64,000 nt of DNA from Bacteroidota bacterium (lineage in GTDB: Bacteria; Bacteroidota; Bacteroidia; Flavobacteriales; Flavobacteriaceae). The number at the start of each line of letters is the position of its first letter. The first letter of the stretch is position 1. The stretch covers positions 1 through 64,000 of the forward strand of contig CANFJB010000011.1 of NCBI GenBank assembly GCA_947447375.1. The letters run 5' to 3'. Below the pieces are notes generated by a model that worked only from the letters and a program-made list of their open reading frames with translations, ran no database searches and was not told where the DNA came from. A program made the translations under genes and the position numbers. Positions 1-64,000 of this stretch are shown here, one piece after another.

Positions 1-58
1 CGGGTCGGTTCGTCGCCTTTGCTTCGCCCGTTCGGCTAACGCCTCGGGTCTTTGGAAA

Positions 59-89
59 CTCTGTTTCTAACGAAACAGGGTTTTTTTTT
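59..89 (+). terminator. Rho-independent terminator of a gene left of the window
   Basis: A 9-bp stem (59-67 with 72-80, one T-G wobble) closes a TAAC tetraloop and is followed by nine T at 81-89. The orientation suits a plus-strand transcript entering from outside the window. No coding region is visible in 1-58, which is much more GC-rich than the rest of the window. Confidence 0.75.
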
Positions 90-90
90 G

Positions 91-121
91 TCCTCTCCCC
101 AGCCCTCTCCGAAGGAGAGGG
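91..121. repeat. GC-rich palindromic hairpin (CCCTCTCC/GGAGAGGG)
   Basis: A perfect 8-bp inverted repeat (103-110 with 114-121) surrounds a GAA loop and is preceded by a second CCTCTCC-like stretch at 92-98. Its composition differs sharply from the AT-rich flanks, and there is no T-run, so it does not look like a terminator. From memory, similar CCTCTCC-GAAGGAGAGG hairpins are scattered in flavobacterial intergenic DNA; copy number could not be checked here. Confidence 0.5.
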
Positions 122-149
122 TGACAGGAAGGGAAAAAAATATCAATGG

Positions 150-206
150 CAATGTCAATAGCAATATCAATCAAAATAGCAATATCAATTGCAATAATAA
201 AAGGAA
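150..206. repeat. Degenerate tandem repeat, period about 12 (ATATCAATGGCA-like)
   Basis: About four and a half imperfect copies of a 12-base unit of the form ATRTCAATRGCA lie in a row, decaying into AATAATAAAAGG. The tract is non-coding in every frame. It sits between the hairpin at 91-121 and the structured element at 219-350, so it belongs to a mosaic of small repeats. Confidence 0.6.
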
Positions 207-218
207 TAACAATTAATA

Positions 219-350
219 CGTTTTTGGGTTTGCGTGAGCGATGGTAGTGGAAATCCCACGTTATTGCGAGGAGGTACGACGCGGCAATAAGTGGATTGTA
301 GCGGACAGCGCGACCGAGTTTAGCACAGAATGCTTCGTAAACCCGAAACG
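219..350 (+). repeat. Bipartite structured repeat element, copy 1 (candidate ncRNA or mobile palindrome)
   Basis: Long imperfect inverted arms (219-234 with 336-350, about 14 pairs with one bulge) enclose two conserved blocks. The left block at 240-256 reads GATGGTAGTGGAAATCC and the right block at 293-309 reads GGATTGTAGCGGACAGC. AATCC and GGATT of these blocks can pair. Between them is a palindrome with arms TTATTGC (261-267) and GCAATAA (284-290). The same two blocks recur at 58737-58807 around a different apical hairpin. A 62-codon open frame at 241-429 inside the element has no protein-like features and is treated as spurious. Shown: repeat and pairing; inferred: RNA function. Confidence 0.55.
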
Positions 351-386
351 ACTAAACGAGGGCACGCCCAAAGGAAGAAAATTAAA

Positions 387-1589
387 TTATAAAATTGAAA
401 GGGTTTTCATACACGACTTCATACTTTGATAGGTTCTTTCAATATCGTCATCGAGACCTATTGAGAAACGGATTAGTCCATCTGTTAATCCCATTTCTAT
501 TTGTTCTTCAAGCGGAATTTCACTTGATGTTGATGTTCCAGGTGCGCTAAAAAGAGTTTTGTAGAATCCTAAACTCACAGCTAAATAGCCCAAATTTTCT
601 TTTTGCATTAATTCCATTAGTTCGTTGGCTTTATCTAAACTTCCCACATCTAATGTCATCATTCCTCCAAATCCATATTCAGGATTGATCATATTTTTGT
701 AAATTTCATGACTTGGATGACTTTTTAATCCCGGATATACCGTTTTTACTCCGTCTTTTTCAAATCGTTCTGCTAAATAGTGTGCATTATAACTATGTTG
801 TTTCATACGAATATGTAGAGTTCGCAGGTTTTTCATAACACTCGCTGAACGTAAACTATCCATTGTTGGTCCTAAAAGCATACTTGCTCCGTTATTCACA
901 TTTTTCAAACTATCGATGAATTCTCTGGAGGCGCAGGTTACTCCACCAACGGTATCACTACTTCCGTTGATGTATTTTGTTAAACTGTGAATCACAATAT
1001 CGGCACCTAAAAGTGCTGGAGATACTGAAAGCGGAGAAAAGGTATTGTCAACAACTAATTTCAAGTTGTATTTTTTGGCTAGAATTGATAAACTAGCTAT
1101 ATCAGCGACTTCTAATAATGGATTGCTTACCGTTTCACAATAAATTACTTTAGTTTGAGGAGTAATTGCAGCTTCTACAATGTCAATTTTAGTGATATCT
1201 ACAAAGGTGGTTTTGATACCAAATTTTGGTGTGAAATTTTTCAAAAATGCATACGTTCCTCCGTAAATAGTTCTACTAGAAACTATGTGATCTCCCTGAC
1301 TACAAAGTTGTAAAAGGGTAGGGGTTATTGCTCCCATTCCTGATGCCGAAACATTTGCAGCTTCTGTCCCTTCCATAGCCGCCATGGCTTTGTCTAAATA
1401 TAAATTACTTGGTGAGGAATGTCTAGAATATAAATAACAGCCTTCAGCATTTCCTTCAAAGGTATCAAACATTGTTTTAGCAGATAAAAATGTATAAGTT
1501 GAACTATCTGAAATAGAAGGATTTACTCCACCAAATTCACCAAAATATTGTAAATCTTGAATGTTGTTTGCAGGTTTGAAATTTTTCAT
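387..1589 (-). CDS. Cys/Met metabolism PLP-dependent lyase (methionine gamma-lyase type)
   Basis: A 400-residue enzyme of the trans-sulfuration (cystathionine gamma-synthase/methionine gamma-lyase) fold family. These cytoplasmic PLP enzymes carry out beta- or gamma-elimination or replacement on sulfur amino acids. The PLP-binding lysine is K205 in HSLTKYINGSSD. The aspartate that contacts the pyridine nitrogen is D181 (VDNTF), and the phosphate-binding Tyr-x-Arg is Y54/R56. Length is normal for the family. It is transcribed divergently from an Lrp/AsnC regulator 179 bp away, an arrangement also known for mdeA/mdeR methionine gamma-lyase loci, so degradation of methionine to methanethiol, 2-oxobutyrate and ammonia is the favoured role. 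Cystathionine lyase or synthase activity cannot be excluded from sequence alone. Confidence 0.8.
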   Translation of the reverse strand: MKNFKPANNIQDLQYFGEFGGVNPSISDSSTYTFLSAKTMFDTFEGNAEGCYLYSRHSSPSNLYLDKAMAAMEGTEAANVSASGMGAITPTLLQLCSQGDHIVSSRTIYGGTYAFLKNFTPKFGIKTTFVDITKIDIVEAAITPQTKVIYCETVSNPLLEVADIASLSILAKKYNLKLVVDNTFSPLSVSPALLGADIVIHSLTKYINGSSDTVGGVTCASREFIDSLKNVNNGASMLLGPTMDSLRSASVMKNLRTLHIRMKQHSYNAHYLAERFEKDGVKTVYPGLKSHPSHEIYKNMINPEYGFGGMMTLDVGSLDKANELMELMQKENLGYLAVSLGFYKTLFSAPGTSTSSEIPLEEQIEMGLTDGLIRFSIGLDDDIERTYQSMKSCMKTLSIL

Positions 1590-1768
1590 AGAATTAGTTA
1601 TTTATTTTATGTCAAATGAATCAAATATTAGTAATTAATACAATAGTTTACTAAATATTTAGATTAATAATTTATATATTTATAATTTAATAGTTTAATT
1701 TTCTTTATTTTTATTGAAATATTAAATTTTGTAGATATTTTTTAACCTTCAAATAAAATAATTCGTTT

Positions 1769-2221
1769 ATGGATTCTATAGATAAAAAGTTATTGATTTT
1801 GCTTCAAAAAGACAGTAAGAAAACTACAAAGGAACTTTCGGTAAAATTAAATTTATCAGTTACTGCTGTTTATGAGCGTATCAAAAAATTGGAACGCGAG
1901 GGAATAATTCAAAATTATGTTGCCCTAATCAATCGCTCAAAAGTGAATAAAGGTTTTGTTGTTTTTTGTCATATCAAATTAATTCAGCATACCCGAGAAT
2001 TTTTAACAAAGTTTGAAAGTCAAGTAGTTAAACTAAGTGAGATTTTAGAGTGCCATCATGTTAGTGGTGATTATGACTATATTTTGAAAATTGCTGTTAG
2101 AGATATGGAAGAATATCGGGAATTTTTAGTAACTAAATTAACAACTTTAGAACATATTGGTAGTACTCACAGTACTTTTATGATTAGTGAAGTAAAAAAT
2201 ACTACCGTTATTGAGATTTAA
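1769..2221 (+). CDS. Lrp/AsnC family transcriptional regulator
   Basis: A 150-residue feast/famine regulator. The N-terminal winged helix-turn-helix (roughly residues 5-50) contains TTKELSVKLNLSVTAVYERI and LEREGIIQ, typical of the Lrp DNA-reading head. The C-terminal part (about 65-145) is the RAM/AsnC effector domain, with VSGDYDYILKIAV as its conserved core strand. Such proteins form octamers or hexadecamers and sense amino acids. It is divergent from the PLP lyase at 387-1589, so it probably controls that gene, with methionine or a related amino acid as effector; this is inference from position. The intervening 179 bp is very AT-rich. Confidence 0.88.
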   Translation: MDSIDKKLLILLQKDSKKTTKELSVKLNLSVTAVYERIKKLEREGIIQNYVALINRSKVNKGFVVFCHIKLIQHTREFLTKFESQVVKLSEILECHHVSGDYDYILKIAVRDMEEYREFLVTKLTTLEHIGSTHSTFMISEVKNTTVIEI

Positions 2222-2260
2222 ATTATGGTTAAAAAGTTCTAGATTAGGTTTTAATTTTCT

Positions 2261-2268
2261 TAATTTTG
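2261..2268 (+). promoter_or_regulatory. Putative flavobacterial -7 element (TAATTTTG) for lpd
   Basis: This matches TAnnTTTG and lies 37 bp before the lpd start, which would give a leader of about 30 nt. No good -33 TTTG was found at the usual 19-21 bp spacing, so the call is tentative. Confidence 0.4.
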
Positions 2269-2305
2269 TACCACTTTTAATTACACACATATAAAACACA
2301 AAATT

Positions 2306-3709
2306 ATGAGTTCATTTGACGTAGTCATCATCGGTTCAGGACCTGGAGGATATGTAGCTGCAATACGTTGCGCGCAATTGGGAATGAAAACGGCCATTAT
2401 AGAAAAATATTCAACTTTGGGAGGAACCTGTTTGAATGTAGGTTGTATTCCTTCGAAAGCTTTGCTTGCATCATCTCATCATTACAGTGAAATTGCTCAT
2501 TTTGCTGAACACGGAATTGAAGTTTCAGGTGATGTAAAAGTGAATTTAGAAAAAATGATTGCTCGTAAACAAGCTGTTGTTGATCAAACTTCAGGTGGAG
2601 TTAAATTTTTAATGGATAAAAATAAAATTACTGTTTTCGAGGGAAAAGGTTCTTTTGTTGATTCTACACACGTTGCTGTTGAAAAAGCGGACGGATCAAA
2701 AGAAACTCTTGAAGCAAAAAATATAATAATCGCAACAGGTTCAAAACCTTCTTCTTTACCATTTATAAAAATCGATAAAGAGAGAATTATTACTTCTACA
2801 GAAGCTTTAAAATTAAAAGAAGTTCCAAAACACCTTGTGATTATTGGTGGTGGAGTTATTGGAATTGAATTAGGACAAGTATATTTAAGATTAGGAGCGC
2901 AAGTTTCTGTTGTTGAATTTATGGATAGAATAATTCCTGGAATGGACGGTTCATTGTCTAAAGAATTAATGAAAGTTTTGAAGAAACAAGGGATGAAATT
3001 TTATGTTTCTCACAAAGTAAAATCGGTTGTGCGTAAAGGAAATAACTTAACTGTTCAAGCTGAAAACGCTAAAGGTGAAACGGTAACTTTAGAAGGAGAC
3101 TATTCGTTAGTATCTGTTGGTCGTCGCCCTTATACCGATGGTTTAAATGCGGATAAGGCTGGCGTTATAATTTCAGAAAGAGGACAAATTGAAGTTAACG
3201 ATCATTTACAAACTGCAGTTCCAAATATTTATGCAATTGGGGATGTTGTTCGTGGTGCAATGTTAGCTCATAAAGCGGAAGAAGAAGGAACAATGGTTGC
3301 TGAGATTTTAGCAGGTCAAAAACCACATATCAATTATAATTTAATTCCTGGGGTTGTTTATACATGGCCTGAAGTTGCTGCTGTTGGTCAAACTGAAGAG
3401 CAATTGAAAGCTGCAGGTGTTGATTTTAAATCGGGTAGTTTCCCATTTAAAGCATTGGGTAGAGCAAGAGCTGGTGGTGATTTAGATGGTTTTGTTAAGA
3501 TTTTAGCTGATTCTAAAACGGATGAAGTATTGGGAGTTCATATGATTGGTGCTCGTTGCGCTGACTTAATTGCAGAAGCTGTTACCGCAATGGAGTTCAA
3601 GGCATCTGCCGAGGATATTTCGAGAATGAGTCATGCGCATCCTACATTTGCTGAAGCAATAAAAGAAGCGGCATTAGCTGCGACAGATAATAGAGCTTTG
3701 CACGTATAA
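2306..3709 (+). CDS. lpdA: Dihydrolipoyl dehydrogenase (E3), paralogue 1
   Basis: A 467-residue FAD-dependent disulfide oxidoreductase that reoxidises dihydrolipoamide in 2-oxoacid dehydrogenase complexes or the glycine cleavage system. Visible parts: FAD dinucleotide fold IIGSGPGGYVAAI (8-20); redox disulfide C42/C47 in GGTCLNVGCIPSKALL; NAD fold VIIGGGVIGIELG in the middle; FAD-contacting YAIGDVV; and the C-terminal catalytic His-Glu pair H445/E450 in HAHPTFAE. Length is normal. It stands alone after the Lrp gene (84-bp gap with its own promoter candidate) and ends at a strong terminator. A second E3 is encoded at 54584-55972. The GTCLNVGC active site resembles 2-oxoglutarate dehydrogenase-type E3s, but the partner complex cannot be fixed from this window. 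Confidence 0.95.
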   Translation: MSSFDVVIIGSGPGGYVAAIRCAQLGMKTAIIEKYSTLGGTCLNVGCIPSKALLASSHHYSEIAHFAEHGIEVSGDVKVNLEKMIARKQAVVDQTSGGVKFLMDKNKITVFEGKGSFVDSTHVAVEKADGSKETLEAKNIIIATGSKPSSLPFIKIDKERIITSTEALKLKEVPKHLVIIGGGVIGIELGQVYLRLGAQVSVVEFMDRIIPGMDGSLSKELMKVLKKQGMKFYVSHKVKSVVRKGNNLTVQAENAKGETVTLEGDYSLVSVGRRPYTDGLNADKAGVIISERGQIEVNDHLQTAVPNIYAIGDVVRGAMLAHKAEEEGTMVAEILAGQKPHINYNLIPGVVYTWPEVAAVGQTEEQLKAAGVDFKSGSFPFKALGRARAGGDLDGFVKILADSKTDEVLGVHMIGARCADLIAEAVTAMEFKASAEDISRMSHAHPTFAEAIKEAALAATDNRALHV

Positions 3710-3724
3710 TATTTATATTAAACA

Positions 3725-3757
3725 TAAAAAAACCCACTATTTTAGTGGGTTTTTTTA
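3725..3757. terminator. Bidirectional terminator between lpd and the DoxX gene
   Basis: A perfect 8-bp stem, ACCCACTA (3732-3739) with TAGTGGGT (3743-3750), has a TTT loop. A-rich sequence lies to the left and six T to the right. It can therefore end both convergent transcripts. Confidence 0.88.
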
Positions 3758-3774
3758 TGTTTAAATTGTTATAA

Positions 3775-4149
3775 TTATGCTTTTAATATTGAGTTGTAAC
3801 TACTCCAGTTACTGTAAATTACAAATAAATTACCTAATAAAAGAGCACCAGCAATAACTACCCCATCAGGCATTAAATTGACATTGATGAAAAATATATT
3901 TACAGTTATTGGTAATAAAACTATCCCAAATAATTTTGTGAATTTGCCAGTTACAAATGACAAACCGCATAATAATTCTAATATTTTAGCCAATGGCATT
4001 AGATATCCAGAAGCTGCAATACCATCTGAAAAAACTTTCATTTGGCCTGTAAATGCTGGTTCTTCTGCAAAATGAAAGAAATAATTTAGTGAAGCAAAAA
4101 GCATCAATAATCCTACAAGTGTTCGAATAATAATAGTAGTAATTCTCAT
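3775..4149 (-). CDS. DoxX-like small membrane protein
   Basis: A 124-residue integral membrane protein with four predicted transmembrane helices: about residues 5-25, 45-65, 70-90 and 95-115. The pattern FASLNYFFHF near the first helix and LAKILELLCGLSFVTGKFTKL around the second and third are typical of the DoxX family, whose exact biochemical function is mostly unknown. In some bacteria members are linked to thiosulfate or quinone redox processes. It is monocistronic, convergent with lpd, and not obviously linked to either neighbour. Assignment rests on topology and family-like motifs rather than catalytic residues. Confidence 0.7.
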   Translation of the reverse strand: MRITTIIIRTLVGLLMLFASLNYFFHFAEEPAFTGQMKVFSDGIAASGYLMPLAKILELLCGLSFVTGKFTKLFGIVLLPITVNIFFINVNLMPDGVVIAGALLLGNLFVIYSNWSSYNSILKA

Positions 4150-4223
4150 AATTTAATTGGTTTTAGTGGTTACTAATGGAATCAAATATAGTAAAAATTA
4201 CATAAAATTTAATTTATGGTAAA

Positions 4224-4775
4224 TTATTTTTCAGATGGATTAATTTCGAAGAAACTGAAAATGGAACCGCCATAACTCTTTTTAAATGAAAAATGAGGTA
4301 GGTGATCGAGTTTGGTATATTTAGAATGTTCTATAATCATCATCCCTTCATTGTCGAGTAAATTTTGTTTAAATACCAGTAAAACTAGACTCTCAAATAC
4401 CTTTTGATCTAACGCATAAGGAGGATCTGCAAAAATAATATCGTAGGAATTGGTATTTTTTTCTAAGAATTTAAAAACATCACTCTTTATTGCTGCAATA
4501 TTAAAATCGTATTCTTCAGCAACTTGTTTGATGAATTTCACACATCCAAAATCGCCATCCACGGAAGTAATATTTTCACTTCCTCGAGAGGCAAATTCGT
4601 AACTTATATTTCCTGTTCCTGAAAATAAATCCAAAACTTTTAAGCTATCAAAACTAAAATGATTGTTCAAGACATTAAATAATGCCTCTTTACTCATATC
4701 GGTTGTTGGGCGAACAGGAAGGTTTTTTGGAGGGAATATTCTTCGTCCTTTGAATTTACCAGATATTATTCTCAC
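4224..4775 (-). CDS. rsmD: 16S rRNA m2G966 methyltransferase RsmD
   Basis: A 183-residue class I SAM-dependent methyltransferase. It starts with the diagnostic RIISGKFKGRRI and VRPTTDMSKEALFNVL, has motif I VLDLFSGTGNISYEFASRG for SAM, and carries the catalytic motif IV DPPY (IIFADPPYAL). The family methylates N2 of G966 in 16S rRNA. The start codon is GTG at 4775, and its GTGA overlaps the stop of the upstream DUF3822 gene by 4 bp, so translation is probably coupled. This pairing looks deliberate: the two genes form a two-gene operon. Length agrees with other RsmD proteins. Confidence 0.93.
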   Translation of the reverse strand: MRIISGKFKGRRIFPPKNLPVRPTTDMSKEALFNVLNNHFSFDSLKVLDLFSGTGNISYEFASRGSENITSVDGDFGCVKFIKQVAEEYDFNIAAIKSDVFKFLEKNTNSYDIIFADPPYALDQKVFESLVLLVFKQNLLDNEGMMIIEHSKYTKLDHLPHFSFKKSYGGSIFSFFEINPSEK

Positions 4776-5581
4776 GATTGTAAAAGTATAAAATGCTTTA
4801 AATTGTCAGTTTTTGATAAATAGTTGTTATCAATATTGGAAACATCCAATAAAGAAACATTTCTAACATATTTATAGGCAATTTCGAATAATTCAGAATC
4901 TTCTGAAATTAAACCAAGTAGTTGAACTTTAAAGTGTTCCGGATTTAAATTTAGTTGTTCAGTTGTGAATAGAAGGTAGTAAATAAAATCTTCTTTGGTA
5001 ACAAATTCAAATGAATTGAAGAGTAATAACTTTTGGTTTTGAACCACAATAATTTCAAATTTGTTTTTTGAAAAGTGAACAAAAACTTGTTTTTCATCTA
5101 TGTTTTTTGACAATTCTAACAATTTGGAGACTAAAATCGTATTTACATGTTTGTAATTAAAAGTCGAAAATTGATCTAATAGGTAATTGTTAATATTCAC
5201 AAATGGAATAAAAACGTGGTTCATTTCATAATTCTGAAGTGCATCATATGCAAAAAAATCGGTTTCAAAAACCTTGGTGTTGTATTGTAAATAGCTACCC
5301 AAAAATTCTTCGTCAAATAGGGCGGTAGGAACAAAAGTATCTAAGTTGCTATCGTGTAATACAATAACTTCATCGTATTTATCTTTCAATTCAGGATAAT
5401 CGTTAAATGCTTTCCAATAAAGATCTTCTACTTTTGATGAAGTTGGAAAGTCACTAAAATCAATTTCTTTAAGCGCAACTATTTTATTGTTTAACGTGTC
5501 AAATACACAAAATGAAAAACCGTTCAAAGTTACTTGAAGGCTTAATTTTTTGTAATTTTTGTCAGTTATATTAGTGCTCAT
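4772..5581 (-). CDS. DUF3822 family protein
   Basis: A 269-residue soluble protein that I assign to DUF3822, a Bacteroidota-restricted family without known biochemical activity. Recognisable regions are LSLQVTLNGFSFCVFD near the N terminus, VIVLHDSNLDTFVPTALFDE around 85-105, and a repeated strand-rich centre (KVFVHFSKNKFEIIVV-like), which recall an actin/ASKHA-type ATPase fold. That fold is a guess from pattern only. It is the first gene of an operon with rsmD, overlapping it by 4 bp, so a role linked to rRNA or ribosome biogenesis is a reasonable but untested inference. No signal peptide or membrane segment is visible. Confidence 0.75.
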   Translation of the reverse strand: MSTNITDKNYKKLSLQVTLNGFSFCVFDTLNNKIVALKEIDFSDFPTSSKVEDLYWKAFNDYPELKDKYDEVIVLHDSNLDTFVPTALFDEEFLGSYLQYNTKVFETDFFAYDALQNYEMNHVFIPFVNINNYLLDQFSTFNYKHVNTILVSKLLELSKNIDEKQVFVHFSKNKFEIIVVQNQKLLLFNSFEFVTKEDFIYYLLFTTEQLNLNPEHFKVQLLGLISEDSELFEIAYKYVRNVSLLDVSNIDNNYLSKTDNLKHFILLQS

Positions 5582-5606
5582 TGAATTGTCAACTTAAGTA
5601 TTGACG

Positions 5607-5614
5607 CAAACTTA
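5607..5614 (-). promoter_or_regulatory. Putative -7 element (TAAGTTTG) of the DUF3822-rsmD operon
   Basis: On the minus strand this matches TAnnTTTG exactly and lies 26-33 bp before the DUF3822 start. A convincing -33 element is lacking at normal spacing. Confidence 0.45.
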
Positions 5615-5745
5615 CAATTTTTTTAAATGACTATAATTTTTTAGTACAATTTCTTGAAAATAAACTGATGTTTTAAATTATTATTTGGATCAAATTAGAA
5701 AAATCTCACGAAAACTTTACGTAATTTGCGTAGAAATATATTTGT

Positions 5746-7164
5746 ATGAATTCTAGCTTTTTTTATTCCCTTTTGAAAAAACAATTTCCGTTTACTCCAA
5801 CGATTAAACAGGATCTTTTTTTTCAACAGATTGCCGAATTTTGTACCAATATAGATAACAACGAAATTTTTGTTTTGAAAGGTTATGCTGGTACTGGAAA
5901 AACAACTGTAATTTCTACAATTGTAAATAATTTAGCTGAAATAAATAAGAAATATGTTCTTTTAGCTCCAACGGGTCGTGCTGCAAAAGTGATTGCAAAT
6001 TATTCCCACAAACCAGCTTATACAATTCATAAAAAAATATATTTTCCTAAAAAAGTTGCTGGTGGTGTTAGTTTTACAATGCAACAAAACAAACATAAAA
6101 ACACTTTATTTATTGTTGATGAAGCGTCGATGATATCCGATTCAAATACTGACAGTAATGCGTTTGATAATGGTTCATTACTTGACGATTTGATATCCTA
6201 TATTTATTCTGGTACCAATTGCAAAATGATATTGCTTGGAGACACCGCTCAATTACCGCCTGTTAATCTTGATATTTCTCCGGCTTTAAATATTGATACT
6301 TTGGGAATTCATTATCAAAAAGAAATCAAACATATTGAGTTTGATGAAGTAATGCGTCAGGAAGAAAAATCGGGAATTTTGTTCAATGCAACTGAACTTC
6401 GTGATGTTTTGAAAGAAGAATTATATGAGAGTTTTAAATTCAATTTAAAAGGTTTTAAAGATATTATTCGATTAACTGACGGTTATGATATTCAAGATGC
6501 AATCAATTCTGCTTATAGCAATTATAGTATAGAAGATACTGCGTTTATTGTTCGTTCCAATAAAAGAGCCAATCAATATAATGAACAAATCCGAACTAGA
6601 ATATTGGATAAAGAAAGCGAATTGTCTACAGGTGATTTTTTAATGGTTGTAAAAAACAATTATTTTTGGCTTAAAGACTCTGATGAAGCTGGATTTATTG
6701 CCAATGGTGATATTATTGAAGTATTAGAAATATTCTCGATTTTGGAATTGTACGGATTTAAATTTGCGAAAGTAAAAATCAGAATGGTCGATTATCCCAA
6801 TCAAATTCCGTTGGAAACTGTTTTATTATTGGATACAATAACAAGTGAATCTCCATCACTAACCTATGAAGAATCCAATAGATTGTACCAAGAAGTGCTA
6901 TTGGATTACGAAGGTGAAACAAAATATAAAAAGTTTCAAAAGGTAAAAGAAAATGAGTTTTTCAATGCGCTTCAGGTTAAGTTTTCCTACGCAATTACTT
7001 GTCATAAATCGCAAGGAGGGCAGTGGAATACGGTTTTTATTGAGCAACCTTATTTGCCGAATGGCATTGATAGAGATTATATTCGATGGCTTTATACTGC
7101 AATTACTAGGGCAAAAGATAAACTTTATTTAATAGGTTTTAAAGACGAAAATTTCGAAGAATAG
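5746..7164 (+). CDS. RecD-like superfamily 1 DNA helicase (AAA family ATPase)
   Basis: A 472-residue SF1B helicase of the short RecD/Dda type. Motifs in order: Walker A GYAGTGKT (46-53), motif Ia LLAPTGRAAK (72-81), Walker B VDEASM (124-129), motif III LLGDTAQLPP, motif IV-like VMRQEEKSGIL, motif V TCHKSQGGQW and motif VI YTAITRAKDKLYLIG. It lacks the long N-terminal region of RecD2 and no RecB/RecC partner is near, so it probably works alone as a 5'-3' helicase in repair or replication restart, as in other Bacteroidota where it is a stand-alone gene. The start at 5746 is the first ATG and gives the expected N terminus. kdsB follows 46 bp later. Confidence 0.88.
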   Translation: MNSSFFYSLLKKQFPFTPTIKQDLFFQQIAEFCTNIDNNEIFVLKGYAGTGKTTVISTIVNNLAEINKKYVLLAPTGRAAKVIANYSHKPAYTIHKKIYFPKKVAGGVSFTMQQNKHKNTLFIVDEASMISDSNTDSNAFDNGSLLDDLISYIYSGTNCKMILLGDTAQLPPVNLDISPALNIDTLGIHYQKEIKHIEFDEVMRQEEKSGILFNATELRDVLKEELYESFKFNLKGFKDIIRLTDGYDIQDAINSAYSNYSIEDTAFIVRSNKRANQYNEQIRTRILDKESELSTGDFLMVVKNNYFWLKDSDEAGFIANGDIIEVLEIFSILELYGFKFAKVKIRMVDYPNQIPLETVLLLDTITSESPSLTYEESNRLYQEVLLDYEGETKYKKFQKVKENEFFNALQVKFSYAITCHKSQGGQWNTVFIEQPYLPNGIDRDYIRWLYTAITRAKDKLYLIGFKDENFEE

Positions 7165-7185
7165 TTAGAATTATAAAATCATTTG

Positions 7186-7193
7186 TAAGTTTG
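7186..7193 (+). promoter_or_regulatory. Putative -7 element (TAAGTTTG) for kdsB
   Basis: This exact TAnnTTTG match lies 18-25 bp before the kdsB ATG, in the 46-bp gap after the helicase gene. kdsB may therefore have its own promoter in addition to read-through. Confidence 0.4.
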
Positions 7194-7210
7194 TATTTCA
7201 AAAGTAAAAC

Positions 7211-7939
7211 ATGAAAGTAATAGCAGTTATTCCCGCAAGATACGCATCAACAAGATTTCCAGCTAAATTAATGCAAGATTTAGGAGGCAAAACTGTAATT
7301 ACTAGAACTTATGAAGCGGCTATAAATACCAATTTATTTGACGATGTTTTTGTTGTAACCGATTCTGATTTGATTTTCAATGAAATTGTATCTCAAGGTG
7401 GAAAAGCCATTATGAGCAGTAAAGAACACGAATCGGGGAGCGATAGAATTGCAGAAGCGGTTTCAAATTTGGATGTTGATATTGTAATAAATATACAAGG
7501 AGACGAACCTTTTATTGATAAAAATTCTCTCGAAAAATTAATTCAAGTTTATAAAACGGATAGTAAAGGAGAAGTAGACTTAGCTTCATTAATGCGAGAA
7601 ATTACTGCTATTCAAGATATTGAAAATCCGAACAATGTAAAAGTGGTTGTGGATCAAAATGGATTTGCATTGTATTTTTCAAGATCAGTAATACCTTATC
7701 CACGAGAAAATAATGTGGGCGTTAGGTACATGCAACACGTTGGAATCTATGCTTTTAGAAAACAAGCATTGATGGATTTTTATAGTTTACCAATGAAATC
7801 CCTTGAAGCTTCTGAAAAATTAGAGCAATTGAGATATTTAGAATTTGGTAAGCGAATTAAGATGGTTGAAACCAATCATGTTGGAATTGGAATTGATACT
7901 CCTGAAGATTTAGAAAAGGCGAGAAGGTTATTTTTATAA
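7211..7939 (+). CDS. kdsB: 3-deoxy-manno-octulosonate cytidylyltransferase
   Basis: A 242-residue cytidylyltransferase that activates Kdo with CTP to CMP-Kdo, the donor for the inner core of lipopolysaccharide; it acts in the cytoplasm. The nucleotide-binding N terminus [15 protein letters not shown] (7-21) and the NIQGDEPFI signature are diagnostic. Further family blocks are [33 protein letters not shown] and [15 protein letters not shown], ending with [14 protein letters not shown]. All expected parts are present at normal length. It follows the helicase gene in the same direction, but the functional link is only positional. Confidence 0.95.
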
Positions 7940-8027
7940 TTTTTTCAACTATTAATTTTACCTTAATATAACCTTATTGGTAGTTTATGCTTGTTGAAAT
8001 TAATATAAATTTACATAAATTTATATT

Positions 8028-8795
8028 ATGAAATATTTCAATTTTATTCTAATTGTTTTTCTATTTCAATTTAATTTTATAAGTGCTCAAATAGAATCTA
8101 CTGGGACGATAATTATTGATCCTACATTAAGTGTAAAACTCGATAAAGATTTAGGCAATTCTCAAATAAAAATTACATTAACTGGTCTTTCAGATCGATG
8201 GTTTTCAATTGGTTTAAATGCACAGTTGATGTTAATGAATGCTGATTGTTTAATGGTAACCTCAAACACTCAATTTTCAGATATGTATTTTCCAGGTGGT
8301 CATGCAACTCCCCTTTTTGATTCGACAAATGACTGGACTTTAATAAGTAATAATGTAAATAATAATTTACGAACAATTGTAGCTTCAAGACCTTTTATCA
8401 CTGGTGATAATCACGATTTAATTTTCACTGCTCAAACCAATAATTTAAATTATATTTGGGCTTATTCCTCCATACCAGGTTTTGATTTGATAAGTCATGG
8501 ACCTGATAATTATGGAGGTGGAGTTTTTGTTTTTTCTAATTTAGGTTTGAATAATTCTGAAAACAATTTATTTTCCATTTATCCAAACCCCAGTCAGAAT
8601 AACATTAATTTTATAACTAATGCTAACGAAAATTATAAAGTAATAATTGCTGATTATTTAGGAAAAACAATTTATTCAAATGATTTTTTTGGTAAAGAAT
8701 TCTCAATTGATATTTCAAATTTTAATTCTGGATTTTATTTTGTAACTCTAACATCACAATTTAAAAAATCAACATTAAAATTCGTGAAGAAATAA
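8028..8795 (+). CDS. Secreted DOMON-like protein with T9SS sorting domain
   Basis: A 255-residue exported protein. An N-terminal signal peptide ends near residue 21 (FNFISAQ). Residues about 25-170 show a DOMON-type beta-sandwich pattern: LSDRWFSIGLNAQL, then MNADCLMV, then DMYFPGGHATPLFD, then RPFITGDNHDLIF and IWAYSSIPG, which matches the way DOMON domains (haem or sugar binders) space these blocks. Residues about 180-255 are a type A T9SS C-terminal sorting domain, starting LFSIYPNPSQN and ending FYFVTLTSQFKKSTLKFVKK. It should be secreted and anchored through the T9SS whose component PorQ is encoded at 39343. The ligand is unknown; the DOMON call rests on motif spacing only. Confidence 0.75.
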   Translation: MKYFNFILIVFLFQFNFISAQIESTGTIIIDPTLSVKLDKDLGNSQIKITLTGLSDRWFSIGLNAQLMLMNADCLMVTSNTQFSDMYFPGGHATPLFDSTNDWTLISNNVNNNLRTIVASRPFITGDNHDLIFTAQTNNLNYIWAYSSIPGFDLISHGPDNYGGGVFVFSNLGLNNSENNLFSIYPNPSQNNINFITNANENYKVIIADYLGKTIYSNDFFGKEFSIDISNFNSGFYFVTLTSQFKKSTLKFVKK

Positions 8796-8830
8796 AAAAA
8801 ACCTGCAATTAAATTACAGGTTTATTTAAT
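8796..8830. terminator. Bidirectional terminator between the DOMON protein gene and fumC
   Basis: An inverted repeat AACCTGCAAT/ATTACAGGTT (about 8800-8822, one mismatch) has an A-run on the left and T-rich sequence on the right. It lies between two convergent genes. Confidence 0.75.
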
Positions 8831-8846
8831 TTTTGTTTTCCAACTA

Positions 8847-10244
8847 TTATTTTAAGCTTCCAACCATTTCTTCAGGTTTTACCCAAGCATCAAAATCTTC
8901 GGCAGTTACATATCCTAAACGTACTGATTCTTCTTTTAATGTTGTGCCGTTTTTATGAGCAGTTTGAGCGATTTCAGCTGCTTTATAGTAACCAATTTTA
9001 GTATTTAAAGCGGTAACCAACATTAATGAATTGTTTACCAATTCCTCAATTCTTTTATAATTAGGTTCAATTCCTTGAGCGCAATGTTCGTTAAATGAAA
9101 GACAAGCATCACCTAATAAACGAGCTGATTGTAAGAAATTAGCTGCCATTAAAGGTTTGAAAACGTTTAATTCATAATGTCCTTGCATACCGCCAACAGA
9201 AATTGCAACATCGTTCCCCATTACTTGTGCGCAAACCATTGTTAACGCTTCACATTGTGTAGGATTTACTTTTCCTGGCATAATTGAGGATCCTGGTTCG
9301 TTTTCTGGTATTAAAATTTCTCCAATTCCAGATCTTGGACCTGATGCCAACATACGAATATCATTTGCAATTTTATTTAAAGAAACTGCAACTTGCTTCA
9401 ATGCACCATGAGTTTCAACAATTGCATCGTGAGCGGCAAGTGCTTCAAATTTATTTTCTGCTGTCACAAATGGATGACCAGTGAATTGAGCAATATATTG
9501 AGCTACCTTTACATCGTAACCTGCAGGTGTGTTTAAACCAGTTCCAACCGCCGTTCCACCCAAAGCGACTTCAGATAAATGCGATAAAGTATTTTTTATA
9601 GCTTTAATACCAAAATTCAACTGAGCGACATAACCTGAAATTTCTTGACCCAATGTCAATGGAGTTGCGTCCATTAAGTGCGTACGACCAATTTTCACTA
9701 CATTATTAAAAGCTACCGCTTTTTCTTGAAGGGTGTCTCTCAATTTTTCAATTCCTGGAATGGTAACTTCAACTACCGCTTTATAGGCAGCAATATGCAT
9801 TCCAGTAGGGTAGGTGTCGTTTGAAGATTGTGATTTATTTACATCATCATTGGCTTTGATGAATTGTTCTCCTTCGCCAATTTTAAACCCTTTTAATACT
9901 TGAGCACGATTAGCAATAACTTCATTCACGTTCATGTTGCTTTGAGTTCCTGAACCAGTTTGCCAAATTACCAATGGAAATTCATCGGCTAGTTTTCCCG
10001 CTAATATTTCATCACAAACGGCTGCAATTGCATCCCTTTTATCTGTTGGAAGTACACCTAAATCGCAATTTGCGTAAGCAGCTGCTTTTTTCAAATAGGC
10101 AAAACCTTCAATAACTTCAACTGGCATTGATGCTGAAGGGCCTATTTTAAAATTATTTCTTGAACGTTCTGTTTGAGCTCCCCAATATTTATCTGCAGGA
10201 ACTTGCACTTCACCCATGGTGTCTTTTTCGATTCTGAATTCCAT
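8847..10244 (-). CDS. fumC: Class II fumarate hydratase
   Basis: A 465-residue fumarase interconverting fumarate and L-malate in the TCA cycle. The ATG at 10244 ([22 protein letters not shown]) is preferred to the in-frame ATG at 10280, because it gives the family N terminus and because a -7 promoter element lies 71-78 bp upstream of it. Key segments: [45 protein letters not shown] and the superfamily signature [13 protein letters not shown]. The enzyme is homotetrameric, iron-free and oxygen-stable. It is monocistronic, with a terminator shared with the convergent neighbour. Confidence 0.96.
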
Positions 10245-10314
10245 TTTATTGTGTGTTTGTTTTATATAACGAGTTATCAATTAATTTAGAAAGACTTCTA
10301 GTTAAATTGTGATG

Positions 10315-10322
10315 CAAAATTA
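10315..10322 (-). promoter_or_regulatory. Putative -7 element (TAATTTTG) for fumC
   Basis: This minus-strand match to TAnnTTTG would give an untranslated leader of about 60 nt before the fumC ATG at 10244. No -33 element was found at the normal distance. Confidence 0.4.
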
Positions 10323-10363
10323 CGCATAAAAAACTATTTTTTAAAAAATTGATTGAGGATTTA

Positions 10364-10394
10364 TTGGTAGGAAAAAATATTACACTTACATTTG
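10364..10394 (+). promoter_or_regulatory. Flavobacterial promoter (TTG - 20 bp - TACATTTG)
   Basis: A -33 TTG at 10364-10366 and a -7 TACATTTG at 10387-10394 are separated by exactly 20 bp, the best full match to the Bacteroidota consensus in the window. Transcription would begin about 22 nt before the small gene at 10423. Confidence 0.65.
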
Positions 10395-10422
10395 TAATCA
10401 TTTTCAATAATTCCGAATAATC

Positions 10423-10587
10423 ATGTTTGACTTTTCACAGTATTTAGGTTTTTTACTTTTCTTAACTATCCTTACCATGGGATTTTGGTTGATGTTTTTC
10501 TTAATTGGTTTCGTTCAATATTGGGTTGGCGGTGCTTTATGGGAAATGTACAAAGAAAGAAAAGCTAAAAAATCACAAGCAGAGTAA
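10423..10587 (+). CDS. Small single-pass membrane protein (54 residues)
   Basis: A 54-codon gene lying between divergent fumC and the convergent receptor gene. The product begins MFDFSQYLGFLLFLTILTMG, continues with a hydrophobic stretch to about residue 38 (one long or two short helices, including FWLMFFLIGF), has the aromatic segment QYWVGGALWEMY, and ends with the basic tail KERKAKKSQAE. This amphipathic, positive-inside layout, the good promoter at 10364-10394 and the terminator at 10613-10648 together make it a real gene. I do not recognise the family and propose no function beyond inner-membrane insertion. Confidence 0.72.
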   Translation: MFDFSQYLGFLLFLTILTMGFWLMFFLIGFVQYWVGGALWEMYKERKAKKSQAE

Positions 10588-10612
10588 TCTGTTTTGAATT
10601 TTAAAAAATAAT

Positions 10613-10648
10613 AGCTGTCTGAAATTTAATTTCGGCCAGCTTTTTTTA
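10613..10648 (+). terminator. Terminator of the 54-residue membrane protein gene
   Basis: The arms AGCTGTCTGAAAT and ATTTCGGCCAGCT pair with one mismatch and one wobble across a TTA loop, followed by seven T. It begins 25 bp after the small gene's stop. Confidence 0.78.
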
Positions 10649-10660
10649 TATAATATATTG

Positions 10661-10702
10661 AATAAAAAAAAGTGCTCTCAATTTTGAAAGCACTTTTTTA
10701 TT
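10661..10702. terminator. Bidirectional terminator at the 3' end of the receptor gene
   Basis: AAGTGCT (10670-10676) pairs with AGCACTT, continued by TCAA/TTGA after a one-base interruption. It is flanked by A8 on the left and T6 on the right, so it suits the minus-strand receptor transcript. Confidence 0.8.
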
Positions 10703-10719
10703 TGAATTAATACAATTTA

Positions 10720-13167
10720 TTAACCTTGAAAATCATCTCCGTTTTCACCACCTCTTGCAGGTTTCGTTTTCTCTTCTTTTTTCTTATTGAATCTATAAGT
10801 GAATGATAAAGTAATTTGACGAACAGAACGTTGCATTTCAACATAAGAGTTCAACACATTTGGAATGTTATTATTATACATTCTTTTTCGTGAATTAAAT
10901 ACATCTTGAATATTAAATGCAATGGTTCCTTTGTCTTTCATGATGTCTTTACTGAAACCTAAATTAGCACCTACAATTCCTAATGCGTTTCCTTGGGCAT
11001 ATTTTTCAGGACCATTATAAGTTACATTAGTTTGCCAATCAATTTTATAAGGCAAAGTAATTTTTGATGTCAATCTTGTAAACCAGGATGATGCTGAATT
11101 GTCAAAATTCTGTGTTACGACTACATTTTGAGAATTGGTGTAAACATAATTTCCTCTTAAATCAAATTTGTAAAAGTTGAAATTGGTATTTAATTTCCAC
11201 CATTTGTATGGAGAATAGTTTAATGTGAATTCAAAACCGTAACGCACTTCGGTTGCTAAATTTATAGGCGTACTCAAAATTACGGGAGTTCCATTTACAT
11301 AATCACCACTTTCTCTTCTAATAAATTGAAACGAATCTGTAGTTTTATTCACATAAGTTGATGTGCTTAAAGTAAGATTCTCCCATTTTTTCAAAAAACC
11401 AAAATCCAACGCATCTGTAAAAGCTGGAGTTAAATTAGGATCTCCTCTAAATATATTGATATTACTAGAATAACTTGAAAATGGGTTAATTTGTCGTCCT
11501 CGAGGTCTTGAAATTCTTTTACTATAACTCAAAGAAATACTATTTTCATCTGAAATTTCATAAGTCAAAAAGAGACTAGGGAAGAAATTGTTGTATTTTT
11601 GAGTATTAAAATCATTAGTTACTAATTGATTAATTTCTATTTTAGAATCTTCCCAACGTAATCCAAATAGGAATGAAAATTTATCTATTTTAGTACCAAA
11701 TTGAGCATAAAGCGCATTCACCGTTTCTCTATAATCCAAAGTATTTGTGTATTGAACATTAGGAGTGTAAGCTCCGGTAGCTAGATCAACAGTTCCTACT
11801 TTGTATTCGGTTAATAATTTATTAAAATCTCCTTTGTAACCAAATTCAAATTGATTTGCTTTTCCAAATGGTAAAACATAATCAGACTGAATCATGTTTC
11901 GATTTTGGGTTTGCATGTTACTTGTTCTTTCGGTAATCGAACTGGTAATTATTGAATAATCATTGTCATTATTACTTGAAAATGAACCGTCAATTGTAAA
12001 TTTATGCCCGTCTCGTTTAAACTTTTTCGTAAAATTCGTGGTATATTCTTTGTTGATTCCATCACTTATTTGATCACTATTTCTATAAGTAGTACCTGTG
12101 TATATGTGATTTAAATCATAATTATAATAAGAAACATTTTCAGGGTTGCTACTATCATTATTTCTTAAATTGATGGCATTAGACCAAGTGGTATTGTCAC
12201 TTAAATAAATATCAAATCCAATGTTAGAATTGTAACCTTTGCTCAATCTATTATTGTTTCGGTATTCATCAATGTATTTTTTAATACTACCATCAGGATT
12301 TAAATATTCAGTATTAAAAATAGCAAATCCAGGATTTTTTCTATAATTATAACCTGTAGTAGTGTAAATGTTATAGAACTTAGATTTATAGTTGATATTA
12401 CCTGATAAACCGTAATTTAAAGGATCTCCTGTTGAAGCAATTATTGCTCCGTTCAACCCTTTATTTTTTCCTTTTTTCAATATAATATTCAATAATCCTC
12501 CACCACCTTCAGAATCATATCTTGCAGAAGGATTGGTAACTACTTCCACTTTATCAATAGCATCTGCTGGTATTTGGCGTAAGGCTTCTGCAATATTAAT
12601 CGCGTTTGAAGGTTTTCCGTCAACTAATATTCTCACATTAGCATTTCCTCTCAAACTTACAGCTCCATCAGAATCTACCGATACAGATGGAATATTGTCC
12701 AATACATCGCTTACTGTTCCTCCTTTTACCATTAAATCAGTCCCAACATTGTAAACTTTTTTATCCAATTTTATTTCAACCGTAGTTTTTTCAGAACGTA
12801 CCACAACTTCATTCAATTGGTTGGCATCTTCTTCAAGAAAAATAGTTCCAAGATTGGTACTTTCTTTATAAACTTGTTGGCTTATCTCTATTGCTTTAAA
12901 GGAGATAAATTCAATTTTAACATTATAGCTACCAGTATTTACTTCAATATTAAATTCTCCTTTTGCATTAGTAATTCCTCCAAAAACGGCTTTAGGGTTT
13001 TTAGTATTTGTAAAAGTTAAGGTTGCATATTCAAGCGGTTGCTTGCTAACTTTCTCATTTACAATTCCTGAGATATTTATTTTTTTAATATCTGGTCTGG
13101 TTTGTCCAAAATTCAATAATGTAAATAATAGAACTAGTAATGTAAATGAATTTTTAAGGGTCTTCAT
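10720..13167 (-). CDS. TonB-dependent-receptor-like outer membrane beta-barrel protein
   Basis: An 815-residue outer-membrane protein. The ATG at 13167 is chosen (MKTLKNSFTLLVLLFTLLNFGQ, signal peptide) because the upstream in-frame start at 13191 overlaps a -7 promoter element. After the signal comes a carboxypeptidase-regulatory-like domain (about 30-110; INISGIVNEKVSKQPLEYA), then a plug domain (about 125-230; VSDVLDNIPSVSVDSDGAVSLRG, ILVDGKPS and VTNPSARYDSEGGGGLLNI), then a large beta-barrel of the OMP_b-brl_3 type ending with an aromatic-rich strand (RQITLSFTYRFN). No SusD partner or TonB box is evident, so the substrate is unknown. The C terminus carries an unusual charged Gly-rich extension after the last strand. 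Confidence 0.85.
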   Translation of the reverse strand: MKTLKNSFTLLVLLFTLLNFGQTRPDIKKINISGIVNEKVSKQPLEYATLTFTNTKNPKAVFGGITNAKGEFNIEVNTGSYNVKIEFISFKAIEISQQVYKESTNLGTIFLEEDANQLNEVVVRSEKTTVEIKLDKKVYNVGTDLMVKGGTVSDVLDNIPSVSVDSDGAVSLRGNANVRILVDGKPSNAINIAEALRQIPADAIDKVEVVTNPSARYDSEGGGGLLNIILKKGKNKGLNGAIIASTGDPLNYGLSGNINYKSKFYNIYTTTGYNYRKNPGFAIFNTEYLNPDGSIKKYIDEYRNNNRLSKGYNSNIGFDIYLSDNTTWSNAINLRNNDSSNPENVSYYNYDLNHIYTGTTYRNSDQISDGINKEYTTNFTKKFKRDGHKFTIDGSFSSNNDNDYSIITSSITERTSNMQTQNRNMIQSDYVLPFGKANQFEFGYKGDFNKLLTEYKVGTVDLATGAYTPNVQYTNTLDYRETVNALYAQFGTKIDKFSFLFGLRWEDSKIEINQLVTNDFNTQKYNNFFPSLFLTYEISDENSISLSYSKRISRPRGRQINPFSSYSSNINIFRGDPNLTPAFTDALDFGFLKKWENLTLSTSTYVNKTTDSFQFIRRESGDYVNGTPVILSTPINLATEVRYGFEFTLNYSPYKWWKLNTNFNFYKFDLRGNYVYTNSQNVVVTQNFDNSASSWFTRLTSKITLPYKIDWQTNVTYNGPEKYAQGNALGIVGANLGFSKDIMKDKGTIAFNIQDVFNSRKRMYNNNIPNVLNSYVEMQRSVRQITLSFTYRFNKKKEEKTKPARGGENGDDFQG

Positions 13168-13188
13168 GTGTTTTTCTAAATTAGACTG

Positions 13189-13196
13189 CAAAAGTA
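13189..13196 (-). promoter_or_regulatory. Putative -7 element (TACTTTTG) for the receptor gene
   Basis: This minus-strand TAnnTTTG match overlaps the longest in-frame start codon (13191) and lies 22 bp before the ATG at 13167, which supports the shorter reading frame. Confidence 0.5.
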
Positions 13197-13241
13197 AAAC
13201 TTGGTTTAGGGGCGAATTGCCAAAGATATGTTAAATAAATA

Positions 13242-13583
13242 TTATATAATTCCGATTGCATTTTCTATAGGTCTAGCCACAACTGCTTTATTGCCGTTAA
13301 TTACAATCGGCCTTTCAATTAATATAGGGTTATTTGCCATAATTTCAATCAATTCGTGAGTAGAAAGCGTTTTGTTTTTGAACTCTTCAATCCAAATTTT
13401 TTCTTTTTTTCGAACTAATTCAATGGGATCAATTCCTAATTTAGATATTATTTCAGTTAGTTCTGTAATTGTAGGTGGATTTTCAAGGTACTTTATTACT
13501 TCAAATTTCTTGCCTGAATTTTCAATCAGAGATAGGCATTGTCTTGATTTTGAACACCTTGAATTATGAAATATTTGAATCAT
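13242..13583 (-). CDS. ArsC/Spx-family arsenate reductase-like protein
   Basis: A 113-residue thioredoxin-fold protein of the glutaredoxin-dependent ArsC family. The start at 13583 (MIQIFHNSRCSKSRQCL) is preferred over the in-frame start 23 codons upstream because family members begin with this strand-loop. The catalytic cysteine is in HNSRCSKSR (C10). The second conserved block PILIERPIVINGNKAVVARP contains the arginines that bind the oxyanion in ArsC. It lies alone without arsR, arsB or acr3 neighbours, so a housekeeping thiol-redox role is as likely as arsenate resistance. Its 5' end is 86 bp from the divergent CPBP gene. Confidence 0.82.
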   Translation of the reverse strand: MIQIFHNSRCSKSRQCLSLIENSGKKFEVIKYLENPPTITELTEIISKLGIDPIELVRKKEKIWIEEFKNKTLSTHELIEIMANNPILIERPIVINGNKAVVARPIENAIGII

Positions 13584-13669
13584 AAGTTGGATATTTATTT
13601 TTATTACAAAGAAATTGATTTTACTTAAAATAATAGTTAAATTGGCTAACAATTTTAAAATATCAAGAA

Positions 13670-14593
13670 ATGTTTATCGAACAAGCTTATAAAGGAAATA
13701 ATAAATGGTGGCGAGTATTATTGACTGCACTATTAACATCGGGAGTTTTTGTTGCAAATTTTGTTATGTATTTCTTTTCCACCAAAGAACAATTGCAAGC
13801 TGCCTATGACTTAATGAAAGATATTCCCAATAATTTAAGTTTGATAATTAATCTGATTCCATTTGTTTTCTTGTTGGGTTTACTGTTTTTATTGGTTTAT
13901 GTTTTAAACAATAGAAGTATTTTATCGTTAACCACCTCAAGGGAAAAAGTTGATTTTAAACGAATCTTTTTTTCTTTTGGACTGATAGTATTTATATCAA
14001 TTGCAGGATTTTTAGTATCTTATTATGGTGATAATTCAAATATTGTTTGGAATTTCAAACCTGTAAATTTCTTTATTTTACTTATTATTAGCTTATTGTT
14101 ATTTCCTTTTCAAATAGGTTTAGAAGAATATTTATTTCGTGGATATTTAATGCAACAAATAGGAATTGTTGTTAGAAATAGATGGTTTCCATTGCTGTTT
14201 ACTTCAATAATTTTCGGATTATTTCATAGCGCTAATCCTGAGGTTGCTGAAATGGGATTTGGAGTTATGATTTTTTATATTGGGACTGGACTATTATTAG
14301 GAGTTATGACATTAATGGATGAGGGAATGGAATTGGCATTGGGATTTCATTTGGGAAATAATTTAATGGCATCAATTCTAATAACTTCTGAATTCTCAGC
14401 CTTACAAACGGATGCTTTATTTAAATATTCAGGTGTAGAGAATACAGCTGGAACTTTGACTGAAATGATCATTTCAATTGCAATCACTTATCCAATTATA
14501 CTTTTCATCCTTGCAAAAAAATACAAATGGACCAATTGGATTGAAAAATTAACAGGAAGAGTGAATCCACCAGATTCAATAATAAATGAGTAA
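13670..14593 (+). CDS. CPBP family intramembrane metalloprotease
   Basis: A 307-residue polytopic membrane protein with about eight helices. The CPBP/ABI (Rce1-like) motifs are complete: motif 1 GLEEYLFRGYLMQ with E152, E153 and R157; motif 2 FGLFHS with H186; and motif 3 GFHLGNN with H227 and N231. Family members are prenyl-protein-type proteases or have roles in bacteriocin immunity, and the substrate here is unknown. The last 8 bp overlap the start of the MenE-like ligase gene, so the two are co-translated, though no functional link is evident. Confidence 0.86.
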   Translation: MFIEQAYKGNNKWWRVLLTALLTSGVFVANFVMYFFSTKEQLQAAYDLMKDIPNNLSLIINLIPFVFLLGLLFLLVYVLNNRSILSLTTSREKVDFKRIFFSFGLIVFISIAGFLVSYYGDNSNIVWNFKPVNFFILLIISLLLFPFQIGLEEYLFRGYLMQQIGIVVRNRWFPLLFTSIIFGLFHSANPEVAEMGFGVMIFYIGTGLLLGVMTLMDEGMELALGFHLGNNLMASILITSEFSALQTDALFKYSGVENTAGTLTEMIISIAITYPIILFILAKKYKWTNWIEKLTGRVNPPDSIINE

Positions 14594-15632
14594 ACCTGAT
14601 TATAATAAAGTTCATCCTTATTTCAAATGGAACGGTGTTGCACTCGATAAAAACGGTTTGCTTGGACTTGCCGTAGATTTTATTAAAGAAGGTGAAGAAT
14701 TTGAAAGAATAACGGGTAAATTTCTTCTAGATTGGTTAGACAATAATTCATTTATTGTCGTTACTACTTCAGGAACAACAGGCGCTCCAAAGAAAATCAA
14801 AATTGACAAACAAGCAATGGTTTTTTCTGCATTGGCAACAGCCGAATTCTTTGATTTAAAAACTACAAATCGTGTTTTAAATTGTTTATCTACCAATTAT
14901 ATCGCTGGCAAAATGATGCTTATTCGGAGTATAGTTTTAGGTTTTGATATGGATTTTGTTGAACCAACTTCTAATCCTTTAAAAAACAATAATAAAATTT
15001 ATGATTTTGTAGCTATGGTTCCGATTCAGGTAGAAAACTCGATTAATGAGCTTATTAATGTCAGAAAATTGATAATTGGAGGTGCTAAAATCAATGAGAA
15101 TCTCAGAAAGCAACTTTTAGTTTTGCCAACATTAGTATATGAAACTTACGGAATGACCGAAACAATTACTCACGTTGCGGCAAAGAAAATAAGCGATAAT
15201 TATTTTTCTGTATTGCCAAATGTTACTTTTTCTGCAGACAATAGAAATTGCTTAGTAATAGATGTTCCTAGAATTTCTTCTTCTAAAATTATTACTAATG
15301 ACGTGGTGAAAATCATTAATAATTCCCAATTTGAACTTCTTGGGAGAATAGACAATGTTATTAATAGTGCTGGAGTTAAGCTATTTCCTGAACAAATAGA
15401 AACAAAATTAGCTTCTAAAATTGAAACTCGTTTTTTTGTAATTGGAATTCCAGATGATCAATATGGAGAACAATTAGCACTTATAATTGAAGGAAATCCA
15501 AGACCAATTGATAATGATTTTTTCAATGAGTTATTGCCCTTCGAAAAACCAAAATCCATTTTTTTTGTTTCAAATTTCTTAGAAACTGAAAGTGGTAAAA
15601 TCAAAAGAGCAGCAACTTTAAACTTGGTTTAG
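14586..15632 (+). CDS. menE: AMP-binding acyl-CoA ligase, O-succinylbenzoate-CoA ligase-like
   Basis: A 348-residue, compact member of the adenylate-forming superfamily. The phosphate-binding loop is VVTTSGTTGAPKKIK (about 58-72), A5 is YETYGMTETITHVA, A7/A8 is LLGRIDNVINSAGVKLFPEQIE, and the A10 lysine lies in ESGKIKRAA near the end. It is about 100 residues shorter than E. coli MenE, but short MenE proteins of this type are normal in flavobacteria, where OSB-CoA feeds menaquinone synthesis. No other men genes are in the window, so the symbol is an inference. It overlaps the CPBP gene by 8 bp at its start and the convergent M1 peptidase gene by 4 bp at its end. Confidence 0.72.
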   Translation: MSKPDYNKVHPYFKWNGVALDKNGLLGLAVDFIKEGEEFERITGKFLLDWLDNNSFIVVTTSGTTGAPKKIKIDKQAMVFSALATAEFFDLKTTNRVLNCLSTNYIAGKMMLIRSIVLGFDMDFVEPTSNPLKNNNKIYDFVAMVPIQVENSINELINVRKLIIGGAKINENLRKQLLVLPTLVYETYGMTETITHVAAKKISDNYFSVLPNVTFSADNRNCLVIDVPRISSSKIITNDVVKIINNSQFELLGRIDNVINSAGVKLFPEQIETKLASKIETRFFVIGIPDDQYGEQLALIIEGNPRPIDNDFFNELLPFEKPKSIFFVSNFLETESGKIKRAATLNLV

Positions 15633-17242
15633 TTTACTAGAAAATCGTTTTTTTGAATTTCAACTTCTTTAGTAGATTCAACCACAATTCTTGATTTTAT
15701 CCATTTGCTTGTAGCGTTAATTCTAATTTTCTCCCCTTTGATTTTTATATCAACTGGCATTTCAAAATTAGGTTCTGAAGCATTCCATCGATAACATAAT
15801 TTAAAGTTATCGATTTTTAATTCCAATTTAGGAATTGAAGTATGACGCAAATATTGATTAAATACGGAAGTTAAATCCACACCAATTTTTTCATTAAAGT
15901 AGGCAAGGACAGTTTCGGTATCAATAATTTTATGTTTGAAAGTGTTAGAGTATTCTAAAATAATTTTCCACCACTTTTCATCATCATTTAAGATGTGTCT
16001 AATAGTATTCAACATTAATGCACCTTTATAATACATATCGCCAGAACCTTCTTTGTTAACTCCGTATTTTGAAATAATAGGCTCGTCATTTCTTATATTC
16101 CTCTTCAATCCATTAATATATTCTTGCGCTTTTTCAGTTCCTAATTGGCATTCTAAAAACACAGATTCTGAATAACATGTAAATCCTTCATGAATCCACA
16201 TGTCGGCGATGTCTCTTGAAGTGATGCTGTTTCCAAACCATTCATGGCCACTTTCGTGAATAATTATAAAGTCAAATAACATTCCAATACCTGTATGTGA
16301 TAAGTCACTTCCAAGATAGCCATTTCCGTATTTATTTCCGTAAGCAACAGCACTTTGATGTTCCATACCTAAATAAGGAGTTTCAACTAATTTATAACCA
16401 TCTTCTTTGAATGGGTATTCGCCAAACTTACTTTGAAAGCAATCCAACATTGGTTTTACTTGTTCGAATTGCTGTTTTGCCCTTGCTTCATTTTCGCGTA
16501 AAACATAAAAATCTAAATCTAAGCCTTTGTAGTTTTCACCGAAATGAGTATAATCTGCAATATTCAGAGTAATATCATAATTGTTAATTGAGTTTTTGAC
16601 TTCCCAATCCCAACGAGTATAACCATTTTTTAAATCTTCGCTTCCTGTTAATCTTCCATTGGAAACATCCATCAAACCATTTGGAACTGCTATTTTAATT
16701 GTAGCTCCTAAATCCGGCTCATCAGATTGTGTGTCTTTACAAGGATACCACAAACTAGCGCCGGTACCTTGGACTGCAACTCCCACCCAATCTTTTCCTG
16801 TACTATCTGTATTGTAAACAAAACCCCCGTCCCAAGGTGCTTTTTTAGCAATAATAGGATTCCCAGAATAGTAAAAACGAAGTTTGTTTTCGGAATTGGC
16901 AGCAAGTTCTTTAACAAAATTGATAAAAACTGCATCAAATTCTCTTTTGTATTTTAGTTTTTTACTATTGAAAACAATACTATCAATGTGCATATTGTCA
17001 AATAAATCCAATTGAATTTTCTTTGTGTTTGTAACAACCTTGAAAGTAATTTCATTGTAACCGATTATATATTTTTCAGATGGAGTTACTTTTACATTTA
17101 AATCGTAACGCAAAACATCAAAACAAGTTCTTTCAATTCTCAAACTACCTTTCAAAGAATCTTTTCTTGTAGTTGGTTCTTGAGCGGTAAGATTACTTGA
17201 AATTGTTATTATTAAGAAAAAGATTATTGATTTGATTCTCAT
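15629..17242 (-). CDS. Exported M1 family zinc metallopeptidase
   Basis: A 537-residue gluzincin aminopeptidase-like protein with a signal peptide (residues 1-21, cleavage after LTA). The N-terminal half is the M1 beta-saddle domain. The exopeptidase motif is YLGMEHQSAVAYG (E294), with His instead of the usual Asn in GxMEN. The zinc site is H329-E330-S-G-H333 with E352 exactly 19 residues on (WIHEGFTCYSES). It lacks the C-terminal HEAT-like domain of PepN, which is common for exported bacteroidete members. It starts 30 bp after the acyl-CoA carboxylase gene on the same strand, so the two are probably co-transcribed. Substrate unknown. Confidence 0.88.
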   Translation of the reverse strand: MRIKSIIFFLIITISSNLTAQEPTTRKDSLKGSLRIERTCFDVLRYDLNVKVTPSEKYIIGYNEITFKVVTNTKKIQLDLFDNMHIDSIVFNSKKLKYKREFDAVFINFVKELAANSENKLRFYYSGNPIIAKKAPWDGGFVYNTDSTGKDWVGVAVQGTGASLWYPCKDTQSDEPDLGATIKIAVPNGLMDVSNGRLTGSEDLKNGYTRWDWEVKNSINNYDITLNIADYTHFGENYKGLDLDFYVLRENEARAKQQFEQVKPMLDCFQSKFGEYPFKEDGYKLVETPYLGMEHQSAVAYGNKYGNGYLGSDLSHTGIGMLFDFIIIHESGHEWFGNSITSRDIADMWIHEGFTCYSESVFLECQLGTEKAQEYINGLKRNIRNDEPIISKYGVNKEGSGDMYYKGALMLNTIRHILNDDEKWWKIILEYSNTFKHKIIDTETVLAYFNEKIGVDLTSVFNQYLRHTSIPKLELKIDNFKLCYRWNASEPNFEMPVDIKIKGEKIRINATSKWIKSRIVVESTKEVEIQKNDFLVN

Positions 17243-17271
17243 GATATTAATAATTTGTCTGTTATTTTTTT

Positions 17272-18900
17272 TTAAACTTGTAAAACTCCCATGTTAAATT
17301 TCTTTTCAATAGGAGAGTGGTTGGCGGCTTCAATTCCCATTGAAATCCAGGTTCTAGTGTCCAATGGATCAACAATTGCATCTGTCCAAAGTCGGGAAGC
17401 AGCATAATAAGGCGACACTTGTTCGTCGTAACGTGCTTTTATTTTATCGAAAACTTCTTTTTCTTTTACTTCATCTACAGTTTCTCCTTTTGCCTTGAGC
17501 GAAGAAGTTTCAATTTGCGCCAATACTTTCGCTGCCTGTGTTCCGCCCATTACTGCTAATTCAGCACTTGGCCATGCAAATATTAATCTTGGGTCGTAGG
17601 CTTTTCCACACATGGCATAATTTCCTGCTCCATACGAATTACCAACAATTACGGTAAATTTCGGCACAACCGAATTGGCAACAGCATTGACCATTTTGGC
17701 ACCATCTTTAATAATTCCGCCATGTTCTGATTTTGATCCAACCATAAATCCGGTAACGTCTTGAATAAAAACTAGTGGAATTTTCTTCTGGTTACAATTG
17801 GCTATAAAACGAGTTGCTTTATCAGCAGAATCGGAATAAATAACGCCACCAAATTGCATTTCGCCGGTTTTAGATTTTAAAACAGTTCTCTGATTGGCTA
17901 CAATTCCAACAGCCCAACCATCAATTCTGGCGTAACCTGTAATTATTGTTTGTCCGTAACCGTCTTTATAAGTATCGAACTCAGAATTATCAACCAATCT
18001 CTTGATAATTTCGTTCATATCGTATTGTTCGTTTCTAGCTTTTGGTAAAATCCCGTAGATTTCTTTTTCATCAAATGCTGGTTTTTGAGACTTTTCTCTG
18101 TTGAAACCTGCTTTATCAAAATTACCAATTTTAGAAACGATATTTTTAATTCGGTCTAAAGCGTCTTTATCATCTTTAGCTTTATAATCGGTAACTCCTG
18201 AAATTTCACAATGGGTTGTTGCGCCTCCAAGTGTTTCATTATCAATAGCTTCGCCAATAGCAGCTTTCACCAAATAGCTTCCTGCTAAAAAGATACTTCC
18301 CGTTTTATCCACAATCATGGCTTCGTCACTCATGATTGGAAGATAGGCTCCACCAGCAACGCAACTTCCCATAACGGCAGCAATTTGGGTAATTCCCATG
18401 CTACTCATTTGGGCATTATTTCTGAAAATTCGTCCAAAATGTTCTTTATCAGGAAATATTTCATCTTGCAAAGGCAAATAAACTCCTGCCGAATCTACCA
18501 AATAGATTATTGGCAAACGATTTTCCATTGCAATTTCTTGCGCTCTTAAATTCTTTTTTGCTGTAATTGGAAACCAAGCACCTGCTTTTACGGTGGCATC
18601 ATTTGCTACAACAACACATTGTTTTCCTTTGATATATCCAATTTTCACTACTACACCTCCCGACGGGCAACCGCCGTGTTCTTCATACATTCCGTAACCC
18701 ACAAAACCGCCAATTTCAATATTCTTCGCATTGGCGTCAAGCAAATAATCGATGCGTTCGCGGGCAGTCATTTTGCCTTCGTTGTGTAATTTTTCAATAC
18801 GCTTTTCACCACCACCTAATTTAATTTTAGCAAATTTTTGCTTTAAATCGGTGATCAATAGTTTGTTATGATCTTCGTTTTTATTGAAATTAATGTCCAT
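17272..18900 (-). CDS. Acyl-CoA carboxylase beta (carboxyltransferase) subunit, probably methylcrotonoyl-CoA type
   Basis: A 542-residue biotin-dependent carboxyltransferase. It has the N-terminal ARERIDYLLD block, the acyl-CoA-binding region VAGGAYLPIMSDEAMIV with GSIFLAGSYLVKAAIGE, and the C-terminal carboxybiotin-side segment GNSYGAGNYAMCGKAYDPR followed by AVMGGTQAAKVL. The combination GGAYLPxMSDE plus LVKAAxGE resembles methylcrotonoyl-CoA carboxylase beta (leucine catabolism) more than propionyl-CoA carboxylase beta. No biotin carboxylase or biotin-carrier gene lies in the window. Upstream of the M1 peptidase gene with a 29-bp gap. Confidence 0.85.
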   Translation of the reverse strand: MDINFNKNEDHNKLLITDLKQKFAKIKLGGGEKRIEKLHNEGKMTARERIDYLLDANAKNIEIGGFVGYGMYEEHGGCPSGGVVVKIGYIKGKQCVVVANDATVKAGAWFPITAKKNLRAQEIAMENRLPIIYLVDSAGVYLPLQDEIFPDKEHFGRIFRNNAQMSSMGITQIAAVMGSCVAGGAYLPIMSDEAMIVDKTGSIFLAGSYLVKAAIGEAIDNETLGGATTHCEISGVTDYKAKDDKDALDRIKNIVSKIGNFDKAGFNREKSQKPAFDEKEIYGILPKARNEQYDMNEIIKRLVDNSEFDTYKDGYGQTIITGYARIDGWAVGIVANQRTVLKSKTGEMQFGGVIYSDSADKATRFIANCNQKKIPLVFIQDVTGFMVGSKSEHGGIIKDGAKMVNAVANSVVPKFTVIVGNSYGAGNYAMCGKAYDPRLIFAWPSAELAVMGGTQAAKVLAQIETSSLKAKGETVDEVKEKEVFDKIKARYDEQVSPYYAASRLWTDAIVDPLDTRTWISMGIEAANHSPIEKKFNMGVLQV

Positions 18901-19119
18901 ATTGAAAATTGAAATTCGATTAAATGATTATGCTAAATTACTAAAATGTACGATATAAAAGGGAATTAAATATTTACAATTTAATAATTTATAGCAAATG
19001 TTGTTAATTTATTAAAATAGTATATTTTTGTTTCCTCTCGATAAGAGTGGTTAAACCAATAAAGTGATAAAATTTATTAATAATTTTAGTTTGTTAACGT
19101 TAAGCTAACATTGAATAGA

Positions 19120-19127
19120 TATATTTG
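19120..19127 (+). promoter_or_regulatory. Putative -7 element (TATATTTG) of the DUF47-PiT operon
   Basis: This exact TAnnTTTG match lies 29 bp before the DUF47 start. A palindromic stretch (GTTAACGTTAAGCTAAC, 19093-19109) sits just upstream where an operator could lie. A second possible -7 (TATTTTTG) with TTG 19 bp upstream occurs near 19021-19028. Confidence 0.45.
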
Positions 19128-19155
19128 TCCTTTAAAAAATAATAAATCTTAATTT

Positions 19156-19800
19156 ATGAATGCGAATAGTATTTTTCAGTTTTTAATTCCCAAAGACAAA
19201 AAGTTTTTTCCATTATTTGAAGAAGCTTCAAAAAATTTGATTTTAATTGCAACAGAACTTCATGAAGCTGTAAACGCTCCTTTAAAAGAAAGAGATGTTA
19301 TTTTTCAAAAAATGACTGATTTGGAAATCAAAATCGAAGACATTACTCGACAAACCAACTTAGAATTAAGTAGAAATTTCATAACACCATTTGATAGAGA
19401 AGACATTTATTTATTAATTACCGCAATTGATACCGTTGCTGGAAATTTAAATGGTGCTGCAAGCAGAATGAAATTATTTCCAATAGATAAAATCACAAAA
19501 TCTATGAGAAAATTAACTGAAATTAATTTAGAGGCTTGTCAAAACATCGATATTGCGGTTAGAGAATTAAGAAATTTCAAAAAAGTAAAAAACATTACTG
19601 ACGCTTGCGCTAGAATCAACAAATTAGAAAATAAATCGGATAATGTTTATGATAAAGCGGTTTCTGAATTGTTTGAAAATGAAACTGACGCAAAAAACAT
19701 CATTAAATATAAAGAAGTATTATCGGTTTTAGAATCTGCTACTGACAAATGTAAAAATGCAGCGAGTGTATTAGAATCTATCGCGGTTAAACATTCATAA
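19156..19800 (+). CDS. DUF47 (PhoU-like) protein, phosphate transport accessory
   Basis: A 214-residue all-helical protein of the DUF47/PhoU-like family. The recognisable core is IFQFLIPKDKKFFPLFEEAS at the N terminus and the EDIYLLITAIDTVAGNLNGAA helix that carries the acidic metal-binding pattern. DUF47 proteins are encoded next to PiT phosphate permeases and are thought to modulate their activity. Here the PiT gene follows after 28 bp on the same strand, matching that arrangement. No membrane segment is visible; it should act at the inner face of the inner membrane. Confidence 0.9.
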   Translation: MNANSIFQFLIPKDKKFFPLFEEASKNLILIATELHEAVNAPLKERDVIFQKMTDLEIKIEDITRQTNLELSRNFITPFDREDIYLLITAIDTVAGNLNGAASRMKLFPIDKITKSMRKLTEINLEACQNIDIAVRELRNFKKVKNITDACARINKLENKSDNVYDKAVSELFENETDAKNIIKYKEVLSVLESATDKCKNAASVLESIAVKHS

Positions 19801-19828
19801 ACTCCTCAGAATTTTCTGAATATTAATT

Positions 19829-21160
19829 ATGGAATTCAATATACTTATACTTATTATCGTATTAGCGCTACTATTTGATTATATAAATGGTTTTCACGAT
19901 GCTGCTAATTCAATTGCTACGATTGTTGCAACTAAGGTTCTTACTCCTTTTCAAGCAGTAGTTTGGGCTGCCTTTTTTAATTTTGTTGCCTATTGGGTTT
20001 TTGGTTTTGGAGTAGCTGATACAGTAGCAAAAACGGCTCACACCAGTAGTATCAACTTAACCGTAATTCTTGCAGGAATAATTGCAGCTATTATTTGGAA
20101 CTTAATTACCTGGTGGAAGGGAATTCCATCTTCGTCATCACACACTTTAATTGGTGGTTTTGCTGGAGCAGCAATTGCTCATGGCTTCAGGGATGTTACT
20201 GATCCTGAACATGCTGGTTTTAAAATTGTAAACTGGTTTAAAGCGGCTAAAGAAGGCGAATTATTACCTTCTGGTGTATTGATAGTTGTTTTATTTATCC
20301 TTTTTGCTCCTTTAATAGGAATGATAATTTCCTATTTTATTTCTTTATGGATGATTTATTCTTCTAAGAAGAATATAATGCCAAAACTATTTACTGTTGC
20401 ATTAATGGTATTTGTGGCTTGGTTTTTAAATTCTGTTTTGAAATACGATATCGATCCTAAAGACGCTCGTTTTGAAAGTCACTTTCTTTCATTTATTGCT
20501 TTTCCGGCAAATATAAAATGGCTATTGGTTGGTTTTGTATTTTTCAGTTTAGCAATATTTAATTTAGTGTTTAGTAGTTTTTCTTTCTCAAAATCGGAAG
20601 CTATTTTAAAGAAAATGCAGTTGTTATCTTCTGCCGCTTTTAGTTTAGGTCATGGGGGTAACGATTCGCAAAAAGTAATGGGTATTATTGCGGCTGCTGT
20701 TGCGGTTTACATAAAAACAAATCCTCATGTTGATTTATCAGCTGGATGGTTGGATTTAAACGTGATTCTACCTTCAGAAAAAGATGGAGTTAAAATTGAC
20801 GGATCTATTCCTTCGTGGATTCCATTAACCTGTTATTCTGTTATTGCATTAGGAACCTTAAGCGGTGGTTGGAAAATTGTAAAAACTATGGGTTCTAAAA
20901 TAACAAAAGTAACTGCTTTTGAAGGCGTTGTAGCTGAATCTGCAGGGGCATTAACTTTGTTTATGACAGAACATTTTAAAATACCAGTTTCAACAACTCA
21001 CACCATTACTGGATCTATTATTGGTGTTGGTATCACCAAAAGAGTTTCTGCTGTTCGATGGGGAGTAACAGTAAATTTAATTTGGGCTTGGGTTTTGACC
21101 ATTCCAATTTCAGCACTATTAGCAGCGATAACTTATAGTTTGTTATCATTAATCATATAA
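19829..21160 (+). CDS. pit: PiT family inorganic phosphate transporter
   Basis: A 443-residue inner-membrane transporter of the PiT/PHO-4 family, which moves metal-phosphate or phosphate with protons or sodium. The duplicated family signature is present in both halves: GFHDAANSIATIVATKVL (about 21-38) with SSSSHTLIGGFAGAA, and SLGHGGNDSQKVMGIIAAA with VSTTHTITGSIIGVG. About ten to twelve helices are predicted, with a long central loop. Partner of the DUF47 protein upstream (28-bp gap); the pair ends at a strong hairpin terminator. Low-affinity, largely constitutive uptake is typical of the family. Confidence 0.93.
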   Translation: MEFNILILIIVLALLFDYINGFHDAANSIATIVATKVLTPFQAVVWAAFFNFVAYWVFGFGVADTVAKTAHTSSINLTVILAGIIAAIIWNLITWWKGIPSSSSHTLIGGFAGAAIAHGFRDVTDPEHAGFKIVNWFKAAKEGELLPSGVLIVVLFILFAPLIGMIISYFISLWMIYSSKKNIMPKLFTVALMVFVAWFLNSVLKYDIDPKDARFESHFLSFIAFPANIKWLLVGFVFFSLAIFNLVFSSFSFSKSEAILKKMQLLSSAAFSLGHGGNDSQKVMGIIAAAVAVYIKTNPHVDLSAGWLDLNVILPSEKDGVKIDGSIPSWIPLTCYSVIALGTLSGGWKIVKTMGSKITKVTAFEGVVAESAGALTLFMTEHFKIPVSTTHTITGSIIGVGITKRVSAVRWGVTVNLIWAWVLTIPISALLAAITYSLLSLII

Positions 21161-21161
21161 T

Positions 21162-21199
21162 AAAAAAAACATCTTAATTTCTTAAGATGTTTTTTTTAT
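21162..21199. terminator. Bidirectional terminator between pit and lpxD
   Basis: A perfect 10-bp stem, AACATCTTAA (21168-21177) with TTAAGATGTT (21182-21191), is flanked by A and T runs on its two sides. It separates convergent genes. Confidence 0.88.
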
Positions 21200-21211
21200 T
21201 TAATATTTCGT

Positions 21212-22207
21212 TTATTTTCCTGAATCACGAACTAATCGTTTCAAAATAGCCCATTGTTTTAAAGCCTCTCTTGCTTCAACTGCAGGATATCCTAACATGG
21301 TTTTTCCTGCTTCAATGTCGCCCGTAACTCCAGAGCCAGCACCTACAATTGCACCACTTCCTATAGTTGTATGGTCTTTAATAGATGCGCTTCCGCCAAT
21401 GATTACACCATCGCCTAAAGTTACCGATCCTGCTAATCCTGAATTTCCAGCCATAATGCAAAAACGACCTAAAACACTATTATGACCAATTTGAACTAAA
21501 TTGTCAATCTTACAACCGTCACCAACAATTGTGGAGCTAAATTTACCACGATCAACGCAAGAGTTTGCTCCAATTTCAACCCAATTTCCAATAATTACAT
21601 TGCCAATTTGTGGAATTTTCACCAAGCCTCTTTCAGGACATGGTCGGAAACCAAAACCATCGGCTCCAATTGTAGCATTTGGATGAATGATGCAATCAGT
21701 TCCTAAATGACATCGTTCTCTAATTACTGCTCCAGACCAAATAACGGTGTTTTTACCAATCGTACATTCGTCTAAAATAGTTACATTGGAATATAAAGTT
21801 ACGTTTTCTCCAAGAACTACATTTGGACCAATATAACATCCTGCGCCAATTCGAGTTCCTTTTCCAATAGTTGCAGAGACATCAATTGTTGCTGAAGGGT
21901 GAATTTCGGTATTGAAAATAGGAGTAGGAGGTGCAAACAATTCAAGTACTTGCGACATCGCTAAATCGGCATTTTTTACTTTTATAAATGCGCGATTATC
22001 ACCAGGTTCTATAGAAATATCTTGGTTTACAACGGCCACGCAAGCTTTCGAAGTTTCCCAAAATTTTTCGTATTTTTTATTTCCAATAAATGAAATTTCA
22101 GAAGCAGAGGCACGTTCCAATTGCTCAGGGGCAGTGATAACTTGATTTGTATTTCCGATTATTTCACCTTGAAGTATTTCGTTGATTTGTTCGAGTGTGT
22201 AAGTCAT
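21212..22207 (-). CDS. lpxD: UDP-3-O-(3-hydroxyacyl)glucosamine N-acyltransferase (LpxD)
   Basis: A 331-residue left-handed beta-helix acyltransferase of lipid A synthesis. The N-terminal uridine-binding domain (about 1-98; LERASASEISFIGNKKY) precedes hexapeptide repeats from residue about 102 to 300 and a short C-terminal helix. The catalytic histidine is H242 in LVQIGHNSV, and the family block HPNATIGADGFGF followed by KIPQIGNVIIG and EIGANSCVDRG is intact. Bacteroidota often carry two LpxD paralogues, one with lpxC-fabZ/lpxA. This copy stands apart from other lipid A genes, next to prfB, so it could be the second paralogue, with possibly different acyl-chain preference. Confidence 0.9.
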   Translation of the reverse strand: MTYTLEQINEILQGEIIGNTNQVITAPEQLERASASEISFIGNKKYEKFWETSKACVAVVNQDISIEPGDNRAFIKVKNADLAMSQVLELFAPPTPIFNTEIHPSATIDVSATIGKGTRIGAGCYIGPNVVLGENVTLYSNVTILDECTIGKNTVIWSGAVIRERCHLGTDCIIHPNATIGADGFGFRPCPERGLVKIPQIGNVIIGNWVEIGANSCVDRGKFSSTIVGDGCKIDNLVQIGHNSVLGRFCIMAGNSGLAGSVTLGDGVIIGGSASIKDHTTIGSGAIVGAGSGVTGDIEAGKTMLGYPAVEAREALKQWAILKRLVRDSGK

Positions 22208-22343
22208 TTATAATAGATTGGATTTGGTATTAATATCAAAATACGGCATTTTGGCTAACATTTGCAAGTGAAATAATAGAAAGTTAAAATCAACAACTAA
22301 AAAGAAACACAGATTACAATAATTTTCACAGATTTAAAACTAA

Positions 22344-22371
22344 CAACCATCAACCATCAACTATCAACCAT
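22344..22371. repeat. Short tandem repeat, four 7-bp units (CAACCAT)
   Basis: Four near-identical heptamers (CAACCAT, CAACCAT, CAACTAT, CAACCAT) lie in the gap between prfB and lpxD. The preceding 40 bp contains CACAGATT-type direct repeats. Non-coding, with no hairpin. Confidence 0.6.
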
Positions 22372-22382
22372 CATCCAAAAAA

Positions 22383-23481
22383 TCATTTTTCCTCTTTCTG
22401 TCCCATCATCATTAAAAAAGATTTCAGGAATTCGTCGATATCACCATTTAATACCCCATCAACATCGCTACTTTCATAACCAGTTCTAACATCTTTAACT
22501 AATTTATAAGGTTGCATGACGTAATTTCGAATTTGTGAACCCCATTCAATTTTCATTTTTCCCGCTTCAATATCGGCTCGTTGGGCTTGTTTCTTTTTTA
22601 ATTCAATTTCATACAATTGAGATCGTAACATTTGCATCGCCCGCTGGCGGTTGTCTTGTTGTGACCTAGTTTCGGAACATTGAATTTGAATCCCTGTTGG
22701 CTTATGGACCAATTGTACTTTGGTTTCAACCTTATTTACATTTTGTCCACCAGCACCACTTGATCTTGATGTTGTAATTTCTATATCGGCAGGGTTTATA
22801 TCAATTTCAATACTATCATCAACTAATGGATAGACATAAACTGATACAAATGAAGTATGGCGTTTGGCATTACTATCAAATGGTGAAATTCTAACCAATC
22901 GATGCACTCCATTTTCACCTTTCAAATAACCAAATGAATAATCGCCCTCAAATTCTAAAGTAACCGTTTTTATCCCTGCAACATCGCCTTCTTGGTAGTT
23001 TAATTCCTTGATTTTATATCCCGATTTTTCACCCCACATCATGTACATTCGCATCAGCATTGAAGCCCAATCACAACTTTCTGTACCTCCAGCTCCAGCA
23101 GTTATTTGAAGTACTGCACTCAACGTATCTCCCTCGTCAGAAAGCATGTTTTTAAACTCAATTGACTCAATATGGGAATTCGTCAAATGGTATTGTTCGT
23201 CTAATTCTTCGGTAGTTAATTCTCCTTCTTTGTAAAATTCATAAGCCAATTGTAATTCTTCAGCCATATCATTGGCTTTGTTGTAATCGTCTACCCATTT
23301 TTTCTTGGATCGAAGGTTTTTTACAAACAGTTCCGCTTCTTTTGGATTGTTCCAAAATTCAGGTGCTAAGGTCTTTTCTTCCTCGTTTGTAATCTCAATT
23401 AATTTGGCATCAACGTCAAAGATACCTCCTCAACGCACCAAGGCGCTCCACAATACCTTTAATTTGTTCGGTAGTTGTCAT
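22383..23481 (-). CDS. prfB: Peptide chain release factor 2 with programmed +1 frameshift
   Basis: RF2 (365 residues after frameshifting), which recognises UAA and UGA at the ribosomal A site. Translation starts at the ATG at 23481 and reads 21 codons ([21 protein letters not shown]). It then meets an in-frame TGA at 23418-23416 preceded by the internal Shine-Dalgarno-like AGGAGG and the slippery CTT. A +1 shift to GAC continues into the main frame ([20 protein letters not shown]...). The long downstream frame alone, 22383-23267, lacks the first about 71 residues. The UGA/UAA-reading tripeptide is SPF (RISPFDSN) and the catalytic GGQ is in [11 protein letters not shown]. Autoregulation: low RF2 gives slow termination at TGA and more frameshifting. 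Confidence 0.95.
23412..23430 (-). promoter_or_regulatory. prfB autoregulatory frameshift site
   Basis: The minus strand reads AGGAGGTATCTTTGACGTT: an anti-SD-pairing hexamer, a 3-base spacer, slippery CTT, in-frame stop TGA and C as the next base. This matches the classical RF2 recoding site. Notably, this is one of very few strong Shine-Dalgarno sequences in a genome whose genes otherwise lack them. Confidence 0.93.
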
Positions 23482-23565
23482 AAATTATACTAATTTTGTA
23501 TAGCAAAAATAGGAATTTTTTATCAAGAGTCAAGTATTGATGCTCTTGTATTTAATAGAAACAAT

Positions 23566-24591
23566 ATGGATATAAATTTAGTTAGTGATACAGTTACAAA
23601 ACCTTCTCAGGAAATGTTGCGTTTTATGTTTCAAGCAGATGTAGGCGATGATGTTTACAAACAAGACCTTACCGCAATAGAATTAGAAAATAGAGTGGCT
23701 CAATTTTTTGGTTTTGAGGCAGGTTTGTTTTTTCCTTCAGGAACGATGGCCAATCAAACTGCGATTAAATTGCATACCCAACCTGGAGAACAATTAATTG
23801 CTGATAAATGGGCTCATGTTTATAATTATGAAGGGGGTGGAGTTTCTTTTAATAGCGGGGTTTCCTGTTGTTTATTAGATGGAAATCGAGGAATGATTAC
23901 TGCAGAACAAGTTTCAGGAGCAATTAACAATCCCCAGTTTTATCATAGTCCGTTGACGAGTTTGGTTTGCGTTGAAAACACCACTAATAAAGGAGGAGGA
24001 GCTTGTTATGATTTTAATGAATTCATAAAAATACGCCAAGTTAGCGATAACAATAATTTGAAATTTCATTTGGATGGTGCTCGTATTTGGAATGCTTTGG
24101 TTGCCACCAATGACAATCCGTCCAACTATGGAAAGGTATTTCACACGATGTCTGTTTGCTTTTCAAAAGGTATGGGAGCGCCTGTTGGTTCAGTTTTATT
24201 ATCAGATAAAGTAACTATTAATAGAGCACTTAGAATCAGAAAAATACTTGGTGGTGGAATGCGACAAATAGGTTATTTGGCCGCCGCTGGTTTATTTGCC
24301 TTAGAGCACAATATTGATAGATTAGCTGAAGACCACCGACGAGCAAAGGAATTGGGAATATTACTTAATAATTTGCCTTGGGTTGCCACTGTAGAACCTG
24401 TAGAAACGAATATTTTGATTTTTTCGGTTCAGTCTTCTGTAGATGAAAATCAATTGATGGAAAAATTGAAGCAAAAAGGAATTGCAATAAGTTCAATGGG
24501 ACATGGAAAATTAAGGATTGTTACCCATTTGGATTATCGCGAAGTAATGCACAGTTATGTTCTGGAGACTTTAGAAAGGTTGGAAATTTAA
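23566..24591 (+). CDS. ltaE: Low-specificity L-threonine aldolase
   Basis: A 341-residue PLP-dependent fold-type I aldolase cleaving L-threonine or L-allo-threonine to glycine and acetaldehyde. The N terminus NLVSDTVTKPSQEML and GDDVYKQD are characteristic. The Schiff-base lysine is K201 in CFSKGMGAPVGS, the pyridine-binding aspartate is D170 in HLDGARIWNA, and the stacking histidine is H84 in WAHVYNYEGGG. Length is normal. It lies 84 bp from the divergent prfB start with no obvious operon partners, and the dual-PPIase gene 91 bp downstream has its own promoter candidate. Cytoplasmic glycine/threonine metabolism. Confidence 0.9.
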   Translation: MDINLVSDTVTKPSQEMLRFMFQADVGDDVYKQDLTAIELENRVAQFFGFEAGLFFPSGTMANQTAIKLHTQPGEQLIADKWAHVYNYEGGGVSFNSGVSCCLLDGNRGMITAEQVSGAINNPQFYHSPLTSLVCVENTTNKGGGACYDFNEFIKIRQVSDNNNLKFHLDGARIWNALVATNDNPSNYGKVFHTMSVCFSKGMGAPVGSVLLSDKVTINRALRIRKILGGGMRQIGYLAAAGLFALEHNIDRLAEDHRRAKELGILLNNLPWVATVEPVETNILIFSVQSSVDENQLMEKLKQKGIAISSMGHGKLRIVTHLDYREVMHSYVLETLERLEI

Positions 24592-24651
24592 GACTTTACT
24601 TTATTTAGAATGTTGCATTATTATTCAATTCAAATTATCTAATTTATTTCG

Positions 24652-24659
24652 TAAATTTG
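24652..24659 (+). promoter_or_regulatory. Putative -7 element (TAAATTTG) for the dual PPIase gene
   Basis: The exact TAnnTTTG match 24 bp before the ATG would give a leader of about 17 nt, which is A-rich as expected for bacteroidete initiation. TTC rather than TTG lies at the -33 distance. Confidence 0.5.
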
Positions 24660-24682
24660 CACCTCAATAAAAAACAATAAAA

Positions 24683-25615
24683 ATGGAAAACGGTATATAC
24701 GCAAAATTCAACACTGCAAAAGGTGCAATTTTAGTAAAACTAACTCATGATTTAACACCAGGAACTGTTGGAAACTTCGTAGGCTTGGCTGAAGGTAATC
24801 TTGAAAATAAGGTTAAACCTCAAGGAAATAAATATTACGACGGATTAAAATTCCACAGAGTAATTCCTGATTTTATGATTCAAGGAGGATGCCCTCAAGG
24901 AACTGGAACAGGCGGACCTGGTTATAGCTTTGACGATGAATTTCATCCAACACTAAAACACAATCGTCCAGGAGTTTTATCAATGGCAAATTCTGGCCCT
25001 GCAAGTAATGGTTCTCAGTTTTTTATTACTCATGTTCCAACAGAGTGGTTGGATAATAAACACACCGTTTTTGGGCACGTAGTTGAAGGACAAGATGTTG
25101 TAGATGCAGTTGCTCAAGGTGATTCTTTGGATTCTGTTGAAATTGTAAGAGTAGGAGAAGAAGCTCAAAAGTGGAATGCAATTGAAGCTTTCATTACTTT
25201 TAAAGGGGAAAGAAATAAACGTGACGCTGCTTTAAAAGCGGAAGCAGAAGCAAAAATGGAACAATTAGCTGCTGGATTTGATAAAACAGAAAGCGGGTTG
25301 CGTTATAAAATGATTCAAAAAGGAAATGGTAAAAAAGCAGAAAATGGAAAAACCGTTTCTGTTCATTATACAGGTCAATTAGAAGACGGAAAAGTATTTG
25401 ACAGTTCATACCCTAGAAAAAAACCAATTGAATTTCCATTAGGAATGGGGAATGTAATAGAAGGTTGGGACGAAGGAATTGCGTTGCTGCAAGTGGGTGA
25501 TAAAGCTCGTTTTGTAATTCCATCTGACTTGGCTTATGGTACTCGTGGTGCGGGTGGAGTAATTCCTCCTAACGCTACTTTAATATTTGATGTTGAATTA
25601 ATGGACGTGAAATAA
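24683..25615 (+). CDS. Dual-family peptidylprolyl isomerase: cyclophilin-FKBP fusion
   Basis: A 310-residue protein joining two unrelated prolyl isomerases. Residues about 5-170 are a cyclophilin with [19 protein letters not shown] (the catalytic arginine lies in the first motif) and [23 protein letters not shown] charged, helical linker (about 172-205, rich in Lys, Ala and Glu) follows. Residues about 210-310 are an FKBP domain with [31 protein letters not shown] and [22 protein letters not shown]. No signal peptide is seen, so it should be a cytoplasmic folding catalyst. Dual immunophilins of this cyclophilin-first order are known from Flavobacterium. Both active sites look intact. Confidence 0.92.
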
Positions 25616-25644
25616 TACGTTCTTAATCTAAATATTTGATTAAA

Positions 25645-25682
25645 TTTTAATCCCACTAGCAAATTGTTATTGGGATTTTTTA
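25645..25682 (+). terminator. Terminator of the dual PPIase gene
   Basis: AATCCCA (25649-25655) pairs with TGGGATT (25671-25677) around a loop of about 15 nt, followed by a T-run. Confidence 0.7.
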
Positions 25683-25708
25683 TTACATTTACCTAAAATA
25701 GAAATCTT

Positions 25709-26080
25709 ATGAAAACAAAATTAATCCTTGTTGCCTCTCTATCATTATTATTTTCATGTGCTACAAAATCGGTAGTTGCTGATACTTCTAAAACTACTGC
25801 CCCGGTAGAAATTAAGGTGGCTCAAGAAGTTGTTCCAGTTGAAAACACAGTTGTTCCTGAAACTAAACCAGTTGTAGCCAAGGTTACGATGTTAACCAGA
25901 GAGCTATACGAAAGCAAAAGCCTTTACGAAAATAGCTGTAACAAATGCCATAAATTGTATTCTCCTTCAGAATTCAGTAAAGAAGAATGGCCGAGGATAT
26001 TAAGAAAAATGCAGAAAAAAGCAAAATTGGATGATCCTCAAATTGCAGGAATCCAAGATTATATCAATTCTCAGATTTAA
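25709..26080 (+). CDS. Small haem-binding (c-type) lipoprotein
   Basis: A 123-residue exported lipoprotein. The signal peptide ends in the lipobox LLFSC (C17). Residues about 20-58 are a Val/Pro/Thr/Lys-rich linker. The C-terminal 60 residues hold a single c-type haem motif, C77-N-K-C80-H81, in NSCNKCHKLYSPSEF. They continue with EEWPRILRKMQKKAKL, where a Met could be the distal ligand. It resembles small monohaem cytochrome c lipoproteins of Bacteroidota that lie in the periplasm or on the outer membrane. The redox partner is unknown. Monocistronic, with a strong terminator 12 bp after the stop. Confidence 0.8.
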   Translation: MKTKLILVASLSLLFSCATKSVVADTSKTTAPVEIKVAQEVVPVENTVVPETKPVVAKVTMLTRELYESKSLYENSCNKCHKLYSPSEFSKEEWPRILRKMQKKAKLDDPQIAGIQDYINSQI

Positions 26081-26083
26081 TTA

Positions 26084-26127
26084 TAAAAAAAAATCGGAAG
26101 TTAATAGCTTCCGATTTTTTTTTTTTA
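26084..26127. terminator. Bidirectional terminator between the haem lipoprotein and DUF3276 genes
   Basis: AAATCGGAAG (26091-26100) pairs with CTTCCGATTT (26108-26117) across a 7-nt loop, with A8 before and T10 or more after. It ends convergent transcripts. Confidence 0.88.
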
Positions 26128-26505
26128 AATATCATCAAAATCAATATCTGTGAAAGTAGATGAAGAAGGAGTTTCACTTTCTTCGGTTTTATCAGAATTA
26201 TATTCCTTTTTGAAATCTTTTTGGTGTCTTTCAGAAATTACTTCTTCCCCTTTGTGATTTAAAACATAAGAAGTCATCTCGCCTAAAATTTCTGTAAAAT
26301 CATTAAAATCTTCTTTATACAAATAAATTTTATGTTTTTTGAAATGAAAAGATCCGTCTTCTTCGGTGAATTTTTTACTCTCAGTAATTGTGATATAATA
26401 ATCGTCTGCTTTTGTGGCTCTAACGTCAAAGAAATAAGTTCTTCTTCCTGCTCTCAAAACTTTAGAAAAGATTTCCTCTTTTTCTAACATGTCATTTTCT
26501 CTCAT
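26125..26505 (-). CDS. DUF3276 / PUR-alpha-like nucleic acid-binding protein
   Basis: A 126-residue protein of the bacterial PUR (purine-rich element binding) family, formerly DUF3276. The conserved core is EIFSKVLRAGRRTYFFDVRATKADDYYITITESKK, followed by FHFKKHKIYLYKEDFNDFTEIL, forming one PUR repeat (about residues 8-80). Bacterial homologues bind single-stranded DNA and RNA as dimers. The C-terminal about 40 residues are acidic, Ser/Thr-rich and probably disordered, ending in the motif FTDIDFDDI. The gene is highly conserved among flavobacteria. An alternative start at the second Met (residue 6) is possible. The 61-bp gap to the ABC gene downstream leaves co-transcription open. Confidence 0.88.
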   Translation of the reverse strand: MRENDMLEKEEIFSKVLRAGRRTYFFDVRATKADDYYITITESKKFTEEDGSFHFKKHKIYLYKEDFNDFTEILGEMTSYVLNHKGEEVISERHQKDFKKEYNSDKTEESETPSSSTFTDIDFDDI

Positions 26506-26566
26506 AATCGTTTTTTAAGTTTAATTACAATTCAAAAATGATAAAAAAAGGAATAATAAACAAGAT

Positions 26567-28327
26567 TTATTTCAAATCTTTTTCAGAAAGTTGTTTTAAA
26601 TACAACTCTTTATAATAGCCTTCTTCGTTTACTAATTGATTATGAGGTCCTTGTTGGATAATTGATCCATCTTCAATAATTATAATATTATCGGCATTCT
26701 TAGCTGATGAAACCCTGTTACTGACAATTATAGTAGTTTTATTTTTACAATATTCTTTTAGATTGCTCAATATAATCTCTTCGGTTTCGGTGTCAACAGC
26801 CGATAAACAATCGTCAAGTAACAAAATTTCTGGGTCTTTTATCAAAGCTCTAGCAATAGAAACTCTTTGTTTTTGTCCACCAGATAATGTAATTCCTCGC
26901 TCTCCTAAAATAGTGTCGTATTGATTGGTAAAATTCACAATATTATCATGAACAGCAGCTTGTTTTGCAACAGCAATAATCTCCTCGTCAGTTGCGTTTT
27001 CCTTTCCGAATTTGATATTGTTTTTAATGGAATCAGAAAATAAAAAGGCATCCTGAGGTACAATCGCAATACTGTTTCTTAAATCAAATAAATTTACAGA
27101 ATCAATAGGTTTTCCATCAATTAATATTTTTCCACCGGTGACATCGTACAATCGACTTATTAAAGTTAGAATGCTCGATTTTCCCGATCCTGTTTTTCCT
27201 AAAATAGCTAGTGTTTCGCCTTTTTTTACCTTAAAAGTAATAGAATCGAGAGCTCTTATATTTGTATCATCGTAAACAAACGAAACCTCTTCAAATGAAA
27301 TTTCACCATTGATTTCAGTATTCGTTTTCGAATTATTTCTAATCTCAGGGACAATTTTCAAAAATTCATTTATACGTTTTTGTGACGCTTCAGCCTCTTG
27401 AATCATAGATGAAATCCATCCTAATGAAGCAACTGGCCAAGTCAACATGTTTACATATAAAATAAACTCGGCGATAACTCCAATACTTTTAATGGTTCCA
27501 TTGATGTAAAGCATTCCACCAAAGTAAATCACAACTAAGTTGCTAACTCCAATTAACGCCAACATTAACGGACCGAATAGCGATTGAACTTTGGCTAAGC
27601 TCATGCTTTTTTCTTTGCTTTCAAGCGATAAATTATACAGATTATCTTCTTGTTGCTGTTCTAGTGAATAGGCTTTTACTACACGAATTCCACTGAAAAT
27701 TTCTTGAGTAAAACTGGAAATTTTCGACAAATATTGTTGGAAAATGGTACTTCTTTTATTGATTTGTTTGCTCAATTGAAATATTGCATACGACAAAATT
27801 GGCAATGGGAGTAAGGTGTACAGAGTTAATTCTGGAGAAACATTATACATGTAAACGATAACAATCGCAAATCGGATAAAAGTATTTATGGTGTACATTA
27901 CTGCGGGGCCAACATACATTCTAACCTTTCCAACATCCTCACTAATTCGGTTCATTAAATCACCTGTTCGATTTTGCTTATAGAAAACTTGACTCAGATT
28001 TTCATATTGCTGGAAAACTTCATTTTTCAAATCAAATTCAATAAGCCTTGACATTACAATTAATGTTTGTCGCATCAAAAAGGTTAGAAATCCGGCAATT
28101 ATTGTGGTAATGATTATAATGATAACATTATGAAATAATTCATTTCGTATTAAAAGCGTGTCGGTAACATTTGATTTTGAATATCTTTCAATAGATTCAA
28201 ATGATTTACTGATTAATTTTGGTGTAAACAATGAAAAAATCTGAGCAATTATAGTAATAAAAACACCAAGTAGAAATCGGTATTTGTATTTGATAAAATA
28301 CTTATTAAGGTATTGTAATTCTTTCAT
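26567..28327 (-). CDS. ABC exporter, fused permease-ATPase (MdlB/MsbA-like)
   Basis: A 586-residue half-transporter expected to work as a homodimer. Residues about 15-310 are the six-helix type I exporter domain. Residues about 340-580 are the nucleotide-binding domain, with Walker A ILGKTGSGKSSIL, Q-loop IAIVPQDAFLFSD, signature LSGGQKQRVSIARAL, Walker B EILLLDDCLSAVD and a switch region TTIIVSNRVSSAKNADNI. The catalytic Glu after Walker B is replaced by Asp (LLLDD), and the switch position has Asn instead of His (VSNR). Both changes may lower ATPase activity, as in degenerate halves of heterodimeric exporters, yet no partner gene is adjacent. Substrate unknown. Confidence 0.87.
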   Translation of the reverse strand: MKELQYLNKYFIKYKYRFLLGVFITIIAQIFSLFTPKLISKSFESIERYSKSNVTDTLLIRNELFHNVIIIIITTIIAGFLTFLMRQTLIVMSRLIEFDLKNEVFQQYENLSQVFYKQNRTGDLMNRISEDVGKVRMYVGPAVMYTINTFIRFAIVIVYMYNVSPELTLYTLLPLPILSYAIFQLSKQINKRSTIFQQYLSKISSFTQEIFSGIRVVKAYSLEQQQEDNLYNLSLESKEKSMSLAKVQSLFGPLMLALIGVSNLVVIYFGGMLYINGTIKSIGVIAEFILYVNMLTWPVASLGWISSMIQEAEASQKRINEFLKIVPEIRNNSKTNTEINGEISFEEVSFVYDDTNIRALDSITFKVKKGETLAILGKTGSGKSSILTLISRLYDVTGGKILIDGKPIDSVNLFDLRNSIAIVPQDAFLFSDSIKNNIKFGKENATDEEIIAVAKQAAVHDNIVNFTNQYDTILGERGITLSGGQKQRVSIARALIKDPEILLLDDCLSAVDTETEEIILSNLKEYCKNKTTIIVSNRVSSAKNADNIIIIEDGSIIQQGPHNQLVNEEGYYKELYLKQLSEKDLK

Positions 28328-28516
28328 TAGGTGATGAAAATTATAAATTATTCAAGAAATCCGAAACACGATATTTCCGAATGCAAATATATAGCTTTTA
28401 AAGGATTATTATTTTAAAGTTATTTCTTAATTTCAAATTAATTGCAGGGCTTTTGCCAATTTTATGATTATTTGTAAAATGACATTTAGAATTTCCTTTT
28501 TTATGAAAAATAATAC

Positions 28517-28524
28517 TATTTTTG
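28517..28524 (+). promoter_or_regulatory. Putative -7 element (TATTTTTG) for the nusB operon
   Basis: The exact TAnnTTTG match, followed by CACC, lies 47 bp before the GTG start of nusB and would give a leader of about 40 nt. No clear -33 element. Confidence 0.45.
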
Positions 28525-28570
28525 CACCGTCAAAGATTTTTATAATAATAATCAAACAAGTTCTTACCAA

Positions 28571-29515
28571 GTGTTAAATAGAAGACATATCCGCGTTAAA
28601 GTAATGCAATCGATTTATGCGATGCATCAAAATGGTTCTGATAGTATTGAAAAACAAGAGAAATTCTTGCTTTATAGTGCTGATAATATTCTGGATTTGT
28701 ATCTAGTTATGTTGTCTTCTCTAATCGAAATTGGTAAAAAAGAAGCTTTGTTTATTGAAAAATCAGCTCAAAAGCATACTGCTACTTCACAAGAGAAAAA
28801 CCCCAACAAAAAATTCATCAACAATAGTATTCTTCAATTATTATTCAATAATAATTCGTTGAAAAGCGCGCTAATTGATAGAAAAATCAACCATTGGGAA
28901 TTGCACGATGAGTATTTAAAAATCCTTACCGAAGCAATTAAAGAAAGTGATTTGTATAAAAAATACATGTCAAACGAAACTAATAATTTTGAAGAGGACA
29001 AGCAGTTTATCATCAATATTTTCACTGATATTATTGTTCCAAACGATAAATTTTACGAGTTTTTAGAAGACAATAACTTAACTTGGATTGATGATATCCC
29101 TGTAGTTAATACACATATTGTGAAGCAGTTAAATTCGATAAAATCAATTAAAGACACCTCTTTTTCACTTCCGAAAATCTATAAAGATCAAGAAGACAAA
29201 GAGTTTGTATCCGATTTATTCAAAAAAACAGTATTAAACGAAGTTGAATTTGCAAAAGAATTCGTTGACAAAACACCCAATTGGGATTCTGAACGTATCG
29301 CTGAATTAGATACAATTGTACTGAAAATGGCAATTTGTGAATTTTTAAAATTCCCATCCATTCCAGTAAAAGTTACGATTAACGAATATTTAGAGATAGC
29401 AAAAGAATATTCTACGCCAAAAAGTAGTATTTTTATCAACGGAATTTTAGACAACCTTGTTAAAGAATTTTCTACGAAAAATAAATTAAACAAAATAGGA
29501 AGAGGTTTAATGTAA
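28571..29515 (+). CDS. nusB: Transcription antitermination factor NusB (long bacteroidete form)
   Basis: A 314-residue protein starting at GTG (LNRRHIRVKVMQSIYAMHQNG), the only start that keeps the conserved basic N terminus. The NusB domain proper is at the C terminus (about 180-305): EFVSDLFKKTVLN, NWDSERIAELDTIVLKMAICEFL, PVKVTINEYLEIAKEYSTPKS and FINGILDNLVKEF. NusB with NusE (S10) binds boxA RNA in rRNA antitermination. The protein is about twice the length of E. coli NusB because of a large insertion (about 45-180) typical of Bacteroidota. First gene of an operon with DUF1573 (11-bp gap) and yajC (19-bp gap). Confidence 0.9.
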   Translation: MLNRRHIRVKVMQSIYAMHQNGSDSIEKQEKFLLYSADNILDLYLVMLSSLIEIGKKEALFIEKSAQKHTATSQEKNPNKKFINNSILQLLFNNNSLKSALIDRKINHWELHDEYLKILTEAIKESDLYKKYMSNETNNFEEDKQFIINIFTDIIVPNDKFYEFLEDNNLTWIDDIPVVNTHIVKQLNSIKSIKDTSFSLPKIYKDQEDKEFVSDLFKKTVLNEVEFAKEFVDKTPNWDSERIAELDTIVLKMAICEFLKFPSIPVKVTINEYLEIAKEYSTPKSSIFINGILDNLVKEFSTKNKLNKIGRGLM

Positions 29516-29526
29516 AATTATTAATT

Positions 29527-30003
29527 ATGATTAAAAAAATAATTATCCTAGCTTCTGTAAGTTCACTATTAATATTAGGTGCTTGCAAAAAAAATGAAGA
29601 GGCCAATTCAGAGCAACATTCTGCAATTTCTAATCCTGCAGAAATAGGAATTCCAGACATGGAAAAAAGAGTAATTCCTAAAGATGGCAAATATCCAGTG
29701 ATGACTTTTGCTGCAAAAGATCATGATTTTGGAACAATCGAAGCTGATTCAAAAGTGAATTATTCCTTCACATTTAAAAATACGGGACAAGCTGATCTGA
29801 TTATTTCAAGAGCAGTAGGATCTTGTGGATGTACTATTCCTGAATACCCGAAAGATCCAATTAAAGCGGGTGAATCTGGAAAAATTGACGTTTCGTTTAA
29901 TTCGGCTAACAAACACGGAAACCAACAAAAATCGGTTACGATATACACCAATACAAAAGATGGTGTTGAATCATTATATATAACTGCTTCAATTAAAGAA
30001 TAA
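29527..30003 (+). CDS. DUF1573 lipoprotein
   Basis: A 158-residue exported lipoprotein with lipobox LILGAC (C20). The rest is a DUF1573 domain (about 55-155), an Ig-like/MSP fold of the ASH/HYDIN type. Characteristic segments are HDFGTIEADSKVNYSFTFKN, SRAVGSCGCTIPEYPKDPI and GKIDVSFNSANKHGNQQKSV. The CGC motif is a hallmark of the family. Function is not known; homologues are abundant in Bacteroidota and sit in the envelope. Its location between nusB and yajC is conserved in flavobacteria as far as I recall. Confidence 0.85.
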   Translation: MIKKIIILASVSSLLILGACKKNEEANSEQHSAISNPAEIGIPDMEKRVIPKDGKYPVMTFAAKDHDFGTIEADSKVNYSFTFKNTGQADLIISRAVGSCGCTIPEYPKDPIKAGESGKIDVSFNSANKHGNQQKSVTIYTNTKDGVESLYITASIKE

Positions 30004-30022
30004 TAATTTAAACAAAAAAACT

Positions 30023-30295
30023 ATGGGAACATTACAGTCTTTATTACCTTTTTTATTAATGTTTGTGGTATTTTATTTCTTCATGATTAGACCGCAACAA
30101 AGTAAAATTAAAAAAGAAAAAGAATTTGAAAGCGCTTTAAAAGTAGGTGATAAAATTATCACTAAAAGTGGAATTCACGGGAAAATTGCTGAAATCGCTG
30201 AAACAACTATTGTTATCGAAACAATGTCAGGAAAATTGAAAATGGAGCGTTCGGCACTATCAATGGAAATGACCGCAGCATTAAACAAAAAATAA
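30023..30295 (+). CDS. yajC: Preprotein translocase subunit YajC
   Basis: A 90-residue single-pass inner-membrane protein, the accessory subunit that associates with SecDF-YidC in protein export. One N-terminal helix (about 5-25; FLLMFVVFYFFMIRPQQSKIKKEKEF, carrying the hallmark FFMIRPQQ) precedes a cytoplasmic domain with VGDKIITKSGIHGKIAEI. Length and order match the family exactly. Last gene of the nusB operon, followed 20 bp later by a strong terminator. Confidence 0.95.
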   Translation: MGTLQSLLPFLLMFVVFYFFMIRPQQSKIKKEKEFESALKVGDKIITKSGIHGKIAEIAETTIVIETMSGKLKMERSALSMEMTAALNKK

Positions 30296-30310
30296 AAGTT
30301 TGCTAAGTAT

Positions 30311-30345
30311 TAAAAAAAAGCCACGTTATTCGTGGCTTTTTGTTT
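30311..30345. terminator. Bidirectional terminator between yajC and DUF1801 genes
   Basis: AAAAGCCACG pairs with CGTGGCTTTT around TTATT (30316-30340), with A-run and T-run flanks. It separates convergent operons. Confidence 0.88.
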
Positions 30346-30700
30346 ATTTAATTTCTAAGTTTTTAGCTTCTTCAATATATTCTAAAATCAGTTTTTCATT
30401 GATTTCAGATTTCGATGTAAACCGCCATTGACGAAGTGACTTTGTAACTCCTTCTTGAGCATTTACTAATACTTTAGATTCATCCTTCAAGTCAACGCCT
30501 TTATAAAACCAAAGTGCAAAATGGTTTTTAAATCCAGTTATACCTACAATATTTTTTCCATTTAAAGTGTAAACTGGCGCACCCCATTTTATGGTTTCAA
30601 CCAAATTTGTTTTAGAAATAATAGTTTGTAAAATTTCTAATTCTGCAGCCCAATGATTGACTTTGTCCCAAGTGTGTTTTGGTTTTTCTTCGGCTTCCAA
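30344..30700 (-). CDS. DUF1801 domain protein (YdhG-like)
   Basis: A 118-residue cytoplasmic protein of the DUF1801/YdhG family. Typical segments are ETIKWGAPVYTLNGKNIVGITGFKNHFALWFYKG and EGVTKSLRQWRF, the latter being the conserved C-terminal core. Some relatives are named iron chaperones (frataxin-like fold), others have no known role, so no function is claimed. The start is TTG at 30700, only 6 bp after the pepT stop, so it is read as the second gene of the pepT operon. Confidence 0.75.
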   Translation of the reverse strand: MEAEEKPKHTWDKVNHWAAELEILQTIISKTNLVETIKWGAPVYTLNGKNIVGITGFKNHFALWFYKGVDLKDESKVLVNAQEGVTKSLRQWRFTSKSEINEKLILEYIEEAKNLEIK

Positions 30701-30706
30701 TGCTGA

Positions 30707-31963
30707 TTATTTCTTTTTATTGAAATCAGTTGTAGCGGTTAATTGAGCAATTTTTACAATTACCTCAATTGCTTTTTGCATGCTCTCAACAGGAACATAT
30801 TCGTATTTTCCATGAAAATTATGCCCACCAGCAAAAATATTCGGACAAGGAAGTCCCATGTAAGACAATTGTGAGCCATCAGTTCCTCCACGAATAGGTT
30901 TAATTAATGGTTTAATTCCCAACTCACGCATTGCTTTTTCAGCAATATCAACGATATATTTCACCGGCATCACCTTTTCTTTCATATTGAAATATTGGTC
31001 TTTTACTTCCGCGATGCAAATATCTTCTCCAAACTGTTTTGCGTATTGCTTGTTGATTTTTTTTGCAATTTTATGAATGGTGTCTTTACGTTTTTTGAAT
31101 TTACTTGCGCTATGGTCTCTAATAATTAACTCTAAAACGGTTTCTTCGATACTTCCATTTAAATGGTGAACGTGGAAAAATCCTTCGTAACCTTTAGTTT
31201 CTTGAGGTGTTTCTCCTTTTGGCAACTGGTTGATAAAATCGTTGGCAATCAACATCGAATTGATCATTTTCCCTTTTGCATATCCTGGGTGAACGCTTTT
31301 TCCTTTGAAGGTAATTTTAGCTCCAGCGGCATTAAAATTTTCATATTCTAATTCGCCAATCTGACTTCCATCCATCGTGTAAGCCCATTGAGCACCAAAT
31401 TTCTTTACATCAAATTTATGAGCGCCACGACCAATTTCTTCATCAGGTGTGAAACCAACTCGAATTTCACCATGTTTAATATCAGGATTTTTTACCAAAT
31501 ATTCCATTGCAGTAACAATTTCTGTAATTCCCGCTTTATCATCTGCGCCAAGCAAAGTCAGTCCGTCAGTGGTAATTAACGTTTTTCCTTTATATAATAG
31601 TAAGTCTTTGAAGTATTTTGCTGACAATATGATATTTTGTTTTTTATTCAAAACAATATCATTTCCATCGTAATTTTTTACAATTTGTGGATTCACATTT
31701 GCTCCTGTAAAATCAGGAGTCGTATCAAAATGAGATACAAATCCAATTGTTGGAACATCATGACTCACATTACTCGGCAAAGTTGCCATAATATAAGCGT
31801 TTTTATCAATTGTTACGTCTTCTAAACCAATTGATTTTAACTCTTCAACTAATTTATTAGCCAAATTCCATTGTTTTTCAGTACTTGGAGTAGTTGTTGA
31901 GTTTGGATCTGATTCGGTATCAATAATTACATAACTAATAAAACGGTCGATGATATTTTGCAT
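30707..31963 (-). CDS. pepT: Peptidase T (tripeptide aminopeptidase)
   Basis: A 418-residue M20B zinc peptidase that removes N-terminal residues from tripeptides in the cytoplasm. The ATG at 31963 ([20 protein letters not shown]) is chosen over the in-frame start 8 codons upstream because of the family N terminus and the -7 element at 31985. Metal and catalytic segments: [51 protein letters not shown], and the C-terminal [19 protein letters not shown] with [11 protein letters not shown]. All ligands appear present. Likely co-transcribed with the DUF1801 gene downstream. Confidence 0.94.
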
Positions 31964-31984
31964 AAAATAAAATTTAATTGGTAG

Positions 31985-31992
31985 CAAATATA
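31985..31992 (-). promoter_or_regulatory. Putative -7 element (TATATTTG) for pepT
   Basis: The minus-strand TAnnTTTG match places the transcription start about 15 nt upstream of the ATG at 31963 and overlaps the position of the rejected upstream start (31987). Confidence 0.5.
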
Positions 31993-32085
31993 ACTATATT
32001 TTTAAGTATTATTTATCAGTTGTAAACGAAATTAAATTAAATATTGTTATAAATTGCATCTTTTAATATAACTAAATTATATACC

Positions 32086-32937
32086 TTGAGTTCCAATAAA
32101 ATCGAACATTTAAAAGTCCCTAGAATTCTAATTTACATTGGAAAAATGTTACAGTCTTTCTCAGTAAAGTGGACTACATTGTATCTTTCCAAATTGTTTA
32201 CAACGCCTATAAAACACAAAATTCCTAAGCGGGAATTACAAATGGATCGAAACAGTATTCAAACAAAAATATATGTTCCTGAAATAAAGAAGGATATTGT
32301 TGTTTACCAATTAGGAACCGGCGAAAAGAAAATTTTGTTGGCTCATGGTTGGTCGGGTAGAGGAACCCAATTAGTGAAATTTGCTGATGCTTTGGTAGCC
32401 AAAGGATATACAACGGTTAGTTTTGATGCCCCAGCACACGGAAAATCACCAGGTAATACTACAATTATGACTGATTTTATAGCTTCAATAGCTGAAGTTG
32501 ATAGAAAATTCGGTCCTTTTGATGCAGCTGTCGGCCATTCTTTAGGAGGAATGTCATTGTTGAACGCAGTTAAATCGGGATTAAAAATCAATCGATTAGT
32601 TACCATAGGAAGTGGAGATAAAGTAAAGGATATATTAATTGATTTTGTTGCAAAACTAGAGTTAAAAAAGGAGTTTAGCACTCATTTGCAGCAGCATTTC
32701 GAAAAGAAATACAATACTGAAATGGAATCTTATTCAGCGTATCTTGCAGCACAATCGATAACTATTCCAGTTTTAGTAATTCATGATGAAGAGGACAATG
32801 AAGTGCCGGTTTGGGCTTCAAAGAATATATTTGCTAATTTAAAAAATGGTGAATTGCTAATTACCAATAATTTAGGGCATCGAAAAATTTTAGGAAACCA
32901 AGAAGTGATCGATAAAACAATTAATTTTATTATTTAA
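32086..32937 (+). CDS. Alpha/beta hydrolase
   Basis: A 283-residue alpha/beta hydrolase of unknown substrate. The oxyanion/HG region is [11 protein letters not shown], the nucleophile elbow VGHSLGGMS places the serine at S152, an acid is available in HDEEDNEVP, and the histidine is in NNLGHRKIL (about H266). The N-terminal 50 residues, with [19 protein letters not shown], form a lead-in common to this flavobacterial subfamily, which is why the TTG at 32086 is accepted; the first ATG would be 20 codons later. No signal peptide. It lies 5 bp before the first msrB gene, so co-transcription with the msrB pair is probable. Confidence 0.8.
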
Positions 32938-32942
32938 TTATT

Positions 32943-33407
32943 ATGAAAAATACATTTATAATCCTACTATTTGCAATTTGTAGTGTGGGTTTTGCACAGA
33001 AGAAAACTCAAAAATTTGAGGTTCAAAAATCAGAAGCCCAGTGGAAAAAAGAACTTACGCCAGAGGAATATGAAGTTTTAAGAGAAAAAGGAACAGAGCG
33101 ACCTTTCTCAGGAAAATATGTAAACAACTTCGATAAAGGCATTTATGTTTGTGCAGCTTGCGACAATTTACTTTTTTATTCTGATGCCAAATTTCACTCC
33201 GATTGTGGCTGGCCTTCATTTGATAAAGCTATAAAAGGTTCTGTAATTTATGTCCACGATTCCACTTATGGAATGGATAGAACCGAAGTTGATTGTGCAA
33301 AATGTGGAGGTCATTTAGGTCATGTTTTTGATGATGGCCCTACCAAAACTGGTCAACGTTTTTGTACTAATTCTGTTTCTGTAAAATTTATACCAACAAA
33401 AAAATGA
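32943..33407 (+). CDS. msrB: Peptide-methionine (R)-S-oxide reductase, exported
   Basis: A 154-residue MsrB that reduces methionine-R-sulfoxide in proteins. A signal peptide (about 1-18; [12 protein letters not shown]) predicts export to the periplasm, so it should repair envelope proteins. The structural zinc is bound by two CxxC pairs, CAAC (YVCAACDN) and CAKC ([13 protein letters not shown]). The catalytic cysteine is in [12 protein letters not shown] and the resolving cysteine is in SDCGWPSFD. Its stop overlaps the start of the second msrB by 4 bp (ATGA), so the pair is translationally coupled. An exported thiol enzyme of this kind needs a periplasmic electron donor, which is not in the window. 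Confidence 0.92.
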
Positions 33408-33796
33408 GCGAAATAATTGAAAAATCAGAGCAGGAGTGGAAAGACCAATTGGGGTTAGAGCGCTATAGAATTCTTCGTCAAAAAGGGACGGAATTTCCTA
33501 ATTCAGGCGAGTACAATATGCATTTTGAATTGGGAACTTATGTTTGTGGCGGTTGCGCTGAACCTTTATTTGAGAGTGATTCCAAATTTAATTCACATTG
33601 TGGTTGGCCTTCATTTGACGATTCAATTCCTGGAAAAGTTGAATATATTAAAGACACCACCCACGGAATGATTCGAACAGAGATAGTTTGTGCTAAATGC
33701 AAAGGACATCTCGGACATATTTTTGACGATGGACCTACAAAAACGAGACAACGATATTGTGTGAATTCCCTTTCTGTGGATTTTATTAAAAAGTAA
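33404..33796 (+). CDS. msrB: Peptide-methionine (R)-S-oxide reductase, cytoplasmic
   Basis: A 130-residue MsrB without a signal peptide, hence cytoplasmic and likely thioredoxin-dependent. Zinc cysteines are in YVCGGCAEP and [13 protein letters not shown], the resolving cysteine is in [10 protein letters not shown], and the catalytic cysteine is in [12 protein letters not shown]. It shares the layout [26 protein letters not shown]-like start with the exported copy, showing a tandem duplication with compartment change. The ATG overlaps the upstream stop (ATGA). Confidence 0.93.
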
Positions 33797-33847
33797 TAAT
33801 TTTATAATTTATTAGTTTTATTATAAAGTTATCAAAATACTAATTCT

Positions 33848-34663
33848 ATGAAAAAACAATTTGTGGCCTATTTAATAATCGTAATTACGATATTATCTTG
33901 TGCAAAAAATCCTTTTACTGGAAAGAATACTTTGAATTTTGTTTCCAATAGCGAGTTGTTTCCTACTTCATTTCAGCAATACGGTACTTTTCTAAAAGAC
34001 AATAAAGTAATTTTAGGAACTACAGATGCTAAGCGAGTTGAGACTGTAGGTCTAAAAATTAAATTGGCAGCCGAAAAATATTTGGAGGCAAATGGGTATA
34101 AAGACTATCTCAAAGATTATGCTTGGGAATATAAATTAGTTGAAAGTAAAGAAGTAAATGCATGGTGTTTGCCGGGTGGAAAAATAGTTTTTTATTCTGC
34201 AATTTTACCTATTTGTAAAGACGATGCTGGAATGGCAGCAGTTATGGGACACGAAGTTGCACATGCTTTAGCAAATCATGGCGCTCAAAGAATGAGTGCT
34301 GGAATTCTTCAACAGGCAGGAGCAGGGCTTGTTGGAGTTGCTGTAGATGCAAAAAGCAGTCAAGAAAAACAGTTGTGGATGACCGCCTATGGCGGAATTA
34401 CACAATATGGAGCAATGTTACCTTTTAGCAGAAGTCACGAAAGTGAAGCTGATAAAATAGGTTTAATTTTAATGTCGATTGCTGGTTATGATCCAACGAC
34501 GGCAATTTCTTTTTGGGAAAGAATGTCAGCAAATTCAGGAGGAAAAAGCCAGCCAGAATTTTTAAGTACGCACCCTTCAGATGCTACGAGAATTCAAAAT
34601 TTAAAAAATTTAATCCCCGAAGCTAAAATACAAGCAGCAAAATTCGGTGTAGTTTTCAAATAA
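33848..34663 (+). CDS. M48 family zinc metallopeptidase lipoprotein
   Basis: A 271-residue exported lipoprotein (lipobox ILSC, C18, followed by AKNPFTGKNTL). The peptidase core shows the zinc-binding HEVAH (135-139, in VMGHEVAHALANHGAQRMS) and the downstream ligand region SRSHESEADKIGLILM with E200. These features match the LoiP/BepA/YcaL group of periplasmic M48 proteases that act in outer-membrane quality control. It lacks the TPR domain of BepA. It lies 51 bp after the msrB pair on the same strand, and both fit an envelope stress theme, though co-transcription is unproven. Confidence 0.9.
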   Translation: MKKQFVAYLIIVITILSCAKNPFTGKNTLNFVSNSELFPTSFQQYGTFLKDNKVILGTTDAKRVETVGLKIKLAAEKYLEANGYKDYLKDYAWEYKLVESKEVNAWCLPGGKIVFYSAILPICKDDAGMAAVMGHEVAHALANHGAQRMSAGILQQAGAGLVGVAVDAKSSQEKQLWMTAYGGITQYGAMLPFSRSHESEADKIGLILMSIAGYDPTTAISFWERMSANSGGKSQPEFLSTHPSDATRIQNLKNLIPEAKIQAAKFGVVFK

Positions 34664-34718
34664 AACCTTATCTTCGAATTTTAGTATTAATAAAATTCCA
34701 ATTAATCCCTCCTAATTT

Positions 34719-36038
34719 ATGGTAAATCTTGAAAAAGGAAATTCGAAATTATTAAACGCTTGGGCCTTTTATGATTGGGCAAATTCCGTTTATAGCCTGG
34801 TAATTGCTTCAGCTATATTTCCAATATTTTACGGTGCGTTATTTAAAATAAAAGGCAGTTTATACATTGATATATTTGGCACAACCTTAAAAAGTACCGC
34901 TTTAATTAGTTTTGTAACTGCAGCCGCTTTTTTATTAGTGGCATTAATTTCCCCATTACTTTCGGGAATAGCAGATTTCGTTGGAAATAAAAAGAATTTC
35001 ATGAAGTTCTTTTGTTATTTAGGAGCTTTATCTTGTATCGCTTTATATTGGTTTTCATTAGAGAATATTTATTGGAGTTTGTTGGCCTATTTTCTTGGTT
35101 TGGTAGGATTTTGGGGAAGTTTAGTGTTCTATAATTCCTATTTACCAGATATTGCATTTCCAGAGCAACAAGACGGTATTAGCGCTAAAGGATACTCATT
35201 AGGTTATATTGGAAGTGTTTTACTACTAATCGTAAATCTTGCCATGGTAATGAAACCAGAATTATTTGGGATTTCAGGCACTTCTGGAGAAGCTAAAATG
35301 AAAGCCATGCGCTACTCTTTTATAACTGTAGGTGTATGGTGGATTCTATTTAGTCAATATACTTATTACTATTTGCCAAAAGGAAATAAAGGTCAAAAAA
35401 TTACTAAATCGGTTATTTTTAATGGCTTCCACGAACTTAAGAAAGTTTGGGGCATATTGGGCGAAAACCTTCAATTAAAACGATTTTTAGGTAGTTTTTT
35501 TGTGTACGGTATGGCAGTGCAAACCGTCATGATTGTTGCGGTTTATTTTGGAGAACAAGAAATTCTATGGGCTTCAGACAGTGAAAAAACAACGGTTTTA
35601 ATTATTAGTATTTTAGTGATACAATTGGTTGCTATTTTAGGAGCTATTCTAACTTCTAAAGCTTCCGCAAAATTCGGAAACATTGTCACCTTAATTTTTC
35701 TAAATTGTGTTTGGGCAGTTTTATGTGTGGTTGCTTTTTTTGTAACAACACCAATAGAATTTTACCTTACAGCAGGATTTGTAGGTTTAGTAATGGGCGG
35801 AATTCAAGCACTTTCAAGATCTACATATTCAAAATTATTACCTGAAACTGATGATACCGCTTCCTTTTTTAGCTTTTATGATGTAACTGAAAAAATAGGA
35901 ATTGTAATCGGAATGTTATTGTACGGTATAATCGACCAAGTAACTGGAAGTCCAAGATATTCAATAATTTTCCTTTGTTTGTTCTTCTTTTCAGGAATAA
36001 TATTATTATCAAGAGTTAGAAAAATTACCAATGAATAA
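34719..36038 (+). CDS. MFS transporter, UMF1/Atg22-like
   Basis: A 439-residue inner-membrane protein with about 12 predicted helices. The opening LLNAWAFYDWANSVYSLVI (about 10-28) is the hallmark of the bacterial UMF1/Atg22-like MFS subfamily. Further typical segments are SPLLSGIADFVGNKKNFMKFF (the MFS loop 2-3 motif), YNSYLPDIAF and GGIQALSRSTYSKLLPE. Relatives of vacuolar Atg22 export amino acids, but bacterial substrates are unknown. The following lipoprotein gene begins 40 bp after its stop if the later start is used. Confidence 0.85.
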   Translation: MVNLEKGNSKLLNAWAFYDWANSVYSLVIASAIFPIFYGALFKIKGSLYIDIFGTTLKSTALISFVTAAAFLLVALISPLLSGIADFVGNKKNFMKFFCYLGALSCIALYWFSLENIYWSLLAYFLGLVGFWGSLVFYNSYLPDIAFPEQQDGISAKGYSLGYIGSVLLLIVNLAMVMKPELFGISGTSGEAKMKAMRYSFITVGVWWILFSQYTYYYLPKGNKGQKITKSVIFNGFHELKKVWGILGENLQLKRFLGSFFVYGMAVQTVMIVAVYFGEQEILWASDSEKTTVLIISILVIQLVAILGAILTSKASAKFGNIVTLIFLNCVWAVLCVVAFFVTTPIEFYLTAGFVGLVMGGIQALSRSTYSKLLPETDDTASFFSFYDVTEKIGIVIGMLLYGIIDQVTGSPRYSIIFLCLFFFSGIILLSRVRKITNE

Positions 36039-36078
36039 TATTTTTAAATTATATTTGACAAAAATTAATCCCTTAATA

Positions 36079-36606
36079 ATGAAAACAATTAAATTTTCAG
36101 CCGCAGTTCTAACTGTAATTACACTTTTTTCAATTTCTTCATGTAATATTGAACCTGTTGATTCTGATTTATTAGGAAACTTAATTAATCCTGCAAGTGT
36201 GGCTGGAACCTATAGAATGACTGCTTTTAATACTGGAATTCCAACCGATTTAAATCATGACGGAACTTCTTCAACCAACCAAATGCTAGAAACAACTTGC
36301 TTCAATGGAAGTATAATTGTTATCAACCCTGATGGAACTTTTAGAGCAACATCGAAAGGAGTGGATATTAGTTCCTCTTCTTCATTAACTTGTTTTTCAG
36401 ATCCAGATTACACGGGAACATGGACATTAAATGCAACGGTATTAAAATTAACTTACATCGATACTGGTGTGGTTGTAGAAGAATTATTTTCAGTTTCTGG
36501 AAATAAATTATTGTATTCTGTGCCTCAAGGACAAGTCGTTGGAACTACCGCTACTAACGTTCCAGTATTTTTAACCACAAGTTATAATATTGTTTACACT
36601 AAATAA
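36079..36606 (+). CDS. Lipocalin-like small lipoprotein of unknown function
   Basis: A 175-residue exported lipoprotein. The ATG at 36079 is chosen because it places a signal peptide (MKTIKFSAAVLTVITLFSISS) directly at the N terminus, with the lipobox SISSC; the in-frame start 16 codons upstream overlaps the preceding gene. The mature part has alternating strands: GTYRMTAFNTGIPTDLNHDG, IIVINPDGTFRATSKG and YTGTWTLNATVLKLTYIDTG. This resembles the lipocalin-like (DUF4923/Lipocalin_4 type) domains common in Bacteroidota lipoproteins. No catalytic residues are apparent and the ligand is unknown. Ends at a strong terminator. Confidence 0.7.
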   Translation: MKTIKFSAAVLTVITLFSISSCNIEPVDSDLLGNLINPASVAGTYRMTAFNTGIPTDLNHDGTSSTNQMLETTCFNGSIIVINPDGTFRATSKGVDISSSSSLTCFSDPDYTGTWTLNATVLKLTYIDTGVVVEELFSVSGNKLLYSVPQGQVVGTTATNVPVFLTTSYNIVYTK

Positions 36607-36626
36607 TTGGCAATAGCATATCGTCA

Positions 36627-36660
36627 ACAAAGCTATCTTTCTTAGGTAGCTTTTTTTTTC
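36627..36660 (+). terminator. Terminator of the lipoprotein gene
   Basis: AAAGCTATCT pairs with AGGTAGCTTT (36629-36638 with 36644-36653, one wobble), followed by a T-run to 36659. Confidence 0.85.
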
Positions 36661-36807
36661 GAATGGCACAATGATTGCAATATTGTTATAAAATATTCAA
36701 TTTAAAGTTCTTACTTTTTTGCTACAGCAAATAAACACTAGACTTTTCAATGACTATTTGATTTACGAAGTATTTAATTTTAATTTCAAAACGACCTAAT
36801 TATATAT

Positions 36808-39258
36808 ATGTCAAATCCAAAAATAATTACCATTGACAATTTGTCACTTCAAGAATTTGATTCAGAAGCTGATTTAATTCCGCTTTTAACTCCCGAAGAC
36901 GAAGAAGAAATAAACAATGAAGAATTACCCGAATCATTGGCGATTTTACCTTTAAGAAATACCGTACTTTTTCCAGGAGTTGTAATTCCAATTACCGCTG
37001 GAAGAGATAAATCGATTAAATTAATTAACGATGCCAATGCGGCTGGAAAAGATATTGGAGTAGTTTCTCAAAAAAATGAAGACGTTGAAGATCCTACTGA
37101 AAATGATATTCATTCTATTGGAACAGTAGCGAAAATATTAAGAGTACTCAAAATGCCTGACGGAAATATCACTGTTATTTTACAAGGAAAAAAACGTTTT
37201 GAGATAGATAAAGTAATTTCTGAAAATCCATATTTAACAGCTTCTGTAAAGAATATTACAGAATCTCAGCCTTTAAAAAAAGACAAGGAATTTGATGTAA
37301 TTATCGATTCTATCAAGGACTTATCGATTCAAATAATTAAGGAAAGTCCAAACATTCCAACCGAAGCTACTTTTGCAATTAAAAATATTGAAAGCAAATC
37401 TTTCTTGATCAATTTTGTGTCTTCAAACATGAATTTATCAGTTAAAGAAAAACAAGAGTTATTGAATATTACTGATTTGAAATCTAGAGCTTTAGAAACT
37501 TTAAGATACATGAATATTGAGCTTCAAAAATTGGAGTTAAAAAACGATATTCAATCCAAAGTTCGATTTGATTTGGACCAACAACAACGGGAGTACTTTT
37601 TGCACCAGCAAATGAAAACCATCCAAGAAGAATTGGGTGGTGCTTCTCAAGAGGAAGAAATTGAAGAAATGGCTGCCAAGGCTTCTCAAAAGAAATGGAA
37701 CGAAGAAACTAAAAAACATTTCGATAAAGAGTTAGCAAAAATGCGCAGAATGAACCCGCAAGCTCCCGATTTTGGAATTCAACGCAATTACTTAGAATTG
37801 TTTTTAGACTTGCCTTGGAATGAATATTCTAAAGATAATTTCGATTTAAAAAGAGCTCAAAAAATTCTTGATAAAGAACACTTCGGATTGGAAGAAGTGA
37901 AGAAAAGAATGATCGAACATTTGGCAGTTTTAAAATTGCGTAATGACATGAAATCACCAATTATCTGTTTGACAGGTCCTCCGGGTGTGGGTAAAACCTC
38001 CATTGGGAAGTCGGTTGCAGAAGCATTGGGAAGAAAATACGTTCGTATTTCTCTTGGTGGACTTCGTGATGAATCTGAAATTCGTGGACACAGGAAAACC
38101 TATATTGGCGCGATGTCAGGAAGAATTATCCAGAGTTTGAAAAAAGCTGGAACTTCTAATCCTGTATTTGTATTAGATGAAATAGACAAATTAGCATTAG
38201 GAAATCAAGGTGATCCTTCTTCAGCGTTATTGGAAGTTTTAGATCCTGAGCAAAACAGCTCTTTCTACGATAATTTTCTTGAATTGGGTTACGATTTATC
38301 AAAAGTGATGTTCATTGCGACTTCAAATAATATGGCGACAATCCAACCTGCTTTGCGTGACAGAATGGAAATCATAAAAATGTCAGGTTATACTATTGAA
38401 GAAAAAATCGAAATTGCCCGCCAACATCTATTCCCGCGTCAATTGAAAGAACATGGTTTGTCGACTAAGGATTTGACAATTGGTAAAAAACAATTAGAAA
38501 AAATTGTTGAAGGATATACTCGTGAATCGGGAGTTCGTGGTTTAGAAGCTAAAATTGCGCAAGTAATTAGAAATGCTGCCAAATCAATTGCGATGGACGA
38601 AGAGTACAATAAAAAAGTAACCGACGAAGACATCGTGAAAGTTTTGGGCGTACCAAGATTAGAACGCGATAAATATGAAAATAACGATGTTGCAGGAGTT
38701 GTAACTGGATTGGCTTGGACCAGCGTTGGAGGTGATATTCTTTTCATTGAATCACTGATATCAAAAGGAAAAGGATCCATGACTATTACAGGAAATCTAG
38801 GAACGGTGATGAAGGAATCGGCAACAATTGCTTTAGAATACATTAAATCAAATGCAGATATTTTCGGGATTGATCCTGAATTATTGTCAAAATACAATGT
38901 TCACTTGCACGTTCCTGAAGGGGCAACACCAAAAGACGGACCAAGTGCTGGTATTGCAATGTTAACGTCTTTAGTGTCTTTGTTTACACAAAAGAGAGTT
39001 AAGAAAAGTCTTGCTATGACTGGAGAAATCACTTTGAGAGGTAAAGTATTGCCTGTTGGTGGAATCAAAGAAAAAATCTTGGCTGCCAAAAGAGCCAACA
39101 TCAAAGAGATTATTCTTTGCCACGAAAATAAAAGCGATATTGACGAAATCAAACCGGAATATCTTGAGGGCTTGACTTTTCATTATGTGAAAGAAATGAG
39201 CGAAGTCCTTAAAATTGCGCTTCTAGATCAGAAAGTTAAAAATGCAAAAGTATTATAA
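36808..39258 (+). CDS. lon: ATP-dependent protease Lon
   Basis: An 816-residue LonA protease that degrades misfolded and regulatory proteins in the cytoplasm. The N-terminal LAN domain starts after an acidic leader of about 45 residues (LAILPLRNTVLFPGVVIPI). The AAA+ module has Walker A GPPGVGKTSIGKS, Walker B VFVLDEIDKL and sensor regions. The protease domain carries the Ser-Lys dyad: S in PKDGPSAGIAM and K in LPVGGIKEKILAAKRA. Length agrees with other flavobacterial Lon proteins. It is followed by a perfect terminator and then porQ-cmk. No HAIR/CIRCE-type site is recognised upstream. Confidence 0.97.
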   Translation: MSNPKIITIDNLSLQEFDSEADLIPLLTPEDEEEINNEELPESLAILPLRNTVLFPGVVIPITAGRDKSIKLINDANAAGKDIGVVSQKNEDVEDPTENDIHSIGTVAKILRVLKMPDGNITVILQGKKRFEIDKVISENPYLTASVKNITESQPLKKDKEFDVIIDSIKDLSIQIIKESPNIPTEATFAIKNIESKSFLINFVSSNMNLSVKEKQELLNITDLKSRALETLRYMNIELQKLELKNDIQSKVRFDLDQQQREYFLHQQMKTIQEELGGASQEEEIEEMAAKASQKKWNEETKKHFDKELAKMRRMNPQAPDFGIQRNYLELFLDLPWNEYSKDNFDLKRAQKILDKEHFGLEEVKKRMIEHLAVLKLRNDMKSPIICLTGPPGVGKTSIGKSVAEALGRKYVRISLGGLRDESEIRGHRKTYIGAMSGRIIQSLKKAGTSNPVFVLDEIDKLALGNQGDPSSALLEVLDPEQNSSFYDNFLELGYDLSKVMFIATSNNMATIQPALRDRMEIIKMSGYTIEEKIEIARQHLFPRQLKEHGLSTKDLTIGKKQLEKIVEGYTRESGVRGLEAKIAQVIRNAAKSIAMDEEYNKKVTDEDIVKVLGVPRLERDKYENNDVAGVVTGLAWTSVGGDILFIESLISKGKGSMTITGNLGTVMKESATIALEYIKSNADIFGIDPELLSKYNVHLHVPEGATPKDGPSAGIAMLTSLVSLFTQKRVKKSLAMTGEITLRGKVLPVGGIKEKILAAKRANIKEIILCHENKSDIDEIKPEYLEGLTFHYVKEMSEVLKIALLDQKVKNAKVL

Positions 39259-39259
39259 T

Positions 39260-39293
39260 TCAAAAACGGCTAAGAAATTAGCCGTTTTTTTTA
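39260..39293 (+). terminator. Terminator of lon
   Basis: An 11-bp perfect stem AAAACGGCTAA/TTAGCCGTTTT (39263-39273 with 39278-39288) with a GAAA loop, followed by T8. Confidence 0.9.
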
Positions 39294-39342
39294 TTAAAAA
39301 TAATATCTTCGCAATTGCGTTATCTATGCATAAATAATTAAG

Positions 39343-40365
39343 ATGTTCAACAAATACTTATATGCTTTTCTGCTACTTTTTTGCACCATCACTTATGGTC
39401 AAATAGGAGGTCAGTCTGTATATCAATTTTTGAATCTGGTTACTTCGCCTAGGCAAGCGGCTTTGGGTGGCAAAACGGTAACTATTTATGACGAAGATGT
39501 TAATCAGGCCAATTTTAATCCTGCGACAATTAATGATCAAATGGACAATCATTTGGCAATGAATTACGGAAATTATTTTGGCGAAGTTACCTACGGAACG
39601 GCTTCATATGCTTATACTTTTGATCGCCATGTACAAACATTTCAAGCCGGAATTAATTACATCAATTACGGGAAATTTCAAGGAACAGACGAAACAGGAA
39701 ATTTTACTTCGGAATTTACAGGAAGTGAAATCGCCCTTTCCATGGGATATTCATTTATGATTCCTGATATTCCCATTCATTTTGGTACTTCAGCAAAATT
39801 TATCTCCTCCAATTTAGAAAGGTACAATTCTTTCGGTGGTGCCATTGATATTGGCGCTTTGTTTATTGACGAACGAAACGATGTCAATTGGGCTTTGGTA
39901 GTGAGAAATATTGGAACACAATTCACTTCCTATTCGGGTGTGAATGAAAAATTACCGATGGAAGTTTTGATTGGAGTTTCTCAACAAGTAGAAAATGTTC
40001 CCATTCGTTGGCACCTAACATTAGAAAATTTACAGCAGTGGAATATTGCATTTTCAAATCCCGCGCATGCCGTTGGATCAATTGATGGTGGTTCAACGCC
40101 AGAAAAAGTCTCTGGGATTAATAATGCTTTACGACACGTAATTATAGGAGCAGAATTATTTCCTCAAAAGAGTTTCAATCTACGTATAGGTTATAATTTT
40201 CGAAGAGGCGAGGAGCTGAGTGTTTTAGAGCAACGTACCTTTGCAGGAATGTCGTTTGGTTTCGGATTAAAATTCAATAATATGAAATTTAATTATTCCT
40301 ACTCACGCTATACAATGGCAGGAAATACGAGCTTATTTGGTTTAACTATTAACTTTCAAGAATAG
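39343..40365 (+). CDS. porQ: Type IX secretion system protein PorQ
   Basis: A 340-residue outer-membrane beta-barrel protein with a signal peptide (residues 1-19, ending ITYGQ). It belongs to the PorQ/PorV-like family: the start GQSVYQFLNLVTSPRQAALGGKTVTIYDEDVNQANFNPA is characteristic, and the C terminus ends with barrel strands (FNYSYSRYTMAGNTSLFGLTINF). PorQ, with PorU, PorV and PorZ, makes up the attachment complex that processes and anchors T9SS cargo. Two putative cargo proteins are encoded in this window (8028-8795 and 61907-63004). It lies 3 bp before cmk, an arrangement seen in other flavobacteria as I recall. Confidence 0.88.
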   Translation: MFNKYLYAFLLLFCTITYGQIGGQSVYQFLNLVTSPRQAALGGKTVTIYDEDVNQANFNPATINDQMDNHLAMNYGNYFGEVTYGTASYAYTFDRHVQTFQAGINYINYGKFQGTDETGNFTSEFTGSEIALSMGYSFMIPDIPIHFGTSAKFISSNLERYNSFGGAIDIGALFIDERNDVNWALVVRNIGTQFTSYSGVNEKLPMEVLIGVSQQVENVPIRWHLTLENLQQWNIAFSNPAHAVGSIDGGSTPEKVSGINNALRHVIIGAELFPQKSFNLRIGYNFRRGEELSVLEQRTFAGMSFGFGLKFNNMKFNYSYSRYTMAGNTSLFGLTINFQE

Positions 40366-40368
40366 ATT

Positions 40369-41058
40369 TTGGATAAAAAAATTACTATCGCAATCGACGG
40401 ATTCTCCTCTACTGGGAAAAGTACTTTGGCAAAACAATTGGCAAAACATTTAGGTTATGTCTATGTTGATACTGGTGCCATGTATCGTGCCTTGGCCTAT
40501 TTTGCTATGAAAAACGAATTCATCAATAACGATCATTTTGATAAATTGTCATTGATAAATAGTTTGCCAAATATCAAATTGCACTTCCAATTCAATCCTG
40601 AGTTGGGCTTTGCAGAAATGTATTTGAACAATGAAAATATCGAAAAACAAATTCGTACTATAGAAGTTTCCAACTTTGTAAGTAAAGTAGCCGAAGTTTC
40701 TGAAGTTCGTGCTAAATTAGTCGAGCAACAACAAGAAATGGGCAAGAACAAAGGAATTGTAATGGACGGAAGGGACATTGCTTCGGTGGTTTTTCCCAAT
40801 GCCGAACTTAAAATTTTCATGACTGCCAGTGCGCAAACTCGTGCGCAAAGGCGCTTTGAGGAATTGCAACAAAAAGGCGATACGGTTTCATTTGACGAAG
40901 TTTTAAAAAACGTTGAAGAACGCGATTATATTGATACACACCGCGCCGATTCTCCTTTAGTTAAAGATAAAAATGCTATTGAAATTGATAATTCCCATTT
41001 GTCAAGAGAAGAACAATTTGACCAAGTATTAAATTTAGTGACTACAATTTTAGGATAA
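40369..41058 (+). CDS. cmk: Cytidylate kinase
   Basis: A 229-residue P-loop kinase phosphorylating CMP and dCMP. The start is TTG at 40369 (MDKKITIAIDGFSSTGKSTLAKQLA), 3 bp after porQ, which is the only start giving the complete P-loop strand. Other blocks: YVDTGAMYRALAYFA, VMDGRDIASVVFPNAELKIFMTAS and the lid RDYIDTHRADSPL. Length is normal. Co-transcribed and probably translationally coupled with porQ. Confidence 0.94.
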   Translation: MDKKITIAIDGFSSTGKSTLAKQLAKHLGYVYVDTGAMYRALAYFAMKNEFINNDHFDKLSLINSLPNIKLHFQFNPELGFAEMYLNNENIEKQIRTIEVSNFVSKVAEVSEVRAKLVEQQQEMGKNKGIVMDGRDIASVVFPNAELKIFMTASAQTRAQRRFEELQQKGDTVSFDEVLKNVEERDYIDTHRADSPLVKDKNAIEIDNSHLSREEQFDQVLNLVTTILG

Positions 41059-41124
41059 TTGCTCCATTTGTATCAATAAATTATTAGATTTACAAAACTA
41101 TTAAATAACCAAAAATACAAACCT

Positions 41125-42378
41125 ATGAATATTAAAAATCGTCTTACAATAATGAGTTTCCTGCAGTTTTTTGTTTGGGGAGCTTGGTTGATTACCGTTG
41201 GAAATTATTGGTTCGCTTCTAAACAATGGAGTGGTGCCGAATTTGGAGCTGTATTTTCAACATTGGGACTTTCTTCAATATTGATGCCGGCATTAACGGG
41301 AATCATTGCAGATAAATACATGAATGCTGAAAAATTATACGGAATTTTACACATTCTAGGCGGTTTAATCCTTTGTTATATTCCTCAAGTTGATTCTCCA
41401 ACTTCCTTTTTCTGGGTGATTTTCATGGCGATGCTTTGTTACATGCCAACTATTTCACTTTCCAATTCTATTGCTTACACGATATTAAAAGACAATAAAT
41501 TTGATGTAGTAAAAGTATTTCCGCCTATTCGCGTTTGGGGAACTATTGGTTTTATTGTAGCGATGTGGATTACCAATTTAACAGGAAATAAAGCTTCCGC
41601 AAATATGTTTTACATTTCTGCAATAGCGGCAATTTCATTAGGGATTTACTCGTTTTTCCTACCTAAATGTCCTCCGCAAAATCTTATTTCTAAAGATTCT
41701 ACGTTGGCACAAAAATTAGGATTGGATGCTTTTAAGCTTTTCGGAACTTACAAAGTAGCGTTGTTCTTAATATTCTCCATGTTTTTAGGCGCTGCTTTGC
41801 AATTAACCAACATGTATGGCGATACTTTTCTTTCTGATTTTTCAAAAGTTCCGGCTTACGAAAATTCATTTGTGGTTAAATATTCTACAATTATAATGTC
41901 GATTTCTCAAATATCGGAAACATTGTTTATACTTGCTATTCCGTTTTTCCTTAAACGATTTGGTATCAAGCAAGTTATGTTGATTTCGATGGTAGCTTGG
42001 GTATTGCGATTTGGATTGTTTGCATATGGAGATCCTTCAGGCGGACTTTGGATGATTATTTTATCGTGTATCGTTTACGGAATGGCCTTCGATTTCTTCA
42101 ATATTTCTGGTTCGTTATTCATTGAAACCTCTACCGATTCTTCTATTCGTTCCAGTGCGCAAGGATTATTTATGATGATGACCAACGGTTTTGGAGCCGT
42201 TCTAGGAAGTTCTATTAGCGGTTATGTAATTGATAAATATTTTACTCATGGTGGTGACAAAGATTGGCCTTCAATTTGGTCATGCTTCGCAATTTATGCG
42301 GCCGTAATTACTGTAGCCTTTGCCTTGTTTTTCAAACACGAACACAAACCTGAAGAAATTGCAGAAGTAAGTCATTAA
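41125..42378 (+). CDS. Nucleoside permease (NupG/XapB-type MFS)
   Basis: A 417-residue, about 12-helix inner-membrane protein of the nucleoside:H+ symporter family. The N-terminal block SFLQFFVWGAWLITVGNYWF, the loop ALTGIIADKYMNAEKLYG, SLSNSIAYTIL and PPIRVWGTIGFIVAMW, and GSLFIETSTDSSIRSSAQGLFMMMTNGFGA all match the family. It probably imports nucleosides. Monocistronic, 66 bp after cmk; a functional link with cytidylate kinase (pyrimidine salvage) is plausible but positional. Confidence 0.86.
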   Translation: MNIKNRLTIMSFLQFFVWGAWLITVGNYWFASKQWSGAEFGAVFSTLGLSSILMPALTGIIADKYMNAEKLYGILHILGGLILCYIPQVDSPTSFFWVIFMAMLCYMPTISLSNSIAYTILKDNKFDVVKVFPPIRVWGTIGFIVAMWITNLTGNKASANMFYISAIAAISLGIYSFFLPKCPPQNLISKDSTLAQKLGLDAFKLFGTYKVALFLIFSMFLGAALQLTNMYGDTFLSDFSKVPAYENSFVVKYSTIIMSISQISETLFILAIPFFLKRFGIKQVMLISMVAWVLRFGLFAYGDPSGGLWMIILSCIVYGMAFDFFNISGSLFIETSTDSSIRSSAQGLFMMMTNGFGAVLGSSISGYVIDKYFTHGGDKDWPSIWSCFAIYAAVITVAFALFFKHEHKPEEIAEVSH

Positions 42379-42395
42379 TTGAAACTACTCATAAA

Positions 42396-42430
42396 AAAAC
42401 CCGATAGCATTTGTTATCGGTTTTTTTTTG
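42396..42430 (+). terminator. Terminator of the nucleoside permease gene
   Basis: CCGATA (42401-42406) pairs with TATCGG (42415-42420) with an 8-nt loop, then T9. Confidence 0.78.
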
Positions 42431-42457
42431 CTACTGAAACAAATTCAGCATGACAAA

Positions 42458-42494
42458 AACAAAAAAAGCCAGGAAAATATCCTGGCTTTTATAT
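42458..42494. terminator. Terminator at the 3' end of the 485-residue protein gene
   Basis: A perfect AAAAGCCAGGA/TCCTGGCTTTT stem (42464-42490) with a 5-nt loop. The A-run on its left is the U-run of the minus-strand transcript ending at 42508. Confidence 0.88.
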
Positions 42495-42507
42495 AGTATA
42501 TCTTAAA

Positions 42508-43965
42508 TTAGTTATTGATTTCCAAAACTTTATTTGGGTCATAACCAAAAAGATGGTGTTTCTTAATGATTTCGCTAATTCCTTGTGGTAGCATGGTTTC
42601 CCAACCGGTTTGTCCCTCGCTAATCATTTTTAGAACTTCCCTAGAGAAAATTTCTAAATTTTGTGGATCGTAATCTTCAATATCGATTACTTTACCATTG
42701 AACTTAAAGAATTTGTACAATTCTTTCATTCTTGGGTGTACTTTCAAATTCTCAGAGTTTATAACTTCCTTGTTTTCCCCAAGCATTGGATACAAGAATA
42801 CTTTTAAATCGCGGTAGAATAATTTTCCAAACGCTTCTAATATTCCTCCACTTAAATGGCGGTAGTATTTTTCATCAAAAATATCAACTAAATTATTCAC
42901 TCCCATTGCCAATCCCATTCGAGCTTTGGTATATTTAGAGAAGTATTCAACTACTTTATAATATTCTTGGAAATTAGAAATCATTACCGTTTGTCCAAGT
43001 GAACAAAGTAATTCAGCACGATCCATAAAGTCACGTTCGTCAATTTCACCATCAGAACGCAAGTTAGATAGGGTGATTTCAAATATCACTAATGTATTTT
43101 CTTGGTTTACCTTATTTTCATTATAGAACATTTTTAAAGAATGCTCATACATGTCCATGTTTACCTTGGTTACTGGTCGGAAACTTCCTCGGAAAGCCAA
43201 AATGTTCTTTTTGTATAAAATAGCAGCAGGCAATATGTTATTTCCACTAGGGTCAAACATCACCGCGTCGGTCATGCCGTTTTTAACTAGTTGCAAACTC
43301 ATTAATCGGTTGTCAACATTTGCAAATCGAGGTCCAGAAAAATTGATGGTATCAATTTCTAATTGGTCTTTATCTAAGTGATCGTATAAATAGCGAAGTA
43401 GTTTTTTAGGATCGTTGTATTTGTAGTAGGCACCATAAATCAAGTTAACTCCTAAAATCCCTAAAGTTTCTTGCTGTAAACGAGCATCCGTTTCTTTAAA
43501 ACGAATGTGGATAATTATCTCATTTATTGCTTCGTCAGGTTCAATTTGGTAGCGAATACCAACCCATCCGTGTCCTTTGAATTGTTTTGCAAAGTCAATA
43601 GTAGCAACAGTATTGGCATAACTAAAAAACATTTTATTAGGATGTTTCTCTCTGCTCAATCGGTTTTCAATTAATGCATATTCGTGAGAAAGCATTTTTT
43701 TTAAACGACTTTCAGTTACATACCTTCCGTCTTCTTCATCACCATAAATAGCATCACTAAAATCTTTATCGTAGGCCGACATTGCTTTTGCGATCGTTCC
43801 TGAAGAACCACCTGCTCTAAAAAAATGTCTTACTGTTTCTTGTCCAGCACCGATTTCCGCAAAAGTTCCGTAGATATTTTCGTTTAAATTAATACGAAGT
43901 GCTTTGTCTTTAATAGAAGGGATTTGTTCGATGACTTTGTCACCTTTTAATTTAATTTCAGTCAC
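42508..43965 (-). CDS. Large conserved flavobacterial protein of unclear function
   Basis: A 485-residue soluble protein. The GTG at 43965 (VTEIKLKGDKVIEQIPSIKDKALRINLNEN) is chosen because a -7 promoter element lies at 43995-44002 and because longer in-frame starts run into the divergent MBL gene. Conserved-looking segments are FAEIGAGQETVRHFFRAGGSSGTIAKAMSAYD, FAKQFKGHGWVGIRYQ, ETLGILGVNLIYGA, LRGSFRPVTKVNMDMYEHSL and LEAFGKLFYRDLKVFLYP. No Walker motif, membrane segment or signal peptide is evident. Automatic annotations sometimes call homologues nicotinate-nucleotide adenylyltransferase, but I see no HxGH nucleotidyl-transferase motif to support that. Function is left open. Confidence 0.8.
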   Translation of the reverse strand: MTEIKLKGDKVIEQIPSIKDKALRINLNENIYGTFAEIGAGQETVRHFFRAGGSSGTIAKAMSAYDKDFSDAIYGDEEDGRYVTESRLKKMLSHEYALIENRLSREKHPNKMFFSYANTVATIDFAKQFKGHGWVGIRYQIEPDEAINEIIIHIRFKETDARLQQETLGILGVNLIYGAYYKYNDPKKLLRYLYDHLDKDQLEIDTINFSGPRFANVDNRLMSLQLVKNGMTDAVMFDPSGNNILPAAILYKKNILAFRGSFRPVTKVNMDMYEHSLKMFYNENKVNQENTLVIFEITLSNLRSDGEIDERDFMDRAELLCSLGQTVMISNFQEYYKVVEYFSKYTKARMGLAMGVNNLVDIFDEKYYRHLSGGILEAFGKLFYRDLKVFLYPMLGENKEVINSENLKVHPRMKELYKFFKFNGKVIDIEDYDPQNLEIFSREVLKMISEGQTGWETMLPQGISEIIKKHHLFGYDPNKVLEINN

Positions 43966-43994
43966 TTTTTTATGATTTACAATAAACTTGTTTA

Positions 43995-44002
43995 CAAAGT
44001 TA
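43995..44002 (-). promoter_or_regulatory. Putative -7 element (TAACTTTG) for the 485-residue protein gene
   Basis: The minus-strand exact TAnnTTTG match would start transcription about 23 nt before the GTG at 43965. It falls inside the longer in-frame candidate frames, arguing against them. Confidence 0.5.
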
Positions 44003-44036
44003 GTAAAATAGCACCTCATTAAAAGAATTTTAATAT

Positions 44037-44044
44037 TATTTTTG
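44037..44044 (+). promoter_or_regulatory. Putative -7 element (TATTTTTG) for the MBL hydrolase gene
   Basis: The exact TAnnTTTG match ends 13 bp before the GTG start, so the leader would be only about 7 nt, almost leaderless. It lies back-to-back with the divergent element at 43995. Confidence 0.45.
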
Positions 44045-44057
44045 TAAAAAAAATTAG

Positions 44058-44822
44058 GTGAAAGTTTATTTTTTGGGTACCGGCACTTCACAAGGAATTC
44101 CAGTAATTGGTAGTAATCACCCTGTTTGCTTAAGCGAAAACCCAAAAGACAAAAGACTGAGAGTTTCAGTTTGGGTTTCTTGGGATAACTTTTCTTTAAT
44201 TATTGATTGCGGTCCCGATTTCAGACAGCAAATGTTAGCCTCAAAATGCCCGCAAGTTGACGCTATTTTATACACCCACGAACATGCCGATCACACCGCT
44301 GGATTAGACGATATCCGACCTTTTAATTTTAAACAAGGTGATATTCCAGTTTATGCTCATGAACGAGTTTTAAACAATTTAAAAAGACGCTTCGATTATG
44401 TTTTTGAAACAGAAAACAAGTATCCTGGCGCTCCAACAGTTACACCAATTGAAGTGATAAACAACGAATCATTTGTATTGGGAGGAAAAGAAATTATCCC
44501 TATAAATGTCATGCACGGAAGTCTTCAAGTTTTTGGTTACCGAATTGAATCTTTTGCTTATTTAACCGATGTTAAAACTATTGATAATCAAGAACTTGAT
44601 AAATTAAAAAACCTTGATATTTTGGTGATAAATGCTTTGCGAGAAGAGCATCATAATACGCATTTTAATTTGCAAGAAGCATTGGATTTTATTGCATTGG
44701 TAAAACCTAAAAAAGCTTATTTAACACACATAAGTTACCATCTTGGTTTTCACGATGAAGTTCAAAAAAAACTTCCAGAATCTGTTTATTTAGCTTACGA
44801 TAATCTTGAAATAAATTTATAA
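44058..44822 (+). CDS. Metallo-beta-lactamase fold hydrolase (PhnP-like phosphodiesterase)
   Basis: A 254-residue MBL-fold protein starting at GTG (MKVYFLGTGTSQGIPVIG). The zinc motif is THEHADHTAGLDDIRPFN, with further ligands expected at VMHGSLQVFGYR and in LTHISYHLGFHDE. The leading strand and the GTGTSQGIP loop are typical of the PhnP/RNase Z-like group that includes cyclic phosphodiesterases (for example 5-phosphoribosyl 1,2-cyclic phosphate). No phosphonate (phn) genes are nearby, so the substrate is uncertain. The downstream gene starts 3 bp after its stop. Confidence 0.86.
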   Translation: MKVYFLGTGTSQGIPVIGSNHPVCLSENPKDKRLRVSVWVSWDNFSLIIDCGPDFRQQMLASKCPQVDAILYTHEHADHTAGLDDIRPFNFKQGDIPVYAHERVLNNLKRRFDYVFETENKYPGAPTVTPIEVINNESFVLGGKEIIPINVMHGSLQVFGYRIESFAYLTDVKTIDNQELDKLKNLDILVINALREEHHNTHFNLQEALDFIALVKPKKAYLTHISYHLGFHDEVQKKLPESVYLAYDNLEINL

Positions 44823-44825
44823 AAA

Positions 44826-45326
44826 ATGAAACATTCTCTATTACTTTATCTTTTCATTCTAGCACTAGTGTTCAATGTTTTTACTTATGCCTATTATTCA
44901 AAACAGGTAGATTTTCAAAATTCACAAATCGAGAAATTAACCAAAAAGTTAAATTCAAAAGAGAAAGATTTTAATTCAAAACTCCAAGAGGCAAATTATT
45001 TCACCCTTGAAAATAATGAAAAAGCACAATATTATTTTACCTCAAATCCCGATCAAAAAAGTGATTTAGCAACTCTAATTCCTGCAATCAATCAGGCGTT
45101 ATTGAAATGGAATGAGAATCCAAATGGAAATCCCTACACTGGCCAAAAGAAATTAAGTGCCAATAAATTTATCATTAATAAAATTAAAGTGATCAATCAC
45201 CGATGGATTATTGCTGATTTTAGTGACGGGGAAAACTGGGGGGAAGTTTTATTGAAGTATTTTGTAAAAGAAAATAACACCTTCACATTTGAAATCAATC
45301 AATCATTGATGTTTCCAAAAAAGTAA
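44826..45326 (+). CDS. Membrane-anchored coiled-coil protein of unknown function
   Basis: A 166-residue protein not recognised as any named family. An N-terminal signal-anchor helix (about 5-23; LLLYLFILALVFNVFTYAYY) is followed by a lysine- and glutamine-rich coiled coil (about 27-62; heptads such as SQIEKLTKKLNSKEKDFNSKL) and a globular C-terminal part (about 75-166; LIPAINQALLKWNEN, HRWIIADFSDGENWGEVLLKY). The fold of the C-terminal part could be a ligand-binding domain exposed to the periplasm. It begins 3 bp after the MBL hydrolase gene, so the two are co-transcribed. Confidence 0.75.
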   Translation: MKHSLLLYLFILALVFNVFTYAYYSKQVDFQNSQIEKLTKKLNSKEKDFNSKLQEANYFTLENNEKAQYYFTSNPDQKSDLATLIPAINQALLKWNENPNGNPYTGQKKLSANKFIINKIKVINHRWIIADFSDGENWGEVLLKYFVKENNTFTFEINQSLMFPKK

Positions 45327-45337
45327 TATTTTAGGTA

Positions 45338-45985
45338 TTATTTTCCCTGCAACCAATCTTTTAAATCAAAAAAGTTCTGTGGTGAAACTCCATGCCCAAT
45401 AGGATATTCTTTATAGAAAGAATTTATTCCTAAGCTTTTCAAAACAGGATCTGTTTTACGAGCCCATTCTACAGGGATTACTTGATCTACAGTTCCATGA
45501 GAGGCAAATATTTTCAAATTACTGAAATCATTGTTTTGGTAATTTTCACTATTGATATCCAAATTTAAATAGCCGCTCAATGCACCAACACGTTGAACAA
45601 TATTCGGATAAGAAAGCGCAATTGAATAACTCAAAATCGAACCTTGGCTGAAGCCAATTAAGGTAATATTGGAACTGTCAATTGGGAATTTTATTTTTAA
45701 TTCTTCGATGAATCTAACCACTAAATCTCTAGATAATATTGCCTGGTCGTGATCTGAAAATTTATTTTGATCGGCATCAAAATTAATCGCATACCAAGCG
45801 TAACTACCATATTGTAAGTCATAGGGTGCTCTGGCGGAAATTACATAATATTCGTCGGGTAATTCAGAAGCGAATGAAAACAAGTCGGAATCATTACTTC
45901 CGTAACCGTGTAGTAAAAGCAATAATGGGTTTTTATCTACAATTATTTTTGGTTCGCGAACTTGATATTCTAATGATAATTCCAT
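45338..45985 (-). CDS. Phospholipase/carboxylesterase family alpha/beta hydrolase
   Basis: A 215-residue esterase of the YpfH/EstB group of serine hydrolases. Oxyanion region LLLLHGYGSNDSDLFSFA; nucleophile elbow GFSQGSILSY; acid in HGTVDQVIPVEWA; histidine in YPIGHGVSPQNF. No signal peptide, so cytoplasmic. It is the last gene of a four-gene operon (BatA-like, dihydroorotase-like, DUF4870, esterase) and begins 2 bp after the DUF4870 gene. Substrate unknown; short-chain esters are typical. Confidence 0.85.
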   Translation of the reverse strand: MELSLEYQVREPKIIVDKNPLLLLLHGYGSNDSDLFSFASELPDEYYVISARAPYDLQYGSYAWYAINFDADQNKFSDHDQAILSRDLVVRFIEELKIKFPIDSSNITLIGFSQGSILSYSIALSYPNIVQRVGALSGYLNLDINSENYQNNDFSNLKIFASHGTVDQVIPVEWARKTDPVLKSLGINSFYKEYPIGHGVSPQNFFDLKDWLQGK

Positions 45986-45987
45986 TA

Positions 45988-46314
45988 TTATGAGATGGTT
46001 TTAAACCAATTTTGAAAATAGTGACCTAAAATTGGAATTGGTTTTTCAGACCCACTGATTGCGCTAAATATTCCATAAGTCCACAATATAGAAACTGAAA
46101 TCCACATTGGAACAGAAATAAAAAGGGTGTTGAAATTACTAATAATTAATCCTAAAGAAATGAATGTCAATGAAATACCCAATGCTTGACGAATGTGAAA
46201 TGAAGCAAATGAATTTTTATTTTCACTATTCATAGACATTGCAATAAGTACACCTACAATTAAAATATAGCTTGTAATTGCTATTGTTTTTCCTTCTTCA
46301 ACAGAATTTTCCAT
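45988..46314 (-). CDS. Small membrane protein, DUF4870/Tic20-like
   Basis: A 108-residue membrane protein with three predicted helices (about 10-27, 48-66 and 70-88) and the conserved loop NSFASFHIRQALGISLTFISL, characteristic of DUF4870/Tic20-like import-component-type proteins. GSEKPIPILGHYFQNWFK forms the C terminus. Bacterial members are poorly characterised. Third gene of the operon, 16 bp after the dihydroorotase-like gene and 2 bp before the esterase. Confidence 0.75.
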   Translation of the reverse strand: MENSVEEGKTIAITSYILIVGVLIAMSMNSENKNSFASFHIRQALGISLTFISLGLIISNFNTLFISVPMWISVSILWTYGIFSAISGSEKPIPILGHYFQNWFKTIS

Positions 46315-46330
46315 TTTTTGATTTAAATAT

Positions 46331-47584
46331 TTATGATAAAACTAATTTTCCTTGATTGTAAATTCCATATACTTTTCCTTTCATCTGAGTTCCTAAAAAG
46401 GCTGAATTTTTCGATTTTGAAAGGATATTTTCTTTTTCAAATGTCCAATTTCCATTTGGATTAAAAAGAGTAATATTGGCTTTTTGACCTTCTTTTATTG
46501 ATGAACTTTCAATTCCGAAGTGACTTTTACCTGCGGTTAATTTTTCAATTATTTTTTCTAAAGCAATTTCGTTTGTAAGCGCTCCAAAAGTAGATTCTAA
46601 TCCGATAGTGCCGTTTTTAGCTCCGTCAAATTCCATTTTTTTGTGCTCAATATCAATCGGATTATGATCGGAAGTGATCATATCGATTGTATTATCATTA
46701 ATTCCCGCGATCAACGCTTTTCTGTCTTCTTCAGTTCTTAAAGGTGGTGTAACTTTGTATCTTGTGTCAAACCCTTCTAATTTTTCATCGGTTAATACCA
46801 AATGATGAACTGCTGCGCTACAAGTGACATTTAACCCTTTTGCTTTAGCATTTCTAATCAATTCGACCGATTTTGCTGTTGAAATAGTTGGAATATGCAT
46901 TTTCCCACCTGTATATTCTAAAAGGAATAAGTTGCGGGATATTTGAAGTTCTTCGGCCAAATTTGGAATTCCTTTTAATCCCAATCTAGTTGAAACAACC
47001 CCTTCATTTACCACGCCATTCCCTTTAATACTGGCTTCTTGTGAGTAGGCGATAATCAATCCATCAAAATCTTGAACGTATTGTAATCCGATTTTTAGTA
47101 GGTTGGCATTGTCAATATTTTTATTGTAATCTCCAAATGCAACAGCGCCAGCATTTTTCATATCGAATAATTCCGCCATATCTTTTCCTTCGCTTTCTTT
47201 GGTGAAAGCACCAATTGGATATAATTCGGTTGCAGCTCCTTCGGCTTTATTTTTTACAAAATTAATTTGCGATTGATTGTCAATAATAGGGAAGGAGTTG
47301 GGTTGTAAAGCCACCGCTGTGAACCCACTTTTTGCAGCTACATTTAATCCGTTTGCAATAGTTTCTCGATCTTCAAATCCTGGCTCACCAAGCGAAACGC
47401 TGCTGTCGAACCAACCTTCTGAAAGGTGTAAATTATCTAATTTTATTTCTTCAAAACCATTTTCATTTGGAATTTTACTTCCAATTTTTTCTATGATTCC
47501 TGAATTAATTTTCACATCAACTTTCTGATTGTGGAAAGGACTTTTAGAATCAATTATTGTAGCTTCACGGATAATTAGGTTCAT
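46331..47584 (-). CDS. Dihydroorotase homologue lacking most metal ligands (probable pseudoenzyme)
   Basis: A 417-residue amidohydrolase-fold protein of the type I dihydroorotase family. The start at 47584 gives the family N terminus (MNLIIREATIIDSKS); it overlaps the BatA-like gene by 4 bp (ATGA). The canonical DxHxHLR is DSSVSLG here (60-66), so both metal histidines and the substrate arginine are lost. Y180 replaces the later histidine (AYSQEAS), and the HIQH ligand is HIPT (230-233). Only the general-base aspartate region TSDHNP (D306) remains. The fold is otherwise complete, as in the non-catalytic PyrC' that holds Pseudomonas ATCase together. A structural or scaffolding role is more likely than catalysis; true pyrC is not in the window. 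Confidence 0.85.
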   Translation of the reverse strand: MNLIIREATIIDSKSPFHNQKVDVKINSGIIEKIGSKIPNENGFEEIKLDNLHLSEGWFDSSVSLGEPGFEDRETIANGLNVAAKSGFTAVALQPNSFPIIDNQSQINFVKNKAEGAATELYPIGAFTKESEGKDMAELFDMKNAGAVAFGDYNKNIDNANLLKIGLQYVQDFDGLIIAYSQEASIKGNGVVNEGVVSTRLGLKGIPNLAEELQISRNLFLLEYTGGKMHIPTISTAKSVELIRNAKAKGLNVTCSAAVHHLVLTDEKLEGFDTRYKVTPPLRTEEDRKALIAGINDNTIDMITSDHNPIDIEHKKMEFDGAKNGTIGLESTFGALTNEIALEKIIEKLTAGKSHFGIESSSIKEGQKANITLFNPNGNWTFEKENILSKSKNSAFLGTQMKGKVYGIYNQGKLVLS

Positions 47585-49509
47585 TTTACTAATTTTTGAA
47601 TTAATACTTCTAAAAATAAAAATAATAAGGTCAATATTACAAATATTTTCCAAATTTCGTCATTACTTCGGTCAGAAAGTAAACTATTAAATACAGAATC
47701 TATTGATTTAACTACCTTGTAATCAGATAATAATTGGCTTTGCGATTGCTCTAAATTACTTTCTGAACGATTGTAATTAAAACTAATGTTTCTAACCACT
47801 TCGTCTTTTTTGTAAATTCCAAAATTCCCTGCAAAGATAGGGTAATCATCGAATTGTAATTTAACTTTATTGTTTAATATTTGTTGGGTTGGAATAAATT
47901 TTTCATCATTATTTTTAACCTCCAAAATTTCATCCTTTGACATATTTGTGTCTACTAAAAAAGGTTGATTTTCACCAATTTTTATGGCATTAACTCCAGT
48001 TTTCTGAACGCTTTGCGCCATATTATAAAATATTGGAACAATTAAAGGTGAATTTTGAAAATTGGAATTCATCTTATTAATTGGCGCAGCAAAAACATAA
48101 ACATTAGAAACTTGATTTTGAATGGAAGTCAGAAAACAACTTTGGTCTTCGTAACTTAAAATTGCTGGGTTTGTAGTTTTCAACTCAAAATTTTGCTTCG
48201 TATTTGGATATTGAAAATTATCAATTTTTTTCTCAAATACCGATTGGAATAACGGATGCTGAAAAGCAATTTTAGTGATTAATTTGTTTGCATTTTGGTT
48301 AGTTCCCAATTGAATTTGACCAAATGTTCCTAAAAATCGATTGGTGTCTGTAATTTTACTTTCAGCTGAAGGAATAAATACTAGATTGCCCCCTTTTTCT
48401 ACAAATGATTTTAGATTAGTTACCAATGCTTGAGGCAAATTCTCAAGTTCATTCAAAACAATTGCGTCTTGTTTTTCAATAGTGTTGTAATCTAAAGTTT
48501 CAATTGTAGAATTGCTATAATTGAATTCTTCAGTAGTATAAATCCGAGTTAAGAATCCGCTTTTTTCTGTTTTTCCAATGCTAATAACATTTGTTTTTTC
48601 AGGCTTAGTAATGCTAAAATAATAGGTATTGTCGTATGTCAAACTAGCATCGTTTATAGAAACGTAACCGTTAAAATCTTTCTTTGGAATTGTAAAATTG
48701 ATAGCGGTTTCTGATTTTTTAAATTTCACTAATGTCTTAGCAACTAGTTTGTTATTGTTGTACAAACCAATTGGAATAGCATTATCTTGTTCGCCATATG
48801 ATTTTAAGTTGACACCAATTTCATAAAAATCGTTCAGCGTTTGATTCATATAAACACTGTCAATAGCGATATTATTTTTTTGCTCTGCCTCTGGAGTAAT
48901 AAAGTAGGTATTGAAATTTCCGTCGATGCTTTTTAGTTGTTTTGGTTTTAAACCAATGGCGTCGCTGATGATAATTACATCTTTATTATTGGCACTTTTT
49001 CTAGATTTAATTTTTGCCATTGCACTCTCCAATTGAAAAGGTAGTGGGCTGTAAGTAATATTTTGAACTTCTTTTTGAATTGATTTAATGTCGGTATTCC
49101 AATAGGTTTCACTATTGGTAATCAAAGAAAAAGTTTGATTTTCTGGAGTGTTTTCTAATAATTCTTGAACCGCTCTTTTCAACAATTCACCTTTATTTCC
49201 CTTTGCTTGCATCGAATAGGAATTGTCCAAAACGATAAACATATCGTTGGAAATATTCTTAGAATCTTTGGCTTTGAAAAAAGGTTGAGCAAATGTAATT
49301 ATTAATGCGGTTAATAGTAATAATCGGGTTGCCAATAACAACCATTTTTTAATTTTTGAACTTTTTCGGGTTTGAATTGAAAGTTCTTTTAGGAATCGAA
49401 CGTTCGTGAAATATTCTTTTTTAAAACGACGCAATTGAAACAAATGGACCAGAATTGGAATCACCAACACAAAAAGAAAATAAAGTAGTTCTGGATGTTT
49501 AAATTGCAT
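47581..49509 (-). CDS. BatA-domain protein with vWA-like domain
   Basis: A 642-residue inner-membrane-anchored protein. The N-terminal BatA domain has two helices (about 6-24 and 60-78; HPELLYFLFVLVIPILVHLFQLRRFKK, then KKWLLLATRLLLLTALIITFAQPFF). A von Willebrand A-like domain follows with a MIDAS-type start FIVLDNSYSMQAKGN and later DVIIISDA. A long periplasmic stretch (about 230-610) with gatase-like features comes next, then a C-terminal helix (FVILTLLFLFLEVLIQKLV). These proteins are typical of Bacteroidota and relate to the Bat aerotolerance group, though no other bat genes are nearby. First gene of the operon continuing with the dihydroorotase-like protein. Confidence 0.85.
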   Translation of the reverse strand: MQFKHPELLYFLFVLVIPILVHLFQLRRFKKEYFTNVRFLKELSIQTRKSSKIKKWLLLATRLLLLTALIITFAQPFFKAKDSKNISNDMFIVLDNSYSMQAKGNKGELLKRAVQELLENTPENQTFSLITNSETYWNTDIKSIQKEVQNITYSPLPFQLESAMAKIKSRKSANNKDVIIISDAIGLKPKQLKSIDGNFNTYFITPEAEQKNNIAIDSVYMNQTLNDFYEIGVNLKSYGEQDNAIPIGLYNNNKLVAKTLVKFKKSETAINFTIPKKDFNGYVSINDASLTYDNTYYFSITKPEKTNVISIGKTEKSGFLTRIYTTEEFNYSNSTIETLDYNTIEKQDAIVLNELENLPQALVTNLKSFVEKGGNLVFIPSAESKITDTNRFLGTFGQIQLGTNQNANKLITKIAFQHPLFQSVFEKKIDNFQYPNTKQNFELKTTNPAILSYEDQSCFLTSIQNQVSNVYVFAAPINKMNSNFQNSPLIVPIFYNMAQSVQKTGVNAIKIGENQPFLVDTNMSKDEILEVKNNDEKFIPTQQILNNKVKLQFDDYPIFAGNFGIYKKDEVVRNISFNYNRSESNLEQSQSQLLSDYKVVKSIDSVFNSLLSDRSNDEIWKIFVILTLLFLFLEVLIQKLVK

Positions 49510-49525
49510 TCTTAATTTTGTTTGT

Positions 49526-49555
49526 CAAAAATACTACTTTTTCTGATTGTTCAAA
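49526..49555 (-). promoter_or_regulatory. Flavobacterial promoter of the BatA-dihydroorotase-like operon
   Basis: The minus strand has TTTGA (49551-49555), then about 17-18 bp, then TATTTTTG (49526-49533): a fairly good TTTG-N-TAnnTTTG promoter about 17 bp before the ATG at 49509. Confidence 0.55.
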
Positions 49556-49623
49556 TCATATTTACTTTATAAATTGATATTATTGACCGGAAACCGTTAT
49601 TTTTGTTTTTATATCTATTAAAT

Positions 49624-50736
49624 ATGAACACAAGATTTAACTTTTTGTTGCTTTTAATCACAATTTCAATTGGTTATTCCCAAAATAAACATTTGAATTT
49701 AGTTGTTGGAACTTATACTAAATCTTGCGAAAGTGGAGGTATTTACACCTATGATTTTGATTTAAGTAATGGAGTTGCTATTTTAAAATCAAATACAGAG
49801 AAAATTAATAATCCTGGTTTTTTAACGATTTCGTCTGATAATAATTTTATTTATAGTGTCAACCAATTTCAAAATGAAAGTAGTATAAGCGCTTTTAAAT
49901 TCAATTCTAAATCGGGAAAATTAGATTTTATTAATTCCCAAAATTCCCAGGGTGTAAATCCTTGCTATATTACAAATGATGATAAAAATGTAATTGTTGC
50001 AAATTATACGAGCGGAAGTCTTGCTGTTTTTTCAAAGAATAGCGATGGTTCATTAGGAGTAGCGAAACAAGTTTTCCAACAATTTGGTAAAAGCGTAAAT
50101 CCTAAAAGACAAGAAAGTCCGCATGTGCACATGGTTCAATTTTCTCCGGATCATAAATATGTATTTGCTACTGATTTAGGTAAAGATAAAATCTACATTT
50201 ATCATTATAGCGCTACTTCAAAAAAGAATATATTGTCAATCAAAGACAGTGTTTCTGTTAATCCAGGAAGTGGACCAAGACATCTTACCTTTAATAAAAG
50301 TGGTAGTTTTGTGTATCTTTTACAAGAATTAGACGGTACTATTACGGTTTATAAAAACAAGAAGGGAAAGCTAATCAAATTTCAAGAAACTACCGTTATT
50401 GCTCCAGATTTTATCGGTGAATCAAGTGCTGCCGATATTCATATTTCCCCGGATGGAAGATTTTTATATGCTTCAAATAGAGGAACTGCAAATGACATTT
50501 CCTGTTTTGAAATTCAAAAAGAAGGAAGTTTATTATTTAAATCAAGAACAAGTACACAAGGGAAAGGACCAAGAAATTTTACTATTGATCCTACAGGAAA
50601 TTATTTATTAGTTGGTCACCAATATACTAATAACATTGTAATTTTTGAAATCAATAAAGAAACGGGAAGCCTAACAGATACTGGAAAAAGAATTGATATT
50701 TGTTCGCCAGTTTGTTTAGTTTTTACTGAAGAATAA
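49624..50736 (+). CDS. Exported lactonase family beta-propeller protein
   Basis: A 370-residue protein of the 6-phosphogluconolactonase-type seven-bladed propeller family (COG2706). The ATG at 49624 is chosen because it directly starts the signal peptide (MNTRFNFLLLLITISIGYSQ). Family blocks: LVVGTYTKSCESGGIYTY, NPGFLTISSDNNFIYSVNQ, SPHVHMVQFSPDHKYVFATDLG, GSGPRHLTFNKSG, AADIHISPDGRFLYASNRG and GPRNFTIDPTGNYLLVGHQ. Because it is exported, a role in cytoplasmic pentose-phosphate flow is unlikely; a periplasmic sugar-lactone or unknown substrate is possible. It nearly touches the convergent DEAD-box gene (1-bp gap). Confidence 0.86.
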   Translation: MNTRFNFLLLLITISIGYSQNKHLNLVVGTYTKSCESGGIYTYDFDLSNGVAILKSNTEKINNPGFLTISSDNNFIYSVNQFQNESSISAFKFNSKSGKLDFINSQNSQGVNPCYITNDDKNVIVANYTSGSLAVFSKNSDGSLGVAKQVFQQFGKSVNPKRQESPHVHMVQFSPDHKYVFATDLGKDKIYIYHYSATSKKNILSIKDSVSVNPGSGPRHLTFNKSGSFVYLLQELDGTITVYKNKKGKLIKFQETTVIAPDFIGESSAADIHISPDGRFLYASNRGTANDISCFEIQKEGSLLFKSRTSTQGKGPRNFTIDPTGNYLLVGHQYTNNIVIFEINKETGSLTDTGKRIDICSPVCLVFTEE

Positions 50737-50737
50737 G

Positions 50738-52090
50738 TTATTTTTTATCTTTTCGTTTCTTATCTCTAGTTTTAAGCATGTTACGATTAACTGAACCAGA
50801 AACTTTCTTTTTAGTTTTTGAAGGTCCTCCAAGATTCACTTTTTTATTCTTTTTAGCTTTCTCATGAAAAGCTCCATTTCCGTCTAATTTTGGTTTTTTA
50901 AGAAGGAATTTAATCGGTTGCTTGTCTTTTTCAGGTTCTATTAATTTGGTTGAAATCTCAACTTCTTCCGGAAATTCAATAACGTCAATTTCATGATTCA
51001 TTAATATTTCAACTTCGGTAATTAAGTCGGCTTCGCGAGGTGTGATAAAGCTAATTGCTGTTCCAGTTGCATCCGCACGACCCGTTCTACCAATTCTGTG
51101 CATGTACAGTTCGGGCATTTCAGGAGCCTCAAAATTGATTACGTGAGAAATATTGGAAATATCCAAACCTCTAGCCATGATATCAGTTGTAATAATTCCT
51201 CTCAATTCTCCTTCTTGAAATGAAGCCATCGTACTTAAACGATAATTCTGAGATTTATTGGAGTGAATTACGCCAAATTGCCCATCAAAATGTTCTTCAA
51301 TACGCTCATGAAGCATATCCGAAATCTTTTTATTGTTTACAAACACCAATATTCTTTCCATCGATTCATCGCTTTCCAGCAAATGAATTAACAGGTTAAC
51401 TTTGGTATTAAAATTAGGTACATTATAAATGAATTGTTGGATATTTTCTAACGGTGTTCCGGATGGAGCAAGGGTAACTTCTTCAGGGAAATCAAAGAAA
51501 TCATTTAAAATGGCATCGACTTCATCAGTCATTGTTGCTGAAAAAAGGATGTTTTGACGTTTGTTTCTCGTCATCATCGCTAAAATGGAAGTTAGCTGTA
51601 CTCGGAATCCTAAGTTTAGCATTTCATCAAATTCATCGATAACTAGTTTCTGAGTATCATCAAAACGAATAACACTATCCAAAGCCAAATCCATTACACG
51701 ACCTGGTGTTCCTACTAATATATCGATTCCTTCATAGACCGCTTTCTTTTGGGTGTTAATGTTTACCCCTCCAAAAATTCCTAATGTTCGAACCGACATG
51801 TATTTGGTTAACTTTTCCACTTCTTCAACCACTTGCACCACCAATTCACGTGTTGGAACTAGAATTACAATTTTAGGAGTATCGGTTGGGGTGAATTTAT
51901 ATAACTTCAATAATGGAAGTAAATAGGCAAATGTTTTTCCAGTTCCCGTTTGTGCAATTCCCATCATGTCGCGACCTGACATAATCACAGAAAATGATTT
52001 TTCCTGGATTGGAGTAGGCGTTACGAATCCTAAATCATCAATTGCTTTTTGAACTGATTTAGGAAGATTGAATTGCTCGAAAGTAGTCAT
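50738..52090 (-). CDS. DEAD-box-family RNA helicase with motif II DEFD
   Basis: A 450-residue RNA helicase. Q-motif FEQFNLPKSVQKAI...TPIQE; motif I AQTGTGKT (46-53); Ia PTRELVVQ; Ib GTPGR; II IDEFD (151-155), where the canonical DEAD is replaced by DEFD; III SAT (184-186); V TDIMARGLDI; VI HRIGRTGRAD. The C-terminal about 60 residues are lysine-rich (KKNKKVNLGGPSKTKKKVSG) and likely bind RNA. The Asp-Glu pair needed for Mg-ATP is kept, and the third and fourth positions vary naturally in the superfamily, so activity is likely. Roles are probably in ribosome biogenesis or mRNA turnover. Monocistronic. Confidence 0.92.
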   Translation of the reverse strand: MTTFEQFNLPKSVQKAIDDLGFVTPTPIQEKSFSVIMSGRDMMGIAQTGTGKTFAYLLPLLKLYKFTPTDTPKIVILVPTRELVVQVVEEVEKLTKYMSVRTLGIFGGVNINTQKKAVYEGIDILVGTPGRVMDLALDSVIRFDDTQKLVIDEFDEMLNLGFRVQLTSILAMMTRNKRQNILFSATMTDEVDAILNDFFDFPEEVTLAPSGTPLENIQQFIYNVPNFNTKVNLLIHLLESDESMERILVFVNNKKISDMLHERIEEHFDGQFGVIHSNKSQNYRLSTMASFQEGELRGIITTDIMARGLDISNISHVINFEAPEMPELYMHRIGRTGRADATGTAISFITPREADLITEVEILMNHEIDVIEFPEEVEISTKLIEPEKDKQPIKFLLKKPKLDGNGAFHEKAKKNKKVNLGGPSKTKKKVSGSVNRNMLKTRDKKRKDKK

Positions 52091-52107
52091 AAAATGTAAA
52101 TTTGGTG

Positions 52108-52115
52108 CAAATATA
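52108..52115 (-). promoter_or_regulatory. Putative -7 element (TATATTTG) for the DEAD-box helicase gene
   Basis: The minus-strand exact TAnnTTTG match lies 18-25 bp before the ATG at 52090, giving a leader of about 11 nt. Confidence 0.45.
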
Positions 52116-52144
52116 CGTTTTTTAGACCGCTAATAGCACTTTTA

Positions 52145-53410
52145 CTATTCTGAAAATTGGATATATAGCAAAGCAATGGCTGCAATCGACATAATTATTA
52201 AGGCCGAAAAACCCAGAAAATTAGACAGCTTGCCATTTACATTAGTGCCCATAATTTTCTTATTATTTGAAATATGCAGGATGATTGCAATTAAGACTGG
52301 AGCAGTTAATCCGTAGAGAATTGCAGTGTAAATTAGAGATTGAATTGGGCTTATGCCAATATAATTCATTGACAAACCTAAAATTAAGGAAATGGCAATA
52401 ATTACATAAAACCCTTTGGCTTCATGGAATTTTTTATCTAGACCTTGTTCCCAGCCAAAAGTTTCAGAGAAAATATAGGAAATAGAACCGCTTAAAACAG
52501 GAATTGCAATTAAACCAGTTCCAATTACACCAATCGCAAAAAGTAAGTAGGCTAAATTTCCTGCTATTGGTTTCAAAGCCATTGCTGCTTGTTCGACGGT
52601 ATCAATTTGATGAATACCACTATTATATAATACAGTTCCGGTTGTTAAAATGATAAAATACATTACAAAACCTGAAACGGTCATTCCAAAATCAACATCC
52701 TGATTAATTTCATGAATGATTTTTTTATTGACCATTATGTGCTTTCTATTTTTCATTTCCTCAACTTCCACTGAAGCTTGCCAAAAGAACAAATAAGGAG
52801 AAATGGTTGTTCCTAAAATCCCCACAATTATTGCTATGAAGTTTTTATCAAATTTAATTGTAGGAATAAAAGTTGCTTTAGCAATAGCTACAAAATCCTG
52901 TTTGTATAAAAAAGGAACAATAAAATAGACAAGCATAACGATGCATAAATATTTTAAAACGGAAGCTATTTTTTGATAAGGCAAATAGATAATTAATCCT
53001 AGGAGAATTATGGTGAATACAACACTAAAATAATTGGCTTCAATATTTGGAAAAAGAAGGTTTCCCACAGCGCCCATACCTGCGATATCAGCACCGATAT
53101 TCATTATTATAGCTGGAAAACTAAACAATAACATTAAATACAAAATGGGTCTGGGATAGTGTTTTTTTAATGTTCCGGTTAAACCTTGAGAAGTTACAAG
53201 ACCAATTCTAGCACACATTTGTTGGATTGCGGCCATTAACGGAAAAGCGATTATTGCGGTCCATAATGTTGACAGTCCAAAGGCAGCACCAGCTTGAGAA
53301 TAAGTTGCAATTCCTGAAGGATCATCATCACTTGCTCCAGTTACCAATCCAGGGCCAATTTTTTTCCAATTATTGGTGAGCTTTGATAGCATTGATTTCT
53401 TTTGAGTCAT
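52145..53410 (-). CDS. NRAMP-related divalent metal transporter with altered metal site
   Basis: A 421-residue inner-membrane protein with 11 predicted helices of the LeuT-fold SLC11/NRAMP family. The ATG at 53410 (MTQKKSMLSKLTNNWKKIGP) is preferred; the longer frame would start with a TTG at 53446 lying inside a -7 promoter element. The canonical TM1 motif DPGN is DPSG here (D30-P-S-G33), and the TM6 motif MPH is SPY (S204-P-Y206, in LGTTISPYLFFWQ). Thus the Met ligand for Mn/Fe is missing and Asn is replaced by Gly. Such NRAMP-related proteins include Mg or other hard-metal transporters, so Mn/Fe transport should not be assumed. No metal regulator is adjacent. Confidence 0.88.
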   Translation of the reverse strand: MTQKKSMLSKLTNNWKKIGPGLVTGASDDDPSGIATYSQAGAAFGLSTLWTAIIAFPLMAAIQQMCARIGLVTSQGLTGTLKKHYPRPILYLMLLFSFPAIIMNIGADIAGMGAVGNLLFPNIEANYFSVVFTIILLGLIIYLPYQKIASVLKYLCIVMLVYFIVPFLYKQDFVAIAKATFIPTIKFDKNFIAIIVGILGTTISPYLFFWQASVEVEEMKNRKHIMVNKKIIHEINQDVDFGMTVSGFVMYFIILTTGTVLYNSGIHQIDTVEQAAMALKPIAGNLAYLLFAIGVIGTGLIAIPVLSGSISYIFSETFGWEQGLDKKFHEAKGFYVIIAISLILGLSMNYIGISPIQSLIYTAILYGLTAPVLIAIILHISNNKKIMGTNVNGKLSNFLGFSALIIMSIAAIALLYIQFSE

Positions 53411-53443
53411 ATTAAAATAATTTTGAATGTTATCCAACTTTAT

Positions 53444-53451
53444 CAAAGATA
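53444..53451 (-). promoter_or_regulatory. Putative -7 element (TATCTTTG) for the NRAMP-related gene
   Basis: The minus-strand exact TAnnTTTG match overlaps the upstream TTG start candidate and would give a leader of about 27 nt before the ATG at 53410. Confidence 0.5.
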
Positions 53452-53533
53452 CGAAACAATTTGAGGATGTTGAAAGTTTTATTCAATCGGTGTTTGTTAA
53501 ATTTATCCGAAACTTATTCAACATATTAATATT

Positions 53534-54406
53534 CTATTGCCCAATTTTTTTTCTTAATCCAAAAAGGTAGAATGAGAAAATTGAAAATAAAAACCCAATA
53601 AGGATAATAATATAGTTCATTGGTTTTTCAATTGTAAGTGACATTCTGATTAAAATGGTTGTTATAATAAAGCTGGCATTTCTAAAAATGGTAAAAAACG
53701 AGAAATGATAGGTAAATGAAATAATCAATAATAATACATCTACAAAAATCATAATAGAGAAAAAATCGGAATAGAAAACAGCGTTTGAATTGGGATAATT
53801 TTTACCAATTTGTAAAGCAATTATCATGTCAGAACCCCAATTGTAAAAACTACTAATGCTTAACAATAATAAAATTACGATCATCCCCAAGGAGACCATT
53901 TTTTTAATGTTTATAAAATTATTAAGCTGATTAACAACTTCTGCTTTTCCATTATTTTGATATATTTTATAGTATAAAATGGTCAAACTAAGCATTACTA
54001 ATGCAGCGCAGAGATCGTACATCAAACTTATAAAATCGGGATTATAAATGTTAATCGAGTTTTTTAAATCAAGTTCTGCAATATCGTGAAAGAAACTCCG
54101 AAGCGTGATTAACGTAATTACTTCAAATTGTTTTCCTACGAATTCAGAAATCGATTTTGGAATAATTATAACTAATAGAAAAACTTCATAAAGCAAAATG
54201 AAACTAAACGGGGTGTAAATAGCTTTAAGGTAACTGTGCTGAAAATTTCGGAAAAATAAAAAATTGTTACCTAAAAATATTAGAGCTAGATGCAGTAAAA
54301 AAGAAAAAACAGCTACACGAAGAATAACTAATTCTATTTTACGTATGTTCTTTGAACTGAAATAAGTGTCGAAGTAATTGCCTAAAATAACTATAATATT
54401 ATTCAT
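53534..54406 (-). CDS. Polytopic membrane protein of unknown function
   Basis: A 290-residue protein with about seven predicted helices. Notable conserved-looking parts are the loop SISEFVGKQFEVITLITLRSFFHDIAELD (after the second helix), a second loop with NIYNPDFISLMYDLCAALV, and FTIFRNASFIITTILIRMSLT near the C terminus, which loosely echo each other as possible internal repeats. I do not recognise the family. It is monocistronic, in an AT-rich region between the NRAMP-related transporter and lpd2, and its function cannot be inferred. Confidence 0.7.
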   Translation of the reverse strand: MNNIIVILGNYFDTYFSSKNIRKIELVILRVAVFSFLLHLALIFLGNNFLFFRNFQHSYLKAIYTPFSFILLYEVFLLVIIIPKSISEFVGKQFEVITLITLRSFFHDIAELDLKNSINIYNPDFISLMYDLCAALVMLSLTILYYKIYQNNGKAEVVNQLNNFINIKKMVSLGMIVILLLLSISSFYNWGSDMIIALQIGKNYPNSNAVFYSDFFSIMIFVDVLLLIISFTYHFSFFTIFRNASFIITTILIRMSLTIEKPMNYIIILIGFLFSIFSFYLFGLRKKIGQ

Positions 54407-54520
54407 AAATTCTAAGAGTTTAATGATTTATAACTTTTTGAATTTGTGGCGCTTAAACTAATTTTTTGGGATTATTTTATTCACAAATGTATATTATTTA
54501 TTTTGATTCTATTCAATAAA

Positions 54521-54565
54521 AAATAAATAAAAAAAATCCGTTTTGAGTTCACAAAACGGATTGAT
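54521..54565 (-). terminator. Terminator of the second lpd gene
   Basis: A perfect 11-bp stem AATCCGTTTTG (54535-54545) with CAAAACGGATT (54552-54562) and a 6-nt loop. The A-run to its left becomes the U-run of the minus-strand lpd transcript. Confidence 0.88.
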
Positions 54566-54583
54566 ATACTTCTTAGTTATTTT

Positions 54584-55972
54584 TTACAAGTGAATTACTT
54601 CACCATAAGCGTCAGCAACAGCTTCCATAACCGCCTCACTCATTGTTGGGTGTGGGTGAATCGCTTTTAGAATTTCATGACCAGTAGTTTCTAATTTTCT
54701 AGCTACAACTGCTTCGGCAATCATGTCTGTAACACCAGCTCCAATCATATGGCAACCCAACCATTCTCCATATTTCGCATCGAATATTACTTTTACAAAT
54801 CCGTCAGGAGTTCCTGAAGCTTTTGCTTTTCCTGAAGCAGTGAAAGGGAATTTTCCGATTTTTAAATCGTAACCTTTTTCTTTAGCTTGTTTTTCAGTCA
54901 ATCCTACTGATGCAATTTCTGGAGTTGCATACGTACAACCTGGTATATTTCCATAATCGATAGGATCTACGTGCAATCCTGCGATTTTTTCTACACAAGT
55001 GATTCCTTCAGCAGAAGCAACGTGTGCCAATGCTGGTCCCGGAACTACATCCCCGATAGCATAATACCCTGGAATGTTAGTTTGGTAGAAATCATTTACA
55101 ATAATTTTATCTCTATCAGTGGCAATCCCCACTTCTTCTAATCCAATATTTTCAAGGTTGGTTTTAATTCCAACAGCCGAAAGTAAAATATCAGCTTCTA
55201 GAATTTCTTCACCTTTTGCTGTTTTTACATAGGCTTTTACACCAGCTCCAGAAGTATCAATCTTTTCTACAGAAGAGTTAGTCATAATAGTAACTCCAGC
55301 TTTTTTCATTGATCGTTCCATTTGTTTAGAAATGTCTTCGTCTTCTAAAGGAACAATATTTGGTAGGAATTCAACGATAGTTACATCGGTTCCCATTGCG
55401 TTATAAAAGTGTGCAAATTCTACTCCAATAGCGCCAGAACCTACTACAATCATTGATTTTGGTTGTGTTGCTAAAGTCATTGCTAGTCGGTATCCAATTA
55501 CTTTTACACCATCTTGTGGCAAGTTTGGCAATTCACGTGAACGAGCACCAGTTGCAATAATAATATGATCGGCATCGTAATCAGTAACTTTACCATCAGC
55601 AGCGGTAACAGCAACTTTTTTTCCAGGTTTCATTTTACCAAAACCATCAATTACATCAATTTTATTTTTTTTCATTAGGAATTGAACACCTTTGCTCATT
55701 CCGTCAGCAATTCCTCGGCTACGACCTACAACTGCTGTAAAATCTTTATCAAATGAAGAAACCGACAAACCGTAATCAGAAGCGTGTTTAAGATAATCAA
55801 AAACTTGTGCCGATTTTAGTAATGCTTTTGTTGGAATACATCCCCAATTCAAGCAAACTCCACCTAAGTTTTCTTTTTCGATAACGGCAACTTTAAAACC
55901 CAATTGTGAGGCTCTAATTGCTGTTACATATCCTCCAGGTCCACTTCCTAAAACTATTACATCGTATTTCAT
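54584..55972 (-). CDS. lpdA: Dihydrolipoyl dehydrogenase (E3), paralogue 2
   Basis: A 462-residue FAD disulfide oxidoreductase, paralogous to the one at 2306. FAD fold VLGSGPGGYVTAI (7-19), redox cysteines C40/C45 in GGVCLNWGCIPTKALL, NAD fold IVVGSGAIGVEFAHFYNAMG, FAD motif YAIGDVVPGPALAHVA, and the catalytic His-Glu pair H441/E446 in HPHPTMSE. The active-site variant VCLNWGC is the form usually seen with pyruvate dehydrogenase E3, while the other copy has TCLNVGC, so each may serve a different 2-oxoacid complex. Monocistronic, with its own terminator and promoter candidate. Confidence 0.95.
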   Translation of the reverse strand: MKYDVIVLGSGPGGYVTAIRASQLGFKVAVIEKENLGGVCLNWGCIPTKALLKSAQVFDYLKHASDYGLSVSSFDKDFTAVVGRSRGIADGMSKGVQFLMKKNKIDVIDGFGKMKPGKKVAVTAADGKVTDYDADHIIIATGARSRELPNLPQDGVKVIGYRLAMTLATQPKSMIVVGSGAIGVEFAHFYNAMGTDVTIVEFLPNIVPLEDEDISKQMERSMKKAGVTIMTNSSVEKIDTSGAGVKAYVKTAKGEEILEADILLSAVGIKTNLENIGLEEVGIATDRDKIIVNDFYQTNIPGYYAIGDVVPGPALAHVASAEGITCVEKIAGLHVDPIDYGNIPGCTYATPEIASVGLTEKQAKEKGYDLKIGKFPFTASGKAKASGTPDGFVKVIFDAKYGEWLGCHMIGAGVTDMIAEAVVARKLETTGHEILKAIHPHPTMSEAVMEAVADAYGEVIHL

Positions 55973-56009
55973 TTTTCTAATTTATTTAATTATGGTAAAA
56001 AAGCTGTCG

Positions 56010-56017
56010 CAAATTTA
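56010..56017 (-). promoter_or_regulatory. Putative -7 element (TAAATTTG) for lpd paralogue 2
   Basis: The minus-strand exact TAnnTTTG match lies 38-45 bp before the ATG, with an expected leader of about 31 nt. Confidence 0.45.
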
Positions 56018-56080
56018 TGAATTAATTTTTATTTGATAATAGGAAAACTACAATTAGTTGACCAATTTTATAATGTCAAT

Positions 56081-57835
56081 TTAAGAGTTTAAAATGAACT
56101 GAGAATCGTATAAATTTTTATAGAAACCGGAGGCTACATTTAATAATTCTTGATGCGTTCCTTGCTCCACAATGAGTCCTTTGTCCATTACTACAATTTT
56201 ATCTGCATTTATGATTGTTGCCAAACGGTGCGCGATGATTATTGAAGTTCTCCCTTTAGTGATTTTTTCGGTAGCTTTTTGAATTAATTCTTCAGAATAC
56301 ATGTCGATGGATGAGGTAGCTTCGTCTAAAATTAATATACTTGGATTACTAACATAAGCTCGTAAAAATGCAATTAATTGGCGTTGCCCCGACGATAACA
56401 TTACGCCTCGCTCTTTTACATTGTAGTCGTAACCACCGGGCAAACTATTAATAAATTCGTGGACTCCGATTTTTTTGGCTGCAGCCAATACTTGCTCGCG
56501 AGTAATTTCAGGGTTGTTGAGCGTGATATTGTTTAATATCGTGTCGGCAAATAGGAAAACATCTTGCAAAACTACTGCAATTTGTTTTCTAAGGGAATCC
56601 AAAGTATAGTCGTGAATATTCTGGTTATCGATGTAAATGGTTCCGCTATTGATTTCGTAAAAACGATTTAGCAAATTGATAATGGTCGTTTTTCCAGCTC
56701 CTGTTGCTCCAACAATGGCGATTGTTTGCCCGGGCTGAACACTTAAATTGATTCCTTTTATGACTTCTTCATTGTCAATATAACTGAACTTCACCTCTTT
56801 AAATTCGATTGCTCCTTTAAATGTTGGCGCTTCAATAGTTCCAATGTCTTGGATGTGTTCTTTAGTATCTAATATTTCAAAAACACGATTTGCTGAGATC
56901 ATTCCCATTTGCATTTCGTTGAATTTATCGGCAATTTGTCGCAATGGATTAAATAACATTCCGATGTACATTGTGTAAGAAAAAATATCTCCAAAGGTAG
57001 TTGTCGTATCACCGTCTAATATCCTGAAACCACCATAAAGAACGATAAATCCTAAAGTTAAAGAAGAAATAATATCGGCAATTGGGAAAAAAATCGAGTT
57101 GTAAAGAATGGTTTTTACCCAAGCATTTTTATGTTTGTTATTAATTTCTTTAAATTTTTCATATTCAATATTTTCTCTATTGAAAAGTTGAACGATTTTC
57201 ATTCCTGTAACACGCTCTTGCACAAACGTATTAAGGTTGGCTATTTGATTTCTTACTTCTTCAAATGTAACTTGCATTTTGCGTTGGAAAATTCGAGTTA
57301 CAAATACCAAAATTGGCATTGCAATGAATACAATAATTGTAAGTTTCCAATTTTCTTTTAGCATGAAAAATAGAATCACAATCATTTTTAATAAGTCACT
57401 TGCAATCATAAATAGCCCTTGACTGAAAATTTTCGCAATGGATTCCATATCGGAAACCGACCTAGTAATTAATTGACCAACGGGAGCGGTATCGTAATAT
57501 TTCATTTTGAAACTCAACATGTGTTTGAAGAGTTTTACACGAACGTCCTTTACAATATCTTGTCCAAGCCAATTCGCCCAGTAAACAAAGAAGAAATTGG
57601 AAAGTACTTCAAGAATAAGTACGATTCCCATTAATGTTACGTACCATAAAAGACCAACCTGATCGTGTGTTTTTATGTAATCATCGACGGTTAATTTTAA
57701 TAAATAAGGTCGTAAGGCAGCAAAAACTGACAAGAATATTGCAAATAAAATCACGCTATTAAATCTCCATTTATAGGGTTTAGCGTATTTTAATATCCTT
57801 TTAAAAACAATGGTATCGAATGCTTTTGCTTTCAT
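56081..57835 (-). CDS. ABC exporter, fused permease-ATPase (MdlB-like)
   Basis: A 584-residue half-transporter, probably homodimeric. Six helices in about 20-310, then the nucleotide-binding domain with Walker A IVGATGAGKTTIINLL, Q-loop IAVVLQDVFLFADT, signature LSSGQRQLIAFLRA (LSSGQ instead of the usual LSGGQ), Walker B SILILDEATSSIDMYSE with an intact catalytic Glu, and switch SIIIAHRLATI. The architecture matches multidrug/lipid exporters of the MsbA/MdlB class, but the substrate is unknown. It follows truA by 43 bp on the same strand, so co-transcription is likely. Confidence 0.88.
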   Translation of the reverse strand: MKAKAFDTIVFKRILKYAKPYKWRFNSVILFAIFLSVFAALRPYLLKLTVDDYIKTHDQVGLLWYVTLMGIVLILEVLSNFFFVYWANWLGQDIVKDVRVKLFKHMLSFKMKYYDTAPVGQLITRSVSDMESIAKIFSQGLFMIASDLLKMIVILFFMLKENWKLTIIVFIAMPILVFVTRIFQRKMQVTFEEVRNQIANLNTFVQERVTGMKIVQLFNRENIEYEKFKEINNKHKNAWVKTILYNSIFFPIADIISSLTLGFIVLYGGFRILDGDTTTTFGDIFSYTMYIGMLFNPLRQIADKFNEMQMGMISANRVFEILDTKEHIQDIGTIEAPTFKGAIEFKEVKFSYIDNEEVIKGINLSVQPGQTIAIVGATGAGKTTIINLLNRFYEINSGTIYIDNQNIHDYTLDSLRKQIAVVLQDVFLFADTILNNITLNNPEITREQVLAAAKKIGVHEFINSLPGGYDYNVKERGVMLSSGQRQLIAFLRAYVSNPSILILDEATSSIDMYSEELIQKATEKITKGRTSIIIAHRLATIINADKIVVMDKGLIVEQGTHQELLNVASGFYKNLYDSQFILNS

Positions 57836-57878
57836 ATTATTTTGATAGTGTAACTTCTATTAGTTGATTAAAAAGCAT

Positions 57879-58613
57879 TTATAAATAGTCATAATCTATT
57901 TTAGTTAGAAACAATCCCTGTGCAGGAACTGAAAATCCAGCTTCATTTCTATTTTTATTTTCAATAATGGAATTGAAATCGGAAAGGGTGATTTTATGCA
58001 AACCAACATTCACGAGAGTTCCCACTATTGCACGGACCATATTTCGTAAAAAACGATCGGCAGAAATGGTAAAAATCAATTGGTTGTTTTCTTTTGTCCA
58101 ATAAGCTTGAGAAATAGTACAATTGAAAGTATTGACGTCGGTATTTACTTTTGAAAAACATTGAAAATCGGTGTGATTTAATAATATTTTCGCCGCTAGA
58201 TTCATTAATTCCACATCTAGATTTTGATGGTAATACCAACTTTCTTCTTGAGAGAAAACATCTTTTACAGAAGTTATATAATAATTGTAAGTTCTTTTTT
58301 TGGCATCGAAACGAGCGTGTGCATCGTCATGAACAGGAATTATATCGTAAATCACAATGTCTTTTGGAAGATAGGAATTGAGTTTGTGAAGTACAGAATC
58401 GATTTCAAGAGTAGGAATGTAGTCAAAATGAGCGAACATTTCTTTGGCATGAACTCCAGTGTCGGTTCTTCCTGCACCCATGATATTTATTTCTTCATTT
58501 AGTATTACGGAAAGTGCCTTATTCAAAGTTTCTTGTACAGAAGATGCGTTGGGTTGAACTTGCCAACCGTGGTAATTTGTTCCGTTGTATGCTAATTTTA
58601 TGAAATATCTCAA
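57879..58613 (-). CDS. truA: tRNA pseudouridine(38-40) synthase TruA
   Basis: A 244-residue pseudouridine synthase that modifies U38, U39 and U40 in the tRNA anticodon arm. The start is TTG at 58613 (MRYFIKLAYNGTNYHGWQVQPNASSVQETL), which gives exactly the family N terminus. The catalytic aspartate is in MGAGRTDTGVHAKEMFAHFD. Other blocks: NSYLPKDIVIYDI, HARFDAKKRTYNYYI, and RFLRNMVRAIVGTLVNVG, with AGFSVPAQGLFLTKIDY at the end. Upstream of an ABC exporter gene (43-bp gap); divergent from the YfcE-like gene. Confidence 0.94.
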   Translation of the reverse strand: MRYFIKLAYNGTNYHGWQVQPNASSVQETLNKALSVILNEEINIMGAGRTDTGVHAKEMFAHFDYIPTLEIDSVLHKLNSYLPKDIVIYDIIPVHDDAHARFDAKKRTYNYYITSVKDVFSQEESWYYHQNLDVELMNLAAKILLNHTDFQCFSKVNTDVNTFNCTISQAYWTKENNQLIFTISADRFLRNMVRAIVGTLVNVGLHKITLSDFNSIIENKNRNEAGFSVPAQGLFLTKIDYDYL

Positions 58614-58736
58614 GAGACTTATTTTGAAGTGGTAAAGATACTTATTAATTTTTTCGCAACGAAATTGAAGTCGATCAAAGTTGTTTTAATTATGATTTTT
58701 TATTTGGACTTGGAATGTTTAAATTTACCTCAAAAT

Positions 58737-58807
58737 CCTAGCCCAGATTGAAGTGAAAATCCTGCGCTTTTTAGCGCAGATTGCAACGGAAAGCTGGAAA
58801 TAGCTCC
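58737..58807 (+). repeat. Bipartite structured repeat element, copy 2, in the leader of a phosphoesterase gene
   Basis: The left block GATTGAAGTGAAAATCC (58746-58762) and right block AGATTGCAACGGAAAGC (58778-58794) match those of copy 1 at 240-256 and 293-309 in 14 and 13 of 17 positions. They enclose a perfect TGCGCT-TTTT-AGCGCA hairpin (58763-58778) extended by ATC/GAT. The outer CCAG/CTGG pair also matches by complementarity. The element ends 13 bp before the TTG start of the gene at 58821, so it would lie in its 5' leader. From memory, elements with this bipartite pattern recur in Bacteroidota intergenic DNA, and the known Flavo-1 RNA motif should be compared. Confidence 0.55.
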
Positions 58808-58820
58808 AAAAAAAACAATT

Positions 58821-59315
58821 TTGAAAAAAATATTACTTCTTTCAGATACGCACAGTCATATAGATGATACGATTTTGAAATACGTTAATTTGGCGGATGA
58901 GGTTTGGCATGCGGGCGATATTGGGGATTTGGCAGTGACCGATTCTATTAAAAATTTGAAGCCTTTGCGTGCGGTTTTTGGCAATATTGATGATTATAAA
59001 GCGCGAATGGAATTTCCGTTGCATAACCGATTTATGTGTGAAGGAGTGGATGTTTGGATTACACATATTGGCGGTTATCCAGGAAAATACAATCCGAATA
59101 TTAGGACAGAAATGCAAAATAACCCTCCGAAATTATTCATTTGCGGGCATTCTCATATTTTGAAAGTGATGTTTGATAAAAAGCACAATTTGTTGCATAT
59201 GAATCCTGGAGCTGCTGGAATTAGTGGTTTTCACCAAATGCGAACGATGTTGCGATTTGAAATTGAGGGAGAGAAAATTGCAAATTTGGAAATTGTGGAG
59301 TTAGGGAAGAGGTAA
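58821..59315 (+). CDS. YfcE/MJ0936-type metallophosphoesterase
   Basis: A 164-residue calcineurin-like phosphoesterase starting at TTG (MKKILLLSDTHSHIDD). Metal and catalytic motifs in order: SDTHSH, HAGDIGD, GNIDDY, THIGGYPG, CGHSHILK and MNPGAAGISGF. All ligands of a dimetal site are present. YfcE-type proteins hydrolyse phosphodiesters, including some cyclic nucleotides. The start codon lies just downstream of a structured repeat (58737-58807), which could affect expression. Divergent from truA; followed by a purine-rich tandem repeat. Confidence 0.9.
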   Translation: MKKILLLSDTHSHIDDTILKYVNLADEVWHAGDIGDLAVTDSIKNLKPLRAVFGNIDDYKARMEFPLHNRFMCEGVDVWITHIGGYPGKYNPNIRTEMQNNPPKLFICGHSHILKVMFDKKHNLLHMNPGAAGISGFHQMRTMLRFEIEGEKIANLEIVELGKR

Positions 59316-59408
59316 GAAAAGATAATAGACGAGGAGATGATAGACTGGAAGAGATAAGAAAAGATAATAGATAATAGACGAGGAGATAATAGACAGGAAG
59401 AAGATAGA
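59313..59408. repeat. Purine-rich tandem repeat, two copies of about 45 bp
   Basis: Copy A (59313-59354) and copy B (59355-59408) both read TAAGAAAAGATAATAGA then GACGAGGAGATRATAGAC and GGAAGA. Copy B has an extra 9-base insertion (TAATAGATA-like). The array starts at the stop codon of the phosphoesterase gene, is non-coding and almost all purine on the plus strand. Confidence 0.65.
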
Positions 59409-59464
59409 CTTTTGTGTTTTTTGAGGTAAAAAAAAACAGATTTGCCTATTTTGGTTAAAATAAT

Positions 59465-59503
59465 AACGAAAAAAAACCCAAACTTACGTTCGGGTTTTTC
59501 TTC
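59465..59503 (-). terminator. Terminator of the DUF4293 gene
   Basis: On the minus strand AAACCCGAAC pairs with GTTTGGGTTT (one wobble) around GTAA, followed by U8. The plus-strand counterpart has an A-C mismatch, so it works best for the leftward transcript ending at 59528. Confidence 0.8.
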
Positions 59504-59527
59504 GCATTAATAAACAAGTTTATAGGT

Positions 59528-59941
59528 TTATCGTAAACGGTCAGCAGATTTTACGAGATCTTCATCCTTTTTGATGGCTCTATTGGCCAAAGCCAAGAAA
59601 ACGATAGCAACAATAGGAAGGAACATCCCAATACCTTTCTCTGAAACTTGAACAGTTTCTCCAGATAAATTTAGCGAACGATATACAAATAATCCTAATA
59701 AAATTAAGTTCAATATGATAGTCAATCTGTTTAGAACAAATTGATGCTGTCTTTTTTTGAAATACATTATACTAATTAAAGTTAATGTTGTAGACAATCC
59801 AAAAAGTACAGTATAAAAAGAATCGTTCATGAAATGAAATTCTTTTCCATCACTCATTGTAAATAGTGGAAAAACAAAAGGAAGTGCTCCTAAAATCACT
59901 AATGCAATTAATAAATAGACTGTTTGTATTCTTTGAATCAT
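59528..59941 (-). CDS. DUF4293 family membrane protein
   Basis: A 137-residue protein with four predicted helices (about 5-25, 42-60, 70-88 and 105-122). It starts MIQRIQTVYLLIALVILGALPFVFPLF, the hallmark of the bacteroidete DUF4293 family; function is unknown. The short cytoplasmic C terminus ends in charged RAIKKDEDLVKSADRLR. It is divergent from rho, a neighbourhood that recurs in flavobacteria, but no functional connection is proven. Own promoter and terminator candidates. Confidence 0.82.
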   Translation of the reverse strand: MIQRIQTVYLLIALVILGALPFVFPLFTMSDGKEFHFMNDSFYTVLFGLSTTLTLISIMYFKKRQHQFVLNRLTIILNLILLGLFVYRSLNLSGETVQVSEKGIGMFLPIVAIVFLALANRAIKKDEDLVKSADRLR

Positions 59942-59959
59942 TATTGTAAATTGTTAAAA

Positions 59960-59967
59960 CAAAAATA
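59960..59967 (-). promoter_or_regulatory. Putative -7 element (TATTTTTG) for the DUF4293 gene
   Basis: The minus-strand exact TAnnTTTG match lies 19-26 bp before the start codon, giving a leader of about 12 nt. Confidence 0.45.
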
Positions 59968-60124
59968 TTAATTAAAATTATAAAAAACACTATGATTATT
60001 AATAATATTTTGTATTATTGCATAACAAATACGTAAGTACTTCATCCTTTGGAGATTTCATTTAAAAAAAAATCACACAATCTTTATTTATTATTCCACA
60101 ACAATTAAATTCAAATAACATTTT

Positions 60125-61837
60125 ATGTTTGAGATTTCTGTATTAAAAGAAATGAAGCTTTCTGAGCTTCAAGAAATTGCGAAAGCAGCCAACATTAATA
60201 AAATTACCGGCGTTAAAAAAGAAGCATTAATCAATCAGATTTTAGAAGTTCAAGCTTCGTTTTCGGGAGGAAATTCCGAGACTAAGTCAGAGAATACTAA
60301 TGATGCTAAGCCAAAAAGAGCTAGAATTACTGTAGACAAAAAAGCTGAATCGATGTCTTTATTTTCTGAATCAGCTGATAAAGTTGAAGAAACAAAAGAA
60401 GCTGCTTATGATGAAGCTCCAGCAGTAAACCCAAAAGAACGCAAAGTTGTAAAGTTTAAAAAAGCCGATTTTGAGGCTAAAGTTGCAGCAAAAGCAGCTA
60501 CCGAAACAATTTCTGAAAGCGATAACGCTGAAAACAATAGTGAGGAATCACCAGTTGAAAGACCTAAAAATCCAAATCAGAAGCAAAACCCAAATCAAAA
60601 ACAAAATCCAAATCAGAACCCAAATCATAATCCCAACCAAAACCCGAATCAAGCTCAAAACGGAAATGTAAATCCTAATTTTAAAGGTAAGAAAAGTAAT
60701 TTCGGTCATTCAGACTTTGAATTTGACGGAATTATAGAGAGTGAAGGAGTTTTAGAGATGATGTCGGAAGGATATGGTTTTTTACGTTCATCGGATTACA
60801 ATTATTTAGCTTCACCAGATGATATTTATTTATCGACTTCACAAGTTAGATTGTTTGGTTTAAAAACGGGAGACACTGTAAAAGGAGTTGTTCGTCCACC
60901 AAAAGAAGGAGAGAAATTTTTTCCATTGGTTAAAATATTAAAAATAAACGGTCATGATCCACAAGTGGTTCGCGATCGTGTTTCATTCGAACATTTAACG
61001 CCAGTTTTCCCTTCTGAGAAATTCAGAATTGCTGAAAAACAAAGTACAATATCAACAAGAATTATCGATTTATTTTCACCAATCGGAAAAGGACAACGTG
61101 GAATGATTGTGGCGCAACCAAAAACGGGTAAAACCATGTTATTGAAAGACATTGCTAATGCAATTGCTGCCAATCATCCAGAGGTATATTTAATTGTACT
61201 TTTAATTGATGAGCGTCCTGAGGAAGTTACCGATATGCAACGCAGTGTTCGTGGTGAGGTTATTGCGTCAACATTTGATAGAGAACCACAAGAGCACGTA
61301 AAAATCGCCAATATTGTTTTGGAAAAAGCAAAACGTTTGGTAGAATGTGGTCACGATGTGGTTGTTTTATTGGATTCTATTACGCGTTTAGCACGTGCCT
61401 ACAATACTGTTCAACCCGCTTCTGGTAAAGTATTAAGTGGTGGAGTTGATGCCAATGCTTTACAAAAACCAAAGCGTTTCTTTGGTGCAGCTAGAAATGT
61501 TGAAAATGGAGGTTCGTTAAGTATTATTGCGACCGCACTTACAGAAACAGGTTCTAAAATGGATGAAGTTATCTTTGAAGAATTCAAAGGAACAGGAAAT
61601 ATGGAATTGCAATTGGATAGAAAAATTGCTAATAAACGTATTTTCCCTGCCATTGATTTAACGTCTTCAAGTACGCGTCGTGACGATTTATTGTTGGATG
61701 AAAATACCCTTCAACGCATGTGGATCATGAGAAAGTATCTTTCTGATATGAACCCTGTTGAAGCGATGGATTTTATCAACGACCGATTTAAGAAAACTAA
61801 AAACAATGAAGAATTTCTAATTTCTATGAACAATTAG
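60125..61837 (+). CDS. rho: Transcription termination factor Rho with Asn/Pro/Gln repeat region
   Basis: A 570-residue hexameric RNA helicase that terminates transcription. An N-terminal Rho_N (SAP-like) domain (about 1-45; [18 protein letters not shown]) is followed by a long low-complexity region (about 48-198) that contains imperfect [10 protein letters not shown] repeats (149-187). Then comes the RNA-binding domain (about 200-275; [22 protein letters not shown], with [14 protein letters not shown]) and the ATPase core with Walker [13 protein letters not shown] (329-340), Walker [19 protein letters not shown]-loop [14 protein letters not shown] and an arginine finger region [14 protein letters not shown]. 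All catalytic parts are intact. The insertion explains the length compared with about 419 residues in E. coli. Terminator follows. Confidence 0.95.
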
Positions 61838-61857
61838 AATTTTGATATTTATAAATA

Positions 61858-61893
61858 AAAAAAACTTCGATGAAAATCGGAGTTTTTTTTATG
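61858..61893 (+). terminator. Terminator of rho
   Basis: AAACTTCGAT pairs with ATCGGAGTTT (one wobble) around GAAA, followed by T8 (61863-61890). A-rich left flank also allows use by the convergent endonuclease transcript. Confidence 0.82.
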
Positions 61894-61906
61894 TTGTAAA
61901 TCTAAA

Positions 61907-63004
61907 TTAATTCACGCTAATTTTTTTCGTTATTGAATTATTATTAGAGGTCAACTTTAAAAAATAAAATCCTTTAGGTAAATTATCTAAAGTATAAGTT
62001 TCATTTGATTTTGTTGGGTTTTTGAATTCATTTATTATTTGCCCGTCAATAGAAATTAATTGGATGTCATCAATAGAAGTAGTTGTATTGATATAAATTG
62101 TCCCATTATTTGATGGATTTGGAAATACAGATAAGCTAGCAAATTCAAATTCATTGGTTGCTAAAGCACAAGCAGAAGACCAAACTCGGCAAACATATTC
62201 TGGGTGATCGATATAAGGATTTCTGTTTCCTTGAAAAGTGTAAACAGCATTGTTTTTTGCAATTTCATATGGGCTTACAGGATCTAAATTGTTCCAAGTA
62301 ACTAAAATACTAATAAAGGTATTGGTAAATACTTGGGTTGATGTTCCGTTGAACATAGAATAGGTCCAAGATGTAATTTGATCTTCATATCTTGTTGCGA
62401 AATACAATAAACATCTTGCGATATCGCCTTTAAATTCATCTAATGGTTCGAAAACCGTACCTACATAACCAGCGGCATAACCAGAATTAGTATTGCTACC
62501 AAGTTTAGAACCATTGGTAGAAGTCCAAGAAGCAACGTTCACTTTTCCGTAAGGAAAGTCGTTTCTAACTCCATTTACTTTACCATCAGTTGGTAAAACA
62601 AAATGGGCGTCAGAATACATCGGATACGCAGATGCCCAAACGGATTGCGGCATAGTATGTTCTCTATTATAACAATCTCCTTCGTTGGTGTAATTTCCAC
62701 ATTGTTGCGTTGTTGCTGAGAAATTATAACTATCTGGACCAGAAGGTTTTTCAGAGTAAACATCTAATAGGGTATTGTCATTTTCATAATAATGGTCTCT
62801 GTATGCGCTTTGAGTGAATAAAGTCCACAAACCACCATAATTTGAAGATGACGTAAGAGCATTTGTATTATTTTTTATAATATTAAAAAGCTGCGTTTTC
62901 AAGGCATAACCAGTTCCTGTAGCAGAATTATAATATCCTTGAGGTATTTGAGCAAAGCTATTAAGACATAGAAGAACGGCTAGAAAAGTATAAATTTGTT
63001 TCAT
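61907..63004 (-). CDS. Secreted endonuclease I with T9SS sorting domain
   Basis: A 365-residue exported nuclease. A signal peptide (1-18, ending NSFAQ) is followed by an endonuclease I (EndA/NucM) domain (about 25-270) with the catalytic segment GDCYNREHTMPQSVW, then SDAHFVLPTDGKVNGVRNDFPYG, and RNPYIDHPEYVCRVW at its end. Cysteines near the active site suggest disulfides. Residues about 285-365 are a type A T9SS C-terminal domain, starting LSVFPNPSNNGTIYIN and ending GFYFLKLTSNNNSITKKISVN. The protein should be secreted through T9SS and degrade extracellular DNA, RNA or both, feeding on nucleic acids or remodelling biofilm. Related secreted nucleases are common in flavobacteria. Confidence 0.92.
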   Translation of the reverse strand: MKQIYTFLAVLLCLNSFAQIPQGYYNSATGTGYALKTQLFNIIKNNTNALTSSSNYGGLWTLFTQSAYRDHYYENDNTLLDVYSEKPSGPDSYNFSATTQQCGNYTNEGDCYNREHTMPQSVWASAYPMYSDAHFVLPTDGKVNGVRNDFPYGKVNVASWTSTNGSKLGSNTNSGYAAGYVGTVFEPLDEFKGDIARCLLYFATRYEDQITSWTYSMFNGTSTQVFTNTFISILVTWNNLDPVSPYEIAKNNAVYTFQGNRNPYIDHPEYVCRVWSSACALATNEFEFASLSVFPNPSNNGTIYINTTTSIDDIQLISIDGQIINEFKNPTKSNETYTLDNLPKGFYFLKLTSNNNSITKKISVN

Positions 63005-63026
63005 AAAATTGATATTATTGGGGAGC

Positions 63027-63034
63027 CAAATTTA
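63027..63034 (-). promoter_or_regulatory. Putative -7 element (TAAATTTG) for the endonuclease gene
   Basis: The minus-strand exact TAnnTTTG match lies 23-30 bp before the ATG at 63004, giving a leader of about 16 nt. Confidence 0.45.
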
Positions 63035-63107
63035 ATCTAAAATTAGATACAAATTAGCTATTTTATATTGAATGACTTAAGGTTTACTTAAAGTTAGATT
63101 TATATAC

Positions 63108-64000
63108 TTATGAATTTCTCTCTAGTAAAGCCATATAAAATCCATCAAAGCCTGATTCTGAGGCTAGAATTTTAGTGTCTTTCAGGAATTTAAAGTTCTT
63201 ACCCATTTCGGTATTTTCTAAAAAGTTTTTCACTTGTTCTTGGTTTTCCGATGGTAATACAGAACAAGTTGCGTAGACTAATTTTCCTCCTGGTTTAACG
63301 ATTCTTGAATAACTTTCTAGGACTTCGGCTTGTACTTTTCGGATATTGTCGATGAATTCTGGTTGGAGTTTCCATTTTGCATCTGGATTTCTTTTTAAAA
63401 CACCTAAACCGCTACAAGGAGCATCAATCAAAACACGATCGGCTTTTTCTTGTAGTTTTTTAATCACTTTTGTAGAGTCGATTATTCGGTATTCAATATT
63501 AAAAGCACCATTTCTTTTCGCTCTTAATTTTAATTGCTTCAATTTACTTTCGTATAAATCCATTGCAATTAATTGCCCTTTATTTTCCATTAAAGAGGCA
63601 AGGTGTAGGGTTTTTCCTCCAGCTCCAGCGCAAGTATCTACAACTCTCATTCCAGGTTGAACATCTAAAAATGCAGCAACCAATTGAGAGTTAGCATCTT
63701 GAACTTCAAACATTCCTTCTTTAAAAGCATCGGTCATAAATACATTTGCTCTTTCTTTAAGCACCAATGCATCTGGTTGCTCTTTTAAGAAAGTAGTCTC
63801 AATATCCAAATCCATTAATAATGAATGTAGTTTTTCGCGAGTAGTTTTTAAGGTATTTACACGCAAAATTACTTTTGCAGGTTGGTTTTGCGCAGCAATT
63901 TCAGTTGACCAAACTTTTTCACCTAATTCTTTAACTCCTAATTCGTCCATCCAATCAGGGATAGATTCTTTTAAAGCTCTAATTTTGGATAATTCGTCAA
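63108..64000 (-). CDS. RsmB/NOP2 family RNA m5C methyltransferase (5' end outside window)
   Basis: An incomplete gene: the reading frame is open to the right edge, giving at least 296 residues beyond the window start (the frame upstream of the Met at 63950 reads ELSKIRALKESIPDWMDELG). Class I SAM methyltransferase with motif I region VVDTCAGAGGKTLHLASLM, motif IV DAPCSGLGVLKRNPDAKWKL with the first catalytic Cys, and motif VI YATCSVLPSENQEQV with the second. The double cysteine is typical of RNA cytosine-C5 enzymes. Flavobacterial homologues are about 400 residues and are called RsmB-like; the exact rRNA or tRNA target cannot be told. Confidence 0.9.
   Translation of the reverse strand, partial: DELSKIRALKESIPDWMDELGVKELGEKVWSTEIAAQNQPAKVILRVNTLKTTREKLHSLLMDLDIETTFLKEQPDALVLKERANVFMTDAFKEGMFEVQDANSQLVAAFLDVQPGMRVVDTCAGAGGKTLHLASLMENKGQLIAMDLYESKLKQLKLRAKRNGAFNIEYRIIDSTKVIKKLQEKADRVLIDAPCSGLGVLKRNPDAKWKLQPEFIDNIRKVQAEVLESYSRIVKPGGKLVYATCSVLPSENQEQVKNFLENTEMGKNFKFLKDTKILASESGFDGFYMALLERNS

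What the first reader, a model, noticed from the sequence alone, without database searches (positions are those of the whole stretch)
46331..47584. Dihydroorotase homologue that has lost its metal site
HxH is SxS at 62-64, the substrate Arg is Gly, the later His ligands are Tyr180 and Thr233; only the Asp region is kept. The rest of the fold is complete and the gene sits in a tight operon, so it is maintained for something other than normal catalysis. By analogy with PyrC' it may be a scaffold, perhaps for ATCase.
Basis: partly seen in the sequence, partly recalled or inferred. Interest (0 to 1): 0.65.

Follow-up and report, generated by a model that had tools for sequence, protein, structure and literature searches.

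The report
Dead dihydroorotase kept as ATCase scaffold
Flavobacterium and most relatives examined carry a dihydroorotase look-alike that has lost its catalytic metal site but is kept wherever one lineage of the preceding pathway enzyme, aspartate transcarbamoylase, is kept, so it is most likely a non-catalytic building block of that enzyme.

Summary
Window 46331-47584, minus strand, encodes a 417-residue type-I dihydroorotase homologue (best structural match: the ATCase-activated Aquifex enzyme 3d6n). Zn ligands His61/His63/Asp153 and substrate Arg65 are Ser/Ser/Tyr/Gly. It is no pseudogene: dN/dS is about 0.06.

The degeneration is old. Of 122 strong homologues in a 138-genome sample of the class, 121 have lost the site; 20 of 20 read from outside the class keep it. 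The genome has a second, family-typical dihydroorotase.

The protein follows one PyrB lineage: it is in 123 of 123 genomes with that PyrB and in 1 of 15 without it. The 15 include all five genomes with PyrI, one whose congeners keep the protein, and one with an apparently imported pyrB plus intact pyrC. It is less tied to its operon neighbour, a BatA-like membrane protein, though that gene order is widely conserved (93 of 116 class loci outside the family).

Best explanation: a non-catalytic, class A2-type ATCase subunit, like PyrC' of Pseudomonas or PyrX of Sinorhizobium, but usually unlinked from pyrB. Binding was not tested.

The parts
46331..47584 (-). PyrC' : degenerate type-I dihydroorotase homologue, 417 aa (P0001)
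47387..47401 (-). codons 62-66 (S-V-S-L-G) in place of the HxHxR metal/substrate motif
   Evidence: alignment to 3d6n; (S-S-G in 76 of 80 named loci); codon positions by arithmetic from the start
47126..47128 (-). codon 153, Tyr in place of Zn ligand Asp153
   Evidence: Y in 31 of 32 family sequences
47045..47047 (-). codon 180, Tyr in place of His180
46886..46888 (-). codon 233, Thr in place of His232
46667..46669 (-). codon 306, retained Asp305 equivalent
   Evidence: D in 32 of 32 family, 75 of 116 other class sequences
47581..49509 (-). BatA-like membrane protein (642 aa; PF07584 / TIGR02226 N-terminus), stop overlaps PyrC' start (ATGA)
   Evidence: next gene upstream in 31 of 31 family and 93 of 116 other degenerate class loci
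45988..46314 (-). 108-aa protein without a Pfam hit, next gene downstream
   Evidence: downstream in 29 of 31 family loci
45338..45985 (-). carboxylesterase-like (Abhydrolase_2), end of the co-directional run
   Evidence: 31 of 31 family loci

Best explanation
The protein is a non-catalytic subunit of aspartate transcarbamoylase (PyrB): a pseudo-dihydroorotase of the class A2 kind.

Shown by calculation: the type-I dihydroorotase lineage of this class has lost its metal and substrate residues, consistent with a single loss before the sampled members diverged. It is kept under strong purifying selection. It is present wherever the class's own PyrB lineage is present and absent where PyrB is of another lineage (0 of 12).

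Inferred: it still binds PyrB as in the Aquifex DHO-ATCase dodecamer, with dimers of PyrC' holding two PyrB trimers together. PyrB needs it to assemble or work, as in Pseudomonas. Dihydroorotase activity itself comes from the second, 2gwn-like enzyme. The link to a BatA-like gene is inherited gene order rather than the source of the selective pressure.
For: Co-occurrence over the same 138 class genomes: the main PyrB lineage (>=59% identity to own PyrB) is in 123, and all 123 have the degenerate PyrC'. Of the 15 without it, 1 has PyrC' (G399, no PyrB found).

PyrI was over its cut-off in 5 of 138, all 5 without PyrC'; a sixth match (G115) is a 25.8-bit stretch with five stops. In the PyrB tree the PyrI-type PyrBs, G428's PyrB and the second PyrB of G451 form a separate clade. 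G428 lacks PyrC' while its congeners G397, G451 and G471 have it. G216 carries a 46%-identical PyrB next to an intact type-I dihydroorotase. A Hymenobacter plasmid holds a pyrB-pyrC pair whose pyrC is 92% identical to G216's.

Drift of the active site: ligand columns invariant in 22 intact sequences reach up to the 93rd percentile of variability in 116 class sequences, while many core columns stay near-invariant. One clade of 66 pseudo sequences, SH-aLRT 100, quick search. dN/dS median 0.06.

Structure: 3d6n_A Z 46.7, tied within 1 with 4bjh_A and 2z00. In 5 of 19 outgroup loci pyrB lies directly upstream of the intact pyrC, so pairing may be ancestral.

Precedents read: P. aeruginosa pDHO is required for ATCase activity (PMC7053772, passages). 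Disruption of S. meliloti smc01361 gives pyrimidine auxotrophy (PMC5929573, passages); a presumed orthologue next to pyrB (L388) has lost the same sites.
Against: No physical interaction or activity data. The gene lies away from pyrB: 0 of 91 degenerate loci checked have pyrB within the fetched flanks of up to about 4 kb; by the coordinates, G459, not among those 91, has pyrB about 3 kb away on the other strand. The gene sits instead in a conserved pair with a BatA-like gene, which by itself would suggest another partner. G399 has PyrC' without a detected PyrB. The co-occurrence rests on about five separate replacements (five families/lineages), not on 138 independent trials. Distances also covary with BatA after correction for PyrB, though less (0.31 against 0.56).
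Confidence: 0.75

Rival explanations
1. The real partner is the BatA-like membrane protein: PyrC' is a soluble scaffold of a membrane complex that has nothing to do with pyrimidines.
For: BatA-like gene next upstream, mostly overlapping or within about 100 nt, in 31 of 31 family loci and 93 of 116 other degenerate class loci. Distances covary after correction for PyrB (0.31, permutation p 0.003).
Against: The two come apart both ways: BatA-like protein without degenerate PyrC' in G428, G413, G440, G216 and, by weak N-terminal hits, the four f75 genomes; PyrC' with no BatA-like hit in G150, G155, G178, G253 and only E=1.6e-4 in G220. PyrB shows no such exception among the 135 genomes that have a PyrB hit.
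Confidence: 0.1
2. It is still an enzyme: a dihydroorotase with an unusual metal site or a hydrolase acting on another substrate.
For: D306, H307 and N96 are kept in all 32 family sequences read, and S62, G66 and Y153 are fixed or nearly so, so the pocket is constrained in this family. PMC2770081 (passages) reports that a Zur-regulated PyrC paralogue lacking zinc residues has dihydroorotase activity.
Against: Outside the family the ligand columns vary from lineage to lineage while the protein stays tied to PyrB; a shared enzyme activity would be expected to keep its residues. A second dihydroorotase with the family signature is present.
Confidence: 0.08
3. In Flavobacteriaceae the dead pocket has become an effector (for example nucleotide) site, so that PyrC' acts as a regulatory subunit comparable in role to PyrI rather than as a pure scaffold.
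For: Pocket residues are refrozen in the family (S62 32/32, G66 32/32, Y153 31/32, D306 32/32) although variable in the rest of the class; PyrI over its cut-off and PyrC' do not co-occur in the 138 genomes. Pseudomonas class A2 ATCases are inhibited by nucleotides (PMC7053772, passages).
Against: No ligand or regulatory data; the fixed residues may only reflect packing or shared ancestry; the effector site of class A2 enzymes is not established in what was read.
Confidence: 0.05
4. A decaying or neutral relic with no function.
For: Only the loss of catalytic residues.
Against: dN/dS median 0.060 over 69 close pairs (range 0.032-0.092) and 0.073 for window vs L212; matches in 148 of 149 family genomes, no stops inside in any row listed.
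Confidence: 0.01

Closest known systems
PyrC' / pDHO of Pseudomonas class A2 ATCase (P. aeruginosa, P. putida)
   Same: Type-I dihydroorotase homologue without zinc or substrate residues, retained beside a separate active dihydroorotase; proposed partner PyrB without PyrI.
   Different: Here the gene is not next to pyrB but behind a BatA-like gene; binding and need for ATCase activity are shown for Pseudomonas (PMC7053772, passages) and not here. The Pseudomonas sequence itself was not compared.
PyrX (smc01361) of Sinorhizobium meliloti
   Same: Ligands lost at the same columns in a presumed orthologue (L388: R,F,G at 61/63/65, G at 153, G at 180, E at 232, S at 305). Disruption of smc01361 causes pyrimidine auxotrophy (PMC5929573, passages).
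   Different: L388 overlaps pyrB by 4 nt. It forms its own clade with other alphaproteobacterial sequences, but a joint clade with the Bacteroidia set is not rejected and scored better (p-AU 0.774), so common or separate origin is open.
Aquifex aeolicus dihydroorotase in complex with ATCase (3d6n, class A1)
   Same: Closest fold (Z 46.7, 404 residues, rmsd 2.6) and 32% identity.
   Different: Aquifex enzyme keeps His61, His63, Asp153 and is active in the complex (PMC3880350, passages).
2gwn-like dihydroorotase of Bacteroidota (NF006688)
   Same: Same superfamily; it is the second copy in this genome (C1:211724-212995).
   Different: 28% identical; keeps R65, H180, H232, D305 and H309 equivalents, with Gln for the first His (also in 2gwn); presumed to be the working enzyme.

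Membership tests
Class A2 ATCase pseudo-dihydroorotase subunit (PyrC'/PyrX/pDHO) | Homologue of type-I dihydroorotase with the complete fold | tested here: met
   TIGR00857 281.5 bits vs cut-off 279.05; 3d6n Z 46.7 over 404 residues; pLDDT 86.4
Class A2 ATCase pseudo-dihydroorotase subunit (PyrC'/PyrX/pDHO) | Zinc ligands and substrate residues lost | tested here: met
Class A2 ATCase pseudo-dihydroorotase subunit (PyrC'/PyrX/pDHO) | Separate dihydroorotase elsewhere in the genome | tested here: met
   (by homology, activity not measured); no E. coli-type enzyme (TIGR00856) found
Class A2 ATCase pseudo-dihydroorotase subunit (PyrC'/PyrX/pDHO) | Occurs with a PyrB that lacks PyrI | tested here: met
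   present with 123 of 123 main-lineage PyrB, with 0 of 5 genomes over the PyrI cut-off
Class A2 ATCase pseudo-dihydroorotase subunit (PyrC'/PyrX/pDHO) | Forms a stable complex with PyrB | not testable with these tools
   no complex prediction or binding assay available; only 3d6n similarity
Class A2 ATCase pseudo-dihydroorotase subunit (PyrC'/PyrX/pDHO) | ATCase activity depends on it | not testable with these tools
   needs enzymology or a deletion mutant
Class A2 ATCase pseudo-dihydroorotase subunit (PyrC'/PyrX/pDHO) | Gene adjacent to or overlapping pyrB (typical, not defining) | tested here: not met
   own pyrB is on another contig (C4); 0 of 91 degenerate class loci have pyrB in the flanks
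Dihydroorotase (enzyme) | Metal ligands His61, His63, Asp153 and substrate Arg65 | tested here: not met
   S62, S64, Y153, G66
Dihydroorotase (enzyme) | Reaches an NCBIfam dihydroorotase equivalog cut-off | tested here: not met
   none of the equivalog models listed is passed (best 331 bits vs 645); only the subfamily_domain model TIGR00857 is, by 2.4 bits; 25 of 30 families were shown

The most novel reading that the evidence does not exclude
Early in the Bacteroidia a dihydroorotase was displaced by another enzyme and kept as an obligatory non-catalytic subunit of ATCase. Its translation was then coupled to a BatA-like inner-membrane protein, which tethers the pyrimidine-synthesis complex to the membrane.
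Probability: 0.08. Interest if true: 0.75.

Novelty: new variant of a known kind. Interest (0 to 1): 0.52.

Why it matters
A protein that automatic annotation calls dihydroorotase (seen here for a Rufibacter copy) and that was found in 124 of 138 sampled genomes of a bacterial class probably has no dihydroorotase activity and is instead part of the committed enzyme of pyrimidine synthesis. Its joint loss with PyrB is a natural experiment on how a metabolic enzyme, once displaced, survives as a subunit. It makes a sharp prediction: supplying a PyrB that works alone should make PyrC' dispensable. Metabolic models that count this gene as a redundant PyrC would need correction.

Tried and rejected
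Pseudogene: rejected by dN/dS about 0.06 and near-universal retention (148 of 149 family genomes).

BatA as the partner that explains presence and absence: rejected as the main driver because the two genes dissociate both ways. The conserved pairing itself stays unexplained.

Absence of PyrC' in G405 and G457 (weak single-protein hits) was a wrong first reading: a profile search found very divergent degenerate copies. G399 likewise has one, without a detected PyrB; it is the only exception. For the four f75 and three f2 genomes searched I saw no such copy (for G442 also the region behind its BatA-like gene).

G428 (410 contigs): the contig ends 307 nt after the BatA-like gene. The three forward frames there show no PyrC' start, but a copy in an assembly gap cannot be wholly excluded.

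Independent origin from alphaproteobacterial PyrX: I expected it, but the AU test does not reject a joint clade (p 0.774; the held tree even scored 18.9 log units better). I make no claim, and the loss may then predate the class.

Alternative E. coli-type dihydroorotase in the genome: none at E <= 1 (the same search finds E. coli among its controls).

Interface mapping onto the Aquifex complex: the paper with the interface (PMC3863388) is not held and no complex prediction is available. Low-confidence model loops 68-72 and 311-321 contain residues that are among the best conserved (P68, G69, K315, E318). That fits loops ordered only in the complex, but is only suggestive.

Literature: listings of searches (18 of 18; 16 of 16; none; 6 of 6; 25 of 1,664; 15 of 44; 17 of 17) showed no paper on a Bacteroidota pseudo-dihydroorotase. 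Two of these lists were only partly seen and most subscription papers are not held, so this is no proof of absence. Labedan et al. 2004, cited in PMC5929573, was not seen. Passages of PMC4581275 and PMC6022934 were also read; they describe ATCases bound to active or inactive dihydroorotase and, in the passages shown, no Bacteroidota case.

Full report
What is there. The finding lies on the minus strand: window 46331-47584 encodes P0001, 417 aa. It is a type-I dihydroorotase homologue: TIGR00857 at 281.5 bits against a cut-off of 279.05, and below the cut-off of every equivalog model listed (25 of 30 families shown). Aquifex 3d6n is the best sequence match in the PDB. An AlphaFold2 model from 49 sequences (the window's and 48 from Flavobacterium-type loci) has pLDDT 86.4 and pTM 0.89. 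Its best structural match after realignment is 3d6n_A, the ATCase-activated Aquifex enzyme, Z 46.7, rmsd 2.6, 404 residues, tied within 1 with 4bjh_A and 2z00; Foldseek ranks 4yiw and 3d6n first.

The lost site. Aligned to Aquifex, His61, His63, Arg65, Asp153, His180, His232 and His309 are Ser62, Ser64, Gly66, Tyr153, Tyr180, Thr233 and Ile310. Asn95 (N96), Asp152 and Asp305 (D306) are kept. In Aquifex the Zn ligands are His61, His63 and Asp153, with Asp305 next, and the H180A/H232A double mutant is still active (PMC3880350, passages). The decisive losses are therefore His61, His63, Asp153 and Arg65.

Where it comes from. The named scan kept the best 80 loci, most of them titled Flavobacterium or Flavobacteriaceae and two filed under Rhizobium and Bdellovibrio MAGs. 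So the window is most likely from a Flavobacterium; its assembly (G000) has 2.39 Mb in 25 contigs, completeness 95.7%. The gene is under purifying selection: dN 0.047, dS 0.642 against L212, and median dN/dS 0.060 over 69 close pairs among equal-length loci. In the family, 148 of 149 genomes have a match, the weakest at 2e-95. I read the ligands in 32 of the family sequences: 32 have Ser62, Gly66 and Asp306, 31 Tyr153.

Second dihydroorotase. The genome has one other homologue, at C1:211724-212995, 28% identical. It passes NF006688 dihydroorotase (728.5 bits, cut-off 535). It is closest to 2gwn of Porphyromonas, with which it shares a Gln in place of the first His. No E. coli-type enzyme was found.

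Depth of the loss. In a sample of 138 genomes of the class, 122 have a strong match (E < 1e-50). I read the ligand columns of all 122. Only one, G216, keeps the full set; four others keep both His61 and His63 but have lost Asp153. The replaced residues differ from lineage to lineage. Of homologues outside the class but inside the phylum I fetched 20, picked from the rows listed; all 20 have the intact set. In a tree of 92 sequences the 66 degenerate ones form one clade with SH-aLRT 100 (quick search), with G216 outside it. Columns at the active site that are invariant in 22 intact sequences rank from the 35th (Asp305) to the 93rd (His232) percentile of variability in 116 degenerate class sequences, while P68, G87, Y169, G202, P280 and G325 are invariant. 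So the fold is constrained and the pocket, outside the family, much less.

What it goes with. Over the same 138 genomes I searched PyrI, PyrB by family, own PyrB and the BatA-like neighbour. 'Main-lineage' PyrB means at least 59% identity to own PyrB: 123 genomes, four of them with a PyrB split over contigs or incomplete (G406, G427, G492, G495). All 123 have degenerate PyrC': 121, plus G405 and G457, whose very divergent copies were found by a profile search. The other 15 are five genomes over the PyrI cut-off, the four f75 genomes, G160, G428, G216 and three without a PyrB hit (G399, G413, G440). Of these only G399 has a degenerate PyrC'. One further PyrI match, in G115, is a 25.8-bit stretch with five stops and below the cut-off. 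The PyrB tree (76 sequences) puts the PyrI-type PyrBs, G428's PyrB and the second PyrB of G451 in one clade apart from the main lineage. The PyrBs of G160, f75 and G216 sit on very long branches, so their placement is unsure. The absences represent about five separate lineages, so the counts must not be read as independent trials.

Two telling replacements. G428 has no PyrC' hit while three genomes of its genus keep it; its only PyrB is 35% identical to ours and follows two frames of 1112 and 402 aa that I take, by recall, for CarB and an aminotransferase. Its BatA-like gene is still there without PyrC' in the 307 nt before the contig ends. G216 has a 46% PyrB directly upstream of an intact type-I dihydroorotase. 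A Hymenobacter canadensis plasmid carries a pyrB-pyrC pair whose pyrC is 92% identical to that of G216. In both G428 and G216 the class's own PyrB and PyrC' are missing together; import of the new pair in G216 is inference.

The operon. A BatA-like gene is next upstream in 31 of 31 family loci and 93 of 116 other degenerate class loci, mostly overlapping or within about 100 nt (three of the 93 were labelled 'down' by my script because of frame extension and were checked against coordinates). It comes apart from PyrC' in both directions. pyrB is mostly not near: 0 of 91 degenerate loci with flanks of up to about 4 kb; in G459, not among these, searches place pyrB about 3 kb away on the other strand. 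Own pyrB is on contig C4 behind a 191-aa frame that I take, by recall, for PyrR. In 5 of 19 outgroup loci pyrB is directly upstream of intact pyrC. In 45 genomes with all three sequences, PyrC' distances correlate with PyrB distances after correction for BatA (0.555) more than with BatA after correction for PyrB (0.310). This is weak evidence, since alignment length and rates differ.

Mechanism. Best reading: PyrC' is a non-catalytic subunit of ATCase. Shown: loss of the site, retention under selection, co-occurrence and co-absence with one PyrB lineage. Inferred from Aquifex, Pseudomonas and Sinorhizobium: physical binding, dodecameric assembly, and dependence of PyrB on it. In P. aeruginosa the ATCase chain is monomeric and inactive without pDHO (PMC7053772, passages). 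In S. meliloti disruption of smc01361 gives pyrimidine auxotrophy and the authors propose PyrX (PMC5929573, passages). The S. meliloti record I read (L388, presumed orthologue) has lost the same columns and overlaps pyrB. A caution: a Zur-regulated PyrC paralogue without zinc residues is reported active (PMC2770081, passages).

Compared with what is known. It works like PyrC'/PyrX, and four of seven features of that kind were tested and met. Two were not testable (binding, dependence). One typical but not defining feature, adjacency to pyrB, was not met. I file it as a new variant of a known kind. Whether it shares an origin with alphaproteobacterial PyrX is open (p-AU 0.774).

Noticed in passing
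window 47581-49509 and L036-L182: A BatA-like two-anchor membrane protein gene precedes the pseudo-dihydroorotase gene in 93 of 116 degenerate class loci outside the family although the two are not strictly co-retained; the reason for this deep gene order is unknown.
   Followed up: partly
L184 8668-10005 (G000:C1): The presumed working dihydroorotase of this genome has Gln in place of the first His of HxH, as do the solved 2gwn and several relatives; G367, G399 and three f75 copies have His there.
   Followed up: partly
L211 and L280: Contigs filed under 'Rhizobium sp. Q54' and 'Bdellovibrio sp. ZAP7' MAGs encode 97% and 74% identical Flavobacterium-type PyrC', so they look misbinned.
   Followed up: no
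L386 (G399:C230): Degenerate PyrC' directly behind a BatA-like gene in a genome where no PyrB was found; assembly gap or a second role.
   Followed up: partly
L394 5001-6281: A Rufibacter tibetensis record of 12.5 kb, labelled plasmid, carries a degenerate PyrC' overlapping an upstream unnamed gene.
   Followed up: no
G112 (family f1, 2.2 Mb): The only one of 149 family genomes without any dihydroorotase-like match by the P0001 search; the A1 profile search found none either.
   Followed up: partly
window 46331-47584 and L388, L392, L394: Proteins without the metal site are labelled dihydroorotase in public records (L388, L392, L394); P0001 itself passes TIGR00857 by only 2.4 bits.
   Followed up: partly
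   Followed up: partly
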